Translations under genes and position numbers: made by a program
Origin: Anaeromusa acidaminophila DSM 3853
GTDB taxonomy: Bacteria; Bacillota; Negativicutes; Anaeromusales; Anaeromusaceae
Length of the DNA: 64,000 bases
Assembly: GCF_000374545.1 (NCBI RefSeq)
Contig: NZ_KB894584.1
Location: 1 to 64,000 of the forward strand
Direction: 5' to 3'
The notes under the pieces: model-generated
The model's database searches: none
What the model was told of the DNA's origin: nothing
Seen by the model: the letters and a program-made list of their open reading frames with translations, nothing else
In this document: positions 1 to 64,000 of the stretch, piece by piece
Layout: each line of letters starts with the position of its first letter
Numbering within the stretch: the stretch's first letter is position 1

Positions 1-1
1 G

Positions 2-250
2 AAAAACGCGGGTCTTCAACGCTCCATGTCAAAGAAGGGGTGCTCTCCAGACAACTCTGCTTGTGAAGGTCTGTTTGGACGTTTGAAAAATGAAATGTTC
101 TATAATCGTAACTGGTCCGGTGTAAGCATTCATCAGTTTATCGAAATCCTTAACAACTACTTAATCTGGTACAATGAAACAAGGATTAAAACGTCACTGG
201 GAAATAGAAGTCCATTGGAGTACCGACGAAGTCTTGGATTGGTTGCTTAG
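2..250 (+). mobile_element. IS3-family transposase OrfB, C-terminal part (5' end outside window)
   Basis: The reading frame is open from the window edge and encodes the last about 82 residues of an IS3/IS150-type DDE transposase. Visible are the end of the rve integrase core (SMSKKGCSPDNSACEGLFGRL, where the E of ACEG fits the last catalytic acidic residue, followed by the K/R-rich helix) and the usual C-terminal YNETRIKTSLGNRSP segment. The right end of the element follows at about 250-280, where a GC-rich terminal stretch runs into a truncated response-regulator gene. Only one end is in the window, so it cannot be told whether the copy is intact. The family call is firm; the IS150 subgroup is inferred. 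Confidence 0.85.
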
Positions 251-1107
251 GGTGTCCAAGATATCGTCCGCACCCCCCCTTGAGCAATCTCTTTGGCAAA
301 CTGCAAATAGCTTTCTTCCGTCCCCAGCAAGAGCTCCGCTCGCCGGATGGCATCACGCCCAATAGCGGAATGGGTTTTCATGACCGCAAACTCTTCCACG
401 GTCAGCTTGCCTGGTTTGAGCAAGATGCTATCGGGAATACCCACCTTGCCGATATCATGCAACGGCGCTGAACGCACCAAGAGCTGAATGTTTTCGGGCG
501 TCAACACGTCGCGATAGCCCCGCCGATTTTGCAAAAACAGCGCCAGCTCCCGCACATACGCCGCGGTACGCTGAATATGCGCTCCTGTTTCGTTGCTGCG
601 CGTCTCCGCCAAGGAAGCCATGGCCACAATGGAAACCTCTTGAATCAAGGAAATTTCCTTCATACGCCTAGCTACTTCCGCTTCCAGATAGCTGGCTTTA
701 TCACGGAAAAACTGCTGTGCTTGATGCAGCTTAATATGCGTTTTAACCCGAGACAGCAAAATCGCCGGATTGAGCGGCTTGGTAATATAGTCCACCGCTC
801 CTAAAGCCAGGCCTTTCGCTTCATCCTCCTGCTCCTGCCGCGCCGTAAGAAAAATGACGGGAATATCCGCCAGCACCGGGTCGGCCTGCAACTGTCGACA
901 GGTTTCATAGCCATCCAGCACCGGCATCATTACATCCAGTAAAATCAAGTCTGGCGCCGCCTGCTTCACAATCTGCAGCGCCTTGGCTCCATTGGTAGCC
1001 ACCTTGACCTTATAGTCCGACTTTAACAACGAACTTGCCAGAGCAATATTGTCGGGCGCATCATCTACAACCAACACAACCGGCTTTTCCGCTGTCACCG
1101 CGTACAC
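247..1107 (-). pseudogene. Response regulator with REC and HD-GYP domains, truncated by an IS3 element
   Basis: Residues 1-125 form a CheY-like receiver (DD at 15-16, phospho-acceptor D58, K110). A linker helix leads into an HD-GYP phosphodiesterase domain with the HD pair at H217-D218 and a further metal-ligand His at 246. HD-GYP enzymes hydrolyse cyclic di-GMP. The homology stops after AKEIA (about residue 275), just where the family continues with the HH..WDGSGYP block. The last 11 codons are IS-derived, so the GYP motif and the C-terminal half of the domain are gone. It overlaps the upstream hybrid kinase by 13 bp, so the two were one operon and probably partners. The product, if made, should keep the receiver but lack phosphodiesterase activity. 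Confidence 0.85.
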
Positions 1108-3968
1108 CTTCTCTCACACAAATGGTTGAGCTGCGTCAGCGCATCTTCCAATTCAAAACGCCGTAACAGCTGCTCTAAACGAGAAAATTCCATAGCGTCA
1201 AACAACGGCGCCCAATTCTTTTTATGCGCTTGAAAATAGTCTTGCGCCTCGCTGTCAAACTCCGCTAAAAGACGCCGCAATTCTCCCAGCTCCGGTTCCG
1301 CTTGGAGCCATGCGTCTTCGCCGGCTTGGGGCGTCGCTTCTTCGGTTGTTTCAGAAGGCCAGGCTTCCTGGATGGACGAAAGAACGCGCTGCAGTTCTTC
1401 TTGCGCTTGCTGGAACAAGTCAGGCGTAGCTTCTTTCCCACGCAAAGCCATCTCCAACTGCGCCGCCGCCTTGGACAACGCCATCGCGCCTAGATTGGCC
1501 GCCGATCCTTTCAAAGTATGCGCCGTACGTACCGCCACGTCCCAATCTTCCTGCAGCATAGCTTCCTGCGCTGCCATAACCGCCGCCTCCTGATCCAAGG
1601 CGAATTCTTGCAATAACTTTTGATACAACTCTTCGTTACCGAGGAGACGCTGCAACGCCTCTTGCACATTCAGTCCTACAAGTTTTTCCATCCCCTTGAC
1701 CTCCCTTCCCTGCACCGTCGGCTCCCGTCGCGCCAACGCCTTGCCCTTCCCGGCCGTCCAGTAAGCCAGCGTTGAATATAACAAGTGATAATCAATGGGT
1801 TTCGGCAGATGCGCGTTCATTCCTAACTGTAAGCAAAGCTCTCTTTCATTAGCCATCGCTCTAGCGGTCATGGCGATAATCGGAACCTCCTGGTTGCACT
1901 GACGAATGCGCTTTGTCGCCTCAAAGCCATCCATCACCGGCATATGCACATCCATCAAAATCGCATCATACGGCAAAATATCCGGCGGCACCGCTTCAAT
2001 TCGCTCCACCGCCAACAGCCCGTTGCCTACTACCTCCACATATACATTCTGGCGATGCAGCAACTCTACGGCGATTTGCTGATTAATAAGATTGTCCTCC
2101 ACCAACAGAACCCGCACGCCCTGCAAATGATAGTCCTTTTCCGGTTCGCCTCCGCGATACTCTTCCTCGGCAACCGTCTCTTCCGCCAGCAAGCGCACCA
2201 TCGTGTCAAATAATACCGACGGCCCTACGGGCTTGATGAGCACCGTATCAATCCCGCATTGCTTCGCTTCCTCCTCGGCCTTATCTTTTTCAAAGGCAGT
2301 CACCAACACCACTTCCGGCGCCGGTTCCTGAAGCGGCGTTTTTCGTAATTGCCGCGTCGTCTCCAGCCCGTTAAGCTGTGGCATCTGCCAATCCATGAAG
2401 ACCGCTGCATAAGGCTGATGCGCTTCGTCGGCTTCTTCCACCCGTTTTAGCGCTTCAACTCCGGATTCCGCCGTATCTACTGTGAAACGCAGAGACTTCA
2501 AATGATCCGCCAGGATTTCCCGAGCAGCCTGATTATCATCCACAACCAGCAGGCGTTTTTCTTCCAGCCCTTTAGGGACTCTGGAACGGATTACTTCCGC
2601 ACCCACTCCCAGCCAAATCGAAAAGAAGAACGTACTCCCCTGTCCCGGCTGGCTTTCCACCCACATCTGGCCGCCCATAAGCTCTACCAGTTTCTTGCTG
2701 ATCGTAAGGCCCAAGCCGCTGCCTCCATGTTTACGAGTCGTAGAGCTATCTCCTTGCGTAAACGGTTGAAACAGCCGACCCTGCTGCTCCTTCGACATGC
2801 CAATGCCCGTGTCCTTGACGGAAAACTGGAGCTGCACCCGCTCTCCAGTACGGCGTATATTTTGAATTTCAAGCACAATCTCGCCAGTTTCCGTAAATTT
2901 GACAGCATTATTGACTAAATTGGTCAATACCTGTCCTAAGCGCAAAGAATCCCCCAGCAGGTATTCCGGCACATCCGGCGCCACGCGGTATAAAATTTCC
3001 AGACCCTTTAGCTGGGCCTGGCGGCTCGTCATCGTTACCACCTGATCCAGTACGCCTTGCAGGGCAAATTCCGCCTGCTCCAGATGCATCCTATCCGCTT
3101 CCATTTTGGAGAAATCCAATAGGTCGTTAATAATCGCCAACAATGCCGTACCGGCATTGTGGATTTTTTCCACATAGTCCCGCTGCTTATCATTTAAGTC
3201 GGTTTTCAGCGCTAAGTACGCCATACCGATAATCGCATTCATCGGCGTGCGAATCTCATGGCTGATATTGGCCAAAAAGAGGGATTTTGCCTGCAGCGCC
3301 TCCTGAGCTTCTGCATGCGCTTGGTTTAGTTCTTCCTCTTTCTTTTTGAGCTCGCTTACATCCACAATGGTTCCCATCAGGCCGCCTGGGCTGCCGTCAG
3401 GCAGACGAAAGCCGGAAATCCAATATAACAGCTCATGTATGCTGCCGTCGGCAAAACGGCGCGGCACTTGGCGATACATCATCGCGCCTGTAGCAATAAC
3501 CTCGCGCTGTTCCTCATAGTACGCCTGCGCTTCCTCCGGGGCGATATGCGGCATCTCCAAAACGGTCCTGCCGACGAGATCCTCCCGGCGCACCTGAAAC
3601 GCTTGCTCGTAGGCTTTGTTGCAGCCCAGCAGCCGTCCGTCTTTGTCTTCATAAAATAAAAGATTGGGGCTATGATCCAGCAATTGCTCAATAAAAGAAG
3701 TTCTCTCCTCCACCAAGGCGTTAAGATTTTTTTTATGCCATTCCAAACGCATCTGGTAAATACCGGCTACTGACGCAAACAAACCAAAAAGTACTGGAGC
3801 CGTATAAGCCAGCTTAGTGATCGGCGTTATACTTTGGGCCAGCAGCAAATTACTCCAAGAAAACTCTAGCTGCAAGCGCATAAGTTCATACCCTAAAACA
3901 ATAACAGGGAAAATAAAACCGAACAGCGTTCCCCCTATCCAGTAGGCTAACACTATCCGGTAATTCAT
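1095..3968 (-). CDS. Membrane hybrid sensor histidine kinase (PAS, HisKA, HATPase, two REC, HPt)
   Basis: The product has 957 residues. Two N-terminal membrane segments (about 6-28 and 48-70) and a short helix are followed by a PAS domain (about 92-205). The HisKA domain has phospho-acceptor H237 (SHEIRTPMN), and the HATPase has N-box near 353 and DTGIG at 386. Two receivers carry D526 (FMDWQMP) and D673 (LMDVHMP), and an HPt domain carries H817 (HTLKGSA). All phosphorelay residues are present, so the full intramolecular relay looks active. I chose the internal ATG at 3968 because AAAGGAGG lies just before it; a longer frame begins at 4004 without such a site. The natural output partner is the overlapping REC/HD-GYP gene, now truncated by an IS. 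Confidence 0.92.
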   Translation of the reverse strand: MNYRIVLAYWIGGTLFGFIFPVIVLGYELMRLQLEFSWSNLLLAQSITPITKLAYTAPVLFGLFASVAGIYQMRLEWHKKNLNALVEERTSFIEQLLDHSPNLLFYEDKDGRLLGCNKAYEQAFQVRREDLVGRTVLEMPHIAPEEAQAYYEEQREVIATGAMMYRQVPRRFADGSIHELLYWISGFRLPDGSPGGLMGTIVDVSELKKKEEELNQAHAEAQEALQAKSLFLANISHEIRTPMNAIIGMAYLALKTDLNDKQRDYVEKIHNAGTALLAIINDLLDFSKMEADRMHLEQAEFALQGVLDQVVTMTSRQAQLKGLEILYRVAPDVPEYLLGDSLRLGQVLTNLVNNAVKFTETGEIVLEIQNIRRTGERVQLQFSVKDTGIGMSKEQQGRLFQPFTQGDSSTTRKHGGSGLGLTISKKLVELMGGQMWVESQPGQGSTFFFSIWLGVGAEVIRSRVPKGLEEKRLLVVDDNQAAREILADHLKSLRFTVDTAESGVEALKRVEEADEAHQPYAAVFMDWQMPQLNGLETTRQLRKTPLQEPAPEVVLVTAFEKDKAEEEAKQCGIDTVLIKPVGPSVLFDTMVRLLAEETVAEEEYRGGEPEKDYHLQGVRVLLVEDNLINQQIAVELLHRQNVYVEVVGNGLLAVERIEAVPPDILPYDAILMDVHMPVMDGFEATKRIRQCNQEVPIIAMTARAMANERELCLQLGMNAHLPKPIDYHLLYSTLAYWTAGKGKALARREPTVQGREVKGMEKLVGLNVQEALQRLLGNEELYQKLLQEFALDQEAAVMAAQEAMLQEDWDVAVRTAHTLKGSAANLGAMALSKAAAQLEMALRGKEATPDLFQQAQEELQRVLSSIQEAWPSETTEEATPQAGEDAWLQAEPELGELRRLLAEFDSEAQDYFQAHKKNWAPLFDAMEFSRLEQLLRRFELEDALTQLNHLCERRCTR

Positions 3969-4089
3969 CGCTTCCGCCTCCTTTAAAAACAAAAGGTAAC
4001 GCAATCAACTTCTTAAATGTTTTAATATATTCTTAATTCGGTTTCCTTCGCCTAACTCCTTCCATTTAACACGTATACTCAGAAAAGAA

Positions 4090-5265
4090 TCAGCGAGTCT
4101 TTAACTCCGCCAGTAGGCACTGACAAAGCACGGCGTCTTGAAAACGTCGGCACGGATCTAAATGAAGTATTTTTTTTATTTTTTCCAAACGGAACCGCAG
4201 CGTATTGCGATGGACGTAGAGCGCCTCCGCCGCCGCAGACACATTGAGATTATGCGCCAGCAAGGTTGCAACGCTCTCTAATAGTTCCTCCTTGTCCTTA
4301 AGGGATTCCAATTTTTCCGTTAACGGTCGCAGCGCTAAAGAGGATACTCCTGGACCTGGGCTTTTTTGCAACAAATAACCCAACAGCACTTCTTTTTCAT
4401 AAATAGAACGCAAACCTTCCCCAGGACGCTCTGCGGCAAAAAAAGCCTCCTGATAAGAACGCCAAAGTTCTTCGTCCCCTAGAGTCTGTCCGCCAATGCC
4501 AATACTGAAAAAAATAGCCGGCAGCGCTTCCTGCAAGCGGGCCAGCAGCTTTGCCGCCGCTTCCATCAAGAGTGTCCCCGCTTCTCCAGCTCGCACCTCC
4601 TTGAGCATGCAAAACACGTCATTTTTATAGAACAGCCCCAAATCCTCCTGCTGTAAAACGCCGCTTTCGTTAATTGTGCGCAGCACTGTTTCATGCAGAC
4701 GGTCGGCCGCTAAATTATGCAGCTTTTCATCAATAAACGAGTCTGCTTCCGTACGCAAGCGCAACAACCAGACCTGCCTCGGCAAGCCCAATTGGTAGCC
4801 TTGCAATTCCGCCAACGTCCGCAGCTCGCCATCTTCCGTTTTTACTTCCGGCGACAACAGACGCTTGACCAAACGGGACCGAAAGCGGTGTTCCGAACGA
4901 TAATCGGCTTGAAACATTTCCCGCTCTAAGATCAGCTCCGTCACGGTTTTTACCAGTTGCGCCGTACTGCGCACTTCATCCGGCTTGCCGGTAACGCCGA
5001 CCACGCCGATCACCTTCTCGCGCAACACAATGGGCCACATCGCCCCTGGCAAGGCTCCCAGAAAATGCTGCGTTTCCGTCGGTGCGATTTCCACCACATG
5101 GCGCTGCTGCGCCGCTAAAAGCCCGCCCTGATGAAACTGCCCTAGCCGCTCCGGCTGTCCGGAAGCGAGAATAATGCCGTTGCAGTCCATGATATTCACA
5201 TTGCGCTGCACAATGCCCATCAGATGATCCACAATCTGCTGCGCCAATTCCTGATCGATGATCAC
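4090..5265 (-). CDS. CdaR-family sugar-diacid type transcriptional regulator
   Basis: About 391 residues. The N-terminal part (ELAQQIVDHLMGIVQRNVNIMD, GVVGVTGKP) matches the putative sugar-diacid recognition domain. The C-terminus (NVSAAAEALYVHRNTLRFRLEKI) is the PucR-type helix-turn-helix. Family members sense glucarate, galactarate or glycerate and usually activate a nearby catabolic operon; no such operon is adjacent, the closest sugar-acid genes being the larA/uxaA cluster 7 kb away. A GTG start at 5265 is preferred because AAGGGGGCGG precedes it and the homology starts there; an in-frame ATG at 5310 is possible. A TATAAT hexamer lies at 5288-5293 on the same strand. Confidence 0.85.
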   Translation of the reverse strand: MIIDQELAQQIVDHLMGIVQRNVNIMDCNGIILASGQPERLGQFHQGGLLAAQQRHVVEIAPTETQHFLGALPGAMWPIVLREKVIGVVGVTGKPDEVRSTAQLVKTVTELILEREMFQADYRSEHRFRSRLVKRLLSPEVKTEDGELRTLAELQGYQLGLPRQVWLLRLRTEADSFIDEKLHNLAADRLHETVLRTINESGVLQQEDLGLFYKNDVFCMLKEVRAGEAGTLLMEAAAKLLARLQEALPAIFFSIGIGGQTLGDEELWRSYQEAFFAAERPGEGLRSIYEKEVLLGYLLQKSPGPGVSSLALRPLTEKLESLKDKEELLESVATLLAHNLNVSAAAEALYVHRNTLRFRLEKIKKILHLDPCRRFQDAVLCQCLLAELKTR

Positions 5266-5373
5266 GCCGCCCGCCCCCTTTATCTCTATTATAGTATAAA
5301 CCAGCCTCAAGCAGGACTCGAAGCCGTCCTCGGAGAAAGTATATTCTTAAAACATACTAAAATTAAAATAAAC

Positions 5374-5430
5374 CGTTTCACGTCTTTCCTGTATTTCGCG
5401 GTTCCTTAGCAACGTCTCTATCATTTATTG
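5374..5430 (+). repeat. TTTCGCG-type dispersed repeat, copy 1 (5' half)
   Basis: The segment reads CGTTTCACGTCTTTCC then TGTATTTCGCGGTTCCTTAG and CAACGTCTC. It matches copies at 31690-31780 and 41833-41918 almost base for base. The 3' half, with the complementary CGCGAAA, is not evident here, so this copy looks partial. Confidence 0.7.
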
Positions 5431-5489
5431 TCTAACCATAACCCTTTGAACTATCGGTAACTCTCAGGGTGCCACTGACTCTGCAAGTG

Positions 5490-5640
5490 CTCCGCCACAA
5501 CGAGAAATGTTTTAGCCTGGCAAGGCAAAGTGGCCGCAAGAATAGCGGTGCTCTTTCAAGGGTACCTTAACGCAGCCAGACAAAAAAAGAACCGTCGTGG
5601 CGCGAGATACGAGCAAGTCAGTGGCGCCTAGAAAAAGGAG
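5490..5640 (+). repeat. Multi-hairpin dispersed repeat, copy 1
   Basis: It shares with the copy at 11808-11940 the ordered blocks CTCCGCCA, ACGAG, ATAGCGGTGCT, a pyrimidine/GAC stretch and GCGAGATAC/GTGAGATGTG, ending in GGCGCCTAG. Short hairpins such as GCC-TGGCAA-GGC are visible. It lies directly upstream of ftsH. Confidence 0.55.
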
Positions 5641-5649
5641 CTGTTGGGA

Positions 5650-7482
5650 ATGGATAAAAAGCAACGCTATTTTTCACTGGCCTTCTTTCTGGCCGCCCTG
5701 CTCCTCACATGGCTTTTCAATGATTTACTTTTCTCCTCGCTGCCTGTAAAAGAGCGGGAAGTCTCCTATAATACTTTTTTGCAGGAGCTGAACGCCGGCG
5801 AAATCGATAAGGTCTTTATCGGCAGCGACCGCATTCGCTTCTCGTTAAAAAAAGACGCCGACAGCAAACGCCCCATCTACTCTCAAGTCGTTCCCGTCAC
5901 TGACCCGGCTCTGACAGATCGACTCCTTAAGGCCGGCGTCTCCTTCTCCGCCCAAACAGAAACCTCTAGCCCGCTAGTCACCATATTCGGTTGGATTTTG
6001 CCGTTACTGCCCTTGCTGCTGCTCTGGTATATCCTGCTGCGCCGCATGGGCGGAGCCGACACGGCTATGGCCTTGGGCCAAAGCAAAGCCAACGAAATCC
6101 AAGGAGAAATGATCGGCGTTAAATTCTCCGACATCGGCGGTGTTGAAGAGGCTTTGGTGGAATTGCGGGAAATCATTGACTACCTGCAGCGGCCGGAATC
6201 GTTTGACCGTATCGGTGCGAAACTGCCTAAAGGCGTACTGCTCACCGGCCCTCCCGGCACAGGCAAAACGCTCTTGGCCAAAGCCACCGCCGGTGAAGCT
6301 GGCGTGCCTTTCTTCTTTCTCACAGGTTCCAGCTTTGTAGAAATGTTTGTCGGCGTCGGGGCCGCCAGGGTGCGGGATCTCTTCGCCCAAGCACAGAAAA
6401 AAGCTCCTTGCATCATCTTTATCGACGAAATCGACGCAGTCGGCCAAGCTCGTTCTAATCTCAACCGCATCGGCGCCAACAGCGAACAGGAAAATACCCT
6501 CAACCAACTGCTGGCGGAAATGGACGGCTTTAAAGCCAATTCCGGCGTTGTCATCATGGCCGCCACCAACCGCGCGGACATTTTAGACCCTGCCCTGGTC
6601 CGTCCCGGCCGTTTTGACCGGCAGATTCAGGTTTCCCTGCCCACAGAATCCGGACGCCTAGAAATCCTGCACATTCATACCAAACGAATGCCTCTCGGCC
6701 CGGATGTAGACCTAGAACGGCTAGCGAAGATCACTCCCGGCTTTTCCGGAGCCGATCTAGCCAACATTGCCAACGAAGCCGCCCTCTTAACCGTACGCCG
6801 CCAGGCGGAAGAAGTTACGATGGAAGACTTCAACCTAGCAATCGAACGCATCATTGCCGGCTTACAGCGCAAAACGCCTCTTTCCAGCGAAGTACGCCGC
6901 AAAGTAGCCTACCATGAAGCCGGCCACGCTCTAACCGCTTATCACTTGCCTGGTACCGACCCCATCCACAAGGTCAGCATTATCCCTACAGCCAAAGGCG
7001 CTCTGGGATACACCATGCAAATGCCTATGGAAGATCGCTATCTAGTCGGTGAAGGAGAACTTAAATCCCGCCTAGCCGTCATGTTAGGCGGCCGCGCAGC
7101 GGAATGCCTAATCTTCGGTGAAACGTCCACAGGCGCTGCCAACGATTTGGAACGAGCCACGGAAATGGCGCGACGCATGGTGACAGAATTCGGTATGTCC
7201 GCACGCCTAGGGCCTGTACGCTATGCAGCCGCTCCGGCATATCTGTTGGGAGGCGTCTCCAGCCGCACCGATATCAGTCCAGCTACGGTGGCGTCCATTG
7301 ATGAAGAAATCCGCGCCCTTTTGGAAGAAGCCCAATGCGCCGCCCAAACCATTCTTGACAAGCACGCCGACATACTGCATCAAGTAGCGCAGGTGCTGCA
7401 GCAAGAAGAAGTCATTTCCGGCGACAAAATCAAGGAAATGGCGGCCCAGAAGGGAGAAACGAAAAGTCTGGAACAGGAGTAG
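5650..7482 (+). CDS. ftsH: ATP-dependent zinc metalloprotease FtsH
   Basis: Membrane-anchored AAA+ protease, 610 residues, that degrades misfolded or regulatory membrane and cytoplasmic proteins. Membrane segments lie at about 8-30 and 108-130. Walker A GPPGTGKT is at 200-207, Walker B (IIFIDEID) at 255-262, and the second region of homology ([19 protein letters not shown]) at 306-324. The zinc site HEAGH is at 422-426 and the third ligand is D499. The ATG at 5650 is preferred over an upstream TTG at 5644, since AAGGAG (5635-5640) is 9 nt from the ATG but only 3 nt from the TTG. The last codons and the stop lie inside a GAGTA-type repeat. The normal tilS/hpt neighbourhood is absent, so a second ftsH elsewhere is likely. 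Confidence 0.95.
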
Positions 7483-7506
7483 AGGGAGTAAAGGGAGGGT
7501 GCGACA
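7472..7506 (+). repeat. GAGTA-type dispersed repeat at the 3' end of ftsH
   Basis: AACAGGAGTAGAGGGAGTAA followed by AGGGAGGGTGCGAC is a full copy of the about 33 bp purine-rich repeat. The TAG of its first GAGTAG is the ftsH stop codon (7480-7482), so the repeat supplies the last codons of the gene. Confidence 0.85.
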
Positions 7507-7524
7507 AAGGGCTATGAAAAACGC

Positions 7525-7566
7525 ACAGCCGCCTCGACCAGCAAGGGTCAAGGCGGCTGTTTATAT
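7525..7566. terminator. Bidirectional intrinsic terminator between ftsH and the YeeE genes
   Basis: Stem ACAGCCGCCTCGACC (7525-7539) pairs with GGTCAAGGCGGCTGT (7546-7560) with one mismatch. A T-rich tail follows on the plus strand and T-rich sequence on the minus strand. It serves the convergent ftsH and YeeE operons. Confidence 0.85.
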
Positions 7567-8093
7567 TATAGCTCGTGTTTTTCCAACCACCAGAATAGTG
7601 CGCCTATCGCCGCCACCAGCGGCACGATAACCAGCCAGTGATTAACCCCCAGCACTTGAGGCCAAGTAATCTTACCGTAGTTACCCCAGGTTAGCAATGT
7701 CTTGGACAAAAAGGGAAATGCCTCGGCATATAGGCCAGCGCCTGCCAGCATGCCTAAAATACCCCATACCGCATCCCAACGACCTTCTCCTAACGCCCCC
7801 AGGGAAGTACCCGGGCAATAGCCGAGAAGTCCCCATCCCAGGCCAAAAAGTAAGCCGCCTACAATAACGCCTCCTAAAATAGTTGGCTTTACCGACAGCT
7901 TGACCAACCCCAGGTCATACAGCCAATATACGCCGACCATGGCAACGGCAATATGGGACAGCATAAATTTGACAATAGTCATATCTTGCAAACGCAGCGC
8001 CGCTAGCTGCTTATCATAACGCAGGACACGTCCCTTCTGCAGGAAAAAGCCAAAACAAATACCGGTCAGGAATCCGTACAGCAGCTCCATCAT
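7566..8093 (-). CDS. YeeE/YedE-family transporter, C-terminal half subunit
   Basis: About 175 residues with five or so hydrophobic segments and the family motif GLGWGLLGYCPGTSLGALGEG, in which the Cys corresponds to the conserved cysteine lining the thiosulfate path in YeeE (TsuA). Known YeeE proteins are one polypeptide of about 330-400 residues with two such repeats; here the second repeat is its own gene. The ATG at 8093 overlaps the TGA of the upstream half (ATGA), so translation is coupled. AGGTGG stands 6 nt before. Likely import of thiosulfate or a related sulfur or selenium species; the substrate is inferred only. Confidence 0.82.
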   Translation of the reverse strand: MMELLYGFLTGICFGFFLQKGRVLRYDKQLAALRLQDMTIVKFMLSHIAVAMVGVYWLYDLGLVKLSVKPTILGGVIVGGLLFGLGWGLLGYCPGTSLGALGEGRWDAVWGILGMLAGAGLYAEAFPFLSKTLLTWGNYGKITWPQVLGVNHWLVIVPLVAAIGALFWWLEKHEL

Positions 8094-8608
8094 CTCCGGC
8101 CACCTCCCCGATACAGCCAATTGGCCATCAACAAACCGCCGAGGAAAAAGCACGCCAGCGCCACATAGCCGCTGACCGCCAGCTGCAGCGACCCGCTAAG
8201 ACCATGCCCGCTGGGACAACCGTCCGCCAAGCGCGCCCCAAACATGGCGATAACACCGCCGACAAAAGCCGCCCGCGCCCGCAAGGCAATGGACGGGCCA
8301 AAATGACGCTCCCACATTGGCGGCAGCGCTTGAATACGAAAACTGCCGGAAGAAACAGCGGCAATCCAGGAACCGACGGCAATTCCCAGCACCATCATCC
8401 ACTGCCAATCGATTATCGGCAGTTCTCTCAAAAAATAGGACATTTGCGCCACTCGCTCCGGCGCAACCAGCTGTTCCATCATACCGGTAGTTCGTACAAA
8501 GGTTGTTGACGCTCCTAAATATTTGCCTGTAAACCAGACCGACCCCACCGAGACAAGGCCGCTCAAAGCTCCCGCCAAGTAGGGGCTCCAGCCTCCATCT
8601 CCTTTCAT
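8090..8608 (-). CDS. YeeE/YedE-family transporter, N-terminal half subunit
   Basis: About 172 residues, mostly hydrophobic. It carries the paired family motif FGARLADGCPSGHGLSG with the conserved Cys, at the place equivalent to the first repeat of full-length YeeE. The start at 8608 is chosen because AAAGGAGGGAG precedes it; the longer frame (8656) adds a charged stretch with no ribosome site. It is the first gene of a two-gene unit, coupled by a 4 bp overlap to the second half. No rhodanese or sulfur-carrier gene (TusA) lies next to it, unlike many YeeE loci. Confidence 0.82.
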   Translation of the reverse strand: MKGDGGWSPYLAGALSGLVSVGSVWFTGKYLGASTTFVRTTGMMEQLVAPERVAQMSYFLRELPIIDWQWMMVLGIAVGSWIAAVSSGSFRIQALPPMWERHFGPSIALRARAAFVGGVIAMFGARLADGCPSGHGLSGSLQLAVSGYVALACFFLGGLLMANWLYRGGGRR

Positions 8609-8752
8609 ACGCACTCCCTCCTTTACGCTACAACGCCTCATCGTCCGGGAATACAAATTTTTCTTACTTACTAATTCTTGGAATACCCTGCAAATACCTG
8701 TTTTATTTTTTCATTATTCACTCTTTTCGTCTTAATACAGTCTTTGGAATAG

Positions 8753-8797
8753 AAAACAGAGTTAACAGCCATCTCCCTCGCTGCTAACTCTGTTTTT
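8753..8797 (-). terminator. Intrinsic terminator after the metallo-beta-lactamase operon
   Basis: AACAGAGTTAACAGC pairs with GCTGCTAACTCTGTT around a short loop; on the minus strand it is followed by a short T run. It separates the 8820-11489 operon from the YeeE pair. Confidence 0.75.
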
Positions 8798-8819
8798 GGG
8801 CTACCTATTTCTAATTTGC

Positions 8820-9662
8820 TTATTCCGGCACTTCAATGACCTGCCCTACCATACCGCTAACAAAGCGGTCTCCCAAACGCCGCTCCAGCTCCGCCATCAT
8901 CGCAAAGCCGGTGCAGTGACTGGCGGCGATAAACTGCGGCGCATACGCTTCAATCTGCGCCAACGTTTTCGTCTGCTGCTCTGCGCCTACCGGACCTAGA
9001 TGGGTACCGCCGACCCAGCCAAACAAAGTTTCCGTCCCAGTGACCGCAAAGCCATGCTCCACTGTATTCACCAGCCCGGCATGAGCGCAGCCTGACAGCG
9101 CCACCAAACCCTTTTTATGCCGATAATACAAAGAAGTGTCGTCGGCAATAATATCCTGACAATCGCCCCCACAGCCGCCGCAAACCACAAGCTTGCTGTC
9201 TCCTTGTTCGTAGTCAGTACGCCTCGGCACAGCGCCGCTGAAAAAAAGCCCCGGTAAAATTTCACCCGGCTCTTCCGCCAACCGCCACCGCGCCCCTAGG
9301 CCGCTCAGCTCTTCTTGGGTATTGGGAATGCCAATATAACGGCGCTTATTGCCGGAAACGGAATAACGCTTAGTAAACAAGCCGCTATGTCCGTATACAG
9401 CCACAGGACGGCTGCGATGCTGCAGCAAACTGACCAATCCGCCGGCATGATCAAAATGACCATGGCTGATGACGATGGCGTCCAGTTCATCTGGATGTAC
9501 GCCTAACAAACTGAGATTGCGCACTACCGCTCCCGACTGCCCGGCATCCAGCAACACTTGTTTCCCCTCCGTCTCGATCAATAGCGAATAGCCATGTTCG
9601 CCAACAAACGGCTTAGACGCTCCAAAAGGAACCATATTATCCATAACAACCGTCAATTTCAT
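8820..9662 (-). CDS. Metallo-beta-lactamase-fold hydrolase (MJ0301/DHPS-like), copy 1
   Basis: 280 residues. Metal ligands are seen as HGHFDHAGG (about 66-74), SGCAHAGLVN (His about 194) and ASHCTG (His about 248). This arrangement marks the subfamily annotated as 7,8-dihydropterin-6-methyl-4-(beta-D-ribofuranosyl)aminobenzene 5'-phosphate synthase, an archaeal tetrahydromethanopterin enzyme. Bacterial members have unknown substrates and methanopterin genes are not seen here, so I do not claim that reaction. A Cys-rich stretch (VVCGGCGGDC, about 160-169) is unusual and absent from the paralogue next door. AAGGA lies upstream of the start. Confidence 0.82.
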   Translation of the reverse strand: MKLTVVMDNMVPFGASKPFVGEHGYSLLIETEGKQVLLDAGQSGAVVRNLSLLGVHPDELDAIVISHGHFDHAGGLVSLLQHRSRPVAVYGHSGLFTKRYSVSGNKRRYIGIPNTQEELSGLGARWRLAEEPGEILPGLFFSGAVPRRTDYEQGDSKLVVCGGCGGDCQDIIADDTSLYYRHKKGLVALSGCAHAGLVNTVEHGFAVTGTETLFGWVGGTHLGPVGAEQQTKTLAQIEAYAPQFIAASHCTGFAMMAELERRLGDRFVSGMVGQVIEVPE

Positions 9663-9740
9663 AACCTAATTCCTTCTTCCTTTAGAAAGTTCGGAGGATA
9701 TCCTATGTCCAGGATCCCCATGGATACCGCTGCTCCCTAG

Positions 9741-10577
9741 TTATTCATACTGCAGCGTCAATCCCACGCCTATTTCCCTGACCTGCACTGCCTTAGCCAA
9801 GGCCATTTTCGAGGCCAGATCCGTACAATGCCCGGCATGTACGGTGTTAGGAGAACAAGCATGAAAATAAGAAACAGTCTGCTCTAAAACCTCTGGCGAA
9901 GGATTTTGCAAATGAAAGCCGCCAATGACGTCATAAATTCGCTCCTCGCCGCACACGCTCTTAGCTTGCTCGACAATATTGGCAATGCCAGCATGGGAAC
10001 AGCCTGTAATAATCACTAAGCCTTTAGACGAACAATATGCCAAGGCGGAATCATCAAGCAGGAAATCGTCTTCCCATTGTCCATTTCGTAGTGTTTTCCC
10101 CAACGGCGAACGCCCTTCAAAGGAATTGCTTCTTTTGATTTCTCCCAAAAATACCAATTTCTCAGTTAACCAGAGAGACATTCTCTCTTTGCGCACGGCA
10201 AAACTGTTTTGCAGCTGCTCCATCGAAAGCATCATCCCAATATCCAGTCCCTGCTCTTGTTTCGGAAGAAACGCATCGTCATGCGCCACTAAAGCAGGCA
10301 TTTTCTTCTGAAATCCTTCTCCTTGAGCCTCTGCCAAAAATCGCACTAGCTCTCCTAATCCCCAAGAATGGTCATTATGCCCATGCGAGAGAACCACTGC
10401 ATCCAAGCTGCGTAAATCGAGGCCCAGCTTTAATGCATTGAGACAAAATAATTCAGAATAGCCGGTGTCGAATAGTATCTTTTGGCCGCTGCATTCAATA
10501 AAGTACGAAACTCCAGGCTCCCCTCTAAAATATCGATCGATGATCGTATTGTTATCCACTAAAACGGTTAGCTTCAT
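9741..10577 (-). CDS. Metallo-beta-lactamase-fold hydrolase (MJ0301/DHPS-like), copy 2
   Basis: 278 residues, clearly related to the downstream gene: same start (MKLTV.VDN), HGHNDHSWG metal motif, TGCSHAGIAN, HAGHCTD. The two have diverged widely, so this is an old duplication rather than a recent one. A charged insertion of about 25 residues (near 92-140) takes the place of the Cys-rich stretch of copy 1. It starts 12 nt after the end of the PaaK-like gene, with AGAGGTGG before the ATG. Cytoplasmic; substrate unknown. Confidence 0.82.
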   Translation of the reverse strand: MKLTVLVDNNTIIDRYFRGEPGVSYFIECSGQKILFDTGYSELFCLNALKLGLDLRSLDAVVLSHGHNDHSWGLGELVRFLAEAQGEGFQKKMPALVAHDDAFLPKQEQGLDIGMMLSMEQLQNSFAVRKERMSLWLTEKLVFLGEIKRSNSFEGRSPLGKTLRNGQWEDDFLLDDSALAYCSSKGLVIITGCSHAGIANIVEQAKSVCGEERIYDVIGGFHLQNPSPEVLEQTVSYFHACSPNTVHAGHCTDLASKMALAKAVQVREIGVGLTLQYE

Positions 10578-10589
10578 AAGCCACCTCTT

Positions 10590-11489
10590 TTAACGTATTT
10601 TTTCTAAAGGAAGAAACCTTGGCTCCGAACTGCCACAACGGCAGTTCACCTCTTCGAGCCGTCCCAGCCAGCCTGTGCGCATGCGAATGGCTGGCGCACT
10701 GCGCCGCCGCAAGGCGGTAAGCGCCAACTCGCCCGGTTCTCCCGCCGGCAAAGCCTGCAGCGTCACAGGATCTACCGTTTCCGCCCAAAACGAATCCGCC
10801 GCGATATGAAACCCCTGGCGGCGCGGGCATTCCCAAGCTACCGCCGACGCCTGCAAGCCCGGCAGCCCCCATTGCCGATGCACCGGCGCGCCCAAGCGTT
10901 GTTCCCAACGCTGCCGCTGCTCCTCCGCCACAGAGGAAGTTAAACAAAAAAAGTTCCGGCAAATTCCGGCGTCCGCGCCGCTTTTAATCCAGGCGTCCAA
11001 AAGAGTCGCCGTCAAAGCGCAGGCGCCTGCTCCATAGGCCTGGATGTCTTCCCAAGGCTGCTCGCTTAACGTCGCTACTGTCGCCTGCAAAGACGCGGCG
11101 CCCTGCAGCACGCCCCAGCCAGGTCCTTCCCCTGCCAGTCCGTCCGCCAGCAGCAGCACGGAGCCTCTAGATAAACCGCAAGCCTGCAGCCACAAGGCGC
11201 TTTTAGCGCCCCAATCTTCCAGTTCTTCCGCCAAATACGGCGTAGAACCCATCAGTCTGGCAACAGCGCTTAAAGGCAGCGTCAACCGGCTAAAGACAGC
11301 CGCCTGCTCCTCCGGCTGCGGCTGCAGCGGCAACATTGCTAGTTGCGCTAAGGAAAGCTGCGCCGTTTTTACCTTTGCTTCACTGCAGCGCAGTCGAAAA
11401 TCCATATCTTTTTCCTGGGCCCAGCGCAGGCATGCCTGCCATAAGGCCTCCGGCGTATTTTCTTGATAGGCTTCGCTCAAAATCTTCAT
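10590..11489 (-). CDS. Degenerate PaaK-like adenylate-forming protein
   Basis: 299 residues. The C-terminal half (QWGLPGLQASAVAWEC, GFHIAADSFWAE, VDPVTLQALPAGEPGELALT, IRMRTGWLGRL, CRCGSSEPR) follows the order of motifs in phenylacetate-CoA ligase. The usual N-terminal ATP-binding SSGTTG loop is not seen, and the protein stops where the mobile C-terminal domain should begin. It therefore looks like a scaffold that has lost ligase chemistry, or a member of a reduced subfamily. It is the first gene of an operon with the two metallo-beta-lactamase genes. Spacing of GGAGAGG to the ATG is short, so the start is uncertain. Confidence 0.6.
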   Translation of the reverse strand: MKILSEAYQENTPEALWQACLRWAQEKDMDFRLRCSEAKVKTAQLSLAQLAMLPLQPQPEEQAAVFSRLTLPLSAVARLMGSTPYLAEELEDWGAKSALWLQACGLSRGSVLLLADGLAGEGPGWGVLQGAASLQATVATLSEQPWEDIQAYGAGACALTATLLDAWIKSGADAGICRNFFCLTSSVAEEQRQRWEQRLGAPVHRQWGLPGLQASAVAWECPRRQGFHIAADSFWAETVDPVTLQALPAGEPGELALTALRRRSAPAIRMRTGWLGRLEEVNCRCGSSEPRFLPLEKIR

Positions 11490-11576
11490 CCTCTCCTGGC
11501 ATTGTATGATTTTAGTTTCGAGTCACGTTGAATAAAGTCCTGCTTAACGTCGGAAAAGCCGATGGGATGCGACATT

Positions 11577-11656
11577 TTGAACAAGAGTCGCGGCGAGAAC
11601 CGGAGGGCTTAGGAGGGTATTTTAACAGGAGTAGAGGGAGTAAAGGGAAGGTACGA
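11577..11656 (+). repeat. Tandem pair of GAGTA-type dispersed repeats
   Basis: The first unit is TTGAACAAGAGTCGCGGCGA and on to GGAGGGTAT; the second is TTTAACAGGAGTAGAGGGAG and on to GGGAAGGTACGATG. The AACAAGAG and AACAGGAG subtypes occur side by side, as also at 31584-31655 and 47124-47219. Confidence 0.8.
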
Positions 11657-11697
11657 TGAAAAAGCATGGCAGCCTTAAACTCCATCTAAATAAAAAA

Positions 11698-11754
11698 AAC
11701 GGTTCAGCAAGCGGCCTCACTTTCTGCCTCTTGTCAAACCGTTCCTTTCTTTAG
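11698..11754. terminator. Stem-loop, probable terminator
   Basis: AACGGTT...CAAG pairs with CTTG...AACCGTT with an inner GGC/GCC stem. A-rich sequence precedes it and T-rich sequence follows, so it could act on both strands, ending the UxaA operon on the minus strand. Confidence 0.6.
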
Positions 11755-11789
11755 TTGTTTATATCGTCATAAAAAATTTTTTGACTTTC

Positions 11790-11945
11790 CTAGAAGTCCG
11801 CTGCTTTTAGGAACACTCCGCCAAGACGAGGAGTATTTTCGTCCGACGCGAAAGAAAACGCAGGCATAGCGGTGCTATGCCGAGGCTTTCTGACAAAGTC
11901 TGACGGAAAAAATACCGTTTTGGTGTGAGATGTGCCTAAAGCAAC
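11790..11945 (+). repeat. Multi-hairpin dispersed repeat, copy 2
   Basis: It contains CTCC-GCCAAGACGA-GGAG, a perfect hairpin GGCATAGC-GGT-GCTATGCC, and GTGAGATGTGCC near the end. The stretch GAAAACGCAGGCATAGCG recurs exactly, in reverse orientation, in the copy at 58395-58560. It shares ordered blocks with 5490-5640. Confidence 0.65.
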
Positions 11946-11956
11946 GGATTTCTTAA

Positions 11957-13120
11957 TTAGATAACTGGCCCGCGCATGTAAATATCCATGGAGTTTACAT
12001 AGCCTGACAACTCCGCCTTGGTCATCGCCCCGGAGGCAACCCGCACCAGTTCTTCTAAGACACGCTGCCCGGCGTCAGGAATGGTATCGCCGCCGTCAAT
12101 CACCGCGCTAAGGTTCATATCAATATGGTCAATCATTTTTTCCGCCGCCGTGCGGCTGCCGGTAATCTTCAGCACCGGCACAAAGGGGAAACCCTGCGGC
12201 GCGCCGCGTCCGGTAGCAAAAGCAATCACATTGCACCCGGCCGCCGCCAGACCGGTCAAAATTTCCGGCTCCCGTCCGGGAGAATCCATGACGACAAGGC
12301 CTGGTTTGTCCGGCCGCTGGCCGTATTCGTAAACCGCCTGAATCGGTGCAGAGCCTGCCTTGGCAATCGCGCCGAGAGACTTTTCTTCAATCGTCGTCAG
12401 ACCTCCCTTAATGTTGCCGCCGGTAGGCTGACCGCCACGAATATCCTCGCCTACCGCCATGGCCCGCTGCTCCATGCGCTCCACCAGCTTCAAAATGCCC
12501 TGGGCCACTTCCTCGTTCGCCGCATGCTTGGCCAGAATATGCTCGGCGCCGATAAATTCCGTCACTTCTCCTAGGATCGACGTACCGCCAGCAGCCACGA
12601 GAAGGTCTGAAGCTACGCCAATAGCCGGATTCGGCACCAAACCGGAGGTCGTATCGGAACTGCCGCATTTCATCCCCAGCACCAGCTTGCTGATGGGAAA
12701 AGACCGCCTCTGTTCCAAAGACGCCTCCCTCACCATGTCCTGAGCCATCAAAATGCCTTGGGCCGTCGTGCGCGCCGAGCCGCCCACTTCCTGGACAACA
12801 ATGTGCTCGACCCGTTTGCCGGAAGCGGCAATGGCTTCAATAACGCTAGAAAGATCGGTGCTCTCACAGCCCAAGCTGACCAACAGCACCGAATGCAGAT
12901 TGGGGTTCTTGCCCAAATTAATCAACGTGTCATTGACAATATGAATATCCAGCGGCGTCTGGCAGCAGCCTTGATGATGCGTAAAGCGCGTCGTTCCCTG
13001 CACCTGACGTACAATATTCTCCACTACTTCGTTCACGCAAACTACAGCTGATAAAACGCCCACATAATTACGCGTGCCTACCGAGCCGTCCGCCCGGCCA
13101 TATCCCAAAAATTCCTTCAT
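11957..13120 (-). CDS. UxaA-family dehydratase/hydrolase, large (catalytic) subunit
   Basis: 387 residues of the altronate/galactarate dehydratase large-domain family (GYGRADGSVGTRNYVGVLS at the N-terminus, GCCQTPLDIH, a conserved GMKCGGSDxxSG-like motif here GMKCGSSDTTSGL, and FATGRGAPQGFP). Such enzymes remove water from sugar acids in an iron-dependent manner. The SAF domain found at the N-terminus of one-piece homologues is a separate gene just upstream, one base away. Third gene of larA-uxaA(S)-uxaA(L). Substrate not determined by sequence. Confidence 0.87.
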   Translation of the reverse strand: MKEFLGYGRADGSVGTRNYVGVLSAVVCVNEVVENIVRQVQGTTRFTHHQGCCQTPLDIHIVNDTLINLGKNPNLHSVLLVSLGCESTDLSSVIEAIAASGKRVEHIVVQEVGGSARTTAQGILMAQDMVREASLEQRRSFPISKLVLGMKCGSSDTTSGLVPNPAIGVASDLLVAAGGTSILGEVTEFIGAEHILAKHAANEEVAQGILKLVERMEQRAMAVGEDIRGGQPTGGNIKGGLTTIEEKSLGAIAKAGSAPIQAVYEYGQRPDKPGLVVMDSPGREPEILTGLAAAGCNVIAFATGRGAPQGFPFVPVLKITGSRTAAEKMIDHIDMNLSAVIDGGDTIPDAGQRVLEELVRVASGAMTKAELSGYVNSMDIYMRGPVI

Positions 13121-13121
13121 G

Positions 13122-13418
13122 TTACTTATCTCCCTTCAGATCGCCCCGGCCGCGCAAACTTTCAATGTTTTGCACATGCGCGTGGCTGCCGCCGGCAATG
13201 CTCTTGGTGGCGCGGCCAATAACCTCGCCGTATTTTAGAATATCTTCGCCTGCAGTAATATTACGCACCGCAAATTTATGACCATAAGGAATGTCCTCAG
13301 TCATAAGAATTTCCACTTCTTCCCGGTTGCGGCGCACCCGGGCTTTTTGCCCCTTGGTCAGCACCTGCACTGCGGTAGCCACATTGTCATTGTCATTAAG
13401 AATAATACCGTCGATCAT
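13122..13418 (-). CDS. UxaA-family SAF-domain small subunit
   Basis: 98 residues forming one SAF domain (ATAVQVLTKGQKARV, IPYGHKFAVRNITAGEDILKYGEVIG). In altronate and galactarate dehydratases this domain is the small N-terminal subunit that closes over the substrate. The start at 13418 is fixed by AAAGGGAGG upstream; the longer frame from 13466 would run into the larA end. The C-terminus (GSHAHVQNIESLRGRGD) matches the linker that joins the two domains in fused proteins. Confidence 0.88.
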   Translation of the reverse strand: MIDGIILNDNDNVATAVQVLTKGQKARVRRNREEVEILMTEDIPYGHKFAVRNITAGEDILKYGEVIGRATKSIAGGSHAHVQNIESLRGRGDLKGDK

Positions 13419-13443
13419 GGATCTGCCTCCCTTTTCATTGTTT

Positions 13444-14709
13444 TTAGCGAACAATAACCGCCACACCGTCAGGAATCACTGTAATTTTAGCTTCCTTACC
13501 GACCGTTTCTTCCGCCTGCGCCAGCGCTTCTTCAAAGCTTTCCACGGCGGCGAAGCCCATACGGCGCAGCACTTCGTGCTGGGCTGGCGCGGTGACAAAG
13601 ATAACCTTGTGCTTGCACTGAATCCGCGCCATGATCTGCGTCGCCCATTGATCCGGCACGGTAGAGTAACGATCCACTGCTAAAATGGTTTTAGTCACGG
13701 CTGTTGCGCCTTTTTGCAGCCATTCATATAGTTCAGCGCTGCCGTGTCCATCGCCCAGATCAGCGCAGACAATAATAACGCCGCCTTTTTTACAGGTAGC
13801 TTCCGCGGAGGACAAGCCTTTTACATGCTGGTAAATATTCTGGTCCAGCGGATAACCGCCGTTGGTAGTAACGACAATTTCCGCCGGCGCAGCCGCAACC
13901 GCCGCCAGTTCCTGCAAAAAGGCGCAGCCCTGCAAATGAGCCTGCTCCATCTCGCCGGCAAAGGCGCCGATAACTTTTTTCTGTGCATCAATAACGACAT
14001 TGACGATATAGGCCAGCTTAGCCTGGCGCGCCGCATGCACCATATCTTCGTGAATCGGATTTCCTTCTAACATGCCGACTCGCGCTTTCTCATGGGCAAT
14101 ATGCTCCGCACAGTGATTGACGCGAATGGTGCTGTCGCCGACAATGCCCGGCAGCACGCTTTTGCGGCCGCCGGAAAAGCCCGCAAACAAGTGAGGCTCA
14201 ATGAAGCCTTCCGCCAGCAGCAAATCCGCTTCAGCAGCCACTTTGTTCAGCCACAGCTCGCCGCCGGAAGGCAGTTTTTCCAGCTGTACCAGCGAGTCTT
14301 TATCCCAGCAATCATGTACAACAATCCGCACTTTTCCATATAAATCCGGCCCGAATTTTTCGCGCAGTTCCTCTTCCGTTGTGCCGCGATGCAAGCCAGT
14401 CGCCACCAAGAACGTGACTTGCGCCTGCGGATTGCCTGCTTCAATTTCCGCCAGCAATAACGGCGCAATCACTTGCGTCGGCACCGGACGCGTATGATCG
14501 CTAACAATAATCACTATATTTTTCTTGCCTCGAACCAATTCCTGCAATCGCGGCGTACCGACAGGCGCCGCCATCGCTCGCCGCACCAGTTCTGTTTCAC
14601 TTGCCTCCGCCTGATAGCCATGAGCCTTTGATTCCAGCACTGCCGCTACCCGTTCCTGGGGCAAGGCCAGCGTAAGCTCTGCTTTCCCGTAGGGAATATG
14701 AATGTTCAT
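13444..14709 (-). CDS. LarA-family nickel-pincer-dependent racemase/epimerase
   Basis: 421 residues, the full length of lactate racemase LarA. Visible are the SDHTRPVP loop, GLHRG, the LFAGFSGGRKSVLPGI segment with the Lys that carries the pyridinium-3,5-bisthiocarboxylate nickel cofactor, and NHCAEH with the His nickel ligand. LarA homologues act on many 2-hydroxy acids, including sugar acids. Linkage to a split UxaA dehydratase argues for epimerisation of a sugar acid before dehydration rather than for lactate. The cofactor genes larB, larC and larE are not in this window. Confidence 0.87.
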   Translation of the reverse strand: MNIHIPYGKAELTLALPQERVAAVLESKAHGYQAEASETELVRRAMAAPVGTPRLQELVRGKKNIVIIVSDHTRPVPTQVIAPLLLAEIEAGNPQAQVTFLVATGLHRGTTEEELREKFGPDLYGKVRIVVHDCWDKDSLVQLEKLPSGGELWLNKVAAEADLLLAEGFIEPHLFAGFSGGRKSVLPGIVGDSTIRVNHCAEHIAHEKARVGMLEGNPIHEDMVHAARQAKLAYIVNVVIDAQKKVIGAFAGEMEQAHLQGCAFLQELAAVAAAPAEIVVTTNGGYPLDQNIYQHVKGLSSAEATCKKGGVIIVCADLGDGHGSAELYEWLQKGATAVTKTILAVDRYSTVPDQWATQIMARIQCKHKVIFVTAPAQHEVLRRMGFAAVESFEEALAQAEETVGKEAKITVIPDGVAVIVR

Positions 14710-15066
14710 GCTCCTAAAACCTTCCTTCCAAAAATCATCTCCTTATTCATTCGTTCTTCCTTACCGCAGGGCCTTTGTACAGCAATACGAGTCTTCCATA
14801 AAGATCCAGTTCTTTTTTAGCCAAATTGCACAATTTTTGATATCAATATCGCCTTCCCCCTTATTTTAAGCATCATTTTTTAGCCAATCTCATTTACTCT
14901 TTTCTGGAATTATTCTTTGGTCTTTCCGTATACTTTTGCTTTTTACTTCTATTGCATTGTTTCTCTTTGTGCATCTCCTGCTTACGGTTGTATTTGACAG
15001 TCTTCCCTTGTTCGATATATGATAAAACCATAATATGTCATTTGACCGAAGGGAGAGAATGCTCTC
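14710..15066. other. Divergent promoter region between larA and lpdA
   Basis: About 357 bp with no gene. It holds the lpdA promoter (14994-15023) and an A/T-rich stretch with the palindrome TTGATATCAA (14837-14846), a possible operator for the larA side. I found no convincing -35/-10 or sigma-54 site for larA. Confidence 0.5.
14994..15023 (+). promoter_or_regulatory. Sigma-A type promoter of lpdA
   Basis: TTGACA at 14994-14999 and TATGAT at 15018-15023, spacer 18 bp, about 45 bp upstream of the lpdA start. Confidence 0.7.
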
Positions 15067-16443
15067 ATGGCCACCACAGCTATTCGCATCGTTGTTCTCG
15101 GCGGCGGCCCCGCAGGATACCTAGGCGCATTACGCGCCGCTCAACTTGGCGCCTCGGTGACCCTAGTGGAAAAAGATCACTGCGGCGGTGTCTGTCTCAA
15201 CCACGGCTGCATCCCGACGAAAGCCTTGCTGCGCACGTCCGAACTGGCGAGCTATGCCCAAAAATGCGGTGATTTCGGTCTAGACATGCCTTTGTCCGGT
15301 CTCGACTGGTCTCGAAGTCTGGCCCGAAAAGAACGGATCACTAAGATTCTGCGAAATGGCGTAGAGCAATTACTAAAGGAAGCCGGCGTTACGCGCCTTA
15401 CTGGCGAAGGACGTCTAAGCTCCGCCACGGAAATGGAAGTGGTAACCGAGACGGAAAGCCACTTGCTCAACTTTGATAAACTTCTCATTGCCACTGGCTC
15501 CAAAGCCAACCGCCCGCCGATTCCCGGCACCGACTCCTTGAGCGTCTTCACTAGTGACAAGCTGCTGACTCTCAAAAAAATCCCGCGCCGCCTGGTTGTT
15601 ATTGGCGGCGGCGTCATTGGTCTGGAGTTTGCCCAAATGTTTGTCTCCTTAGGCAGCGAGGTAATTCTGCTGGAACTGCAGCCTCAATTACTGCCGGAAG
15701 AAGACAAGGATATTTCCCTAGATTTGGTTAAGTCCCTGCAGCGCCAAGGCCTGCGCATCTTTACTCAGGCGCAAGTAACGAATATCCTCTACAACAGCGA
15801 AGAAACAACAGTTTCTTTTACACACAAAGGCGCCGCCAAAGACGTACCCGCTGATATCGTTCTTCTGGCCACAGGACGCCAGCCTGCTCCGCCTCCGGAA
15901 GCGGCTTCTTTAGGTCTGGCCCTGGGGGACAAAGGAGAAATTATCGTTAATAAGCGCCAAGAAACCAATTTGCCTGGTATTTATGCCGCCGGCGATGTTA
16001 CAGGCGGCAAACTGCTAGCTCATAAAGCGTATGCCGAAGGACGCGCTGCGATGGAAAACGCGCTGGGTTATCCAGCCGTCGTACCGCAGCACTTGGTTCC
16101 TTCCTGTGTTTATACCCAGCCCGAATTAGCCTCCGTCGGCTTAACGGAAGAGGCCGCCCTACGCCAAGGCTATGAAGTACGTTGCGGGCGCGCTTCGTTC
16201 CGCCAAAACGGCAGAGCTCTTTGCCTGGGCGAACGAGACGGCTTGGTTAAAGTTGTCGTTGACGCCGTCACCGACCGCTTGCTGGGCGTTCATATGAGCG
16301 GCCCCCACGTGTCCGAGCTGCTGGGGGAAGCCTCGTTGGCTCTTTCTTTAGGAGTCACCGCCCTGCAGCTGTCTACACTGACCCACCCGCACCCGTCTTT
16401 GAGCGAAGCTCTCATGGAAGCTTGCGCCCAGGCCACGGAGTAA
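15067..16443 (+). CDS. lpdA: Dihydrolipoyl dehydrogenase
   Basis: 458-residue flavoprotein disulfide reductase (E3). FAD-binding GGGPAGYLGALRAAQLG at about 11-27, redox-active pair in GGVCLNHGCIPTKA (about 40-53), NAD-binding VIGGGVIGLEFAQMF near 180, second FAD motif YAAGDVTGG near 308, and the C-terminal catalytic HPHPSLSEA. It oxidises the dihydrolipoyl arm of a 2-oxoacid dehydrogenase or glycine-cleavage complex. No E1, E2 or gcv genes adjoin it, so its partner complex cannot be told. Own promoter; ends in a repeat and terminator. Confidence 0.93.
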   Translation: MATTAIRIVVLGGGPAGYLGALRAAQLGASVTLVEKDHCGGVCLNHGCIPTKALLRTSELASYAQKCGDFGLDMPLSGLDWSRSLARKERITKILRNGVEQLLKEAGVTRLTGEGRLSSATEMEVVTETESHLLNFDKLLIATGSKANRPPIPGTDSLSVFTSDKLLTLKKIPRRLVVIGGGVIGLEFAQMFVSLGSEVILLELQPQLLPEEDKDISLDLVKSLQRQGLRIFTQAQVTNILYNSEETTVSFTHKGAAKDVPADIVLLATGRQPAPPPEAASLGLALGDKGEIIVNKRQETNLPGIYAAGDVTGGKLLAHKAYAEGRAAMENALGYPAVVPQHLVPSCVYTQPELASVGLTEEAALRQGYEVRCGRASFRQNGRALCLGERDGLVKVVVDAVTDRLLGVHMSGPHVSELLGEASLALSLGVTALQLSTLTHPHPSLSEALMEACAQATE

Positions 16444-16447
16444 AAAC

Positions 16448-16483
16448 AAACAGGAGTAAAAGGAGTAAAGTGAGGGTACGACG
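16448..16483 (+). repeat. GAGTA-type dispersed repeat after lpdA
   Basis: AACAGGAGTAAAAGGAGTAA then AGTGAGGGTACGAC, 4 nt past the lpdA stop codon. Confidence 0.85.
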
Positions 16484-16508
16484 GAGGGTTACTAGACACG
16501 AATAACCA

Positions 16509-16558
16509 CAAAGTGGCTGCGCCGAAACGCTCGTTTCAGCACAGCCACTTTCTTTTTA
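16509..16558. terminator. Bidirectional terminator between lpdA and the GGDEF gene
   Basis: AAAGTGGCTG...GAAACG pairs with CGTTTC...CAGCCACTTT, followed by a T run on the plus strand; the two flanking genes converge. Confidence 0.85.
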
Positions 16559-16560
16559 CT

Positions 16561-18120
16561 TCACGCTTCCGGCATTTTCACCCGCACGCAGTTGCGCCCG
16601 TCGTGTTTCGCCTCGTACAAAGCCTGATCCGCAGCCAGCAAGCAAGTTTCCAGGCTCGCCTGCCCTTCAGCCACGCCAAAACTGGCGGAAAGAGGCCAGC
16701 CCTCGCCCAACTCCGGTAAGCGCAGTGCTGCAATGCGCAACCGCAGCCGTTCCGCTACCTGCAGAGCTTCCTGCGCCGAAGAGCGAGGTAAAAATAAAAT
16801 AAACTCTTCTCCCCCGTACCGACCTAGCAAATCGCTGTCCCGCAGCACTTCTTGCGCCGCCTTCGCCACTTGCCGCAATACTTCGTCTCCAGCCTGATGT
16901 CCAAAGGTATCGTTAATACGCTTAAAGTGATCCAAGTCAAAAATAATCAAGGCAAAGGTCTTCACATCTGCCGCTTCCTTGCGAAACTCTCCCTGACAAA
17001 GTTGAAAAAAATGCGTCCGGTTGTAAATCTGCGTCAGTCCGTCCATGGTAGCCGCCTGCTGCAGACGTTCCAAGAGCCGAACCTCTTCGGTCACATTTTG
17101 CAGCACCACAATGAGTCCGCTCCCTTGGCCCTTCGGGTCAACAATAGGCACTACGCGGCTGGCGCAAATTTCCTCCTCTTTACCCGGCAGACGCCAACGC
17201 ACTCGCTCTTCGCCCTCTTCACGCTGCGCCACCTGCGTCAACAATACAGTATACTGCGGCAACACCGCTTCTATTTTTCTTCCAATACAACCTGTTTCCT
17301 TAAGTTCCGGCAGCATTTTCCCCGCCGCAACATTGCTGTCGAGCAAACGCTGCTTGCGATCTAAAACCACAATTCCATCACTAATCATATCAAAGACGGC
17401 CGCTCTGGCCACCGGCACCAAATCAAATAGCTGCAGCCAGAAAAAACCGCAAGCAAACGCCAAGAGGGAGCAGGAAAAAAAAACCGGCGTCAAATCAAGC
17501 CCCCAGGGAGTCAGCTTAAGTAAGTACAGCAAGTATGCCAGCCAGGGAACCAAGGAAGCCAGAAACATCACTAAAACCTGTCGGCGATACAAAGGCTCCG
17601 CCTGCCGCCATTGCTGCAAAAAAAGTAGGTTTCCCCCGACCACGGCCAAGCTCAAATAGGCGAAATGCACCCAATACCACAGGCCGTAATGCACCTTTAC
17701 ATGCAAAAATGGCCCGTTAGCCGTCAAGCCTTCCACCTGATAATGAAGACCGTGAAAAGAGGAAGTAAAATGCAGCGCCAGCGTCAATACAGGAACCGTA
17801 AAAAGCGCCGCCAGGGCTCTTGGCTGCAGCCACTGCTCTCTCCCTGAATAGGTCAGCGCCACACATAGCCAAAAAGCCGGTATAAAAGGAATGCCCAAAT
17901 ACTGGACCTTGAGCCACAAAAGCTTTCCCGCCAGCGAAACATCAAGGATTTCCGCACCATAGCCAGCCGCATAAAGAGCGGTCGAGAAAGCCAGCGCCAC
18001 AAAGTAATTCATTAAAGAAACGTGGTTTTTACGCCGTTGCCACAATGCATATCCTCCAATAAACAACAGCAGCCCTGCGCAAAATTCTAAAAAAAGAGCG
18101 CATGCTAAGACATAGCTCAT
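16561..18120 (-). CDS. Membrane diguanylate cyclase (7TM, PAS, GGDEF)
   Basis: 519 residues. The first about 230 form seven hydrophobic segments of the HisKA_7TM type (SYVLACALFLEFCAGLLLFIG to FWLQLFDLVPVARA). A PAS-like domain (about 235-340; VFDMISDGIVVLDRKQRLL) and a GGDEF domain with active-site GGEEF (LGRYGGEEFILFLPRS) follow. It should make cyclic di-GMP in response to an unknown membrane signal. No RxxD inhibitory site was recognised five residues before the active site. GGAGG stands 11 nt before the ATG. The truncated HD-GYP gene at the window start would have been an opposing activity. Confidence 0.9.
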   Translation of the reverse strand: MSYVLACALFLEFCAGLLLFIGGYALWQRRKNHVSLMNYFVALAFSTALYAAGYGAEILDVSLAGKLLWLKVQYLGIPFIPAFWLCVALTYSGREQWLQPRALAALFTVPVLTLALHFTSSFHGLHYQVEGLTANGPFLHVKVHYGLWYWVHFAYLSLAVVGGNLLFLQQWRQAEPLYRRQVLVMFLASLVPWLAYLLYLLKLTPWGLDLTPVFFSCSLLAFACGFFWLQLFDLVPVARAAVFDMISDGIVVLDRKQRLLDSNVAAGKMLPELKETGCIGRKIEAVLPQYTVLLTQVAQREEGEERVRWRLPGKEEEICASRVVPIVDPKGQGSGLIVVLQNVTEEVRLLERLQQAATMDGLTQIYNRTHFFQLCQGEFRKEAADVKTFALIIFDLDHFKRINDTFGHQAGDEVLRQVAKAAQEVLRDSDLLGRYGGEEFILFLPRSSAQEALQVAERLRLRIAALRLPELGEGWPLSASFGVAEGQASLETCLLAADQALYEAKHDGRNCVRVKMPEA

Positions 18121-18252
18121 TTTATCCGGTTCCTCCGCCTATTTCTTTATTTCCTTCAGTATAGGACCTTTTCCATCTCCTTACAATCCATTTAAGGGGT
18201 TCTTTCTTGTCGCCACGGTTTTTGTTCTTTCTTAAAATAGATTTTTCTTTAT

Positions 18253-18282
18253 TGACAAATGCCGTTCAAAATAGGATACAAT
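18253..18282 (+). promoter_or_regulatory. Promoter of the HAD hydrolase gene
   Basis: TTGACA 18253-18258 and TACAAT 18277-18282, spacer 18 bp, 44 bp before the start codon. Confidence 0.7.
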
Positions 18283-18326
18283 GAACTTATCTTTATAAAG
18301 AATCACCCTTTAAAGGAGCGCATTGC

Positions 18327-19013
18327 ATGAATCAAGTTGCACGCAAATTTTCGGCTGTTATTTTTGATTTGGATGGCACCCTTGTCGATAGCGAACCGCT
18401 TTATCTGGAAGCGGATCAAGCAATATTCCGTCCTTTAGGCATTATCGTTGAGGCGGAACATAAAAAACCCTATACTGGCTTATCGTCTCACTGCTTTTTA
18501 GCCGACATCAAAAAACAATATAACTTATCGCTTTCCGTAGAAGAACTGCTGCGGAGAAAAAATGCCGCCTATATGGAGATGGCCCGGAAGCGCACTCATG
18601 TATTTCCTGAAATGCGAATCTTTGTCCATCTCTTAAAGGAACATGGCTATCCTTTGGCGGTGGCCTCCGGTTCTTCCAAAGAAGTCATTGACGCCGTTCT
18701 GGAAGCCGCTGATCTCCATAACTACTTTGACGTTACCCTTTCTTCCGCTCAGGTCAAACAGGGTAAACCCGCGCCTGATGTCTTTTTAGAAGCGGCCCGC
18801 CTGCTAAATACGCCGCCTCAAGCCTGTCTGGTCATGGAAGATTCCCGTTATGGCGTAGAAGCCGCCAAAAAGGCGCAGATGAGCTGTATTGCCATTCCGC
18901 CGGCTGAAGCGGCTCCCCTGGCAGAGTGCTTCTATAAGGCAGAGCTGCTCTTTGCCAACGGCATGGATGAGTTTAGCGCCTCCAAAGCCTTTGCTTGGCT
19001 CCACCAATCATAA
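18327..19013 (+). CDS. HAD-family hydrolase, beta-phosphoglucomutase-like
   Basis: 228 residues, subfamily IA with an alpha-helical cap. Motif I DLDGTLVDSEPLY (nucleophile and acid Asp), motif II SGSSKEVI, Lys in KQGKPAPDVF (motif III) and motif IV MEDSRYGVEAA are all intact. Members remove phosphate from sugar phosphates or interconvert them; the extended DGTLVDSE motif fits both phosphatases and beta-phosphoglucomutase. No sugar operon adjoins it, so a house-cleaning phosphatase is as likely. Confidence 0.87.
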   Translation: MNQVARKFSAVIFDLDGTLVDSEPLYLEADQAIFRPLGIIVEAEHKKPYTGLSSHCFLADIKKQYNLSLSVEELLRRKNAAYMEMARKRTHVFPEMRIFVHLLKEHGYPLAVASGSSKEVIDAVLEAADLHNYFDVTLSSAQVKQGKPAPDVFLEAARLLNTPPQACLVMEDSRYGVEAAKKAQMSCIAIPPAEAAPLAECFYKAELLFANGMDEFSASKAFAWLHQS

Positions 19014-19056
19014 GGAAGCGCAAAATTTACGTCTCTGCAAATGAGTTAAATTGTGC

Positions 19057-19136
19057 TATAGTAATAGAAAAGCCAAAGGAGGCGGAAGTTCCGGCTGTAC
19101 TCGCAGCGCGTTACGGAACTGCCGCTTCCTTTTTTC
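19057..19136 (+). promoter_or_regulatory. Leader hairpin with T run before modB (terminator or attenuator)
   Basis: A TATAGT hexamer (19057-19062) is followed within 15 nt by AAGGAGGCGGAAGTTCCG pairing with CGGAACTGCCGCTTCCTT (19076-19131) and six T. It may just end the HAD transcript. If the -10 is real (no good -35 was found), the hairpin sits inside the modB leader and could attenuate it. Confidence 0.5.
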
Positions 19137-19170
19137 AAATCCAATATGCACATTAAAGGAGGGAACCAAC

Positions 19171-19848
19171 ATGACCTGGCAACCCATCTGGCTATCCTTG
19201 CAGGTAGCTGCAGCTTCTCTATTCGTAGTCGTCACCTTTGGCTTGGCTTGGGCCTGGGCGCTGCGCCGCTGGGACATCCCCGGCAAAGCTTTGTTGGAAG
19301 CCTTATTTACCTTGCCATTGGTGCTGCCCCCAGTAGTGACTGGGTTTTGCCTGCTGCTTCTGTTAGGGCGCCAAGGTCCTTTGTTCTGGCTTTTCGGCGA
19401 TCAAGCGCAGCTTGTGTTTACGCCGTATGCAGCAGTCTTAGCCGGCGCTGTCGTCTCCTTTCCTTTAATGTACCAAAACGCCAAAGCGTCCCTGCAAAGC
19501 GTCGATCCCCATCTTGAGGATGCGGCGCGCACTCTTGGCGCCAGCGAACTACGCGTCTTCTTTACTATTTCCCTGCCGCTGGCCTGGCCCGGAGTCGCTG
19601 CAGGCTGCATTCTCTCCTTCGCCCGCGCCTTGGGAGAATTCGGAGCAACCATCATGGTCGCCGGCAACATTCCCGGCAAAACCCAAACCCTGCCGCTGGC
19701 CATTTATTTTGCTTCCGAAGCCAACGATCTAACATTAGCCGGTCTTTATGTACTGCTTATCAGCGGCATTACTTTTTCCATGCTCTTTTTTCTCAACCAC
19801 TGGCAGCGCCGGCTCCAGCATAAGGAGGTCCGCTCATGCTCCATGTAG
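19171..19848 (+). CDS. modB: Molybdate/tungstate ABC transporter permease ModB
   Basis: 225 residues, the usual ModB length, with five or six membrane segments and the EAA-type loop DPHLEDAARTLGASELRVFFTISLPLAWPG that contacts the ATPase. The end (RALGEFGATIMVAGNIPGKTQTLPLAIY) is diagnostic of molybdate permeases. The ATG at 19171 is chosen because AAAGGAGGG precedes it; the longer frame runs through the leader hairpin. It overlaps modC by 13 bp. No modA binding protein is present on either side. Confidence 0.9.
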   Translation: MTWQPIWLSLQVAAASLFVVVTFGLAWAWALRRWDIPGKALLEALFTLPLVLPPVVTGFCLLLLLGRQGPLFWLFGDQAQLVFTPYAAVLAGAVVSFPLMYQNAKASLQSVDPHLEDAARTLGASELRVFFTISLPLAWPGVAAGCILSFARALGEFGATIMVAGNIPGKTQTLPLAIYFASEANDLTLAGLYVLLISGITFSMLFFLNHWQRRLQHKEVRSCSM

Positions 19849-20474
19849 ATGTTCGCAAGGCCTTGCCTTCTTTTACGCTGCAGCTTCGCTTTGAGCAAGA
19901 CGCCGCAGAAAAGCTGGTTCTTTTCGGTCCTTCCGGCTGCGGCAAGACCACGCTGCTGCGCTGCCTCGCGGGTTTGGAACGCCCGGATTCCGGGCAAATC
20001 CGGTTAAAGGAAAGCGTCTTTTTTGATGCCGCCACCCAGCATTTTTTGCCGCCGCGCTTGCGGCGCATCGGCTATATGTTCCAGGACTACGCTCTTTTCC
20101 CGCATTTATCCGTAAAAAAGAATATTCTTTACGGCAGCCGCCCGGACGGTTCCGCCGCTCTGTATGAGCGGCTACTGGAGCGTTTTTCTCTAACATCGCT
20201 AGCGGAGCGCTCCATCGGCGTGCTTTCAGGCGGCGAAAAACAACGCGTCGCCTTAGCCCGAGCGCTCATGAGTCAGCCGCAGCTGCTCCTTCTGGACGAG
20301 CCCTTATCCGCCCTGGACGCCGCCACCCGCCGACAGCTACAGGATGAGCTCAATGCGCTGCATAAAGAATGGCGCATCCCTCTGCTGCTGGTCACCCATG
20401 ACCTTGACGAAGCCCGCCGCATCGGCGACCGCATTCTCTTTCTAGAGCAAGGCCGGATCATCGACAGCCAGTAA
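19836..20474 (+). CDS. modC: Molybdate ABC transporter ATP-binding protein ModC, short form
   Basis: 212 residues. Walker A FGPSGCGKTTLL (about 29-40), Q-loop in GYMFQDYALFPHL, signature LSGGEKQRVALARAL, Walker B LLLLDEPLSALD and switch His in VTHDLDEA are intact. Typical ModC has about 350 residues with a C-terminal TOBE/Mop molybdate-sensing domain; here the chain ends right after the ATPase domain, so transport should lack that feedback site. AAGGAGG lies before the ATG inside the end of modB. Confidence 0.87.
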   Translation: MLHVDVRKALPSFTLQLRFEQDAAEKLVLFGPSGCGKTTLLRCLAGLERPDSGQIRLKESVFFDAATQHFLPPRLRRIGYMFQDYALFPHLSVKKNILYGSRPDGSAALYERLLERFSLTSLAERSIGVLSGGEKQRVALARALMSQPQLLLLDEPLSALDAATRRQLQDELNALHKEWRIPLLLVTHDLDEARRIGDRILFLEQGRIIDSQ

Positions 20475-20497
20475 ACCAGGACTGGGACACGGAATTC

Positions 20498-20527
20498 TAA
20501 CAGGAGTAAAGGGAGTAGAGTGAGGGA
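20498..20527 (+). repeat. GAGTA-type dispersed repeat after modC
   Basis: TAACAGGAGTAAAGGGAGTA then GAGTGAGGGA, 24 nt after the modC stop. Confidence 0.85.
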
Positions 20528-20585
20528 TCTGAGGCGAAAAATAGAAGTTGAACATGAGAGAGCACATGAGTAGGAACGTAACACA

Positions 20586-20634
20586 TAAAAAGAGTAGGCT
20601 TATGTAAAAATTTTACATAAGCTTACTCTTTTAG
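20586..20634. terminator. Bidirectional terminator between modC and the BASS transporter gene
   Basis: A near-perfect palindrome: AAAAGAGTAGGCTTATGTAA pairs with TTACATAAGCTTACTCTTTT. A and T runs flank it on both strands. Confidence 0.85.
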
Positions 20635-20675
20635 ATGCTCAAGTCCTTAGTCCACTAAAAAATTCAGTCCCATAA

Positions 20676-20754
20676 GGAGCTACTGATTTAATGAGTACAC
20701 CGCCAGACGGAAAAAGATTTCTCCTGGCGCGTGCAGGAATAAATCAATAGTTCC
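20676..20754. other. Long stem-loop next to the stop of the BASS transporter gene
   Basis: GGAGCTACTGATTTA (20676-20690) pairs with TAAATCAATAGTTCC (20740-20754), and CGCCAG (20701-20706) with CTGGCG (20724-20729). It ends 4 bp before the stop codon at 20759. It may be a 3' structure of the panB operon or a diverged multi-hairpin repeat. Confidence 0.5.
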
Positions 20755-20758
20755 GAAG

Positions 20759-21691
20759 TTAAGATTTTGTCTCTCTAGAGCCCCAGAATCCCGCCAAAAG
20801 CGATCCTGTAAGATTATGCCAGACGCTGAAAATAGCGCCCGGAATAGCCGCTACCGGATCCAAATGGGCAATAGCCAAAGCCACCGCCAAGCCGGAATTC
20901 TCCATGCCGATTTCAAAAGCAATAGCCCGGGATTTCTTTTCCCCCATGCCCACCGTCTTAGCTGCGCCATAACCCAAGCCAAGTCCGATAGCATTGTGCA
21001 GCGCTACCGCTGCAAAGGCAATAATCGCCACGGTTGCCAGTTTCGCGGCGCTCAGCGCAATTACCGTTGCGATAACCGCTACAATGGTCACCACCGATAC
21101 AACCGGCACGACACCCATGATTTTATCAACAAAGTCGGAAGCCAGCGTCCGCAGGCCAATACCCAGAGCCACAGGCACTAAGACGATTTTAACGATGTCC
21201 ATCAACAACGCTTCGGTATTGATAGGAATGATGGATCCAGCTAAATACAAAAACATAAAGGGCGTTAAAATCGGCGCCAGTACCGTATTAAAGCTGGACA
21301 CGGTTACCGATAGCGCCGTATCTCCTTTAGCCAGAAAGGTCATAACATTAGAAGCCGTACCGCTGGGACAGCAGCCCACCAAAATCAAGCCCGCCGCCAA
21401 CGCTGGCGGCAGCCCCAGCATAGTTGCCACGCCATAGCCTACAAAAGGCATAATCATATACCGTAAAATAATTCCCCAAAAAACGTCTTTAGGCCGTGAA
21501 AGGACCAACTTAAAGTCATCGACTTTCATCGAAAGGCCCATGCCCAGCATAATAATGCCCAAACCGTAAGGAATGAATTTGGCCATGGGTTTTAGGGGAT
21601 CTGGAAAGAAAAAGGCCAATGACGAAAACAGCACTACCCAAAGAGGAAAGAGCCGGGTGATAAACTGACTAATTTTCATAATGCCTTCCAT
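20759..21691 (-). CDS. BASS-family transporter, probable ketopantoate/pantothenate carrier
   Basis: 310 residues with about nine or ten membrane segments of the bile-acid:sodium symporter fold. Conserved family pieces are GLGIIMLGMGLSM, LVGCCPSGTASNVMTFLAKGDTALSV and FEIGMENSGLAVALA. It follows panB by 21 nt on the same strand. PanS proteins of this family carry pantoate or ketopantoate, and the operon position supports such a role here; that substrate is inferred. GAGGAGG lies 9 nt before the ATG. Confidence 0.82.
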   Translation of the reverse strand: MEGIMKISQFITRLFPLWVVLFSSLAFFFPDPLKPMAKFIPYGLGIIMLGMGLSMKVDDFKLVLSRPKDVFWGIILRYMIMPFVGYGVATMLGLPPALAAGLILVGCCPSGTASNVMTFLAKGDTALSVTVSSFNTVLAPILTPFMFLYLAGSIIPINTEALLMDIVKIVLVPVALGIGLRTLASDFVDKIMGVVPVVSVVTIVAVIATVIALSAAKLATVAIIAFAAVALHNAIGLGLGYGAAKTVGMGEKKSRAIAFEIGMENSGLAVALAIAHLDPVAAIPGAIFSVWHNLTGSLLAGFWGSRETKS

Positions 21692-21712
21692 GGTTGCGCA
21701 TCCTCCTCTTTT

Positions 21713-22549
21713 TTAATAAAGTCGTTGCAGCTCTTCTTCCACCATGCCAAAAGAATGCTCCGGCCCCGGAAAGGTTCCGTCTTCCACTTCTTTCGCATAG
21801 GTGCTCAACGCATCCACAATCGTTCCGTTTAAGGCGGCATATTTTTTCACGAACTTAGGAGTAAAACGGTCAAAAATACCCAGCAAATCGTGAATAACCA
21901 GCACTTGTCCATCGCAATCCGGCCCCGCGCCAATGCCAATGGTGGGAATGGATAGTTTTTCACTGATCATTTTAGCCACAGGGGCCGGTACGCATTCCAA
22001 AACAATCGCAAAAGCCCCGGCTTCTTCTAAGCCCATGGCGTCTTCAATGAGCTGCTGCGCTGCTGCGGCATCCTTGCCCTGCACTTTAAAACCGCCCAAT
22101 TGTGAAGCCGTCTGCGGCGTCAAGCCAATATGCCCCATCACCGGTACGCCGCCGGAGGTCAAGGCCGCCACCAAATCGAGCACCCCTTCGCCGCCTTCCA
22201 GTTTGATCGCATCAGCGCCGCCTTCCTGCATCAGCCGATTGGCGTTGCGCATGGTTTCGCTCAAGCTGACATTATAAGAACCAAAAGGCATATCCGCTAC
22301 AATAAAGGTATTAGCCGCCCCGCGAACTACCGGCTTTGTATGGTGTACCATATCCTCCATCGTTACCGGCACTGTGCTGTCATAGCCCAGCATCACCATG
22401 CCCAACGAATCTCCAACTAAAATCATTTCGATCGGAGACCGTTCCACCAACGATGCAAAGGAAAAGTCATACGCCGTCGCCATGCGAATTTTACGTCCCT
22501 GCTCCTTCCAAGCTTTAAACTGAGGTATCGACGGTTTTCTTTTCTCCAT
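21713..22549 (-). CDS. panB: Ketopantoate hydroxymethyltransferase PanB
   Basis: 278 residues. It transfers a hydroxymethyl group from methylenetetrahydrofolate to 2-oxoisovalerate, the first committed step of pantothenate synthesis. Visible are MATAYDFSFASLVE, the metal-site VGDSLGMVMLGYDSTVPVTMEDM, VVADMPFGSYNVS, KLEGGEGV, GHIGLTPQ and IGIGAGPDCDGQVLV. Length is normal. panC and panD are not here. The start follows a GAAGGGAAGAGG stretch. Confidence 0.95.
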   Translation of the reverse strand: MEKRKPSIPQFKAWKEQGRKIRMATAYDFSFASLVERSPIEMILVGDSLGMVMLGYDSTVPVTMEDMVHHTKPVVRGAANTFIVADMPFGSYNVSLSETMRNANRLMQEGGADAIKLEGGEGVLDLVAALTSGGVPVMGHIGLTPQTASQLGGFKVQGKDAAAAQQLIEDAMGLEEAGAFAIVLECVPAPVAKMISEKLSIPTIGIGAGPDCDGQVLVIHDLLGIFDRFTPKFVKKYAALNGTIVDALSTYAKEVEDGTFPGPEHSFGMVEEELQRLY

Positions 22550-22676
22550 AAAACCTCTTCCCTTCTGCTAATAATAAATACAAGACGTTTATATGGTAAC
22601 ACTATTCCATACAAACTCCGAAACACCTGCCTTCGTTTTTACGGCTTCTCGAAAAGATAGTACACTCTAACAACAC

Positions 22677-22718
22677 AAAAGGCAGTCCTACGCTCTCAAG
22701 AGCCATAGGGCTGCCTTT
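22677..22718 (-). terminator. Terminator of the CDF/methyltransferase operon
   Basis: AAAGGCAGTCCTA pairs with TAGGGCTGCCTTT around an inner GCTC/GAGC stem, followed by TTTT on the minus strand. Confidence 0.8.
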
Positions 22719-22721
22719 ACC

Positions 22722-23318
22722 TTACGATTTTGCCGCTTGTTCTTCCTGCGGCGTCGCCTCCACTAGGCGAATCACATCCAAAAATAATTCTCTCCGCTCC
22801 ACGACCCGCCAACCAGCCTCTTCTAAAAGAGGCTCGATACGCTGGTTAAAGCGATCTGCAAACAGGCGGCTGGTAAGCACATTCACCGCGTCCAGTAGCG
22901 GACCTAATAACCAATTGTCGCTGCGCACATGCTCCAGCAAAAACAGTCTACCCTCCGGCGCTAAAACACGCCGACACTCACGCAGCCCCTGTACAGGATT
23001 TCCTACGCCGCAAAAGAGAAACTGCGCCACGATCGTATCAAATGCGCCATCTTCGAAAGGCAAGGCTTCCACGTTCCCTTGGCAAACGGTTATCGGCTGA
23101 CCGCCAGGCAGCTTACGCTGCGCGGCAAGAGCCAACATTTCTTGGTCCAAATCCAGCAAGACCAGCCCGTTCCAACCGGTGTGAGGATAGCAGGACAAAG
23201 ATAAACCGCTGCCGCCGCCAACTTCAAGCACCCGCCCTTGCACGCGCTCCAGATGGCTTCGTCGCCAAGAGCGCGAAATGACTAACGATAAAAAGAGATC
23301 AAACGCCTTGGCCATCAT
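22722..23318 (-). CDS. Class I SAM-dependent methyltransferase
   Basis: 198 residues. SAM-binding motif I VLEVGGGSGLSLSCYP, the acidic LDLDQEML, the GNVEALPFEDGAFD motif and the post-motif EHVRSDN are those of the UbiE/PmtA-like group. Substrate unknown; similar proteins modify lipids, quinones or metalloids. It begins 7 nt after the CDF exporter, so it shares the metal-responsive leader upstream, which may hint at a role under metal stress. Confidence 0.8.
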   Translation of the reverse strand: MMAKAFDLFLSLVISRSWRRSHLERVQGRVLEVGGGSGLSLSCYPHTGWNGLVLLDLDQEMLALAAQRKLPGGQPITVCQGNVEALPFEDGAFDTIVAQFLFCGVGNPVQGLRECRRVLAPEGRLFLLEHVRSDNWLLGPLLDAVNVLTSRLFADRFNQRIEPLLEEAGWRVVERRELFLDVIRLVEATPQEEQAAKS

Positions 23319-23324
23319 GAAAGC

Positions 23325-24245
23325 TTACCGCCTTTCACACTGCGTACAGCCTGCGCAAGCAAACTCTTCAGTCGCCACCGTGCAGGGTTCCATGTGAATA
23401 ATGACGTCGCACGGAGCAAATACATCCTTAAGCTCAGCTTCCAACTGGTCGCAAATTGCATGAGCATTCTCCAGCGGCAAGTCCTTGCCAAGAACTACAT
23501 GCATGTCCAGTAGACGATAGCTTCCTGACCGGCGCGTCCGCAAACGATGCAAAGAGAGCACTTCCGGATGCGTCTGCACCAAGGCCGCAATTCGCGTTTC
23601 TTCCTCTGCCGGCAAGCTAATATCCGTCAACTCGGCGAAACTATTTTTGGTTAATTTCCACCCTGCACGGAAAACAATCACCGCTACAACCAAGGCAATC
23701 GCCGGATCCAGCCAAGGAAGACCGGTCCAATAAATCAAGCCCAAGCCAATCAAAACGCCTACAGACGTCCAAATATCGGCTCTCAAGTGCATAGCATCCG
23801 CTTCCAAGGCCTGCGATCCCGTAGTCTTAGCTACGGCCATCAGTTTTCCGGATACCAGCCAATTAACGACAATAGAAAGAGCCATTACCGCCAGACCCAG
23901 TTCCAAATCCTCGGGCATATGCTGCTGATTAAGCTTTTGTACCGCTTCCCAGACAATGCCCACGGCAGCGACAACAATGAGCACCGCCTCAATCGCGCCA
24001 GAGAGATTTTCGATCTTCCCGTGCCCATAAGCATGCCTTTCATCAGGCGGCAAGTCCGACTTGCGTACCGCGGCCCAGGCAATTAAAGCCGCCAGCAAAT
24101 CCACCGCTGAATGAGCGGCCTCGGATAAAATACTCACAGCCCCGGTTTGCCAGCTTACCAGCAGCTTAAAAACAACCAATGACGTATTAGACACAACCGA
24201 TAGGCGTGCTGTACGACGCTTTAACAATACCAATTCTTCATTCAT
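23325..24245 (-). CDS. Cation diffusion facilitator (CDF) metal exporter
   Basis: 306 residues. Six membrane segments with metal-site motifs ILSEAAHSAVDLLAA (segment 2) and HAYGHGKIENLSG between segments 2 and 3, then a cytoplasmic domain of the ZT_dimer type (about 205-290). The C-terminus CAGCTQCERR adds a Cys cluster not usual in CDF proteins and a possible metal-sensing tail. CDF proteins export Zn, Co, Ni, Fe or Mn in exchange for protons. A structured leader with promoter and terminator precedes it. Confidence 0.9.
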   Translation of the reverse strand: MNEELVLLKRRTARLSVVSNTSLVVFKLLVSWQTGAVSILSEAAHSAVDLLAALIAWAAVRKSDLPPDERHAYGHGKIENLSGAIEAVLIVVAAVGIVWEAVQKLNQQHMPEDLELGLAVMALSIVVNWLVSGKLMAVAKTTGSQALEADAMHLRADIWTSVGVLIGLGLIYWTGLPWLDPAIALVVAVIVFRAGWKLTKNSFAELTDISLPAEEETRIAALVQTHPEVLSLHRLRTRRSGSYRLLDMHVVLGKDLPLENAHAICDQLEAELKDVFAPCDVIIHMEPCTVATEEFACAGCTQCERR

Positions 24246-24281
24246 GTTTACTAGCTCCTCTCAAAAAAAGGGGCGACATAT

Positions 24282-24380
24282 AAAAAACCTACGGAGCCCC
24301 CTAGAGGGTCCCGTAGGCTGACTACTGCTGCTAAAGAGCAGCCCGGCCGCACCGTTACAACACGGCCGCCTGATCCTTAT
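24282..24380 (-). ncRNA. Structured metal-responsive leader (NiCo-type riboswitch candidate) with terminator
   Basis: The transcript should start near 24378. It first forms a compact domain: GGCCG...CGGCC enclosing CCGT/ACGG, then the perfect hairpin GCTGCT-CTTT-AGCAGC. Directly after comes a strong terminator (24288-24317, CCTACGG...CCGTAGG, six T). Domain, terminator and gene lie in the order of a transcription-terminating riboswitch. The gene is a CDF exporter, the classic target of NiCo (czcD) riboswitches. Assignment to that class rests on context and partial resemblance, not on a covariance search. Confidence 0.6.
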
Positions 24381-24384
24381 TGGT

Positions 24385-24413
24385 ATTGTATCACAAGTCC
24401 ATTTCGGTGTAAA
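24385..24413 (-). promoter_or_regulatory. Promoter of the CDF exporter leader
   Basis: On the minus strand, TTTACA (24413-24408) and TACAAT (24390-24385) with a 17 bp spacer, placed just before the structured leader. Confidence 0.75.
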
Positions 24414-24437
24414 CTATGGGAATTTTTCTCAATTCCA

Positions 24438-25082
24438 TTAGCCAATCTGAGCGACGTGAACTACTTTATAGCCTTTGGCCTCAATGCGTTTCTTGAGTTC
24501 TTCCAGATCTTTCACATCGCCGCGAATGACTTCTTCACCGCTGCCATCGGGCAAGGTGTAGCTAGCCATAGAAGTAATATTGATGCCCAAATCTGCATAA
24601 ATACCGGTAATTTCAGTAATAACGCCTGTCTTATCGGGTACGCGAATCGTAACGCGCGTAGTCCCAGAAGGCAAGCCCATAATGTCTACCAGGCATTTAA
24701 AGATATCGGTCTCCGTAATAATGCCGACTACATCTTGATTCTTATCCACTACCGGCACGCCGCCAATGCGGTTATTGTACATCAATAGCGCCGCCTCTTC
24801 GATGGTAGCTTCCGAGTCAATGCTAAGAACTTTTTTCGTCATGATATCCTTAATCGAGGCTTTGGACAACAAATAATCCGCTTCATGCACGGAAAGGGTT
24901 GTCGCCGAAGACGGGGACGCCTTGCGCAAATCCCGGTCGGTTACAATGCCCACCAGTTTGCCGATATCAACCACTGGCAAACGGCGAAAGCGATGTTTCT
25001 TCATGAGCTCCGCAGCATCCGCAATGGTAGTCGCTGACGTAACAGTCACCGGATTGACGGTCATCTGATCTTTCACAAACAT
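24438..25082 (-). CDS. CBS-pair and ACT domain protein (AcuB-like)
   Basis: 214 residues: two CBS domains (about 1-60 with VTSATTIADAAELM, about 72-130 with DSEATIEEAALLMYNNRIGGVPVVD) and a C-terminal ACT domain (about 138-210; TRVTIRVPDKTGVITEITGIYADLGINI). CBS pairs bind adenine nucleotides and ACT domains bind amino acids, so this looks like a dual sensor. It lies 61 nt after livF on the same strand with AAAGGAGAG before its ATG, which suggests it is the last gene of the branched-chain amino-acid operon and may report on those ligands; that is inference. Confidence 0.85.
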   Translation of the reverse strand: MFVKDQMTVNPVTVTSATTIADAAELMKKHRFRRLPVVDIGKLVGIVTDRDLRKASPSSATTLSVHEADYLLSKASIKDIMTKKVLSIDSEATIEEAALLMYNNRIGGVPVVDKNQDVVGIITETDIFKCLVDIMGLPSGTTRVTIRVPDKTGVITEITGIYADLGINITSMASYTLPDGSGEEVIRGDVKDLEELKKRIEAKGYKVVHVAQIG

Positions 25083-25143
25083 AATAGAAACACTCTCCTT
25101 TCATCCATGGGGAGCCAGGGACGCCTACCCCGGCGTGACGGTC

Positions 25144-25848
25144 TTAACCGCCGAGGTACGCTTTGCGAACATCTTCACTGGCGGCCAATTCTTTCGCATC
25201 GCCAGAAAGAGTAATGCGTCCGGTTTCCATAACATAAGCCCGGTGCGCAATGGACAAAGCCATATTAGCATTTTGTTCGACCAAAAGAACCGTGGTTCCT
25301 GTCGAATTAATATCTACAATAATATTAAATATTTCCCGAATCAACAGCGGCGCCAATCCCATGGACGGTTCATCCAGAAGCATCATCCGCGGACGACTCA
25401 TCAGCGCGCGGCCCATCGCCAGCATCTGCTGCTCGCCGCCGGACAAGGTGCCAGCCAGCTGACTTCTACGTTCAGCCAGGCGAGGAAACCGACCAAATAC
25501 CATATCCAAATCCTGAGCAATGCCAGCCTTATCGCTACGAGTAAACGCGCCCAGTTCCAAGTTTTCCATAACCGTCATATTGGCGAAAATGCGCCGTCCT
25601 TCGGGAACCTGGGAAATGCCGAGTTTAACTACATTTTGGGCTGCCATGCCGCCGATATCTTTGCCTTCAAACTTAATGCTGCCTTCTTTCGGCTTCAACA
25701 AGCCGGAAATGGTGCGCAGCGTAGTCGACTTGCCAGCGCCGTTGGCGCCGATAAGGGTCACAATTTCCCCTTCTTTTACTTCCAGAGAAATGCCCTTCAA
25801 CGCATGAATAGCGCCATAAAATACGTTAAGGTTGTCTATCGTCAGCAT
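25144..25848 (-). CDS. livF: Branched-chain amino-acid ABC transporter ATP-binding protein LivF
   Basis: 234 residues, the usual LivF length. Walker A GANGAGKSTTLRTISG (about 34-49), signature LSGGEQQMLAMGRALMSRP, Walker B MLLLDEPSMGLAP, switch region LLVEQNANMALSIAHRAYV. Pairs with LivG to drive the LivHM pore. Its start touches the livG stop at 25848. Confidence 0.93.
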   Translation of the reverse strand: MLTIDNLNVFYGAIHALKGISLEVKEGEIVTLIGANGAGKSTTLRTISGLLKPKEGSIKFEGKDIGGMAAQNVVKLGISQVPEGRRIFANMTVMENLELGAFTRSDKAGIAQDLDMVFGRFPRLAERRSQLAGTLSGGEQQMLAMGRALMSRPRMMLLDEPSMGLAPLLIREIFNIIVDINSTGTTVLLVEQNANMALSIAHRAYVMETGRITLSGDAKELAASEDVRKAYLGG

Positions 25849-26615
25849 CAGTTCACCTCCTCACCGAGATACGCCTCGACGACTTGCTTGTTATTCTTGA
25901 TTTCATCCGGCGTGCCGCTGGCGATAATCTTGCCGTAATCCAGCACGTAAATGCGCTCGCACACATTCATAACCAGACTCATGTCATGCTCAATTAGAAG
26001 AATGGTTAAGTCAAATTCCTTACGAATCCAACGAATCATTTGCAGCAGCTGCTGCGTTTCCTGCGGGTTCATGCCGGCTGCGGGCTCGTCTAAAAGCAGC
26101 AGTTTAGGCTTAGCCGCCAGGGCCCGAGCAATTTCCAAGCGACGTTGTTCCCCGTAAGGAAGATTCTTAGCCACTTCGTCTTTTTTATCAGCCAATTGGA
26201 AGATTTCCAAAAAGCGAATGGCCTGCTCTTCCAGTTCTTCTTCTTCGCCAAAATAACGCCCCAAACGGCTTACCGCTTCCGCCAGGCCGTATTTCATATG
26301 GAAGTGATACGCAACCTTAACATTATCCAGCACCGTCATGTCACTGAACAGACGAATGTTCTGGAACGTTCTGGCAATCCCCTTTTGAGTAACCTGATAC
26401 GGTTTCAGACCGACAACGCTCTGTCCGTCAAAAATGATTTCCCCTTCGGTCGGTTCGTATACGCCGGTCAACAAGTTAAAAGCCGTAGTCTTACCGGCGC
26501 CGTTCGGGCCGATTAAACCAACAAGCTCTCCCTTGTTGATTTCCATTTCAAAATTGGAAACCGCCCGTAAGCCGCCGAACACCTTGGATAGTTTCGTAGT
26601 CTTAAGCAGCGTCAC
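25848..26615 (-). CDS. livG: Branched-chain amino-acid ABC transporter ATP-binding protein LivG
   Basis: 255 residues. Walker A GPNGAGKTTAFNLLTG, the long LivG insert (PYQVTQKGIARTFQNIRLF), signature NLPYGEQRRLEIARALA (a LivG-type variant of LSGGQ) and Walker B LLLLDEPAAGMNPQE. The GTG at 26615 is taken as start since GGAGGTG sits 7 nt before it, inside the 3' end of livM (14 bp overlap). A longer ATG frame at 26642 has no such site. Confidence 0.92.
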   Translation of the reverse strand: MTLLKTTKLSKVFGGLRAVSNFEMEINKGELVGLIGPNGAGKTTAFNLLTGVYEPTEGEIIFDGQSVVGLKPYQVTQKGIARTFQNIRLFSDMTVLDNVKVAYHFHMKYGLAEAVSRLGRYFGEEEELEEQAIRFLEIFQLADKKDEVAKNLPYGEQRRLEIARALAAKPKLLLLDEPAAGMNPQETQQLLQMIRWIRKEFDLTILLIEHDMSLVMNVCERIYVLDYGKIIASGTPDEIKNNKQVVEAYLGEEVN

Positions 26616-27564
26616 GTTTGCCACCTCCAAACAGACGGCCAAACATGGCCAAACTCAATTCCTTGTTGCCAAATAGGCCTTGAGGACGATAAATCATCAA
26701 GATAATGAGCATGAGCGAATAAATGACCATGCGCCATTCGGGATACCCAGCCAGGGCTGCCGAAACAAAGGTCAGCAGCACCGCCGCCGTAACGGAACCA
26801 GTCAAGCTGCCTAAGCCGCCCAAAACCACAATGGTCAGAATATCGAAGGACTTCATGAAAGTAAACGAAGCCGGATGGGCGATATAGAAATAATGCGAAA
26901 AGAGAGCGCCCGCTACGCCGGCGAAGAACGCGCCGATCGTAAAGGCCATAACTTTATAGCGTGTCGTATCGACCCCCATGGATTCAGCGGCGATCTCATT
27001 CTCGCGAATGGCGATGCAAGCGCGTCCATGCGTAGAGTTGATCAGATTTTTGATAACGAATAAGGTAACTACTGTTAACGCAAAAACCCAAGCAAAATTC
27101 GTATATCGGGGGATGCCCATAAAGCCGGAGGCGCCGCCTACATACTGGATGTTCAGAATGCAGATACGAATGATTTCCCCCAACCCAAGGGTAGCAATGG
27201 CTAAATAGTCGCCTTTCAGACGCAGCGTCGGCAAGCCGATCATAAAGCCCAGCAAGCCTGCGCTCGCGGCAGAGCCCAAAATAGCCAAGATGAAGGGGAG
27301 TTCAAATTTTACCGACAGCACGGCGCTAACATAGGCGCCCACCGCCATGAAGCCGGCATGACCGATCGAAAACTGACCGGTAAAACCATTAATCAAGTTC
27401 AAGCTGGTTGCCAAAATAATATTAATGCCAATTAAAACTAGATTTAATTCCCAAAAAGGTCCAATAATGTCCAGGTTTATGAGCACCTGCACCACAGCGA
27501 ACAGGGCAATGCACAAACCAAGAACCTTTAGGTCTTTTTTCGTTTTGCTCCGCATGCCTGTCAC
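26602..27564 (-). CDS. livM: Branched-chain amino-acid ABC transporter permease LivM
   Basis: 320 residues, about eight or nine membrane segments. Family motifs: NLINGFTGQFSIGHAGFMAVGAY, LPTLRLKGDYLAIATLGLGEIIR, and the ATPase-contact loop GRACIAIRENEIAAESMGVDTTRYKVMAFTI. Ends with IYRPQGLFG as usual. It abuts livH (27565). Confidence 0.93.
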   Translation of the reverse strand: MTGMRSKTKKDLKVLGLCIALFAVVQVLINLDIIGPFWELNLVLIGINIILATSLNLINGFTGQFSIGHAGFMAVGAYVSAVLSVKFELPFILAILGSAASAGLLGFMIGLPTLRLKGDYLAIATLGLGEIIRICILNIQYVGGASGFMGIPRYTNFAWVFALTVVTLFVIKNLINSTHGRACIAIRENEIAAESMGVDTTRYKVMAFTIGAFFAGVAGALFSHYFYIAHPASFTFMKSFDILTIVVLGGLGSLTGSVTAAVLLTFVSAALAGYPEWRMVIYSLMLIILMIYRPQGLFGNKELSLAMFGRLFGGGKRDAA

Positions 27565-28452
27565 CTACACTTTCTCACGGGTATTTTTGCCCAGCAAGCC
27601 GGACGGCTTGAAGAGCAGAATAAGAATCAAAATGGCAAACGCCGCCGCATCGCGGAAGGTGGAAGAAATAAAGCCGCTTACCAGCGCTTCCACTACACCC
27701 AAGATAAGACCTCCCAGCATAGCGCCAGGCAAAATACCAATACCGCCCAAAACAGCGGCTACGAAAGCCTTTAAACCAGGCATAATGCCCATCAGCGGAT
27801 CAATGGAGTTGTAGTAGACGCCAACAAGAACGCCAGCGGCCGCCGCCAAAGCCGAGCCAATACCGAAGGTGAAGGAAATGATTCTTCCCGAATCAATGCC
27901 CATAAGCTGTGCGGCTTCCGTATCAAAGGACACGGCGCGCATTGCCTTGCCGATTTTAGTATACTGCACGACATATGTCAGCAGCACCATGAGCAGCAGC
28001 GAAACCACCAAAATGACCACCTGTTGGTTGTTGATGATAATGCCTGCCAAATTGTACGTTTCTGTAGGAAATACTGCCGGGAACGTCCGCGGCTGAGGCG
28101 AGACAACCAGCATACCGCCGTATTCCAATAGCAGTGAAACGCCGATGGCTGTAATCAGCACCGAAATTTTCGGCGCAAACCGCAGCGGCCGATAAGCCAG
28201 GTACTCAATCAACATACCCGCTAAACCGGCGCCAACCATCGCGATTAGCAAGGCTGGAACAAAGGATAATCCCAATACGGTTGTCGCAAAAAAGCCGATA
28301 TACGCACCTACCATATAAATGTCGCCGTGCGCAAAATTGATAAGCTTGATAATACCGTAAACCATCGTATAGCCAAGAGCGATCAGGGCGTAAATGCTGC
28401 CCAAAGAAATACCGTTAATTAACTGTTGTATTACTTGAATTAAAAAATCCAT
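27565..28452 (-). CDS. livH: Branched-chain amino-acid ABC transporter permease LivH
   Basis: 295 residues, the usual LivH length, about eight membrane segments. Typical pieces are NGISLGSIYALIALGYTMVYGIIKLINFAHGD and GKAMRAVSFDTEAAQLMGID. AAAGGAGG stands before the ATG. First gene of livHMGF, separated from the binding-protein gene by a terminator-like hairpin. Confidence 0.93.
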   Translation of the reverse strand: MDFLIQVIQQLINGISLGSIYALIALGYTMVYGIIKLINFAHGDIYMVGAYIGFFATTVLGLSFVPALLIAMVGAGLAGMLIEYLAYRPLRFAPKISVLITAIGVSLLLEYGGMLVVSPQPRTFPAVFPTETYNLAGIIINNQQVVILVVSLLLMVLLTYVVQYTKIGKAMRAVSFDTEAAQLMGIDSGRIISFTFGIGSALAAAAGVLVGVYYNSIDPLMGIMPGLKAFVAAVLGGIGILPGAMLGGLILGVVEALVSGFISSTFRDAAAFAILILILLFKPSGLLGKNTREKV

Positions 28453-28520
28453 GGGCGATCCTCCTTTCCATTCTAAAACCGTCTAAATTCAGTCACTTCT
28501 ATTCAAAACGCGAGCAACAA

Positions 28521-28572
28521 AAAGGGAACAAGACGGCGCGTAGCCCTATGGGTTGCGCAGTCTTATCCCCTT
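28521..28572 (-). terminator. Terminator or attenuator between livJ and livH
   Basis: AAGGGGATAAGACTGCGC pairs with GCGCCGTCTTGTTCCCTT and is followed by TTTTTG on the minus strand. Partial read-through here would keep the binding protein in excess over the membrane complex. Confidence 0.7.
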
Positions 28573-28609
28573 CGATAACTCCCGGTACATCCGCTAACAA
28601 ACCTTCGGA

Positions 28610-29788
28610 TTACGGATTGACTTTTTCCTTAAATGTTTGCTTACCATCCTTGAATTCAATGATAACAGCGCTTTTCACCGCGTCATGGTTTTCATTCAAG
28701 GTGATTTTTCCGGATACAGCCTGGTATTCCTTGGTCTTAGCCAGCTCATCCTTAATTTTCGTCGTATCCGTACCGCCAGCGCGTTTAATGGCTTCAATCA
28801 CCATCATCGTGGCGTCGTAAGAGAGAGCGGCAAAGGCGTCAGGCGTTTGGCCGTATTCCTTTTTGTACGCTTCAACAAAAGTTTTGATGGCCGGACTATT
28901 GTCGTCAGGCGAATAATGGTTGGCAAAGAAGGTATTATTCAAAGCGCTAGCTCCGGCAATCTCCGGCAGCTTCGCCGAATCCCAGCCGTCGCCGCCCAGA
29001 ATCGGCATCGTCAGCCCCATTTCACGAGCCTGTTTGATGATCATGCCCACTTCCTGGTAATAACCGGGTACGAAGAGCACATCCGGGTTAGCCGCTTTGA
29101 TTTTCGTCAGAGTCGCTTTAAAATCCGTATCTTTGGCTAAGTACGCTTCTTCCGAAACAATAGCGCCGCCATTTTTAAGGAAGGTTTCCTTAAAAAACTG
29201 TCCCAAGCCTTTAGCATAGTCAGAGCTATTGTCGATATACATAGCCGCTTTCGTAGCTTTCAAGCTCTTGCCGGCGAAGTTAGCCATAACCGAACCTTGG
29301 AAAGGATCAATGAAAGCCGCCCGGAACAAGAAGTCTCGTACTTTTCCGGTAGCAGGGTCTACAGTCACTTTCGGATTGGAAGCCGTCGGGCTAATGGCCA
29401 ATACCTTATTCGCCATGTTAACCTGAGCTGCAGCAATAACGCTGGACGAAGCAATCGGCGCAATCACCCCTACTACTTTGTCCTGAGTAATCAGCTTCTG
29501 CATCGCATTGGCCGCCTCAGCCGCTTCGCTCTTATTGTCCGCCACTACAAGTTCCAACTGCTTGCCGTTGATGCCGCCTTTGGCGTTAATTTCCTTAATC
29601 GCCAGTTTGGCTCCGTTAGCAGCCGATTGTCCGAAGGTAGCATTGTTTCCGGTCATCTCCAGGTTGGCGCCGAGCTTAATTACGTTAGCATCTTGCTTAG
29701 CACCGCCGCCACAGCCTGCAAGGGCTGCTGTCAGCAAGCCGCCTACCAAGGCAACGCCAATCCAGCGCGCGACTTTTTTCGTCAGCAT
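28610..29788 (-). CDS. livJ: Branched-chain amino-acid ABC transporter substrate-binding lipoprotein, copy 1
   Basis: 392 residues. A lipoprotein signal (KKVARWIG...LLTAALAGC, lipobox LAGC) precedes a type-I periplasmic-binding fold: IKLGANLEMTGNNATFGQSAANGAKLAIKEIN, VVADNKSE, VIAPIASSSVIAAAQV. The start at 29788 is set by AGGAGG 8 nt before; the longer frame lacks a site. It is about 55-60 percent alike by eye to copy 2. It is driven by a consensus promoter with a leader of about 115 nt and lies upstream of livHMGF. Confidence 0.92.
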   Translation of the reverse strand: MLTKKVARWIGVALVGGLLTAALAGCGGGAKQDANVIKLGANLEMTGNNATFGQSAANGAKLAIKEINAKGGINGKQLELVVADNKSEAAEAANAMQKLITQDKVVGVIAPIASSSVIAAAQVNMANKVLAISPTASNPKVTVDPATGKVRDFLFRAAFIDPFQGSVMANFAGKSLKATKAAMYIDNSSDYAKGLGQFFKETFLKNGGAIVSEEAYLAKDTDFKATLTKIKAANPDVLFVPGYYQEVGMIIKQAREMGLTMPILGGDGWDSAKLPEIAGASALNNTFFANHYSPDDNSPAIKTFVEAYKKEYGQTPDAFAALSYDATMMVIEAIKRAGGTDTTKIKDELAKTKEYQAVSGKITLNENHDAVKSAVIIEFKDGKQTFKEKVNP

Positions 29789-29910
29789 TCTCCAGCCTCC
29801 TGTCATTGAATTCCCTGCACCAGCGCCATGTCTTTCCGCTATTCTGAAAACTGTGTCCATAATCCGACATCGCGTCCGCCTGCAGTGAATCTTTCCGTGT
29901 ACATGTTGTC

Positions 29911-29939
29911 ATTATAGTGCACGGTTTTTGGACTGTCAA
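29911..29939 (-). promoter_or_regulatory. Consensus promoter of livJ copy 1
   Basis: Minus strand TTGACA (29939-29934) and TATAAT (29916-29911), spacer 17 bp: a perfect sigma-A promoter. The palindrome TGTATACA lies upstream at 29950-29957. Confidence 0.9.
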
Positions 29940-30049
29940 TACCACTCCTTGTATACATGAACACCACTTGTCCTCTACAGAAAAACAAAGACAAACTCTT
30001 GAATGAAAGCTTCTGCGCGAATACGATTCGGAAAAAAATGGAAAAAGAA

Positions 30050-30076
30050 GGGCTAAGGCAAGTTGCCTTAGCCCGC
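30050..30076 (-). terminator. Terminator of livJ copy 2
   Basis: GGGCTAAGGCAA / TTGCCTTAGCCC perfect hairpin followed by TTCTTTTTCC on the minus strand. Confidence 0.85.
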
Positions 30077-30081
30077 TTTCC

Positions 30082-31257
30082 TTAGGGATTGACTTTTTCC
30101 TTAAAGGTTTGCTTGCCGTCCTTCATTTCAATGATAACCGCGCTCTTAACCGGGTTGTGATTAGCATCCAGGGAAATAATACCGGTAGAAACCTGAAGGT
30201 TCTTCACCGCCGCCAAGGCTTCGGTCAGTTTCGCCGAATCAGCGCTGCCTGCGCGTTTGAGAGCGTCTACCAGCAACAAGCCGGCATCATAGCCCAACGC
30301 GGACAAAGCGCTAGGAGCTTCATTGTATTCTTTCTTGTAAGCTTCTACAAATTTAGAAACATTAGGATCCTTATCTTCTGCCGAATAATGGTTGCTGAAG
30401 AAGGTATTATTCAGTGCCGCTGCGCCAGCCACTTCCGGCAGCTTGGCATTATCCCAACCGTCGCCGCCAGTAATCGGAATGGTAATTCCCATTTCACGAG
30501 CTTGTTTGACAATTTTCCCTACTTCTTCATAGTAGCCAGGAACATACAGCACATCCGCACCAGCCGCTTTAATCTTGGTCAAGGTCGATTTGAAATCCTG
30601 ATCCTTTTGCAAGAAGGCTTCTTTAATAACAACGGTGCCGCCATTTTTAACAAAATTCTCTTCAAAGAATTTAGCCAGCCCTTTCGAATAATCCGAGCTG
30701 TTGTCTACATAGATAGCCGCTTTCTTAGCGCCTAAGGTTTTCGTGGCAAAATTAGCCACTACGGTTCCCTGGAAAGGATCAATGAAACAGGAACGGAACG
30801 CATACGGCCGAACCTTACCATCTTTAACAGTCACATCCGGGTTGGTAGCTGTCGGTGTCAAAAGAGGCACTTTTGCACTTTCCGCTACCGGCAGTGCAGC
30901 CAGTGCATTCGAGCTTACTACAGGTCCGAGAACAGCAATAACTTTATCCTGATTGATTAGCTTCGTTACCGAGTTGGTAGCCTCCGATGCTTCCGACTTG
31001 TTGTCCGCCACAATCAAGTTGATTTTTTTGCCATTGATGCCGCCCGCGTCATTCGCTTGTTTTACAGCCAGTTTAATGCCGTTCAGCGTTTGCTGACCGT
31101 ACGCAGCTACACCGCCAGTCAGTTCCATACTAGCGCCAATGCGAATCTCGTTAGCGTCTCCTTTAGGTTCGCTTTTGCCGCCGCAACCGGCTACCAACGC
31201 TGTTGTCAGCGTGGCTGCCAAGGCTACGCCGAGCCACTTCTGCCATTTTTTACTCAC
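30082..31257 (-). CDS. livJ: Branched-chain amino-acid ABC transporter substrate-binding lipoprotein, copy 2
   Basis: 391 residues with lipobox LVAGC near residue 24 and the same type-I binding fold as copy 1 (GGVAAYGQQTLNGIKLAVKQAND, LIVADNKSEASEATN, VPVLTPTATNPDVTV-like region, GYYEEVGKIVKQAREMG). A GTG start at 31257 is favoured because AGGGGG lies 8 nt before it and it puts the signal peptide at the N-terminus. Own promoter and terminator make it a single-gene unit. Ligand preference may differ from copy 1, but sequence alone does not say. Confidence 0.9.
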   Translation of the reverse strand: MSKKWQKWLGVALAATLTTALVAGCGGKSEPKGDANEIRIGASMELTGGVAAYGQQTLNGIKLAVKQANDAGGINGKKINLIVADNKSEASEATNSVTKLINQDKVIAVLGPVVSSNALAALPVAESAKVPLLTPTATNPDVTVKDGKVRPYAFRSCFIDPFQGTVVANFATKTLGAKKAAIYVDNSSDYSKGLAKFFEENFVKNGGTVVIKEAFLQKDQDFKSTLTKIKAAGADVLYVPGYYEEVGKIVKQAREMGITIPITGGDGWDNAKLPEVAGAAALNNTFFSNHYSAEDKDPNVSKFVEAYKKEYNEAPSALSALGYDAGLLLVDALKRAGSADSAKLTEALAAVKNLQVSTGIISLDANHNPVKSAVIIEMKDGKQTFKEKVNP

Positions 31258-31409
31258 GCTACATGCCCCCTGTTTCATCTCAATCTTAGAATCTACCTTA
31301 TAATGCCTGGACCTTCTCACCATGTTTCATTTTCGCGCGGATGTTACAAAATTACATAGCACATAGAAACATGTGTTTTTTGCACGGATAATCTTGTCCG
31401 TTGTCCTTT

Positions 31410-31438
31410 ATTATATTTTCCTACATCCTCCATGTCAA
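31410..31438 (-). promoter_or_regulatory. Consensus promoter of livJ copy 2
   Basis: Minus strand TTGACA (31438-31433) and TATAAT (31415-31410), spacer 17 bp. The leader to the start codon is about 145 nt and contains CGGACAAGATTATCCG, a small hairpin. Confidence 0.9.
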
Positions 31439-31583
31439 TCAAAAGTTCACATATTTTTTCATTTATCGACATGTAATGTTCACGATGTCGAAACATGTCT
31501 ATTTTTAGACACCATTTGTTTCTTTGGTGAGGATTTTGTGATTTAGCACTCTCTTTCGCAGGAAAATACCGGGGAACATTGAT

Positions 31584-31655
31584 TAAACAGGAGTAAAGTG
31601 AGGGCTATGACAGCAAAGAGTGAACAAGAAAATCGGAGTCACGGGAGGATACACC
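31584..31655 (+). repeat. Tandem pair of GAGTA-type dispersed repeats
   Basis: AACAGGAGTAAAGTGAGGGC (31586 on) and TGAACAAGAAAATCGGAGTC followed by ACGGGAGGATAC (31621 on): one unit of each subtype, in the opposite order to 11577-11656. Confidence 0.75.
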
Positions 31656-31689
31656 GGAGAAGAAAGAGGAACATGAAAAGACATAATCT

Positions 31690-31780
31690 CTTTAAAACCC
31701 ATTTCGCGTGTGTTGTGTATTTCGCGGTTCGTTAGCAACGTCTCTCGAAATTTTTATCCAACCGCGAAAATCGCGAAATT
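31690..31780 (+). repeat. TTTCGCG-type dispersed repeat, copy 2 (full)
   Basis: It opens with CCCATTTCGCGTG, has TGTATTTCGCGGTTCGTTAG then CAACGTCTCTCG, and closes with ATCCAACCGCGAAAATCGCG AAATT. The TTTCGCG and CGCGAAA ends are inverted, giving an element of about 85 bp. Confidence 0.8.
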
Positions 31781-31861
31781 TGATTTGTCGTCCGTACAAA
31801 GCCGCTCTATTCCTCCTTGCACAGCCTCTCAAAACTTATAAATTCTGGTGCAGCAAGAAAA

Positions 31862-31889
31862 AAAGCGCCGCCTCTACAGGCGGCGCTTT
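31862..31889 (-). terminator. Terminator of the glutamate synthase operon
   Basis: AAAGCGCCGCC / GGCGGCGCTTT perfect stem followed by seven T on the minus strand. Confidence 0.9.
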
Positions 31890-31895
31890 ACTTGT

Positions 31896-34205
31896 TTAGT
31901 TACAAGGCAAGGGAGTATTGTTCGGATGCATCGACCAGATGCCGCAAGGGCAAATGCCTGCGCATACGCCGCAGCCAATGCAGCGGCTGTCGTCCGAAAC
32001 ATAGGCGAACGAACCGTCTTCCTTTATTTCCCGGGAAATAGCCTTTTCGGGACAAGATTTTTCGCACATATGACAGTCGCGGCAAGTACCACAGCTGATA
32101 CAGCGCAGATAGTCTTCCTTGGCTTGAGGAACTTGACCGGTTTGGCAACGTTCGAAATACTCCGTAGAGAGGCGGCCTTGCGGCAGCGCCACTTTTTCCT
32201 TCGTTGCATAGGCTTCACCAGTCAACTCCGCATGCAATGCTTTGGCCGCTTCACGAGCGGCGCCGATGGCATCCACCAAGAGGCCGGGGCGAATGGTATC
32301 CCCTGCGGTATAAAGGCGTTCTGCCAACTTCCCTGCTGCTCCGGCTTTCATAAAGCCGCGCTCTTGGGGCAGCTCCGCAGGCAGGAAGGACAGATCCGGC
32401 ACTTCGCCGATACTGATAATCACCGTATCCGCCGCCAGCATCCTTCCATCTGTCAAGCGTACGCCTTCCGCCGTTATTTCCTGGGTGGCCGCCGGCCAAA
32501 GCAGTACGCCTCCCAGCTCTTCTACATGTTCAATTTCCTTTTCAAAAGCAGCCGGCTTAGCCACGTCGATGCAAGTGACTTCTTCAGCTCCCATTTCATA
32601 GGCGCCGATAGCCACGTCCATACCTGCATTGCCGCAGCCTATGACAACGACTTTTTTGCCGATTTTCGGCTTTTGCCCACTGTTGACGGCTTTGAGGAAT
32701 TCCAGCCCTTTGACCAAGCGCTCGGAACCAGGCCAGGGAATCACTTTTGACACATGGCCCCCGGTAGCCACTACCACGCCATCGTATTGTTGCCGCAGCT
32801 GTGCAAATTTCGCGGCATCCACGGTCTCATTGTTGCGATACGTTACACCCAGCGACGCCACGCGGGCTACTTCGGCTTCAAGTACTTCCGCCGCCAGACG
32901 GGAGCGGGGAATGGCCTGTTCCATTTTGCCGCCCATTTTCGCATCACTTTCAAAAACGGTTACGTCATGTCCCTGACGCACTAGTTCCCACGCAGCTGTC
33001 AGACCGGCCACGCCGCCGCCGATCACAGCAACGGTTTTGCCGGTTTTTTGCACTGCCTGCGGCAGTGTTACTTCGCGCGAATACCGTCCCAAAGCGCCGA
33101 TTTGCGCAGATAAATCAATTTGACCGCGAGTACAGTCGTCCATGCACAAATTGGGGCAAACACTGCCGCAAACCGAGCCTGGGAACGGCGTGTATTCCAA
33201 CACCAGACGATACGCTTCTCCTACCTTGCCGTCGCGCAGCAAGTTGAAACGATCCTGTGACGGAATGGACGCCGGGCAATTAAATTGGCAGGGAGCCGCA
33301 AAGCGGGCATTTTCCCATTGCGGTACGCGCTGACGCATCACGCCGCTCGTAACCAAACCAACTACGGAAAAATCATCCTTTACTACATCACTGAAAATAC
33401 CGCCGGGAACCCACTCATTTGTCCGGAAATCAAAAAGATGGGACTCAACTTTTTTAGGCCGTTCTTCATAGGTGAGGGGTACGATTTTTTGCCATTCATT
33501 CCACTTGGTCAATTCCGCCTGCAGTTCTTTCCGTTCTACAGACTGCAAAAAATCATCCATGTGACTGGACAGATAGTCAATATCCGCCGCTTCCAAGGCG
33601 CGCACCTTTACGTCCTTGGCCGAAACACCGTGAAGCGGTCCGCGGACGTATACTACGCCGCCCACCATGCCAACGCAGGAGCGATCGCCTAGAACCGACT
33701 CGTCCGCTTCAACATCTACGCCGCAAACAACAGCAATACCGCCGGACATAAATTCAAAGGAGAAGCTGCCGCAACGCTTCAAAACCCAAAATTCAGGCGG
33801 CGCATACAGAGGGTCATGCTTCATCAAGGAGCCGGAACGCGTTCCGGCTCGGCCGCCGACATAAATACTGCCGCCAGCAGCGCAATGGGCGGTAGTATCA
33901 CCGCCATCGCCTTTGACAACAATGCGGCCGCCGGCGTTCAGCCAGCCTACATCCGCCGAGGACGAGCCTTCTACAATGACTTCCGTTCCGGGCATGCACA
34001 TGGACCCCACGCGCTGCCCTGGATTCGTTACCGTGAAACGAAGCGATTTTCCTTCGGGGTGCCATAAAGGACCGCCGATATCATGCTGGCCGCTGGCCAA
34101 AATATGAAATTCTGTTTCTCCCGCCGCTAGCGCCTCGCTGATGGCGGTCAGGAGTTCTTGTGTGGACAGGCGTTTTCCTCCTGCCAAAGTGTCAATCGTA
34201 AGCAT
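31896..34205 (-). CDS. Glutamate synthase subunit: GXGXG domain fused to GltD-like oxidoreductase and 4Fe-4S domain
   Basis: 769 residues. Residues 1 to about 240 form the GltB C-terminal GXGXG beta-helix (GQRVGSMCMPGTEVIVEG, VGWLNAGGRIVVKGDGGD). A GltD-like part follows, with N-terminal Cys cluster (CQFNCPASIPSQDRF, CGSVCPNLCMDDCTRG), FAD motif VAVIGGGVAGLTAAWE and NAD(P) motif VVVIGCGNAGMDVA. The end is a ferredoxin-like region (CISCGTCRDCHMCEKSCPEKA, CIGCGVCAGICPCG). It passes electrons to the FMN subunit. The coding region contains a perfect Noc-binding palindrome (32026-32039). Confidence 0.9.
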   Translation of the reverse strand: MLTIDTLAGGKRLSTQELLTAISEALAAGETEFHILASGQHDIGGPLWHPEGKSLRFTVTNPGQRVGSMCMPGTEVIVEGSSSADVGWLNAGGRIVVKGDGGDTTAHCAAGGSIYVGGRAGTRSGSLMKHDPLYAPPEFWVLKRCGSFSFEFMSGGIAVVCGVDVEADESVLGDRSCVGMVGGVVYVRGPLHGVSAKDVKVRALEAADIDYLSSHMDDFLQSVERKELQAELTKWNEWQKIVPLTYEERPKKVESHLFDFRTNEWVPGGIFSDVVKDDFSVVGLVTSGVMRQRVPQWENARFAAPCQFNCPASIPSQDRFNLLRDGKVGEAYRLVLEYTPFPGSVCGSVCPNLCMDDCTRGQIDLSAQIGALGRYSREVTLPQAVQKTGKTVAVIGGGVAGLTAAWELVRQGHDVTVFESDAKMGGKMEQAIPRSRLAAEVLEAEVARVASLGVTYRNNETVDAAKFAQLRQQYDGVVVATGGHVSKVIPWPGSERLVKGLEFLKAVNSGQKPKIGKKVVVIGCGNAGMDVAIGAYEMGAEEVTCIDVAKPAAFEKEIEHVEELGGVLLWPAATQEITAEGVRLTDGRMLAADTVIISIGEVPDLSFLPAELPQERGFMKAGAAGKLAERLYTAGDTIRPGLLVDAIGAAREAAKALHAELTGEAYATKEKVALPQGRLSTEYFERCQTGQVPQAKEDYLRCISCGTCRDCHMCEKSCPEKAISREIKEDGSFAYVSDDSRCIGCGVCAGICPCGIWSMHPNNTPLPCN
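32026..32039. promoter_or_regulatory. Noc-binding site (NBS) palindrome inside the glutamate synthase gene
   Basis: ATTTCCCGGGAAAT, identical to the consensus described for Bacillus subtilis Noc. A second identical copy lies at 48711-48724, upstream of the noc gene. Confidence 0.75.
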
Positions 34206-34227
34206 CTCCAGTTCCTCCTTCTCCCTA

Positions 34228-35862
34228 TCAGCAGACGTATTGGATGGCTAATTTTTCCGCTATGGCGCGATCAGTCGTTACCAGCGCATCAGAACGGCCG
34301 ATAGGCAGCGAGCTGTTGCCTACAGGGGCCATCAGTTTCTTGAATTCGCTGTTTAGCGCCAGGGTATAATCGACAACCGCCTGAGCCGCTTTGTCGATGT
34401 CCAGACGCCCTACCAGCCGCGGGTCCTGCGTACAGATGCCTGTAGGACACTTGCCTGTGGAACAGGAGTTACAGCGCCCGTGTTCGTTGCCGACACAGCC
34501 CATCAACTGGATCAGGATCTTGCCGATAAAGACGCCGTTAGCGCCCAGGCAGATCAGTTTAAACGCATCCGCAGCCGCGTTGCCTGTAAGGCCCACGCCG
34601 CCGCCGGCGAAGATAGGAATCTGACCTTGACGGCCTTGCTTAACCGCCGCCAAGTAACACTCACGCAGCTTGGAAACCACCGGATGGCCCGTATGGTCCA
34701 GCGATACTTCATTGGCTGCGCCGGTGCCGCCCTGAATGCCGTCGATGAAAAAGCCGCCGCAAATGCGGTACGGGTCGCGAAGCAAGTTGTTGTATACGGA
34801 GACCGAAGTAGCCGAGGCGGCGCATTTGATCGCTACCGGCACCCGGAAGCCAAAAGCGGCGTTCATGGAAAGGAACATTTTCTGTACCGACTCCTCAATG
34901 GAGTACAGGCCCTGATGGTTAGGGGGAGACATAAGGTCCGCCTTGGGTACGCCACGGATGGCCTGAATATGAGAAGCCACCTTAGCCGCCGGTAAAAGAC
35001 CGCCATCGCCAGGCTTAGCGCCCTGACCGATTTTGATCATCACCGCCGCCGGATCGACTTTCATTTTCGGCATAGCCTGAATGATACGATTCCAGCCGAA
35101 ATGGCCGGAAGCAATCTGCAGAATCACGTACTTAAGCTGCTCGGATTCCATCAGCTTCACCGGCATGCCGCCTTCGCCGGAGCACATGCGTACTGGCAAG
35201 CCATGCTTTTCATTGAGATAGGCCGTAGCCAGCGCCAACGCTTCCCAGGCGCGAGTCGACAGCGCCCCAATGGACATGTCGCTGAAAATAATCGGATAAA
35301 TCCAGCTGACTGGCGGCGTATGACCGTTTAACTGCAACGAACCGTTGGCCGAAGCCAGCGGCAGCTGCGACGGCGGAAGCACGCGCCCCAAAGGAGTGCG
35401 CATATCAAAGGTATGACGCTCCGAATCCAGCGAAGGGTCAGTCATCTGCGAAATGCGACCAACCACAATACGATCCAGCGTACGGTCAGCGTTCAGATTG
35501 GTCCGTCCTCCTCGCTTAATCGTAGCGCCGCCAGCCCGGGCCAGCAGATTCTGACGCGTATCTTCATTGCGCACTGGCCGGATGGCCTGATTAGGACAAA
35601 CCTTCTCGCACATGGCGCAGCCTACACAGGCATTCGCTACAGAACGCTTCTGACGAATCACAGGCATAGCCGCATGCTCTTTTACCGGGTTGGGTACAGG
35701 GCCGCGGGATACGACGCTGCTGCGCCGTTCTACGGCCGCTTCAATAGCTCCGAAAGTACAGGCGGCTACACAGCTGCCGCAAAGAGTACACCGCTCTGGG
35801 TTATACTGTATTTTCCAGTTGAGGTCGTTGACGCCTACATCCTGGGTTCTTACTGTTTCCAT
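34228..35862 (-). CDS. Glutamate synthase, FMN-binding catalytic subunit with N-terminal ferredoxin domain
   Basis: 544 residues. Two 4Fe-4S clusters at the N-terminus (CTLCGSCVAACTFGA, CVGCAMCEKVCPNQA) precede the GltB synthase barrel, with SDMSIGALSTRAWEALA, GEGGMP, KIGQGAKPGDGGLLPAAKV, PPNHQGLYSIEE and the FIDGIQGGTGAANEV loop. A CNSCSTGKCPTGICTQDP Cys motif binds the 3Fe-4S cluster. It makes glutamate from 2-oxoglutarate and ammonia delivered by the glutaminase subunit. GGAGG precedes the ATG, and it overlaps the glutaminase gene by 13 bp. Confidence 0.92.
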   Translation of the reverse strand: METVRTQDVGVNDLNWKIQYNPERCTLCGSCVAACTFGAIEAAVERRSSVVSRGPVPNPVKEHAAMPVIRQKRSVANACVGCAMCEKVCPNQAIRPVRNEDTRQNLLARAGGATIKRGGRTNLNADRTLDRIVVGRISQMTDPSLDSERHTFDMRTPLGRVLPPSQLPLASANGSLQLNGHTPPVSWIYPIIFSDMSIGALSTRAWEALALATAYLNEKHGLPVRMCSGEGGMPVKLMESEQLKYVILQIASGHFGWNRIIQAMPKMKVDPAAVMIKIGQGAKPGDGGLLPAAKVASHIQAIRGVPKADLMSPPNHQGLYSIEESVQKMFLSMNAAFGFRVPVAIKCAASATSVSVYNNLLRDPYRICGGFFIDGIQGGTGAANEVSLDHTGHPVVSKLRECYLAAVKQGRQGQIPIFAGGGVGLTGNAAADAFKLICLGANGVFIGKILIQLMGCVGNEHGRCNSCSTGKCPTGICTQDPRLVGRLDIDKAAQAVVDYTLALNSEFKKLMAPVGNSSLPIGRSDALVTTDRAIAEKLAIQYVC

Positions 35863-36956
35863 CGCTCTACCTCCAACTGGTTGTTAATCAGCACGATTTC
35901 GCGCTCGTTGGGATAAATATCGCTGGCAATATCACGATCCGGCAAAATAGCGTTCAAGCCGCACACTTCCGAAGAAATAGCTTTCGTCACTGCGTCGCCG
36001 CCAATAACAACAGGCCGCAGCTTTTTGGAATCGCAGCATGTCATCATGCGTCCATCCGGCAAAAGCCCGATAACCGTGTTCGGTCCGTTGATTTCCAAAT
36101 GCCCCATAGACTGACGAATGGTGGTCAGCACATCCTTGTCGGGGCGCTCTTCCATTTCACTAAACGGCAATGGCGTAATTACATGTTTATAGTACTGCAA
36201 TGGCCACTTAAGTTCATGCAGCACATAATGCAAGGTATAAAGGAAATTTTGCGAATCCGACTCAAAACCGATATAGCCGCGATGCAACGATTTCTGATAC
36301 TCCTTGTTTTTGGTATAGAAAGTGTTTTCCCCATTAGCGCAAAGGGTATAGCCCTGCAAGAAGAAGGGATGCGCCGCATAGCGAACAATATCGTAGTTGG
36401 TATTTTGACGGCACTGCACCACCAGGTTGCGCGCTAAAAGATCGCCTGTATCGTCCCAAAGACGGAAATAGGTGGCGATATCTCGGGGATCGCCGATTTC
36501 TTTTAGGGTCAGTACATCCGGCCAGAAAGAATACACATAGCCTTCATCTTCCGGCTCCAAAAGCGCCCGTAAAGCCAGACGGGTATCCATAAGCAGATCT
36601 TCTTTTTCTTCTGCTGGAGCGGTCGCCAAATAATCCGGATAGTCATATTGGCGGAAAATGTAGTACGGCATGGCTTGGATATCTAGGCCCGCTTTGCGGC
36701 TGCCCCGAGGAATCCATTCCTGCAGAGGAGTAAAGCCGGCAGAGTCCATATAATCCTCTACCAGTTTGGCCCCTCGCTGAGTACAAGCCAACGACAAGAG
36801 AGGCTTGTCCTTATGCTCAGCGAAACGCCCCTCCAAATCCTGCAAGGTCATAGCAAAACCGGAATTATCATGCCCTTTTTGTTGGGGCAGCATGAGCCGC
36901 AATGCGGCAGACGGGTGGAATACTTGACTGCTCTTAATGGCGCCAATTCTACACAT
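35850..36956 (-). CDS. Glutamate synthase, glutaminase (class II amidotransferase) subunit
   Basis: 368 residues of the N-terminal-nucleophile amidotransferase fold. The start at 36956 gives MCRIGAIK, placing the catalytic Cys directly after Met, as this family needs; GGGAG is 8 nt before. The longer frame from 37001 would bury the Cys and is rejected. It frees ammonia from glutamine for the FMN subunit. This separate glutaminase protein is the archaeal-type, three-gene form of GOGAT rather than the one-piece bacterial GltB. First gene of the operon. Confidence 0.9.
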   Translation of the reverse strand: MCRIGAIKSSQVFHPSAALRLMLPQQKGHDNSGFAMTLQDLEGRFAEHKDKPLLSLACTQRGAKLVEDYMDSAGFTPLQEWIPRGSRKAGLDIQAMPYYIFRQYDYPDYLATAPAEEKEDLLMDTRLALRALLEPEDEGYVYSFWPDVLTLKEIGDPRDIATYFRLWDDTGDLLARNLVVQCRQNTNYDIVRYAAHPFFLQGYTLCANGENTFYTKNKEYQKSLHRGYIGFESDSQNFLYTLHYVLHELKWPLQYYKHVITPLPFSEMEERPDKDVLTTIRQSMGHLEINGPNTVIGLLPDGRMMTCCDSKKLRPVVIGGDAVTKAISSEVCGLNAILPDRDIASDIYPNEREIVLINNQLEVERWKQ

Positions 36957-37033
36957 ATGACTGTCTCCCTTCCTTCTCTCTCTGCAAAACCAATCAAGCA
37001 CATCGCAGCTTCAGCACAACTTTCTCCGCTGAA

Positions 37034-37190
37034 CAAAAAAGGAAAAGACCCTGCGCAAAGTGCCGACATCCGCCGGGACCTTCCGCAGGGTCTTTTCTAC
37101 CCACGGTGTAAAGAGGCGGCTTCGCCTCTCCTGTGCCGCTTGGACCAGCCGCTAAATAGCGCGGAACCCTAGGCACACTCCCTGAAAACA
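37034..37190 (-). ncRNA. ykkC-family riboswitch (probable ppGpp subtype) with terminator, upstream of glutamate synthase
   Basis: On the minus strand the leader reads GTGTGCCTAGGGTTCCGCGC, a small hairpin, then GGCTGGTCCAAGCGG and CACAGG. These are the hallmark ykkC aptamer blocks (CUAGGGUUCCG and CUGGUCC). The aptamer runs into a strong terminator, AAAAGACCCTGCG pairing with CGCAGGGTCTTTT (37043-37096) followed by T-rich sequence. ykkC subtype 2a binds ppGpp and is known before amino-acid synthesis and glutamate synthase genes, which fits here. Guanidine (subtype 1) or PRPP (2b) sensing is less likely by context. Confidence 0.8.
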
Positions 37191-37231
37191 TTTGTCTTTT
37201 TGTATACAACAGTGTTTTCATGCTAGTATTT

Positions 37232-37259
37232 ATTATAGGCCATGGTTTTATACTGTCAA
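37232..37259 (-). promoter_or_regulatory. Promoter of the glutamate synthase operon
   Basis: Minus strand TTGACA (37259-37254) and TATAAT (37237-37232), spacer 16 bp. The palindrome TTGTATACAA (37200-37209) lies between the start point and the aptamer. Confidence 0.85.
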
Positions 37260-37606
37260 TATGCATTTTAAAAATACTTTTTTTCTGACAAATCCTTTGT
37301 TTCAGGGCCGTTTCTTATGTATGTATTTTGTTTTTTGTATATTTATACTTCAAATAGGCTATAGTAAGCAAATATGCCACATCGCCATAAGTGTTAAGTC
37401 ACGTACATACTAAGCCTATAACCGAGGTATTTTCTCTCTAAAAAATACCTTGAATGAAGAGTAGTATGTTTTGCATTGTTTTGCTGTATACATACATCTT
37501 CCGCCCAAAAACACAGCGTTTTTAATACTAAAAAAATCCTCGCTGCCGCTAAAAAAAGCTGCGCGAGGATTGATTCTATAGTTTATACAGTATATATAGG
37601 AAGAAA
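37260..37606. other. A/T-rich intergenic region
   Basis: No gene seen. Contents: a second TGTATACA palindrome (37486-37493) and the bactofilin terminator (37530-37572). Confidence 0.5.
37530..37572 (-). terminator. Terminator of the bactofilin gene
   Basis: AATCCTCGC / GCGAGGATT stem with seven T following on the minus strand. Confidence 0.8.
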
Positions 37607-37963
37607 TTACGCCTGAATTTTTTCCATTTCGCAAGTGCCGTGAAAAAAAGCGCCATCGGAAATATTCAAAACGGCCACCTTCACGTCCCCTGTTAAATGA
37701 GCGGTCGGGTACAACTCCAATTTACCGTTAATTTTTAGATTCCCCCGAACCGTTCCGGCTAAAATAACATTTTGAGCCTTAATATCGCCTTCAATCAAAC
37801 CGCCTTCTCCTACCAACACATCGCCGTCGGTAGTAACATCCCCGGCCACTTTTCCATCAATGCGCAAGCTCCCTTTTGCTGCAATACTGCCTAAGAGTTC
37901 GCATTCTTTACTAATCATAGTTTCCACCGGAGCGGATGCTGCATCGCCTTTTTTTCTAAACAT
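37607..37963 (-). CDS. Bactofilin (polymer-forming cytoskeletal protein)
   Basis: 118 residues. After a short tail comes the right-handed beta-helix repeat of the family (SLRIDGKVAGDVTTDGDVLVGEGGLIEGDIKAQNVILAGTVRGNLKI, seen as regular hydrophobic/gly spacing). Bactofilins polymerise under the membrane without nucleotide. Next to it on the same strand is an M23 peptidase gene, a pairing known from cell-shape systems where bactofilin positions the peptidase. Confidence 0.88.
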   Translation of the reverse strand: MFRKKGDAASAPVETMISKECELLGSIAAKGSLRIDGKVAGDVTTDGDVLVGEGGLIEGDIKAQNVILAGTVRGNLKINGKLELYPTAHLTGDVKVAVLNISDGAFFHGTCEMEKIQA

Positions 37964-38050
37964 ACTTCCTCCATCTTATACATTGTCCAAAAGCCTCCGA
38001 AACAACGAATCACGGTTGAAAACAAAAGCTTTGGCAGAGATTAAAAAATG

Positions 38051-38079
38051 AGTCAACGGCTCCTAGGAAACCGTTGACT
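38051..38079 (-). terminator. Stem-loop between the M23 peptidase and bactofilin genes
   Basis: AGTCAACGG / CCGTTGACT with T-rich sequence after it on the minus strand; probable partial terminator. Confidence 0.65.
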
Positions 38080-38116
38080 AAATGATTCTGTCATATTTCA
38101 GGAACAAAAAGATTTC

Positions 38117-39055
38117 TTAAAGGAAGCTGGCCGGATTGACCACGCTGCCGTTCACGCGCACTTCATAATGCACATGCGGCCCCGTACTGTAGCCGGTACT
38201 GCCCATATACGAAATAAGCTGTCCCTTCGTCACGTGCTGGCCCACAGAAACAAGATTCTGCGAGTTATGTCCGTATAAGGTGTGGATGCCATTGCCATGG
38301 TCAATCTCCACCAAATACCCGTAGCCGCTAACCCAGCCGCTGCCCACAACCGTTCCTTCGGCTGTAGCCAAAATCGGAGTTCCTGAGTCATTGGCAATAT
38401 CAATACCAGGGTGCCAGTCTCCGCTACCGCCGCCAAACGGAGAGTTACGCCAACCAAAACGAGACGTTACCGACCCGCTGGCAGGCCAAATGGATGGAGT
38501 GGCCGCCTGAACTGCTTTCTTTTCTAATAAATTGCTGCGAAGTTGACTCAAACTTTCTTCTCGTTCTTGCATTTGCACTCGAAGATCATGGACTACATTC
38601 AGCAAATCGCCTGCTGAAGGCTTTGCTTCCGGCCCGCCTTGACCGTCATAAGCAGTTCCATTAGCCGGACGGTTCACACCGCCGCGCGACACATCTGCCT
38701 TTTCCTCGCTGTTTACCATGCGGCGCAGATCAGCATCCAGCTGATTCAAACGCTGCATATCGGATTGAATGGATGCCGTCTCCTTAGCCAGCTGATCAAT
38801 CTGTTGCGCTTGCACCAGATTTACTTGCCGCAATTGCTCTAGTTCCTGCTTATCTGCGTCCGCCATAGAAGCCTGGCTGCGATAGGAAAGAGTCATACCG
38901 CCTACAGCAATAACGCAAACAAAAATAGCTGCAGCAACCGTCTGTATTAACTGCAAGGGAATCCGAATTGAGCGTACATTCTGTCCATGGTGAGGCACCA
39001 TCATCAACGTAAAATCTTTACGTTCTTTTTTTTGCTCCGGTTTCTTCAAAACCAA
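38117..39055 (-). CDS. M23-family peptidoglycan endopeptidase with coiled coil
   Basis: 312 residues: cytoplasmic tail of about 30, one membrane segment (about 33-56), an extracytoplasmic coiled coil (about 65-110) and a C-terminal LytM domain (about 205-312). Zinc-site motifs HPGIDIAN and HVHYEV are intact, so it should be an active peptidase rather than an EnvC/NlpD-like activator. Likely trims peptide cross-links during growth, guided by the nearby bactofilin. Confidence 0.9.
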   Translation of the reverse strand: MVLKKPEQKKERKDFTLMMVPHHGQNVRSIRIPLQLIQTVAAAIFVCVIAVGGMTLSYRSQASMADADKQELEQLRQVNLVQAQQIDQLAKETASIQSDMQRLNQLDADLRRMVNSEEKADVSRGGVNRPANGTAYDGQGGPEAKPSAGDLLNVVHDLRVQMQEREESLSQLRSNLLEKKAVQAATPSIWPASGSVTSRFGWRNSPFGGGSGDWHPGIDIANDSGTPILATAEGTVVGSGWVSGYGYLVEIDHGNGIHTLYGHNSQNLVSVGQHVTKGQLISYMGSTGYSTGPHVHYEVRVNGSVVNPASFL

Positions 39056-39118
39056 TAGCCTCCTTTCTTAGGTCTTAGGAAGTAACTCCCAAAAATATTT
39101 TATTCGCCATAAAACAAA

Positions 39119-39158
39119 AAAATCCTGCCGTTGCAGAAATATGCAGCAGGATTTTTTT
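39119..39158 (-). terminator. Terminator of the DUF4446 gene
   Basis: AAATCCTGC...GCAG pairs with CAGCAGGATTT; long T/A runs on both strands. Confidence 0.8.
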
Positions 39159-39168
39159 GTTTCTTTTG

Positions 39169-39705
39169 TTACTTAATCAATGTTTGCTTTTTGGCCTTGC
39201 CCAGGGCTTCATTCTCTTCTGTTGATAAAAGATAGCTGGAAGTACCGTGTTCTACGGGCTTAGCATAGACCCTGGATTCGGTTCGACCAAACAAACTGGA
39301 CAGCACTACGCCATTGTCCTCTGAATCCAAAAGGGCAATAGCAAAACTTAAATCGCTGCCCGTATCTTCAAAGGCCCGAAAGCGTACTACGCCAACTTTT
39401 TGCACACACACGCGCGAAACCGCTGTCAGATCTTCTACCTGCTGCGTTAGCTGCTCTACCTGGCCGCGCAACTGACGCACTTCGCTGATGTGATTTTCCA
39501 GCAATTGCTCCAGATTTACGCCTTCCATACCGGTCATCAATTTCTCATAGCGTTTTTTGGCCTTGCTCATCTTGAAATTCAGACTGATGAAAAAAGTTAG
39601 CGCAATTAACACCATTACCGCAAAGACTAACAATAAATACGGTAAATAGTTCAAAATCCATTGCTGAATTTCAATTAACTCCTGTTGTCCCAAGATCGAT
39701 CGCAT
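39169..39705 (-). CDS. DUF4446 family membrane protein
   Basis: 178 residues. One N-terminal membrane segment (about 20-44), a coiled coil (about 50-95) and a small C-terminal beta domain (VGVVRFRAFEDTGSDLSFAIALLDSEDNGVVLSSL) that is the family signature. Function unknown. The gene is commonly found beside parB near the origin in Firmicutes, as here. Confidence 0.85.
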   Translation of the reverse strand: MRSILGQQELIEIQQWILNYLPYLLLVFAVMVLIALTFFISLNFKMSKAKKRYEKLMTGMEGVNLEQLLENHISEVRQLRGQVEQLTQQVEDLTAVSRVCVQKVGVVRFRAFEDTGSDLSFAIALLDSEDNGVVLSSLFGRTESRVYAKPVEHGTSSYLLSTEENEALGKAKKQTLIK

Positions 39706-39884
39706 CCTCCCCTATGTAACTACGGCTTATCCTTAAAAGCCGCACAGACCTTTGCCTAAACAGCATGCATCCGCATGTGGTATTTTACTACAAATTCCCC
39801 TAAGAAGCCACTGCTTTCCTAAGGGCTTTCATAAAATTAACTATTGCAATTTTATGGCCTTCTAAACAAACTAAAAAGAAAAAC

Positions 39885-40568
39885 CTAAGAAGGCCAAAAC
39901 AAAACCAACAGAGGCGCTACAAATACGGCTGGCAACAAGTTAGCAATGCGAATCTCCCCCAGATTTAGCATCCGCATGCTAATGCCTACAATCAAAAGCC
40001 CGCCGACGGCGCTCATCTCGGTGACAGCCTCGGTTGGCAAGGTAGCTCCAAAAGCGGCTGCAGCTAAGGAAATCCCGCCTTGATATAATAACACCGGCAG
40101 CGCCGAAAGAGCTACACCGGCGCCCATACTGGAAGCAAAAACTGCGGATGCGATGCCATCCAGCGTAGCTTTTGCATATAGTGTCGCCGCATCGTCGGTC
40201 ATGCCGTCTTGAATCGATCCGACTACCGCCATAGCGCCGACACAGAACACTAAGCTGGCCGTAACAAAGCCTTGGCCGACATTGCCATACTGAGCTCCTA
40301 AACGCTGCGTCAGCCAAGCTCCCATTCTTTCCAGCCGAGCGTCAATATCTAAAAATTCCCCAATTAGTCCCCCTAGCACCATGCTGACAATGACTAATAA
40401 AATGTTTTGTGTTTTCAGCGCCATAGTCACGCCAATCAGACCAACCGACATGGCTACGCCCGATAACACGGTCTGCTGGTACCGTTCCTGAATGCCCTTG
40501 CGCAGCAGAAGCCCCACCGCCGTCCCTGCCACGATGGCCGCGGCATTGACCACGCTTCCCTGTATCAT
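39885..40568 (-). CDS. DUF554 family membrane protein
   Basis: 227 residues, seven or so hydrophobic segments. The start at 40568 follows AAGGAGG, and the family N-terminus (GSVVNAAAIVAGTAVGLLLR) begins there. Also seen are GEFLDID, FVTASLVFCVGAMAVVGSIQDG and the GVALSALPVLLYQGGISL segment. A transport function is often suspected but not shown. 17 nt downstream of the cysteine desulfurase-like gene. Confidence 0.87.
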   Translation of the reverse strand: MIQGSVVNAAAIVAGTAVGLLLRKGIQERYQQTVLSGVAMSVGLIGVTMALKTQNILLVIVSMVLGGLIGEFLDIDARLERMGAWLTQRLGAQYGNVGQGFVTASLVFCVGAMAVVGSIQDGMTDDAATLYAKATLDGIASAVFASSMGAGVALSALPVLLYQGGISLAAAAFGATLPTEAVTEMSAVGGLLIVGISMRMLNLGEIRIANLLPAVFVAPLLVLFWPS

Positions 40569-40585
40569 ACACAACCTCCTTAAAG

Positions 40586-41722
40586 TCAAACCCCTTGCGT
40601 CAACTGTTGCAACGCTTTAATCGCCTCTTCTATTTCCGCATCTGTATTAAAGTAGCCTGGACTTAAACGGACAGTTCCTGTTTCCAGCGTTCCCAAAGCC
40701 TCGTGCGCCCATGGCGCGCAATGCAGCCCGGCCCGGCAAACAATTCCTGCTTTTTCTTCTAACCACAAGGCCGCTACATTACTGTCCATGCCCTCTACCG
40801 TAAAGGAAAGCACCGCCGTCTGCAGTTGTCCCGGCTTTTCCCCTTTCATGCTGATCCCCTGCATATGGCGAAGCGCAACACGCAATTTTTCAGCCAGGCC
40901 GCTCTCGCGACAACGAATTTTCTCCACTCCCGTAGCGCGCACAAAACGCACTCCTGCCAATAACCCGGCCAGACCAGGCGTATTCAACGTACCGCTTTCC
41001 AGGCAATCTGGATAAAAGGAAGGCTGTTCCCGCTTCTCCGAACTACTGCCGGTACCGCCGAAAATCAAAGGTTTCACAGAAACATGAGGAGCTACGTATA
41101 AGCCGCCTGTCCCCTGTGGTCCTAACAGGCCCTTATGACCGGCAAAAGCAATCACATGCAAACCCCAGGAAGCTTTAATATCTTCTACCCCTGCCGTTTG
41201 CGCCGCATCCACAAGCACCAAACAGCCATGCCGCGCCGCCAGAGCCGCCGCTTCCCGAATAGGCAGAATAGCGCCGGTTACATTGCTGGCGTGCGTCAAA
41301 ACTAACGCTTTGGCCCCAGGCAGAGCGGCTTCCAACGCGGTTAAGTCCAGAGGACCGTCTTGGCTGGGAGTGATTTTTCGGATAATCACGCCTTGCTTTT
41401 CTAGTGCGTACAACGGGCGCACTACAGCATTATGTTCCCAAGACGACGTAAGCACCACATCACCAGGCTGCAATAAACCAAAAAGAGCCGTATTCAAGGC
41501 CTGCGTAGCATTACCGCAAAACGCAATGCGCGTCGCATCTTCAACGTCAAACAAAGCCGCAATTTCTTCTCTCGCTTCAAAAGCGATACGCGCCGCCTGC
41601 CTTGCACCCTGATGCGAACCTCGTCCTGGCGTGCCGGGAACCGCTTCAATACAGGCAGCGACAGCTTCAGCCACCGCTTTAGGCTTGGGCCAGGTTGTCG
41701 CAGCATTATCCAAGTAAATCAT
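40586..41722 (-). CDS. Class V aminotransferase, cysteine desulfurase-like
   Basis: 378 residues. PLP-dependent fold: N-terminal MIYLDNAATTWPKP, PLP-site SSWEHNAVVRPL, Schiff-base Lys in FAGHKGLLGPQGTGG, and the catalytic Cys in GIVCRAGLHCAPWAHEALG. This is the SufS/CsdA-like branch that takes sulfur from cysteine (or selenium from selenocysteine). No sufU or iscU scaffold is near, so it may feed another sulfur pathway. The ATG at 41722 has AGAGGTG before it; the longer frame does not. Confidence 0.88.
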   Translation of the reverse strand: MIYLDNAATTWPKPKAVAEAVAACIEAVPGTPGRGSHQGARQAARIAFEAREEIAALFDVEDATRIAFCGNATQALNTALFGLLQPGDVVLTSSWEHNAVVRPLYALEKQGVIIRKITPSQDGPLDLTALEAALPGAKALVLTHASNVTGAILPIREAAALAARHGCLVLVDAAQTAGVEDIKASWGLHVIAFAGHKGLLGPQGTGGLYVAPHVSVKPLIFGGTGSSSEKREQPSFYPDCLESGTLNTPGLAGLLAGVRFVRATGVEKIRCRESGLAEKLRVALRHMQGISMKGEKPGQLQTAVLSFTVEGMDSNVAALWLEEKAGIVCRAGLHCAPWAHEALGTLETGTVRLSPGYFNTDAEIEEAIKALQQLTQGV

Positions 41723-41770
41723 AGTTTCACCTCTAAAAATCACGATAGAGAAAATATGGGGAATGTGGAA

Positions 41771-41797
41771 TGAACAGGAGTATAGGGAGGGTGCGGA
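41771..41797 (+). repeat. GAGTA-type dispersed repeat
   Basis: TGAACAGGAGTATAGGGAGG then GTGCGGA; a shortened copy lacking one internal GGAGTA step. Confidence 0.75.
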
Positions 41798-41832
41798 GAA
41801 TACCGAGGAAAAGAGGAAGACATACTAGCGTG

Positions 41833-41918
41833 AAAACCTCTTTCGCGTCTTTCGTGTATTCCGCGATTTGTTAGCAACATCCTACATTTTATCATCTATC
41901 TGCGAAAAGCGTAAAATT
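41833..41918 (+). repeat. TTTCGCG-type dispersed repeat, copy 3 (full)
   Basis: AAAACCTCTTTCGCGTCTTT, CGTGTATTCCGCGATTTGTT, AGCAACATC and, at the far end, CTGCGAAAAGCG. It is the same layout as 31690-31780, including the inverted ends. Confidence 0.8.
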
Positions 41919-41931
41919 ATGGTATCTACAT

Positions 41932-41969
41932 AAAGACAACGGCAGCTTAATAAAGCTTCCGTTGTCTTT
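41932..41969. terminator. Stem-loop after parB, probable terminator
   Basis: AAAGACAACGGCAGCTT / AAGCTTCCGTTGTCTTT with one mismatch; the minus-strand T tract is short. Confidence 0.65.
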
Positions 41970-41980
41970 TGTTTTTATAT

Positions 41981-41996
41981 TGTTTCACGTGAAACA
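41981..41996. promoter_or_regulatory. parS centromere site 1
   Basis: TGTTTCACGTGAAACA, a perfect 16 bp palindrome fitting the Firmicutes parS consensus, just past the parB stop codon. Confidence 0.92.
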
Positions 41997-42009
41997 TGTG
42001 TAAATTTTT

Positions 42010-42912
42010 CTATACACTAAAAGGTCCTTGCTGCTTCATTGCAAAGCCAGCCAAATTCTGCTGCTCTTGAATTAATTCTAAAAGACGTTCTAAGTCCTCT
42101 TGGGAATAAAATTCGATTTCAATTTTACTTTTTAGTTTACCCGGTTTAATGCGAACCTTCGTCCCTAAACGGTTTTGCAACCGGTCTTCAGCGTCTTGCC
42201 AATATACATCAGGCACAATTTCATCTTTTTGACGAGGTTTACGTTCTTTTTGCCCGGCCATCAAGCGCCGTACCCATTCTTCCGCGTCTCGAGCCGACAA
42301 TTCCTGCTCTAAAATGGTTTGCGCCGCTTCTTCTTGGAGCGCTTCTGTTGGCAACGCTAGAATAGGCCGAATTTGTCCGGTTGTCAATAAACCCATCGAT
42401 ACATGTTGTTGTACGCCTACGGGAAGGTTTAACAAACGCAAGGTATTGGCAATTAACGAGCGACTACGGCCAATCTTACGCGCTACTTCTTCTTGCGTTA
42501 GTCCAAACTCTTCCATAAGACGTTTATAGGCTTCCGCTTCCTCTATCGGATTAAGATTTTCGCGCTGCAGATTTTCAATCAGCGCAATTTCCGTCATTTC
42601 TCCGTCAGTATAATCCCGTACTACCGCAGGAATTTCTTTTAGTCCGGCTTGCTGCGAAGCTCGCCAACGACGCTCACCGGCTACTAATTCATATCCGGTC
42701 ATCGTCCGCCGTACAACAATAGGCTGTAAAACGCCATATTGACGTACTGATTCCGATAATTCCGCTAAAGCGTCTTCATCAAAATGCTTTCTCGGCTGAA
42801 AGCGATTCGGTGTAATTTTACCAATCGGTACGGTGCGCACCTCTTCTGAGGCTGCATTATGGAACAAAGCATCCAAGCCGCGCCCTAAGCCACGTTGCGG
42901 TGTTTTAGACAC
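42010..42912 (-). CDS. parB: Chromosome partition protein ParB (Spo0J)
   Basis: 300 residues. N-terminal RGLGRGLDALF, then the ParB/CTPase domain (QPRKHFDEDALAELSESVRQYGVLQPIVV, GERRWRAS), the arginine patch region, ENLQRENLNPIEEAEAY, the HTH (TQEEVARKIGRSRSLIANTLRLLNLP) and a C-terminal dimer domain. It loads at parS and slides as a CTP clamp. GTG start with GGAGGTG ahead; 8 bp overlap with parA. Two perfect parS sites bracket the pair. Confidence 0.95.
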   Translation of the reverse strand: MSKTPQRGLGRGLDALFHNAASEEVRTVPIGKITPNRFQPRKHFDEDALAELSESVRQYGVLQPIVVRRTMTGYELVAGERRWRASQQAGLKEIPAVVRDYTDGEMTEIALIENLQRENLNPIEEAEAYKRLMEEFGLTQEEVARKIGRSRSLIANTLRLLNLPVGVQQHVSMGLLTTGQIRPILALPTEALQEEAAQTILEQELSARDAEEWVRRLMAGQKERKPRQKDEIVPDVYWQDAEDRLQNRLGTKVRIKPGKLKSKIEIEFYSQEDLERLLELIQEQQNLAGFAMKQQGPFSV

Positions 42913-43675
42913 GTCGAATCACCTCCCGCGCCAGTTCGCCATACACTTCGGCGCCTTTAGAGCGCGGATCATATTTTACAATAGGCTGCCCATAACTTGG
43001 GGCTTCGCTCAAACGAACATTCCGTGGAATAATCGTCTCATAAACCTTGCCGCCAAAGTGACTGCGAACCTCTTCCGCCACTTGCAAGGACAGATTCGTA
43101 CGTCCGTCAAACATAGTCAACAAAACACCTTCTAGTTCTAACTGAGGGTTTAAGTTGTTTTGTACCAAGGAAACGGTCTGCATCAACTGAGATAATCCTT
43201 CTAACGCATAGAATTCACATTGAATGGGCACTAATAGCGAATCAGCAGCCGAAAGAGAATTAATTGTTAATAACCCTAACGAAGGCGGACAGTCAATCAC
43301 AATATAATCAAATTTCTCTAAACTTTTTTGCAAAGCCCGCTTTAATTTCAACTCCCTAGAAAAAGCGCTGACCAATTCTACTTCCGCCCCAGCCAATTGA
43401 ATCGTAGCCGGCACTAAAAAAAGAGACTCTAATTCAGTAGATACTACCGCCTCCTCAAGCGGAGTGTCACTAACAAGCACATCATACAAGGAAATTTGCA
43501 GCTCTTTTTTATTGATTCCTAAGCCGCTTGTGGCATTTCCTTGGGGATCAACATCTACTAACAACACTTTTTTGCCGTTTTCCGCCAAACAGGCACTCAA
43601 ATTCACTGCCGTCGTCGTTTTACCGACGCCGCCTTTTTGATTGGCAATTGCAATTACTCTAGCCAAACCTTTCAC
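42905..43675 (-). CDS. parA: Chromosome partition ATPase ParA (Soj)
   Basis: 256 residues. Deviant Walker A KGGVGKTTTAVNL, Walker A' VDVDPQGNATSGLG, Walker B DYIVIDCPPSLG. It moves ParB-parS complexes over the nucleoid and, in Firmicutes, also modulates DnaA. The first codon is GTG at 43675; a TTG three codons later has equal ribosome-site support, so the first residues are uncertain. Confidence 0.95.
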   Translation of the reverse strand: MKGLARVIAIANQKGGVGKTTTAVNLSACLAENGKKVLLVDVDPQGNATSGLGINKKELQISLYDVLVSDTPLEEAVVSTELESLFLVPATIQLAGAEVELVSAFSRELKLKRALQKSLEKFDYIVIDCPPSLGLLTINSLSAADSLLVPIQCEFYALEGLSQLMQTVSLVQNNLNPQLELEGVLLTMFDGRTNLSLQVAEEVRSHFGGKVYETIIPRNVRLSEAPSYGQPIVKYDPRSKGAEVYGELAREVIRRV

Positions 43676-43745
43676 CTCATACCCTTCCTAAAAAGCTTAT
43701 TTTTCTTTCATTCCACATAGTGTTATCTTTTCCCTGCCATTTTCT

Positions 43746-43761
43746 TGTTTCACGTGAAACA
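43746..43761. promoter_or_regulatory. parS centromere site 2
   Basis: TGTTTCACGTGAAACA, identical to site 1, about 70 bp upstream of parA. Confidence 0.92.
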
Positions 43762-43802
43762 TTTTTAAAAAAGAAAGAGAAAAAGCTATGAACAAGAGAA
43801 TC

Positions 43803-43910
43803 GACGACGACGCTGGATGCGCCTGACGGTATGTGAGATACCTAATGCCGGCAGGCCAAGGATGGCATATTCTCCGGTCGCCACCAGAAAGGCCAGAGAG
43901 AATGGAATAA
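43803..43910 (+). repeat. Multi-hairpin dispersed repeat, partial or diverged copy 3
   Basis: ACGCTGGATGCGCCTGACGG and GTGAGATACCTAATGCCGG share blocks with the other copies (GCGCTGGATGCGCC at 58.5 kb; GTGAGATGTGCCTAAAGC at 11.9 kb). Confidence 0.5.
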
Positions 43911-44002
43911 CCACACTCCCTTACCTCCCCTTCCGTTTAGCATCTAAAAACGTATATAACAGAAAAGAGAAAGAATAAAATCTCGAACACATTATTTTCC
44001 TA

Positions 44003-44011
44003 TGCTATAAT
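44003..44011 (+). promoter_or_regulatory. Extended -10 promoter of the methionine synthase pair
   Basis: TGCTATAAT (extended -10), about 40 bp before the start codon; the -35 is weak. Confidence 0.6.
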
Positions 44012-44050
44012 GAAGAAACCACTAATTTAGTGAGAGGAGGCGCTTGTGTC

Positions 44051-44740
44051 ATGCCTTTTTATCATCCCATGATCAAAGAAATTGATGAAAAAGAAATGCG
44101 CCGCTATGCTGGCTTGGCCCGGGCCAAAGACTTTCCTGACAGCTTAATTAAAGAAGCGTGCGAAGAAGCGCTACTGCTCCTCCAACCCAAGGGCATTTGG
44201 CAGATATACGGTTATGATGATCGAAATCAAATCATCCTCAGCCCTACTCCTCTAAAACTAAAAAGTCAGCCTCTGATCGAGCATCTGCAAGGCTCTGTCC
44301 AAATAGCAGTTATGGCCGTAACCATCGGCGCTGAGCTGGAATATTCCATTGAAAACTGCTTTAAACAAGATCGCTACGCCCTTGGCTTACTCTTGGATGC
44401 GGCGGCTACTGCCGCCGTCGAGCAAACAGCCGATGCTGTCAATTCTTTTATTGCCCAAGAAATGTCCAAAGTCGGCCTTGTCGCTTTGCGACGTTTTAGC
44501 CCCGGTTATGGAGACTGGGATATTACGGATCAGCCTCTAGTAGTCGAAGCGGCGCAGGGTGAACAAATTCAACTGTCCGTTACCGAAAGCTGTATGCTGG
44601 TACCGCGCAAATCCGTTACCGCCGTCATCGGCCTAGCGCCTCATGAAGAACGTTTAATTTTACCCGCAAGCGAGACTGCGACTTGTCTCTATTGCGAACA
44701 AGAAAATTGCGCATCTCGAAAGGAGAACCATCGTAAATGA
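44051..44740 (+). CDS. Cobalamin-dependent methionine synthase reactivation-domain protein
   Basis: 229 residues resembling the C-terminal activation domain of MetH, with AVTIGAELEYSIEN, the DAAATAAVEQTADAVNSFIAQE helix and RFSPGYGDWDITDQ, which together bind SAM for reductive remethylation of cob(II)alamin. The Cys-rich end CLYCEQENCASR fits reports of this family. The ATG at 44051 is chosen since AGGAGG ends 10 nt before; the frame's earlier GTG overlaps that site. It overlaps the synthase gene by 4 bp, so the two proteins form a split MetH. Confidence 0.87.
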   Translation: MPFYHPMIKEIDEKEMRRYAGLARAKDFPDSLIKEACEEALLLLQPKGIWQIYGYDDRNQIILSPTPLKLKSQPLIEHLQGSVQIAVMAVTIGAELEYSIENCFKQDRYALGLLLDAAATAAVEQTADAVNSFIAQEMSKVGLVALRRFSPGYGDWDITDQPLVVEAAQGEQIQLSVTESCMLVPRKSVTAVIGLAPHEERLILPASETATCLYCEQENCASRKENHRK

Positions 44741-47109
44741 TTGCTATTTTTGACGGTGCCATGGGCACCATGCTGCAAAATGCAGGTTTAGCCGTAGGCG
44801 CATGCCCAGAGGCCATGAATTTGGATGCATCCAATGTCGTCACCTCAATTCACCGCCAATACATAGAGCACGGCGCTACCATCATTGAGACCAATACCTT
44901 TGGCGCTAATCGCATCAAATTAAAGCATTACGGCCTCCAAGATCAAGTTTCCATAATTTGTAAAAAGGCAGTAGAAGCTGCCAAAGCAGCTTGCCGCCCG
45001 GAAACACGGATCGCTGGCTCCATTGGACCAACAGGCAAGTTGCTTCATCCTCTTGGCGATTTATCCTTTGATGAAGCCTATGATGTCTTTTGTGAACAAA
45101 TTCGCGCCCTCGACGCTGCAGGCGTTGATCTGCTGCTCATTGAAACCATTATTGATATCCAAGAAATGCGCGCCGCTCTCTTGGCTGCAAAAGACACCAG
45201 CAGCAAACCGGTTATATGCCAGCTTTCCTTTGGCGCTGATGGTCGCACTGTCACAGGCACGGACCCGGAAACGGCTGCGATTTTACTTACCGCCATGGGT
45301 GCTGACATCCTGGGCGCAAACTGCTCCCTAGGACCGGAACAACTGCTGCCGGTAGTAGAAAAATTAGCCCGTGCTACGCATTTGCCCCTTAGCGTACAGC
45401 CAAATGCAGGCATGCCGCATTTGGTAAACGGTGAAACCGTATTCCCCATGTCCCCGGAAGAAATGGCCCATTGGGCGCCGAAACTAGTTGCCGCCGGCGC
45501 TTCCTATTTAGGCGGCTGCTGCGGGACCACCCCGGCTCATATCCGCGCCCTCAGCCAAGCTGCCGCTTCTCTCTCACCCGTAGAGCGCAGTAAACCCCTG
45601 GCAGGCCGTGTCGCCTTAACCAGCCGCAGCCGTACGGTTTGGCTCGGCGCTGATTTGCCGGCTGCGGTTATCGGCGAACGGATCAATCCTACTGGCCGTA
45701 AAGCCTTAGCTGCAGAAATTCGTGAAGGCAGCTTTGCCATGGTAAAACGAGATGCGCTCGCTCAAGTAAAAGCTGGCGCACAAGTATTGGACGTAAATAT
45801 GGGCGTAGCTGGCATTGACCAAGCTCCCGTGATGAAGCGCGCCATTGAAGAGCTCTCCATGCTCGTCGACTTGCCGCTGGCGATTGATACCAGCGACACT
45901 GCCGCCTTGGAAGCCGGACTAAAACAATATCCAGGGCGCGCCTTAATCAACTCGGTCTCCGCCGAGCCAGAACGTTTGGAACAGTTTTTACCCTTAGCCA
46001 AACGTTACGGCGCCGCTATATTATGTCTACCTATTTCTCCGGCAGGCGTCCCTGCTACAGCCCCGGAGCGCGTAGCTGTCATCCAGGAAATCCTTGCCGC
46101 CGCCCAAGCGCAAGGTCTTAGAGAAAATGATTTTATTCTCGATGCCTTGACGCTGACAGTTGCCGCCGAAGCGGATGCAGCCCTGCAAACACTCGCTACG
46201 CTGCGCTCCTATCGTCAAGAATTCGGTTACCCCAGCACCATGGGGCTCAGCAATATCTCCTTTGGCCTTCCTGCGCGGGACGCTATCAACACTTCCTTTG
46301 CCGCTATGGCCTTTGCCGCTGGCTTAGACGCCCCGATTCTCAATCCCTTGCATCAAGGCATGATGCAGACGGCAGCCGCGTCTATGGCCCTTACAGGCCG
46401 CGACAGCAATGGTCGTCGTTATAGCCAAGTCTTCGCCCAGGCGCAGCCGCAGACTGCTACGCCTGCAGCAACAGCTACACCGGCGGACATCTTGGAACGC
46501 CTGCGTCAAGCCGTTATTGAAGGAGAAAAAGAAGCCGTACCGGCTTTAGTAGAAGAAGCGTTAGCTCAGGGTCGCTCTTCGTTAGAAATTACGGATCAGG
46601 GCCTTACCGCCGCCATGACGGAACTAGGCGAAGCTTTTGGCGCTGGCCGCTGTTTCCTTCCCCAAGTTCTTTTAGCCGCCGAAACCATGCGCCAGGCATT
46701 TATTACGCTAAAAGACCGGCTTCCCGGAGAAGCTACGCTTTCTCTAGGAAAAGTAGTCTTGGCTACCGTCAAAGGCGACATTCACGATCTGGGAAAAAAC
46801 ATCGTCGCCGCGTTACTGGAAAACAACGGCTTTACGGTCATTGACCTCGGCAAAGACGTGCCTATTGAAGCCATTGTCGCCGCCGTCAAAGAACACCAAG
46901 CAGATGCCGTCGGCTTATGCGCTCTAATGACCACCACGTTGCCGGCGATTGACGCTACCATCAGCGCCTTGCGCCAAGCAGGGCTGCAAGTTCCGGTCAT
47001 CGCCGGCGGCGCGGTAGTCACAGCCGATTATGCAGAACAAGCCGGCGCACAAGCCTACGCCCCGGACGGCGTAGCCGCTGTCCAGATCGCCAAGAAACTG
47101 TTGGGCTAA
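44737..47109 (+). CDS. metH: Cobalamin-dependent methionine synthase, core without activation domain
   Basis: 790 residues. Order: homocysteine domain (1 to about 290; IFDGAMGTML, GANCSLGP, and zinc ligands in GGCCGTTP), pterin domain (about 305-570; GERINPTGRK, VLDVNMG, AIDTSD), cobalamin cap (about 590-670) and cobalamin domain (about 680-790; KGDIHDLGKNIVAALLENNGF with the lower-ligand His). The reactivation domain is the separate upstream gene, as in some thermophiles and Firmicutes. Transfers methyl from methyltetrahydrofolate to homocysteine. No SAM or cobalamin riboswitch was seen upstream. Confidence 0.93.
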   Translation: MIAIFDGAMGTMLQNAGLAVGACPEAMNLDASNVVTSIHRQYIEHGATIIETNTFGANRIKLKHYGLQDQVSIICKKAVEAAKAACRPETRIAGSIGPTGKLLHPLGDLSFDEAYDVFCEQIRALDAAGVDLLLIETIIDIQEMRAALLAAKDTSSKPVICQLSFGADGRTVTGTDPETAAILLTAMGADILGANCSLGPEQLLPVVEKLARATHLPLSVQPNAGMPHLVNGETVFPMSPEEMAHWAPKLVAAGASYLGGCCGTTPAHIRALSQAAASLSPVERSKPLAGRVALTSRSRTVWLGADLPAAVIGERINPTGRKALAAEIREGSFAMVKRDALAQVKAGAQVLDVNMGVAGIDQAPVMKRAIEELSMLVDLPLAIDTSDTAALEAGLKQYPGRALINSVSAEPERLEQFLPLAKRYGAAILCLPISPAGVPATAPERVAVIQEILAAAQAQGLRENDFILDALTLTVAAEADAALQTLATLRSYRQEFGYPSTMGLSNISFGLPARDAINTSFAAMAFAAGLDAPILNPLHQGMMQTAAASMALTGRDSNGRRYSQVFAQAQPQTATPAATATPADILERLRQAVIEGEKEAVPALVEEALAQGRSSLEITDQGLTAAMTELGEAFGAGRCFLPQVLLAAETMRQAFITLKDRLPGEATLSLGKVVLATVKGDIHDLGKNIVAALLENNGFTVIDLGKDVPIEAIVAAVKEHQADAVGLCALMTTTLPAIDATISALRQAGLQVPVIAGGAVVTADYAEQAGAQAYAPDGVAAVQIAKKLLG

Positions 47110-47123
47110 GCACGTACGAAAGA

Positions 47124-47219
47124 TTGAACAAGAGTCACGGCGAGAACCAGAAGAGGGTACGCTAGAGGACACGAATAATCTATTTTTAACAGGAGTATAG
47201 GGAGTAGAAAGAGGGCTCG
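47124..47219 (+). repeat. GAGTA-type dispersed repeats, plus-oriented pair
   Basis: TTGAACAAGAGTCACGGCGA with AGAGGGTACG, and TTTAACAGGAGTATAGGGAG with TAGAAAGAGGGCTCG. Confidence 0.8.
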
Positions 47220-47255
47220 AATGAGAGTTAAGATATTGATATTTTAGTAAAGCTA

Positions 47256-47337
47256 AAACGGCTGTTGCAACATGTATTAGTACATGCCGCAACAGCCGTT
47301 TATTTATATCCGGCTATGCCATCCTTGGCATAGCCGG
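47256..47337. terminator. Terminator of metH followed by a second perfect hairpin
   Basis: AAACGGCTGTTGC / GCAACAGCCGTTT with TATTTAT after it, then CCGGCTATGCC / GGCATAGCCGG. The second hairpin core resembles that of the multi-hairpin repeat. Confidence 0.8.
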
Positions 47338-47356
47338 CATTAGGTACATCACTGTC

Positions 47357-47475
47357 ATACTCCTGTTAAATATTACATACTCAGTAACCCTCTATCGCAC
47401 CCTCACGTGACTCCGGTTCTCTTGTTCAATCCAACTCCGTCATGCCCTCCCTTTACTCACTCTACTCCTGTTAAA
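47357..47475 (-). repeat. GAGTA-type dispersed repeats, minus-oriented array
   Basis: Read on the minus strand: TTTAACAGGAGTAGAGTGAG with TAAAGGGAGGGCATGACGG, then GATTGAACAAGAGAACCGGA with GTCACGTGAGGGTGCGA, then a short ATTTAACAGGAGTAT. Confidence 0.8.
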
Positions 47476-47488
47476 TTATACGCAATCT

Positions 47489-48433
47489 TTATTTCCCAGC
47501 CGCTTTTTTCTTAGGAATACGCAGCTCCACAATAATGTCATCATCTTCTTGACGCTGCTGCATCTGTACGGCAAGCCCATTTTTTTTCATTGTATCAGCC
47601 ACCTGCTGAATGGTATTCAAGAAAATACGCACATCCCGAATCACGCCAGTCAAACGCTTCCGTTCTTTTTTCTTGCTCTTCCCGTTTGCCTCTTCTTCCA
47701 CAGGCAACTGCTGACGGCAGACAATTAGCTCCTCCGTCTGACGCACATTAAGCTGTTCGGCGCAAACCACAGCCAGCACCGCTTCTTGCTCCTCCGGAGA
47801 CTCCAGCTTCAAAAGCGCGCGAGCATGACGCTCCGATAAACGCTCTTCTTGCAACCGCTTCCGTACCTGCGGCGTCAGCTTTAACAAGCGCAATTTATTG
47901 GCCAGCGTAGATTGGCTTTTACCCACTCTTTTAGCCAATTCTTCCTGTGTAAAACCAAATTGCACTATGAGCAATTGAAAGCCTTCGGCCTCTTCGAGAA
48001 AATGCAAATCTTCGCGCTGCAAATTTTCAATCATGGCCATCTCGGCCATTTCCTTATCGTCAATCTCGCGCGCAATCACAGGCACTTCCGTCAAACCAGC
48101 CAGTTTCGACGCTCGCAAACGCCGCTCGCCAGCAACCAGCTCAAATCCTTCTTCTAGAGGACGCACCAATAAGGGCTGCAGCACGCCAAACTCACGAATC
48201 GACGCGGCCAGCTCCTCCAACGATTCGTCATGAAACGTCTCCCGCGGCTGAAAGCGATTGGCCTGAATGGTTTCGATTAAAACAGAACGCACTTCTTGCT
48301 GCTTCGGCTCTGCTTCAGCAGCAGCCTCCGTCTCTATGGTCGCCTCAACCGCCGCTGGCGCTTCTTTCGAGATCTCTTCGTTAATTTCTTCTTTTGTTTG
48401 TCCAAAGCCAAAAAGCTTCGTCAAAGGATTCAT
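47489..48433 (-). CDS. noc: Nucleoid occlusion protein Noc (ParB paralogue)
   Basis: 314 residues. It opens with MNPLTKLFGFG, an amphipathic stretch like the membrane-binding helix of Noc, then a variable acidic linker, the ParB-type CTPase domain (NRFQPRETFHDESLEELAASIREFGVLQPLLV, GERRLRASK) and HTH (TQEELAKRVGKSQSTLANKLRLL). Noc keeps the Z-ring off the nucleoid and binds ATTTCCCGGGAAAT; perfect copies lie at 48711 and 32026. It is near rsmG, the usual noc position. The start at 48433 has AAAGGGTGG before it. Confidence 0.9.
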   Translation of the reverse strand: MNPLTKLFGFGQTKEEINEEISKEAPAAVEATIETEAAAEAEPKQQEVRSVLIETIQANRFQPRETFHDESLEELAASIREFGVLQPLLVRPLEEGFELVAGERRLRASKLAGLTEVPVIAREIDDKEMAEMAMIENLQREDLHFLEEAEGFQLLIVQFGFTQEELAKRVGKSQSTLANKLRLLKLTPQVRKRLQEERLSERHARALLKLESPEEQEAVLAVVCAEQLNVRQTEELIVCRQQLPVEEEANGKSKKKERKRLTGVIRDVRIFLNTIQQVADTMKKNGLAVQMQQRQEDDDIIVELRIPKKKAAGK

Positions 48434-48597
48434 GGATTTCCACCCTTTCCCCGATTTTAATATCACAAAATCGGGAAGCTATGTAATGCTACATTGATTA
48501 TAGCATGCGTTGATCTTGTTTTCATAGAGCCTGTATAACGATACCAAAAGTCCTTTAGAAGCACGAAATACGGCGCAACGGAGGCACAGATAATGGA

Positions 48598-48632
48598 TTG
48601 AACAAGAGAATCGGAGTCACGTGAGGGTACGA
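48598..48632 (+). repeat. GAGTA-type dispersed repeat (AACAAGAG subtype)
   Basis: TTGAACAAGAGAATCGGAGT followed by CACGTGAGGGTACGA. Confidence 0.8.
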
Positions 48633-48710
48633 ATGAGTGGCACATTTTAAACAGGAATAGCGGGCGACGGCGAAGGCGGAAGAAAGTAATAGGATCTCAC
48701 CATGCTTCCT

Positions 48711-48724
48711 ATTTCCCGGGAAAT
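48711..48724. promoter_or_regulatory. Noc-binding site upstream of noc
   Basis: ATTTCCCGGGAAAT, perfect 14 bp palindrome and exact match to the known Noc consensus. Confidence 0.85.
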
Positions 48725-48758
48725 AAATATAGCTATTTCTGTATTCCTTACTTTTCAG

Positions 48759-48801
48759 CCCTCCTATCGTACCCTCCCTTGACTCCCTCTACTCTTGTTC
48801 G
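48759..48801 (-). repeat. GAGTA-type dispersed repeat, minus orientation
   Basis: Intermediate form: AACAAGAG start with the AGAGGGAGT body, so both named subtypes belong to one family. Confidence 0.8.
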
Positions 48802-48816
48802 ATGTACGTTCCCCCG

Positions 48817-49536
48817 TTAGATCAATGGCTTTTTCTCCGGCAGTCCCGCGCGGCGCGGGTAGGCCTTAGGAGTTGCCTTTACTTTTTTCAAATAGATTAC
48901 TGCTCGTACATCCTCTAAACCCGGGAGCTGCACCGGTTTCACCTGCGCGACTTCTGCTCCCAAAACGCGCAAAGCGCGCTCTGCTTCAACTAATTCAGCC
49001 TCATATTGGGCACCTTTAAGAGCTATAAAATAACCTCCAATTTTTACCAGCGGCAGGCACAGCTCACACAATACCGGCAGCCTCGCTACCGCTCTGGAAG
49101 TAACAAAATCAAATACCTCGCGTAGCTCTTTCTTTTGACCGGCTTCCTCCGCTCGATAGTGCAATACCGCTACGTCTTTCATGCCGGTGGTCTCAATGAC
49201 AGCCGTTAAAAAATTCAAACGCTTCTGCAAAGAATCAATTAAAGTCAGCTTCAAATCAGGCTGAAACAGCTTTAGGGGCACCCCGGGAAAACCAGCGCCA
49301 GTGCCCACATCCGCTATGGAAGCGCCTGAAAAAAACAATGTCTCGTCAAAAGCGGTTAAAGAATCCACCATGTGCTTTACTGCTACTTCCGCAGGTTCAG
49401 TAATCGCGGTCAGATTCATTTTTTGATTCCACTCTACCAATAATTGATAATAGATATCAAATTGTCGAATCTGTTCTTCAGACAAATTATAACCGCTTGT
49501 CGCAGCGGCTTGCCGCAAATGTTCTATAAAACTCAT
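48817..49536 (-). CDS. rsmG: 16S rRNA (guanine-N7) methyltransferase RsmG
   Basis: 239 residues, methylating N7 of G527 of 16S rRNA. SAM motif [20 protein letters not shown], then [12 protein letters not shown] and [15 protein letters not shown] are typical. The ATG overlaps the mnmG stop (ATGA), giving translational coupling in the mnmE-mnmG-rsmG order usual at the origin. Confidence 0.95.
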
Positions 49537-51410
49537 GCTTCTTCCTCCCTGCGCCGCTGCTCCAGGTGTACCAACAGCACTGCAATATCCGCAGGGGATA
49601 CGCCGGAAATACGCGAAGCCTGCCCAACCGAGCGCGGCTTAATCTCCTGCAGTTTTTCCCTGGCTTCTACAGCCAACCCTTGCAAGGATAGATAGTCCAC
49701 ATGACTCGGCAGCAGCTTACTTTCCAGTTTTTCCGCTCGCTGCACTTCTTCCAGCTGCTTTTTAATATATCCTTCATATTTCGCGCCAATTTCTACTTGC
49801 TCTTTTACGTCCGCTGGCAAAATAGGAGCTTCTAAATGCGCTTCTAGCATAGCGTAGGTCACCTCGGGGCGACGCAGCAAACCATATAGAGAAATACCGC
49901 TTTTCAGCTCGCTGCTTCCCATTTGCGCCAGCGCCTGCTGCACCGCTGGAGATGGTCCGATATGCCTCTCCCGCAGCTGTGCCGCCGCTTCTTCGATCGC
50001 TGCTTTCTTAGCCTGAAAGCGCGCATATCGTTCATCATTGACCAAGCCAACTTGGCGTCCTTTTTCCGTCAGTCGCAAATCCGCATTATCCTGACGCAAA
50101 AGCAAGCGATATTCCGCCCTGGAAGTCATCATCCGATACGGTTCATTCGTTCCCTTGGTCACCAGGTCGTCAACCAGTACGCCTAGATAGGCGTCACTGC
50201 GGGACAATACCAAAGGCTCTTTGCCCTGTACCTTACAGGCAGCATTAATTCCTGCTATCAAGCCTTGTCCCGCAGCTTCCTCATAGCCGGAAGTGCCGTT
50301 AGACTGCCCAGCGGAAAAAAAGCCTGCAATCTCCTTATGTTCTAACGTCGCCGCCAGCTGCGTCGGATCCAGACAATCGTAATCAATAGCATAGCCGGCG
50401 CGCATAATTTCTACTTTTTCCAAACCTGGGATGGTCCGCAAAAAAGCCAGCTGCACATCCATAGGCAGACTGGTAGACATACCTTGTACATACATTTCTT
50501 GCGTATTACGTCCTTCTGGTTCCACAAAAAGCTGATGCGCTTCTTTTTCGGCAAAACGGACGATCTTCGACTCAATGGACGGACAGTAACGCGGCCCCAC
50601 GCCTTCCACTACGCCCGTATACATCGGCGCCCGATGCAGATTTTCCCGAATAATTCGGTGCGTTTCCGCATTGGTATACGTCAGCCAGCAAGGAAGCTGT
50701 TCTCTCGTTGCTACGTCACTAAGAAAAGAAAAATTATGACACTCCTCATCGCCTGGCTGAACAATCATTTTTGAAAAATCCAAGGAACGAGCGTCAACCC
50801 TCGCAGGCGTGCCGGTTTTAAAGCGCATTAACTTAACGCCATGCTTTTTCAAGGAAACCGTCAAATTTTCAGCTGCTCGTTGTCCATTAGGACCGCCAGC
50901 GTAAACGGTCTCACCAATAATAATTTTACCGCCCAAATACGTCCCTGACGCCAAGACTACGCAGGAAGCTTCGTAAACCTCACCCGTTTCGCAGCGAATA
51001 CCCTTGACAGCCCCCTGCTCCACTAACAGTTCCTCTACCAGTAATTGTTTGATGAAAAGTCCAGGCTGGTTTTCCATGACTTCCTTCATACGCCGCTGGT
51101 ATACTACCTTGTCCGCTTGCGCCCGTAAAGCGTGGACCGCAGGGCCTTTGCCGGTATTGAGCATACGCATCTGGATACAAGTAAGATCCGTATTGACGCC
51201 CATCTCGCCGCCTAACGCATCGATTTCCCGCACAAGATGTCCTTTCGCAGATCCGCCTACGGCCGGATTGCACGGCATCAAGGCAATATTATCCAAGTTC
51301 AGCGTAGCCACCAGCGTTGAACAGCCCATGCGCGCTGCCGCTAACGCCGCTTCGCAGCCGGCATGGCCGGCGCCGATGACAATCACATCAAAACTTCCTG
51401 CATGATACAA
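49533..51410 (-). CDS. mnmG: tRNA uridine-5-carboxymethylaminomethyl modification enzyme MnmG
   Basis: 625 residues. FAD motif [45 protein letters not shown], the CxT-type GTYLGG, and [18 protein letters not shown] before the C-terminal helical domain. Works with MnmE to modify U34 of several tRNAs. The start is TTG at 51410: AAGGAGG lies 8 nt before and the conserved N-terminus begins there. Confidence 0.96.
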
Positions 51411-51456
51411 AGCCTTATCCTCCTTGCAGGCGTCCTCTCCGACACCTTGCGCTTAC

Positions 51457-52839
51457 TTATTTACCGATGCAAAACCGGCTGAAAATCTCCGTAATCATAT
51501 CCTCGCCCACGGTATCGCCAGTAATTTCACCCAGCAAAGTCCAGGCGGCACGCAAATCGATAGACAAACAATCCAGCGGCATGCCTGCAGCCGCTGCATC
51601 CCCTACTTCCTGTAAATGACCCACCGCTTGCTGTAAGAGCGCCTCCTGGCGCACATTAACCGCTAAAAGCCCTTCTCCTTGACTCGCCGCACCGCAATAC
51701 ACCTGCTGTATGATAGCTTCCTCCAACTCCTCTAAGCCGGAAGCAGAGGCAAGAGATATACGCAGCACCTGCTGCTGCGGCGCCAAGGCGCGAATTTCTT
51801 CCTCACCCCACAAAGAAGGCAAATCGCTTTTATTTAATAGCACCAGGCTTTTTTGCGCTCCCAAAAGCGCCAGCACTTCCTTATCCTCTGCGCTTAAGGG
51901 ACGCGAGGTATCCAGCAGCACCAACACCAAATCCGCTTGCTGCAGCATTTGCCGGCTGCGCTCCACCCCCAGCTTTTCTACAACATCCTCGGTTTCACGA
52001 ATACCGGCGGTATCAATAATACGCAAAGGTACGCCACGTAGATTTACGTATTCCTCGATCACGTCCCGCGTCGTACCGGGAACATCCGTTACGATGGCCC
52101 GCTGTGTCCGCACTAACGCATTTAGGAGGCTGGATTTGCCTACATTAGGCTTGCCCAAAATAACCGTAGCTAAGCCCTCGCGCAACACTTTTCCCTGATC
52201 AGCCGTATCTAATAAGCGCTGCAAACTCGCTGCTCCTAACGCAGCTCCCTCAGCAGCCTGACGGGCGCTGACTTCTTCAATCTCTTCTTCCGGAAAATCA
52301 AGCAGCGCTTCAATATGAGCGATTAACGCCAACAGGCGCTCCCGCTCTGCGCGAATAGCAGCAGCCAGACCGCCCTCTAAATGCCGCACCGCCAGCCGCA
52401 AAGACGCTTCTGTTTTAGCGCGGATGACATCCATCACCGCTTCGGCCTGTGTCAAATCCAAGCGACCGTTCAAAAAAGCGCGCTTTGTAAATTCCCCGGG
52501 CTCGGCCAACCGAGCGCCGCAAGACAAGGTTAACGCGAGAATACGACGCAAGGAAACATGACTGCCATGGCATTGAATCTCCACCACATCTTCCCGGGTA
52601 TACGAATGCGGCGCCCGCATCACCAATAGCAATACTTCATCAACCATAGCATCGTCTGCAGGATTTACCACTTTGCCGTACGAGGCATAGTGAGAAGGCA
52701 AATCGGCAAGCTTACGTCCTGAAGCGCTCCGAAACAAAGCCTCTCCAACGGTCTGCGCCAACGGCCCTGAAACACGCACAATACCCACACCGGCTTCTCC
52801 CGGAGCCGTCACAATGGCGCTGATCGTATCTTCAGCCAT
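51457..52839 (-). CDS. mnmE: tRNA modification GTPase MnmE
   Basis: 460 residues. N-terminal folate-binding domain (TISAIVTAPGEAGVGIVRVSG, FTKRAFLNGRLDLTQAEAV), G domain with GKPNVGKSSLLN, DVPGTTRDVI, DTAGI and NKSD, and the C-terminal catalytic FCIGK. All GTPase motifs and the terminal Cys are intact. AAGGAGG before the ATG. Confidence 0.96.
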   Translation of the reverse strand: MAEDTISAIVTAPGEAGVGIVRVSGPLAQTVGEALFRSASGRKLADLPSHYASYGKVVNPADDAMVDEVLLLVMRAPHSYTREDVVEIQCHGSHVSLRRILALTLSCGARLAEPGEFTKRAFLNGRLDLTQAEAVMDVIRAKTEASLRLAVRHLEGGLAAAIRAERERLLALIAHIEALLDFPEEEIEEVSARQAAEGAALGAASLQRLLDTADQGKVLREGLATVILGKPNVGKSSLLNALVRTQRAIVTDVPGTTRDVIEEYVNLRGVPLRIIDTAGIRETEDVVEKLGVERSRQMLQQADLVLVLLDTSRPLSAEDKEVLALLGAQKSLVLLNKSDLPSLWGEEEIRALAPQQQVLRISLASASGLEELEEAIIQQVYCGAASQGEGLLAVNVRQEALLQQAVGHLQEVGDAAAAGMPLDCLSIDLRAAWTLLGEITGDTVGEDMITEIFSRFCIGK

Positions 52840-52856
52840 AATCCTTCCTCCTTAAT

Positions 52857-52908
52857 AAAAACGCCCCACAACATAGCGTACATGCGAAAGTACACCAGTT
52901 TGCGGGGC
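52857..52908 (-). terminator. Terminator after jag
   Basis: GCCCC...GTAC pairs with GTAC...GGGGC, with GTTTTTATT after it on the minus strand. It lies just before mnmE. Confidence 0.65.
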
Positions 52909-52944
52909 ATTGCACACCATTTCATCACGCTATTTTACGATTTT

Positions 52945-53577
52945 CTAGCGTTTTAAAGCAATTACTACTTTACGATTCGGCTCTTCGCCTTCGCTATACG
53001 TAGAAATCCGGCGATCATCCTGCAGCGCCATGTGAATAATTTTACGCTCATGCGGCGTCATCGGCTCTAAGACAACCGGTTCGCCCATACGCTTCACTTT
53101 GCTGGCCAAGCGCTGCGCTAAACGCGTCAGCGTTTCCGCCCGCCGCCGCCGATATTCTTCCACATCAATGACGAATTTCATTTTTTCTTCTGCATCACGG
53201 TTCGCAGCCAAATTCGTCAAATATTGCAGCGCATCCAAAGTCTGACCATGCTTGCCAATCAAAATGCCCAAATCTTCACCGCGCAGATTAATGGACACAG
53301 GGCCTTCTTCTTCCGGCACAGCCACTTCCAATTCTACTGCAATATGCATGGCTTGAAACAAGTCGCTTAAAAACTGTTTTCCTACAGTCAAGGCATCCAA
53401 AGGACGCACGCTGACTAAAACCCGAGCCGGCTTGCCGCCGATAAAACCAAATAGCCCTTTACTAGGCTCTTCCAGTATTTCCACCGTAACTCGGTCTTCA
53501 CTGACACCTAACTCCTCCAAAGCGCTGGCAAGCGCTTCTTCCATAGTTTTAGCCGTTTTTTCCACAGATTTCAGCAT
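52945..53577 (-). CDS. jag: RNA-binding protein Jag/KhpB
   Basis: 210 residues: Jag_N domain (1-50; VEKTAKTMEEALASALEELG, EEPSKGLFGFIGGKPARV), type-II KH domain (about 80-145; GEDLGILIGKHGQTLDALQYL, the GxxG loop being IGKHGQ) and R3H domain (about 150-210; EPMTPHERKIIHMALQ). RNA-binding protein tied to cell envelope and division; directly downstream of yidC, as usual. Proper length. Confidence 0.93.
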   Translation of the reverse strand: MLKSVEKTAKTMEEALASALEELGVSEDRVTVEILEEPSKGLFGFIGGKPARVLVSVRPLDALTVGKQFLSDLFQAMHIAVELEVAVPEEEGPVSINLRGEDLGILIGKHGQTLDALQYLTNLAANRDAEEKMKFVIDVEEYRRRRAETLTRLAQRLASKVKRMGEPVVLEPMTPHERKIIHMALQDDRRISTYSEGEEPNRKVVIALKR

Positions 53578-53602
53578 ATTGTTCCTGCCCCCTTATCCGA
53601 GC

Positions 53603-54238
53603 TTACGCCGCCTCGCGGCTCATCCACCATTGCTGTACGATCTGCACCGTATTCATCGTTACCCAGTACAATACCAGGCCGCTGGAGAAGGTCGTACTAA
53701 TATAGCCGATAAACAGAGGCATGAACATCAGCATCATTTTCGCCTGCTGATTCATCTCTGTTGACGTCTGCTTTTGCTGGTAATATGTCGTCAAAGCCGA
53801 CAATACGGGAAGAATGTACAAAGGATCTGGCTGCGCTAAATCGACCAGCCACAAAAAGGATGTCGCACCATTAAAGGTAAAGTCGCGCAAACCGTAAAAA
53901 ATAATAATGAAAATAGGCATTTGCAGCACAAGAGGCAAGCAACCGGCCATGGGATTTACGCCGGTTTCCTTATAAAGCTTAATCATTTCCTGCTGCAGTT
54001 TTTCCGGTTTATCTTTGTATTTAGCCTGCAGTTCCTTCATTTTAGGCTGCAAAATTTGCATGCCCTTCATGGATTTTACCTGCTTAACAGTCAACGGGTA
54101 CATAAGCATTTTAATGACCAGAGTCATCAAAATAATAGCTAAACCGTAGCTGGGAAATCCCAGCGTTGCTGTTAATTGGTAAAAAATATTTAAAATATCC
54201 TGTAATACCAAAATCGCCGAATCGAATAATTCGAACAA
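53603..54238 (-). CDS. yidC: Membrane protein insertase YidC/OxaA
   Basis: 211 residues, five membrane segments expected for the 60KD_IMP core. Typical motifs: YGLAIILMTLVIKMLMYPLTVKQVKSMKGMQ, GVNPMAGCLPLVLQMPIF. No lipoprotein signal or large periplasmic domain, so it is the compact Gram-positive form. The first codon appears to be TTG. Inserts membrane proteins alone or with SecYEG. Confidence 0.93.
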   Translation of the reverse strand: MFELFDSAILVLQDILNIFYQLTATLGFPSYGLAIILMTLVIKMLMYPLTVKQVKSMKGMQILQPKMKELQAKYKDKPEKLQQEMIKLYKETGVNPMAGCLPLVLQMPIFIIIFYGLRDFTFNGATSFLWLVDLAQPDPLYILPVLSALTTYYQQKQTSTEMNQQAKMMLMFMPLFIGYISTTFSSGLVLYWVTMNTVQIVQQWWMSREAA

Positions 54239-54297
54239 AATCTCACATCCTGTCTTTTTTTTAAACCCACAAAAAAACTTACGTCAATACTTTCTAT

Positions 54298-54507
54298 CTA
54301 TTGTACAGGGTCATATCCTCCCGGGTGAAAAGGGTGGCATTTAGCTAAGCGCTTTACAGCCATCCAGGTACCGCGGGCGACGCCGTATTTTTCAATCGCA
54401 AGATAAGCATATTCAGAACAAGTCGGCATAAAGCGACAAGTTGGCGGCTTTAACGGGGAAAGAAACTTTCGATAAAAAACGATGGCTCCCATGAGCAAAC
54501 GCTTCAC
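54298..54507 (-). CDS. yidD: Membrane protein insertion efficiency factor YidD
   Basis: 69 residues with the three conserved Cys in [20 protein letters not shown] and [15 protein letters not shown] start it at the GTG of 54507 ([18 protein letters not shown]), whose GTGA overlaps the rnpA stop and which has GGAGAGG before it. A longer ATG frame at 54531 would add MANRGRGI inside rnpA. Confidence 0.92.
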
Positions 54508-54866
54508 GATTCCTCTCCCCCTGTTTGCCACACCTTACTTTTTCGACAAATATGCCTAAAAGATTCGGCTACAGCCTCATAATGGCTGCCCACCATAGGT
54601 TTTCTGCAAATAAAAACAAGCTGCACTCCTGTTTTAAGATAATCACGGTTTAAACGAAACGCTTCCTTCAAAAGTCGTTTACAACGGTTGCGCACCACAG
54701 CGCATCCCAAACGCTTGCTGACGGAAATGCCTACTTTTCGTTCCGTGCCTTCTACAGGAAGTACATACAAGACCAGCATGCGGTTAGCTAAAGAACGTCC
54801 TTCTTTATATACCGCTTGAAATTCTTGATTTTTGCGTAGCTTCTCACACTTTTTAAAACAATGCAT
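54504..54866 (-). CDS. rnpA: Ribonuclease P protein component
   Basis: 120 residues. [19 protein letters not shown], the [28 protein letters not shown] motif, and the RKP stretch. Binds RNase P RNA for tRNA 5' processing. Gene order rpmH-rnpA-yidD-yidC-jag is preserved. Confidence 0.95.
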
Positions 54867-54920
54867 GCTTTCCTCAAGCCGAAGTCCGAATGGAAAAAAT
54901 AGGCCACGCTTGGCGGCCTA

Positions 54921-55055
54921 TTATGCGGACAGTTTTTTGCGGCCTCTTGCGCGTCTTTTCTTTAAAACCAGACGGCCACCTTTTGTCTTCATGCGCTCAC
55001 GAAATCCATGGGTTCTTTTTTTCCACAGATTATTCGGTTGATACGTACGCTTCAT
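54921..55055 (-). CDS. rpmH: 50S ribosomal protein L34
   Basis: 44 residues, [18 protein letters not shown] to [11 protein letters not shown], a complete L34. AAGGAGGTG stands before the ATG. The longer open frame to 55127 is not coding. First gene of the leftward origin operon. Confidence 0.97.
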
Positions 55056-55553
55056 TCTGTTGCACCTCCTTGCTACAGGCATAAAGCCGTTGTACCCGTA
55101 ACTATTCAAATTATATGCAAGACGCAAGAAGGTGTCAAGAAAAATCCCTTGCTAATTCCAGATATCCTGTTGATAACTTGCTTTTTACCCTGCGGATAAC
55201 ACAAAAACCTGTTGATAACTTCCCTTTGTTTTGCTAATATAGACACACAAGAAGTTCCGCGCACACCTTTAAAAAAGGTAAATCCACAGCAGATATCCAC
55301 AGTTATCCACAACTCACGCTACTTATCAACAACTTTATCCACAAAAACAGCAACAATCAGCAAGGGCCGTATTATCCTGAAAATAATTAGGCCTTTTTAC
55401 TTTTTAAAAATCTGTTGCTGTTGTTTTTTTTCGCCAAAAACCCTTATTATTCCATTTTTTATACACATCTGTTGATAGTTTGTGGATAACTTATTTTTTT
55501 GTGTATGGTTTTTGTTGATAAAAGAGGCCATTCAAGAAAGGACGATTCTTATT
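55056..55553. other. oriC, dnaA-upstream part (DnaA-box cluster)
   Basis: The rpmH-dnaA spacer has many DnaA boxes. TTATCCACA occurs at 55303-55311 and 55335-55343 (plus) and 55481-55489 (minus). Near-consensus TTATCAACA lies at 55323-55331 (plus) and 55168-55176, 55210-55218 and 55513-55521 (minus). TTATCCGCA is at 55191-55199 (minus). This resembles the incC-like half of a bipartite origin. The dnaA promoter must be in here too. Confidence 0.85.
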
Positions 55554-56993
55554 ATGGAACAATCACAACTTACTGCTATCTGGGAACAGCTCTTGGCAGA
55601 AATTCAACAATCCATAAAAAACCCCATGTTTGCTACATGGATTCAACCTAATACATTGCTGCACCTCGACGAGCAGGAACTCGTGATTGGCACTCCCAAC
55701 CAAATTCGTAAAGACTGGCTAGAATCGAAATATATGCCCATATTGCAACAAGCGGCGGAGCATATTTTAAAACGCCCTATGCATATAAAAGTAAGTCTTG
55801 TAGAAACTATCGCCGAAGAAGCGGCGGCGGCTCCTATCATCGCCCACCCTGCCGCAACGGTTCCTCTGGTACAAAATATCTCTTCCCTGCCGGAAACTCC
55901 AGCAATAGAAACTGACAATACTCAAGATGTATCTTCTGCTTCCGCTTCCGCCACCGTCAACGATCCGGTTGCTTTTCTAAATCCAAAATATATTTTTGAA
56001 ACCTTTGTTATTGGCAACTCAAACCGTTTAGCCCATGCAGCCTCGCTAGCGGTTTCCGAAGCCCCGGCAAAAGTATACAATCCTTTTTTTATTTACGGCG
56101 GCGTTGGTTTAGGTAAAACCCATCTCATGCATGCCATTGGCCATCGTATTTTAAAAAGCCATCCCCATTTAAAAGTTCTCTATATTTCCAGCGAAAAATT
56201 CACAAATGAACTTATTAATTCCATCCGCGATGGTAATCCGGAAGATTTTCGCCAAAAATACCGCAATATTGATGTCCTCCTCGTAGACGATATTCAATTT
56301 CTTTCTAAAAAAGAACATACCCAAGAAGAATTTTTCCACACCTTTAACACGCTGCATGAAGCCAATAAGCAAATTATTATATCCAGCGACCGTCCCCCAA
56401 GGGAAATTCAAACGCTGGAAGACCGCCTGCGCTCTCGCTTCGAATGGGGCATGATCGCTGACATTCAAGCGCCAGACTTAGAAACTCGTATTGCTATTTT
56501 ACGTAAGAAAGCAATTATTGAAAACTTAGACGTTCCTAACGACGTCATCGTTTTTATTGCCAGCCGCATCGACAGCAATATTCGCGAATTGGAAGGCTCG
56601 CTGATCCGAGTCATGGCTTACGCCTCCCTTGTCAAACAACCTGTTACCATCGCCCTCGCCACGGAAACGTTAAAAGACATTTTCCCCGCTAATCAGCCCC
56701 GGCAAATCACCGTAGAGCTGATTCAAGACATTGTGGCGGTATATTTCAAACTGAAAGTCGACGATTTGCTGGCTAAAAAACGGACCCGCAATGTTACGTA
56801 CCCTCGGCAAATCGCCATGTATCTGGCCAGGGAGCTAACGGACACCTCCCTGCCGCGCATTGGTGAGATGTTTGGCGGCCGCGATCACACCACCGTCATT
56901 CACGCCTATGACAAGATCGGCCGGGAACGAAACGAAGACGCTAAACTCAGTCAAACCCTTAAAGAATTGATCAAACGCATCGAAAATGTGTAG
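55554..56993 (+). CDS. dnaA: Chromosomal replication initiator DnaA
   Basis: 479 residues. Domain I (MEQSQLTAIWEQLLAEIQQ), a long Ala/Pro/Ser linker (about 85-140), AAA+ domain with YGGVGLGKTHLMHAIGH, Walker B VDDIQFL, sensor II, and domain IV with the GGRDHTTVIHAYDKI DNA-binding signature. The ATG at 55554 has GAAAGGAC before it; the longer frame reads through the origin. Confidence 0.97.
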   Translation: MEQSQLTAIWEQLLAEIQQSIKNPMFATWIQPNTLLHLDEQELVIGTPNQIRKDWLESKYMPILQQAAEHILKRPMHIKVSLVETIAEEAAAAPIIAHPAATVPLVQNISSLPETPAIETDNTQDVSSASASATVNDPVAFLNPKYIFETFVIGNSNRLAHAASLAVSEAPAKVYNPFFIYGGVGLGKTHLMHAIGHRILKSHPHLKVLYISSEKFTNELINSIRDGNPEDFRQKYRNIDVLLVDDIQFLSKKEHTQEEFFHTFNTLHEANKQIIISSDRPPREIQTLEDRLRSRFEWGMIADIQAPDLETRIAILRKKAIIENLDVPNDVIVFIASRIDSNIRELEGSLIRVMAYASLVKQPVTIALATETLKDIFPANQPRQITVELIQDIVAVYFKLKVDDLLAKKRTRNVTYPRQIAMYLARELTDTSLPRIGEMFGGRDHTTVIHAYDKIGRERNEDAKLSQTLKELIKRIENV

Positions 56994-57258
56994 TTTGTGT
57001 ATAACTCTGTGCGCAATAGCTCGAATGTCCTGTCGATAAACTGTGTATATCTTTTACACCTCTTTTTCCTGTTAATTTTGTGGATAACTGTACGCTAGGA
57101 CATCCACATCTTACACACAAGTGCAAACTCAATGTTTTCCACAGCTCTATCCACTTATCCACACAGCCCACACCCCCTACTACTATTACGACTAAAATTT
57201 CTATATATATAAGCACGTATTAATAAGGAAAACCTGCCCTGAAGGAGGCTGTTTCTAA
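56994..57258 (+). other. oriC, dnaA-dnaN part with DnaA-trios (unwinding site)
   Basis: DnaA boxes at 57079-57087 (minus) and TTATCCACA at 57155-57163 (plus). The latter is followed by a C-rich cluster (57164-57177), six CTA-like triplets (57177-57194: CTA CTA CTA TTA CGA CTA) and an A/T-only stretch. This is the order box, GC cluster, DnaA-trio, unwinding element described for Bacillus subtilis, so strand opening most likely starts here. Confidence 0.85.
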
Positions 57259-58374
57259 ATGAGAATAACCTGTCAACAAGACGTATTGAATCAAGCTTTA
57301 CAAACCGTACAAATTGCCGTTCCCTCTAAGGCGCAAATCCCCGTTTTAAGCGGGATCTATTTGAATGCAGAAGACGGCTGCCTGCAATTACAAGCCAGCG
57401 ACCATCAAACAAGTATGATTTACACGATGGAAGCGGAGATAGCAGAACCAGGTGAAATGGTAGTTTCTGGACGTTACTTTTATGATTTGATTCGTCGCTT
57501 ACCTTCACAGACGGTCACTTTATCTAAGGACATTTCTTCGAATACCTTAAAACTGGTTAGTACAGAAGAAGCTTCCGGTCGTTACGACTATCAGCTTTTA
57601 ACAATACCACCCCAAGATTTTCCAGTTTTGAAACCTCAAGAAGGACGTACTTCTTTTTCAATTTTGGATCATGTATTAAAAGATTTGGTAAAGAAAACTG
57701 GCTTTTCTTGTTCCAGTGATGAAGCACGGCCTATTTTTACAGGTTGCTTGATAGAAATAAATGAAGGCGTCATCCAAATGATAGCTACGGATACGCATCG
57801 TATGGCGCTGGCTCAAAATGGAGTAGAGCCTTCGACAACAACCGCTAAAATGATTATTCCCGCTAAGCTTTTAAACGAAATTTGCCGCATTGTACCGGCT
57901 AATACGCAAATTCAAGTACATTTATTAGATGGACAGGTTGCTTTTGTTTTTGGATCGGTGTACTTAGTTACTCGTTTAATTCAAGGACAATTCCCTGATT
58001 ACCGCAAAGTGTTATTGACGCAAGTGCAAACACAAGCTACGATTGATACGCAGCAATGGCTGTTAGCCATGGAGCGTATTTTCCTGCTGGTTCGGGAAGG
58101 AAAATATAATACGGTGAGGATGTTCTTTAAAGAAGATCATCTTTCTATTGTTTACAGCAATCCGGATATTGGCACTGCTTCGGAAAGCGTTTCTTGCCAA
58201 TTGGAAGGAAATGAGCTGGAGATTGCCTTTAATGCGCGCTTCTTATTAGATATTCTAAAAAATATCGATTCCGAGCAATGCACCATTGCCTTGAATACGT
58301 CTTTAAGTCCTGCGGCCATTCGGCCAGTAGGAGAAAGTCAGTATACGTATATTGTGACGCCAATGAGAATTTAA
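57259..58374 (+). CDS. dnaN: DNA polymerase III beta subunit (sliding clamp)
   Basis: 371 residues, three clamp domains. MRITCQQDVLNQALQTVQIAVPSK at the start, ATDTHRMAL in the middle domain and the peptide-binding C-terminus YIVTPMRI are typical. GAAGGAGG before the ATG. Separated from recF by a repeat and the small S4 gene. Confidence 0.97.
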   Translation: MRITCQQDVLNQALQTVQIAVPSKAQIPVLSGIYLNAEDGCLQLQASDHQTSMIYTMEAEIAEPGEMVVSGRYFYDLIRRLPSQTVTLSKDISSNTLKLVSTEEASGRYDYQLLTIPPQDFPVLKPQEGRTSFSILDHVLKDLVKKTGFSCSSDEARPIFTGCLIEINEGVIQMIATDTHRMALAQNGVEPSTTTAKMIIPAKLLNEICRIVPANTQIQVHLLDGQVAFVFGSVYLVTRLIQGQFPDYRKVLLTQVQTQATIDTQQWLLAMERIFLLVREGKYNTVRMFFKEDHLSIVYSNPDIGTASESVSCQLEGNELEIAFNARFLLDILKNIDSEQCTIALNTSLSPAAIRPVGESQYTYIVTPMRI

Positions 58375-58394
58375 GAAGCTATAATGCTTTCTTA

Positions 58395-58560
58395 ATATCT
58401 TCGCTAAAACAGCTCTTTTTCTGCGAAACAGCGTCAGAAAGCCCCGGCAGAGCGTCGCTATGCCTGCGTTTTCTTCCTTGTTTAGCCAGACTTGTGACGT
58501 CGGTTGTCATGCAATCCTAGCACAACCGACCTTAGGCGCATCCAGCGCCGTTTTGTTGTA
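58395..58560 (-). repeat. Multi-hairpin dispersed repeat, copy 4
   Basis: On the minus strand: hairpin GGCGC-TGGAT-GCGCC, hairpin GTCGGTTG...CAACCGAC, then GAAAACGCAGGCATAGCG followed by GGGGCTTTCTGAC. The last two blocks match 11863-11910 nearly exactly. It lies between dnaN and yaaA. Confidence 0.65.
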
Positions 58561-58646
58561 TCGAAGCATTCATGAAAGCATTAAAACTTCAATGATAGTA
58601 AAAACAGACAAAACAAAATTAAAAGATATGGATTGAGGTGGCTCTG

Positions 58647-58868
58647 ATGGAATCTGTTGAAATTTCCACGCCTTACATACAGCTGGATCAGCTGTTAAAA
58701 TTAGTTGGCGCTGTAGAAACAGGCGGTCAGGTCCGCTGGCTGATTGAAGAAGGTGTAATCTTCGTCAACGGCGTTGCTGCTACAGAACGTCGTAAAAAGC
58801 TGTATCCAGGGGATAAAGTGGAAATTCCCGAGAACGGCAAATGGCAAGTTGTGGCGACGGAGGCCTAA
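58647..58868 (+). CDS. yaaA: S4-domain RNA-binding protein YaaA
   Basis: 73 residues. YIQLDQLLKLVGAVETGGQVRWLIEEGVIFVNGVAATERRKKLYPGD is a standard S4 fold. Found between dnaN and recF in many Firmicutes; function unknown, RNA or ribosome binding expected. The ATG at 58647 is favoured over the GTG at 58638 that lies inside the GAGGTG ribosome site. Confidence 0.9.
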   Translation: MESVEISTPYIQLDQLLKLVGAVETGGQVRWLIEEGVIFVNGVAATERRKKLYPGDKVEIPENGKWQVVATEA

Positions 58869-58871
58869 TCT

Positions 58872-59999
58872 GTGCAGATTCAAAGTTTATCGTTGCGACA
58901 TGTGCGAAACTATGAAACATTAGAACTGCCTGTTGGAGAACAAATTAATCTTTTTTTGGGAGATAACGGACAGGGAAAAACCAACATCTTGGAAGCTTTG
59001 TATTTTTGCGCTTTTGCTAAATCTCATCGGACTTCTAATGATGCGGAAATGATTCGGTGGCAGCAGCCCCAGGGAAGCATTTCCTTACTGTTTTCCCGTA
59101 AAGAGGTTTCGCATCGTTTGGATTTTATTCTGTCACGCCCGGAAAATAAGCGAAGCGGCAAAAAAGTGCAAATTAATGGCCAACCAGCTAGGGCGAGAGA
59201 GGTGGTAGGTCTTTTTAACGCTGTCCTTTTTGCGCCGGAGGATTTGCTCCTGGTGAAGGGAGCGCCTCAGTTGCGCAGGCGTTTTTTAGATAGCGAGCTT
59301 TCGCAGTCAAATCCTTTATATTATAAAAATTTCCTACAATATCATAGAGCTTTGTTACAGCGCAATCAGTTGCTGCGTTCTTGTCGTGAGAGAACGGCTG
59401 ATGAAGCCATGTTGGCGGCTTGGGACGCTCAATTGGCTCCTTTGGCGGCTTGGCTTGTTTTTAGGCGTCAAGAAGCGGTTAAAAAGCTTTCGATGCTGGC
59501 TAATTTGATGCAGCGCCGTATTACTGACGGTAAAGAAGAGTTGGCGGTGCGCTATCAATTGCAGGGAGCCGCTAAAGGATTGGAATGTCCTGATGCGTCT
59601 TGGTATTTAGAACAGTTGGAAGCCAGTCGCCGTCAGGATATTTTTAGAGGTTCTACTGGAGTAGGTCCTCACCGGGATGACTTGGAATTTTTAGTGAACG
59701 ACACCGATTTAAAGGCTTATGGGTCTCAAGGGCAGCAGCGTACAAGCGTTTTGGCTCTTAAACTGGCGGAATTGGAATTTATTAAAGCAGAAACAGGCGA
59801 ATATCCAGTTCTTCTATTAGATGACGTGATGAGCGAACTCGACGCCGGGCGTCGAGAGCATTTGCTGTCTTTTATTCGTGAACGCATTCAGACCTTTATT
59901 ACCGGTACGGAAGCCGCTTATTTTCCAAGCCGCCTCCAAGATGAATGTTATCGTGTGCAGTTGGGATGTGTGGAAAGGAGAGGCGCATGCAGCCTTTAA
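58872..59999 (+). CDS. recF: DNA replication and repair protein RecF
   Basis: 375 residues. Walker A FLGDNGQGKTNILEALYF, signature region GSQGQQRTSVLALKLAE, Walker B LLLDDVMSELD. It loads RecA at gaps with RecO and RecR. The start is GTG at 58872 with GGAGG 9 nt upstream, 3 nt after yaaA. Its end overlaps the next gene by 13 bp. Confidence 0.95.
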   Translation: MQIQSLSLRHVRNYETLELPVGEQINLFLGDNGQGKTNILEALYFCAFAKSHRTSNDAEMIRWQQPQGSISLLFSRKEVSHRLDFILSRPENKRSGKKVQINGQPARAREVVGLFNAVLFAPEDLLLVKGAPQLRRRFLDSELSQSNPLYYKNFLQYHRALLQRNQLLRSCRERTADEAMLAAWDAQLAPLAAWLVFRRQEAVKKLSMLANLMQRRITDGKEELAVRYQLQGAAKGLECPDASWYLEQLEASRRQDIFRGSTGVGPHRDDLEFLVNDTDLKAYGSQGQQRTSVLALKLAELEFIKAETGEYPVLLLDDVMSELDAGRREHLLSFIRERIQTFITGTEAAYFPSRLQDECYRVQLGCVERRGACSL

Positions 60000-60818
60000 G
60001 CTCGGTTTTGGCGCAGGCTATTCGTAAAATGAATATAGCCAAACCATTTGCCATGCATTCTTTGATTGGTCACTGGCGTCAATTGGTGGGGGATGATATT
60101 GCAGACCACAGTCAACCGCAAAAAGTAGAGTTTGGCGTACTGGTGGTTACAGTAGATAGTTCGGTATGGACGCATCATTTGACATTGTTGAAATCGGATA
60201 TTTTAAAAAAAATTCATCAGTATACCGGAGAGAAGCTAATTAGTGATTTGCGTTTCCAAGCAGGAATTTTACGTTCGAGGACGAATGATAATACAGTTGA
60301 GATTGAGGAAGCCCCTCCAAGACGCTATTGGTATCAAGCTCGCTGGAATGAAGAAGAGGCAAGTCAAGTAAAAATGTTAGCAGCTGCGGCCACTGACGAA
60401 GACGTGCGCGGCGCTAGCCTAAAGCTGTTAAAGAAAATTCGCCTTTCTCGGCGCTGGAAAGAAGAACATGGTTGGCAGGCTTGTTCTGTTTGCGGCAGGC
60501 TGCGTCCTCCGGAAGAAAAAGAATGTTCTATCTGCGCTTTTGAAGGCAGACGTAATAAACGACAGCGCATTAGAGAATTGCTTACAGGCGCTCCTTGGCT
60601 TTTATATGGACAATTGCGCCAATATATAGAATGCACTTCCTACGAATATACTTCGGTGAAGGCGGATATTTTAGCCGGTTTGCTACGGGATTTACAGGAG
60701 CAGAGGCTGGACGATTTGCATTTATCCACGCTGGTCATGCTGACAACAGGGTTGCAGCCGGAAGCGCTGACGGAAGAGTTGAAAATGAGTACTGTAGAAA
60801 AATTCAGGAGGAAAAAAT

Positions 60819-60841
<23 letters not shown>
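59987..60841 (+). CDS. DUF721/DciA-like protein with C-terminal zinc-ribbon extension
   Basis: 284 residues. The first about 95 match the DUF721 fold (LSSVLAQAIRKMNIAK, IGHWRQLVGDDIADHSQPQKVEFGVLVVTVDSSVWTHHLTLLKSDILKKI), the domain of DciA, a loader of replicative helicase. The remaining two thirds are unusual. They hold a four-Cys pair (CSVCGRLRPPEEKECSIC, about 165-182) and helices, more than the 100-160 residues of ordinary family members. AAAGGAGAGG precedes the ATG at 59987. Beside recF and gyrB, a role in helicase loading at oriC is plausible. Confidence 0.75.
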
Positions 60842-63016
<2,175 letters not shown>

Positions 63017-63038
63017 AAAAATAAATCGTTTTATAAAT

Positions 63039-63080
63039 AAAACCGTTCAGTCATTTATTTGACTGTTCGGTTTTTATTTT
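63039..63080 (+). terminator. Terminator of gyrB
   Basis: AAACCGTTCAGTCA pairs with TGACTGTTCGGTTT (the inner TT/TT is unpaired), followed by TTTATTTTTT. Confidence 0.85.
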
Positions 63081-63197
63081 TTACCGTTCAGACGATTGTA
63101 TTCGAAATGTTATCAAAACTGTCTTACGATACATAAGGAAGTATTTGTTTGTTTTTAACCAGTAGCAAACGGCAAGTGTTCAGAGGAGGTGACGGGA

Positions 63198-63380
63198 ATG
63201 GCGATTAAATTGGTTTTGAATCGTTGCAAAGGCTGTGGAATTTGCGTGGAGTTTTGCCCGAAAAAGGTGTTGAAAGTCAATGAACTGAGCAAAGTGGAAG
63301 TGGCGGATGAGGCGTCCTGTATTCAGTGCAAGCAATGCGAGGAACGCTGTCCGGATTACGCTATTTTTATTCAAAAATAA
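63198..63380 (+). CDS. Ferredoxin-like delta subunit of a 2-oxoacid:ferredoxin oxidoreductase
   Basis: 60 residues with two 4Fe-4S motifs, CKGCGICVEFCPKKV and CIQCKQCEERCPDYA. The ATG at 63198 follows GAGGAGG. It lies 14 nt before a KorA-type gene, so it is probably the small electron-carrying subunit of that enzyme. Confidence 0.92.
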   Translation: MAIKLVLNRCKGCGICVEFCPKKVLKVNELSKVEVADEASCIQCKQCEERCPDYAIFIQK

Positions 63381-63394
63381 AGGAAGTGACGTAC

Positions 63395-64000
63395 GTGCCA
63401 AAAGTTATGCTTATGCAAGGCAACCAGGCTTGCGCCGAAGGCGCTATTGCCGCTGGTGTTACCTTTTTTGGAGGCTATCCGATTACGCCTTCTACGGAAG
63501 TGGCGGAAATTCTTGCTAAACGTCTGCCTCAGGTGGGCGGCAAATTTATTCAGATGGAAGATGAAATTGCCGGTATTGGCGCTGTTATCGGCGCTTCTTT
63601 GACAGGCAAAAAAGTAATGACTGCTACCAGCGGCCCTGGATTTTCCTTAAAACAGGAATTGATAGGGTATGCGACGATTTCGGAAGTGCCTTTGGTTATT
63701 GTCAACGTACAGCGGGTAGGTCCCAGTACGGGGCAGCCTACGTCCCCGTCACAGGGGGATGTAATGCAGGCTCGCTGGGGAACTCATGGCGATCATCCGG
63801 TCATTGCCCTGACGCCTGCCAGCGTGCCGGAATGTTTTTCTCTGACCATTAAGGCCTATGAACTGTCCGAAAAGTATCGTACTCCCGTTATTTTACTGAT
63901 GGACGAAGTAATCGGTCATATGCGCGAGCGTATTGAACTGCCGGACAGTTATGATGAAATCCAAAAGCCGCAGCGCAAAGTCCCGGCGAAGAAAACCGAA
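63395..64000 (+). CDS. 2-oxoacid:ferredoxin oxidoreductase alpha subunit (partial, runs off window)
   Basis: The first 202 residues, open to the window end. It starts at a GTG with AAGGAAGTGA before it. MLMQGNQACAEGAIAAGVTFFGGYPITPSTEVAE, the FIQMEDEIAGIGAVIGASLTGKKVMTATSGPGFSL block and GPSTGQPTSPSQGDVMQARWG are those of KorA/VorB-type alpha subunits. The enzyme decarboxylates 2-oxoglutarate or a branched 2-oxoacid to the acyl-CoA with reduced ferredoxin. Which acid cannot be told from this part. Confidence 0.92.
   Translation, partial: MPKVMLMQGNQACAEGAIAAGVTFFGGYPITPSTEVAEILAKRLPQVGGKFIQMEDEIAGIGAVIGASLTGKKVMTATSGPGFSLKQELIGYATISEVPLVIVNVQRVGPSTGQPTSPSQGDVMQARWGTHGDHPVIALTPASVPECFSLTIKAYELSEKYRTPVILLMDEVIGHMRERIELPDSYDEIQKPQRKVPAKKTE

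Follow-up and report, generated by a model that had tools for sequence, protein, structure and literature searches.

A NiCo-class riboswitch with an overlapping terminator ahead of the only CDF exporter gene of its genome

A riboswitch of the NiCo (czcD) class lies on the minus strand of the window, the whole 64-kb stretch of DNA that was analysed, and almost certainly controls the only CDF cation exporter of the genome by transcription attenuation, with the adjoining methyltransferase gene probably under the same control. An excess of a metal ion, for example iron(II), cobalt or nickel, very probably switches the exporter on. The locus is a real yet ordinary addition to a known class (Furukawa et al. 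2015; Xu and Cotruvo 2020, both as cited in PMC7689651), and taken by itself it holds no surprise for a specialist. What the window adds is a clean case of simple layout, with a predicted transcript start at P1, one exporter and one CDF gene in the genome. The elements are collected in Table 1, the coordinates of all of them having been re-read from the window by script.

Table 1. Elements of the riboswitch locus, with the related loci that carry the additional hairpin P0
Feature	Position	Strand	Basis or remark
Promoter: TTTACA (24413-24408), 17-nt spacer, extended -10 TGA-TACAAT (24393-24385; TACAAT 24390-24385)	24385-24413	-	sequence and class-wide geometry
NiCo riboswitch aptamer, Rfam extent	24304-24389	-	RF02683, 44.5 bits
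P1 5' strand TAAGG, pairing with CCCTC (24308-24304)	24375-24379	-	weak: mismatch or bulged C
CAGGC	24372-24368	-	
P2: GGC/GCC and GCCGT/ACGGT	24345-24370	-	internal loop G / GCG as in relatives
GGG of junction J2/3	24342-24344	-	invariant in alignment; probable metal-ligand guanines, by inference from the part of PMC7689651 on this class
P3: GCTGCT/AGCAGC, 6 bp	24327-24342	-	longer than in most class relatives
P4: GTAG/CTAC (24325-24322/24316-24313)	24313-24325	-	second pair U-A, compensatory (relatives C-G)
GGGA of junction J4/1	24309-24312	-	invariant; probable metal-ligand guanines; also within terminator 5' arm
Intrinsic terminator CCUACGGGACCCUCUAGGGGGCUCCGUAGG-UUUUUU: hairpin 24317-24288, then TTTTTT 24287-24282	24282-24317	-	shares 24317-24304 with aptamer; -18.8 kcal/mol for 36 nt
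Shine-Dalgarno-like GAGGAG	24255-24260	-	
CDF cation exporter, 306 aa, site A HSAVD / HLRAD, Cys-rich tail	23325-24245	-	profile searches
Class I SAM-dependent methyltransferase	22722-23318	-	start 7 nt past CDF stop
Probable P0 hairpin at related loci L002-L025, L032, L081-L096 and L102	about 20-70 nt upstream of NiCo aptamer		

Class assignment

When the whole window was compared with Rfam 15 by cmscan, the NiCo family RF02683 gave the sole match above a gathering threshold, at 44.5 bits against a curated cut-off of 37 (E 8e-07 for the 64-kb window). No second NiCo copy was found in the 3.48-Mb genome, and at the site no other Rfam family was reported at E values up to 1, apart from an overlapping, lower-scoring match of the same clan that was set aside. 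The score is modest for the class, the best being 74.5 bits in the taxonomic class and 85.4 bits in the phylum. At its 5' end the match takes in the -10 box and the bases that follow; these first ~11 nt (24389-24379) are probably untranscribed. The folded domain, 75 nt long, extends to 24304 from a predicted transcript start near 24378. An earlier note, made from the letters of the DNA, had proposed a NiCo-type riboswitch, to be checked by a covariance search, and had allowed for a different metal-sensing RNA. The search was positive, and further support for the NiCo assignment comes from the gene context, the overlap with the terminator and the conservation among relatives; the other RNA is unneeded as a class. 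The nested helices that the same note had described, in a domain of some 65 nt, are present as four helices, and its length estimate gives way to the 75 nt above.

Aptamer structure

The window holds the four-way junction of helices P1 to P4 with its conserved CAGGC, GGG(C) and GGGAC segments; among relatives CAGGC, GGGC and GGGAC show little or no variation. The window has both of the invariant GGG runs, which are candidate counterparts of the metal-coordinating G46, G47, G87 and G88 of the Eba structure. It shares with the RF02683 class the junction letters, as it does a CDF exporter downstream and a terminator that competes with the aptamer. It differs from the class in several respects: P3 and P4 are re-registered by three bases, a shift found in this genus relative to its relatives; a U-A pair stands in P4 where nearly all others have C-G; and P1 is weak, its 3' strand reading CCCTC as against CCCTT in congeners, which restores one pair. 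It is because of the re-registration, with its compensated pair, and the weak P1 that the fit to the class had looked partial. Unconstrained folding favours a shifted, 11-bp register of P2 (-27.3 kcal/mol, versus -17.9 for the canonical pairs alone).

Covariation was assessed for 17 pairs in 47 distinct relatives of the A type (those in which, as in the window, the transcript is taken to begin at P1; see below) against 500 shuffles. The strands were aligned in different ways: P1 at a fixed distance, the P2 3' strand from the GGGC directly after it, and the P4 5' strand by complementarity, which biases helix 4 towards structure. Paired cells amounted to 84.7%, 12 of the 17 pairs had changes on both sides, and the covariation score was 0.302 versus 0.185 in shuffled alignments, none of the 500 reaching any of the five measures; when the partner strand was slid by 1-3 columns, pairing was at most 43.5%. 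From the predicted start, the stability of the minus strand relative to shuffles has a z of -1.9, with 9 of 200 shuffles as good. The observation is confirmed by the covariance match and the comparison with relatives, folding energy alone being too weak and not used as proof.

Promoter, terminator and switch mechanism

Promoter, folded RNA and terminator all lie on the minus strand within 24413-24282. The 17-bp spacing of the promoter noted earlier was borne out, with an extended -10 in addition, and a separate promoter scan recovered the same promoter (10 of 12 matches plus TG). Transcription is predicted to start near 24378, leaving a leader of ~133 nt before the CDF start codon at 24245. 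The geometry recurs among A-type loci of the taxonomic class: TTTACA-N16-18-TANNNT is found at 36 of 55 (mean 0.12 and maximum 1 in shuffles), and at 31 of 55 the -10 ends 12-15 nt 5' of the aptamer's CAGGC. An operator reading of the half-repeats at the -35 and -10 (TTTACAC...GTGnTAA) was rejected, the conserved extended -10 (TRTG) accounting for them. Also rejected was a plus-strand reading of the interval, which folds as well, since hairpins are self-complementary, yet it is the minus strand that carries promoter, Rfam match and gene. Directly 5' of the promoter lies a gene for a CBS-CBS-ACT protein (24438-25082, minus strand), which in turn follows genes of a branched-chain amino acid ABC transporter.

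The immediate terminator of the earlier note was borne out too, except that it is not simply placed after the folded domain: the terminator overlaps the domain by ~14 nt. Its 5' arm, CCUACGGGACCCU, consists of the P4 3' strand, the GGGA junction and the P1 3' strand, and because this strand (24317-24304) is shared, aptamer and terminator are, by sequence and fold prediction, mutually exclusive. Folding of successive prefixes forms P2, P3 and P4 first, the terminator displacing P4 and P1 only from about 85-95 nt. A mechanical terminator scan omitted the hairpin, which contains internal mismatches. Among relatives, a terminator built in part from the P4 3' strand and GGG was present at 134 of 147 loci versus 44 of 146 with shuffled downstream sequence, a criterion judged loose because of the number of controls that pass.

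In the published NiCo mechanism the terminator forms without metal and Co or Ni binding leads to read-through (PMC7689651, section 5.3.2). Cooperative binding of Co(II)/Ni(II) is a further trait expected of members of the class. From class membership we infer that the window RNA binds metal and would likewise act as a metal-ON transcription switch. RNA polymerase would start just at P1; in the absence of metal the nascent GCCUACGGGACCCUC would pair with GGGGCUCCGUAGG downstream, forming the terminator and stopping transcription at the U-run. Given enough of a divalent transition metal, the two invariant GGG runs would hold metal ions around which the four-way junction closes, and P4, J4/1 and P1 would then retain the strand needed by the terminator, allowing read-through and synthesis of the exporter.

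Exporter and downstream gene

The gene behind the leader is the single CDF gene of the genome and stands directly behind the genome's single NiCo match. The protein matches the CDF superfamily model TIGR01297 at 250.9 bits against a cut-off of 82, carries both the membrane and the ZT_dimer domain (PF01545/PF16916) and ends in CAGCTQCERR, in agreement with the Cys-rich exporter described in the earlier note. It does not reach the equivalog cut-off of either FieF (NF050169, 206.7 versus 420 bits) or MntE (NF052621, 204.3 versus 500 bits) and is therefore filed as neither. The best-matching solved structures are those of FieF/YiiP (2qfi, E 3.6e-42; 3h90 and 3j1z), with homology over the full length; the window protein differs from them in its HxxxD in TM2 and its Cys-rich C-terminal tail as well as in its score under the FieF equivalog cut-off. 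Site A of E. coli FieF reads DxxxD/HxxxD, and the HxxxD/HxxxD of the window protein is found more typically in Zn/Co CDFs.

The methyltransferase gene that follows is probably co-transcribed with the exporter gene, as their spacing suggests, and is possibly a second target of the riboswitch. It occupies this place in all three congeners and in none of the other NiCo loci.

Alternative readings and the metal sensed

It is extremely improbable that the RNA belongs to a different metal-sensing class, such as the Mn(II) yybP-ykoY class, or to a new one: the partial fit by eye and the modest score would suit this reading, but NiCo alone is reported for the stretch under the permissive E value given above, and the junction letters in the window are NiCo's own. 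Very improbable, too, is a reading at odds with metal-dependent read-through of the window sequence. P1 of the window strain is one pair short of that in the three congeners and the shifted P2 register is favoured without metal, both of which speak for such a reading; against it, the metal-junction letters, the compensated P4 pair, the promoter and the terminator are all intact, and none of the four genomes of the genus has lost the RNA.

The NiCo switch remains the preferred reading, and Fe(II), Co(II) and Ni(II) are all possible as its physiological metal. That the RNA is NiCo-class by descent with Fe(II) as its working ligand here, and so would control a FieF-like exporter in response to iron overload and not to cobalt or nickel, is a serious possibility, though short of a probable one. 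The exporter itself points both ways, FieF/YiiP being its closest solved structures while its Zn/Co-like site A and its score under the FieF cut-off argue against iron. The natural metal of the class is itself disputed, and the part of PMC7689651 concerned with it compiles the conflicting data. There, a Clostridium czcD RNA is described as Ni/Co-selective in aerobic in-line probing, which weighs against Fe(II), whereas under anaerobic conditions the Eba RNA (Eba-czcD) binds Ni at 61 nM, Zn at 93 nM, Co at 120 nM, Fe at 400 nM and Mn at 11 uM (Xu and Cotruvo 2020, via PMC7689651). In favour of Fe(II) are the response of this RNA to it at 400 nM, the expectation that in the cell only Fe(II) and Mn(II) are sufficiently available (Xu and Cotruvo 2020, via PMC7689651) and a Listeria NiCo riboswitch that precedes an iron exporter (PMC7689651).

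Relatives and two 5' forms of the leader

The three congeners found in the search of the taxonomic class all have a NiCo match (44.3-45.3 bits) ahead of the same CDF gene. NiCo matches occur in 74 of 381 sampled genomes of the class and in 99 of 399 genomes of a phylum-wide sample. Where a downstream frame was readable at class loci, it was CDF-like at 71 of 79 (phmmer, with the window protein as query), and several of the remaining eight frames begin like P-type ATPases. One relative, L076 (aptamer near 2000), has a large extra stem-loop inserted in P4 and a NiCo match of 128 nt.

The leaders compared fall into two 5' forms. In the A type, which includes the window, the -10 ends 12-15 nt before CAGGC at the 31 of 55 loci given above, so that the transcript would begin at P1. 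Leaders of this form from the same taxonomic class (for example L034, L065 and L062) have, as the window does, a promoter TTTACA-17-TRTGnTANNAT at this distance; A-type loci precede the same kind of CDF gene, and a Cys-rich tail is shared in kind by many of them. Unlike the window, most A-type leaders have a perfect P1 of 4-5 bp and a P3 of 2 bp only. The window transcript, predicted to start at P1, lacks a 5' hairpin that is conserved in many other NiCo members, which belong to the B type (39 loci in the set). There the -10 is mostly found 41-52 nt upstream, and the 5' end of the transcript consists of AUCUCUUUGCACUGC, a variable spacer that sometimes contains a hairpin of varying sequence, and ACAGUACAA directly before P1.

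In the 39 B-type loci AUCUCUUUGCACUGC...ACAGUACAA probably forms an extra hairpin, here called P0, just before P1, as judged from complementarity: in 38-39 of the 39, seven of the eight positions of UUGCACUG and CAGUACAA are paired, the exception being a C.A mismatch that hardly varies. The arms are nearly invariant and so offer little covariation, with a single G-C to A-U change in L102. A search for the two-armed pattern in 398 phylum genomes gave 15 matches, 13 of them at NiCo loci; of the other two, one lies directly ahead of what begins as an aptamer and continues into masked bases, and one is a chance match in a GC-rich stretch. The pattern thus accompanies NiCo aptamers in 14 of the 15 cases and is nearly confined to them. 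The Rfam model of the class begins inside the P0 3' arm and draws it unpaired. No description of P0 was found in titles and passages of open papers, a set that lacks the original 2015 and 2020 articles, and for that reason novelty is not claimed. Since P0 is missing from any construct that starts at P1, it might affect measured metal affinities. It is doubtful that in this lineage the NiCo riboswitch switches the sole CDF exporter in response to iron(II) overload and that, in addition, the form with the promoter fused to P1, lacking the hairpin, is a functional subtype apart from the P0 form.

By eye, GCAAAGA stands just 5' of the Shine-Dalgarno sequence at several class loci (among them L003, L008, L011, L012 and L023) and is complementary to the UCUUUGC in the 5' extension of B-type leaders; a long-range pairing of the two in read-through transcripts is possible.

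Elsewhere in the window, the Guanidine-I family (ykkC, RF00442) matches the minus strand at 37081-37183 with 59.1 bits against a gathering cut-off of 63 (E 5.9e-08), before two glutamate-synthase-like genes (35850-37001 and 34228-35862). Genes of this kind also follow ykkC riboswitches of subtype 2a (ppGpp).
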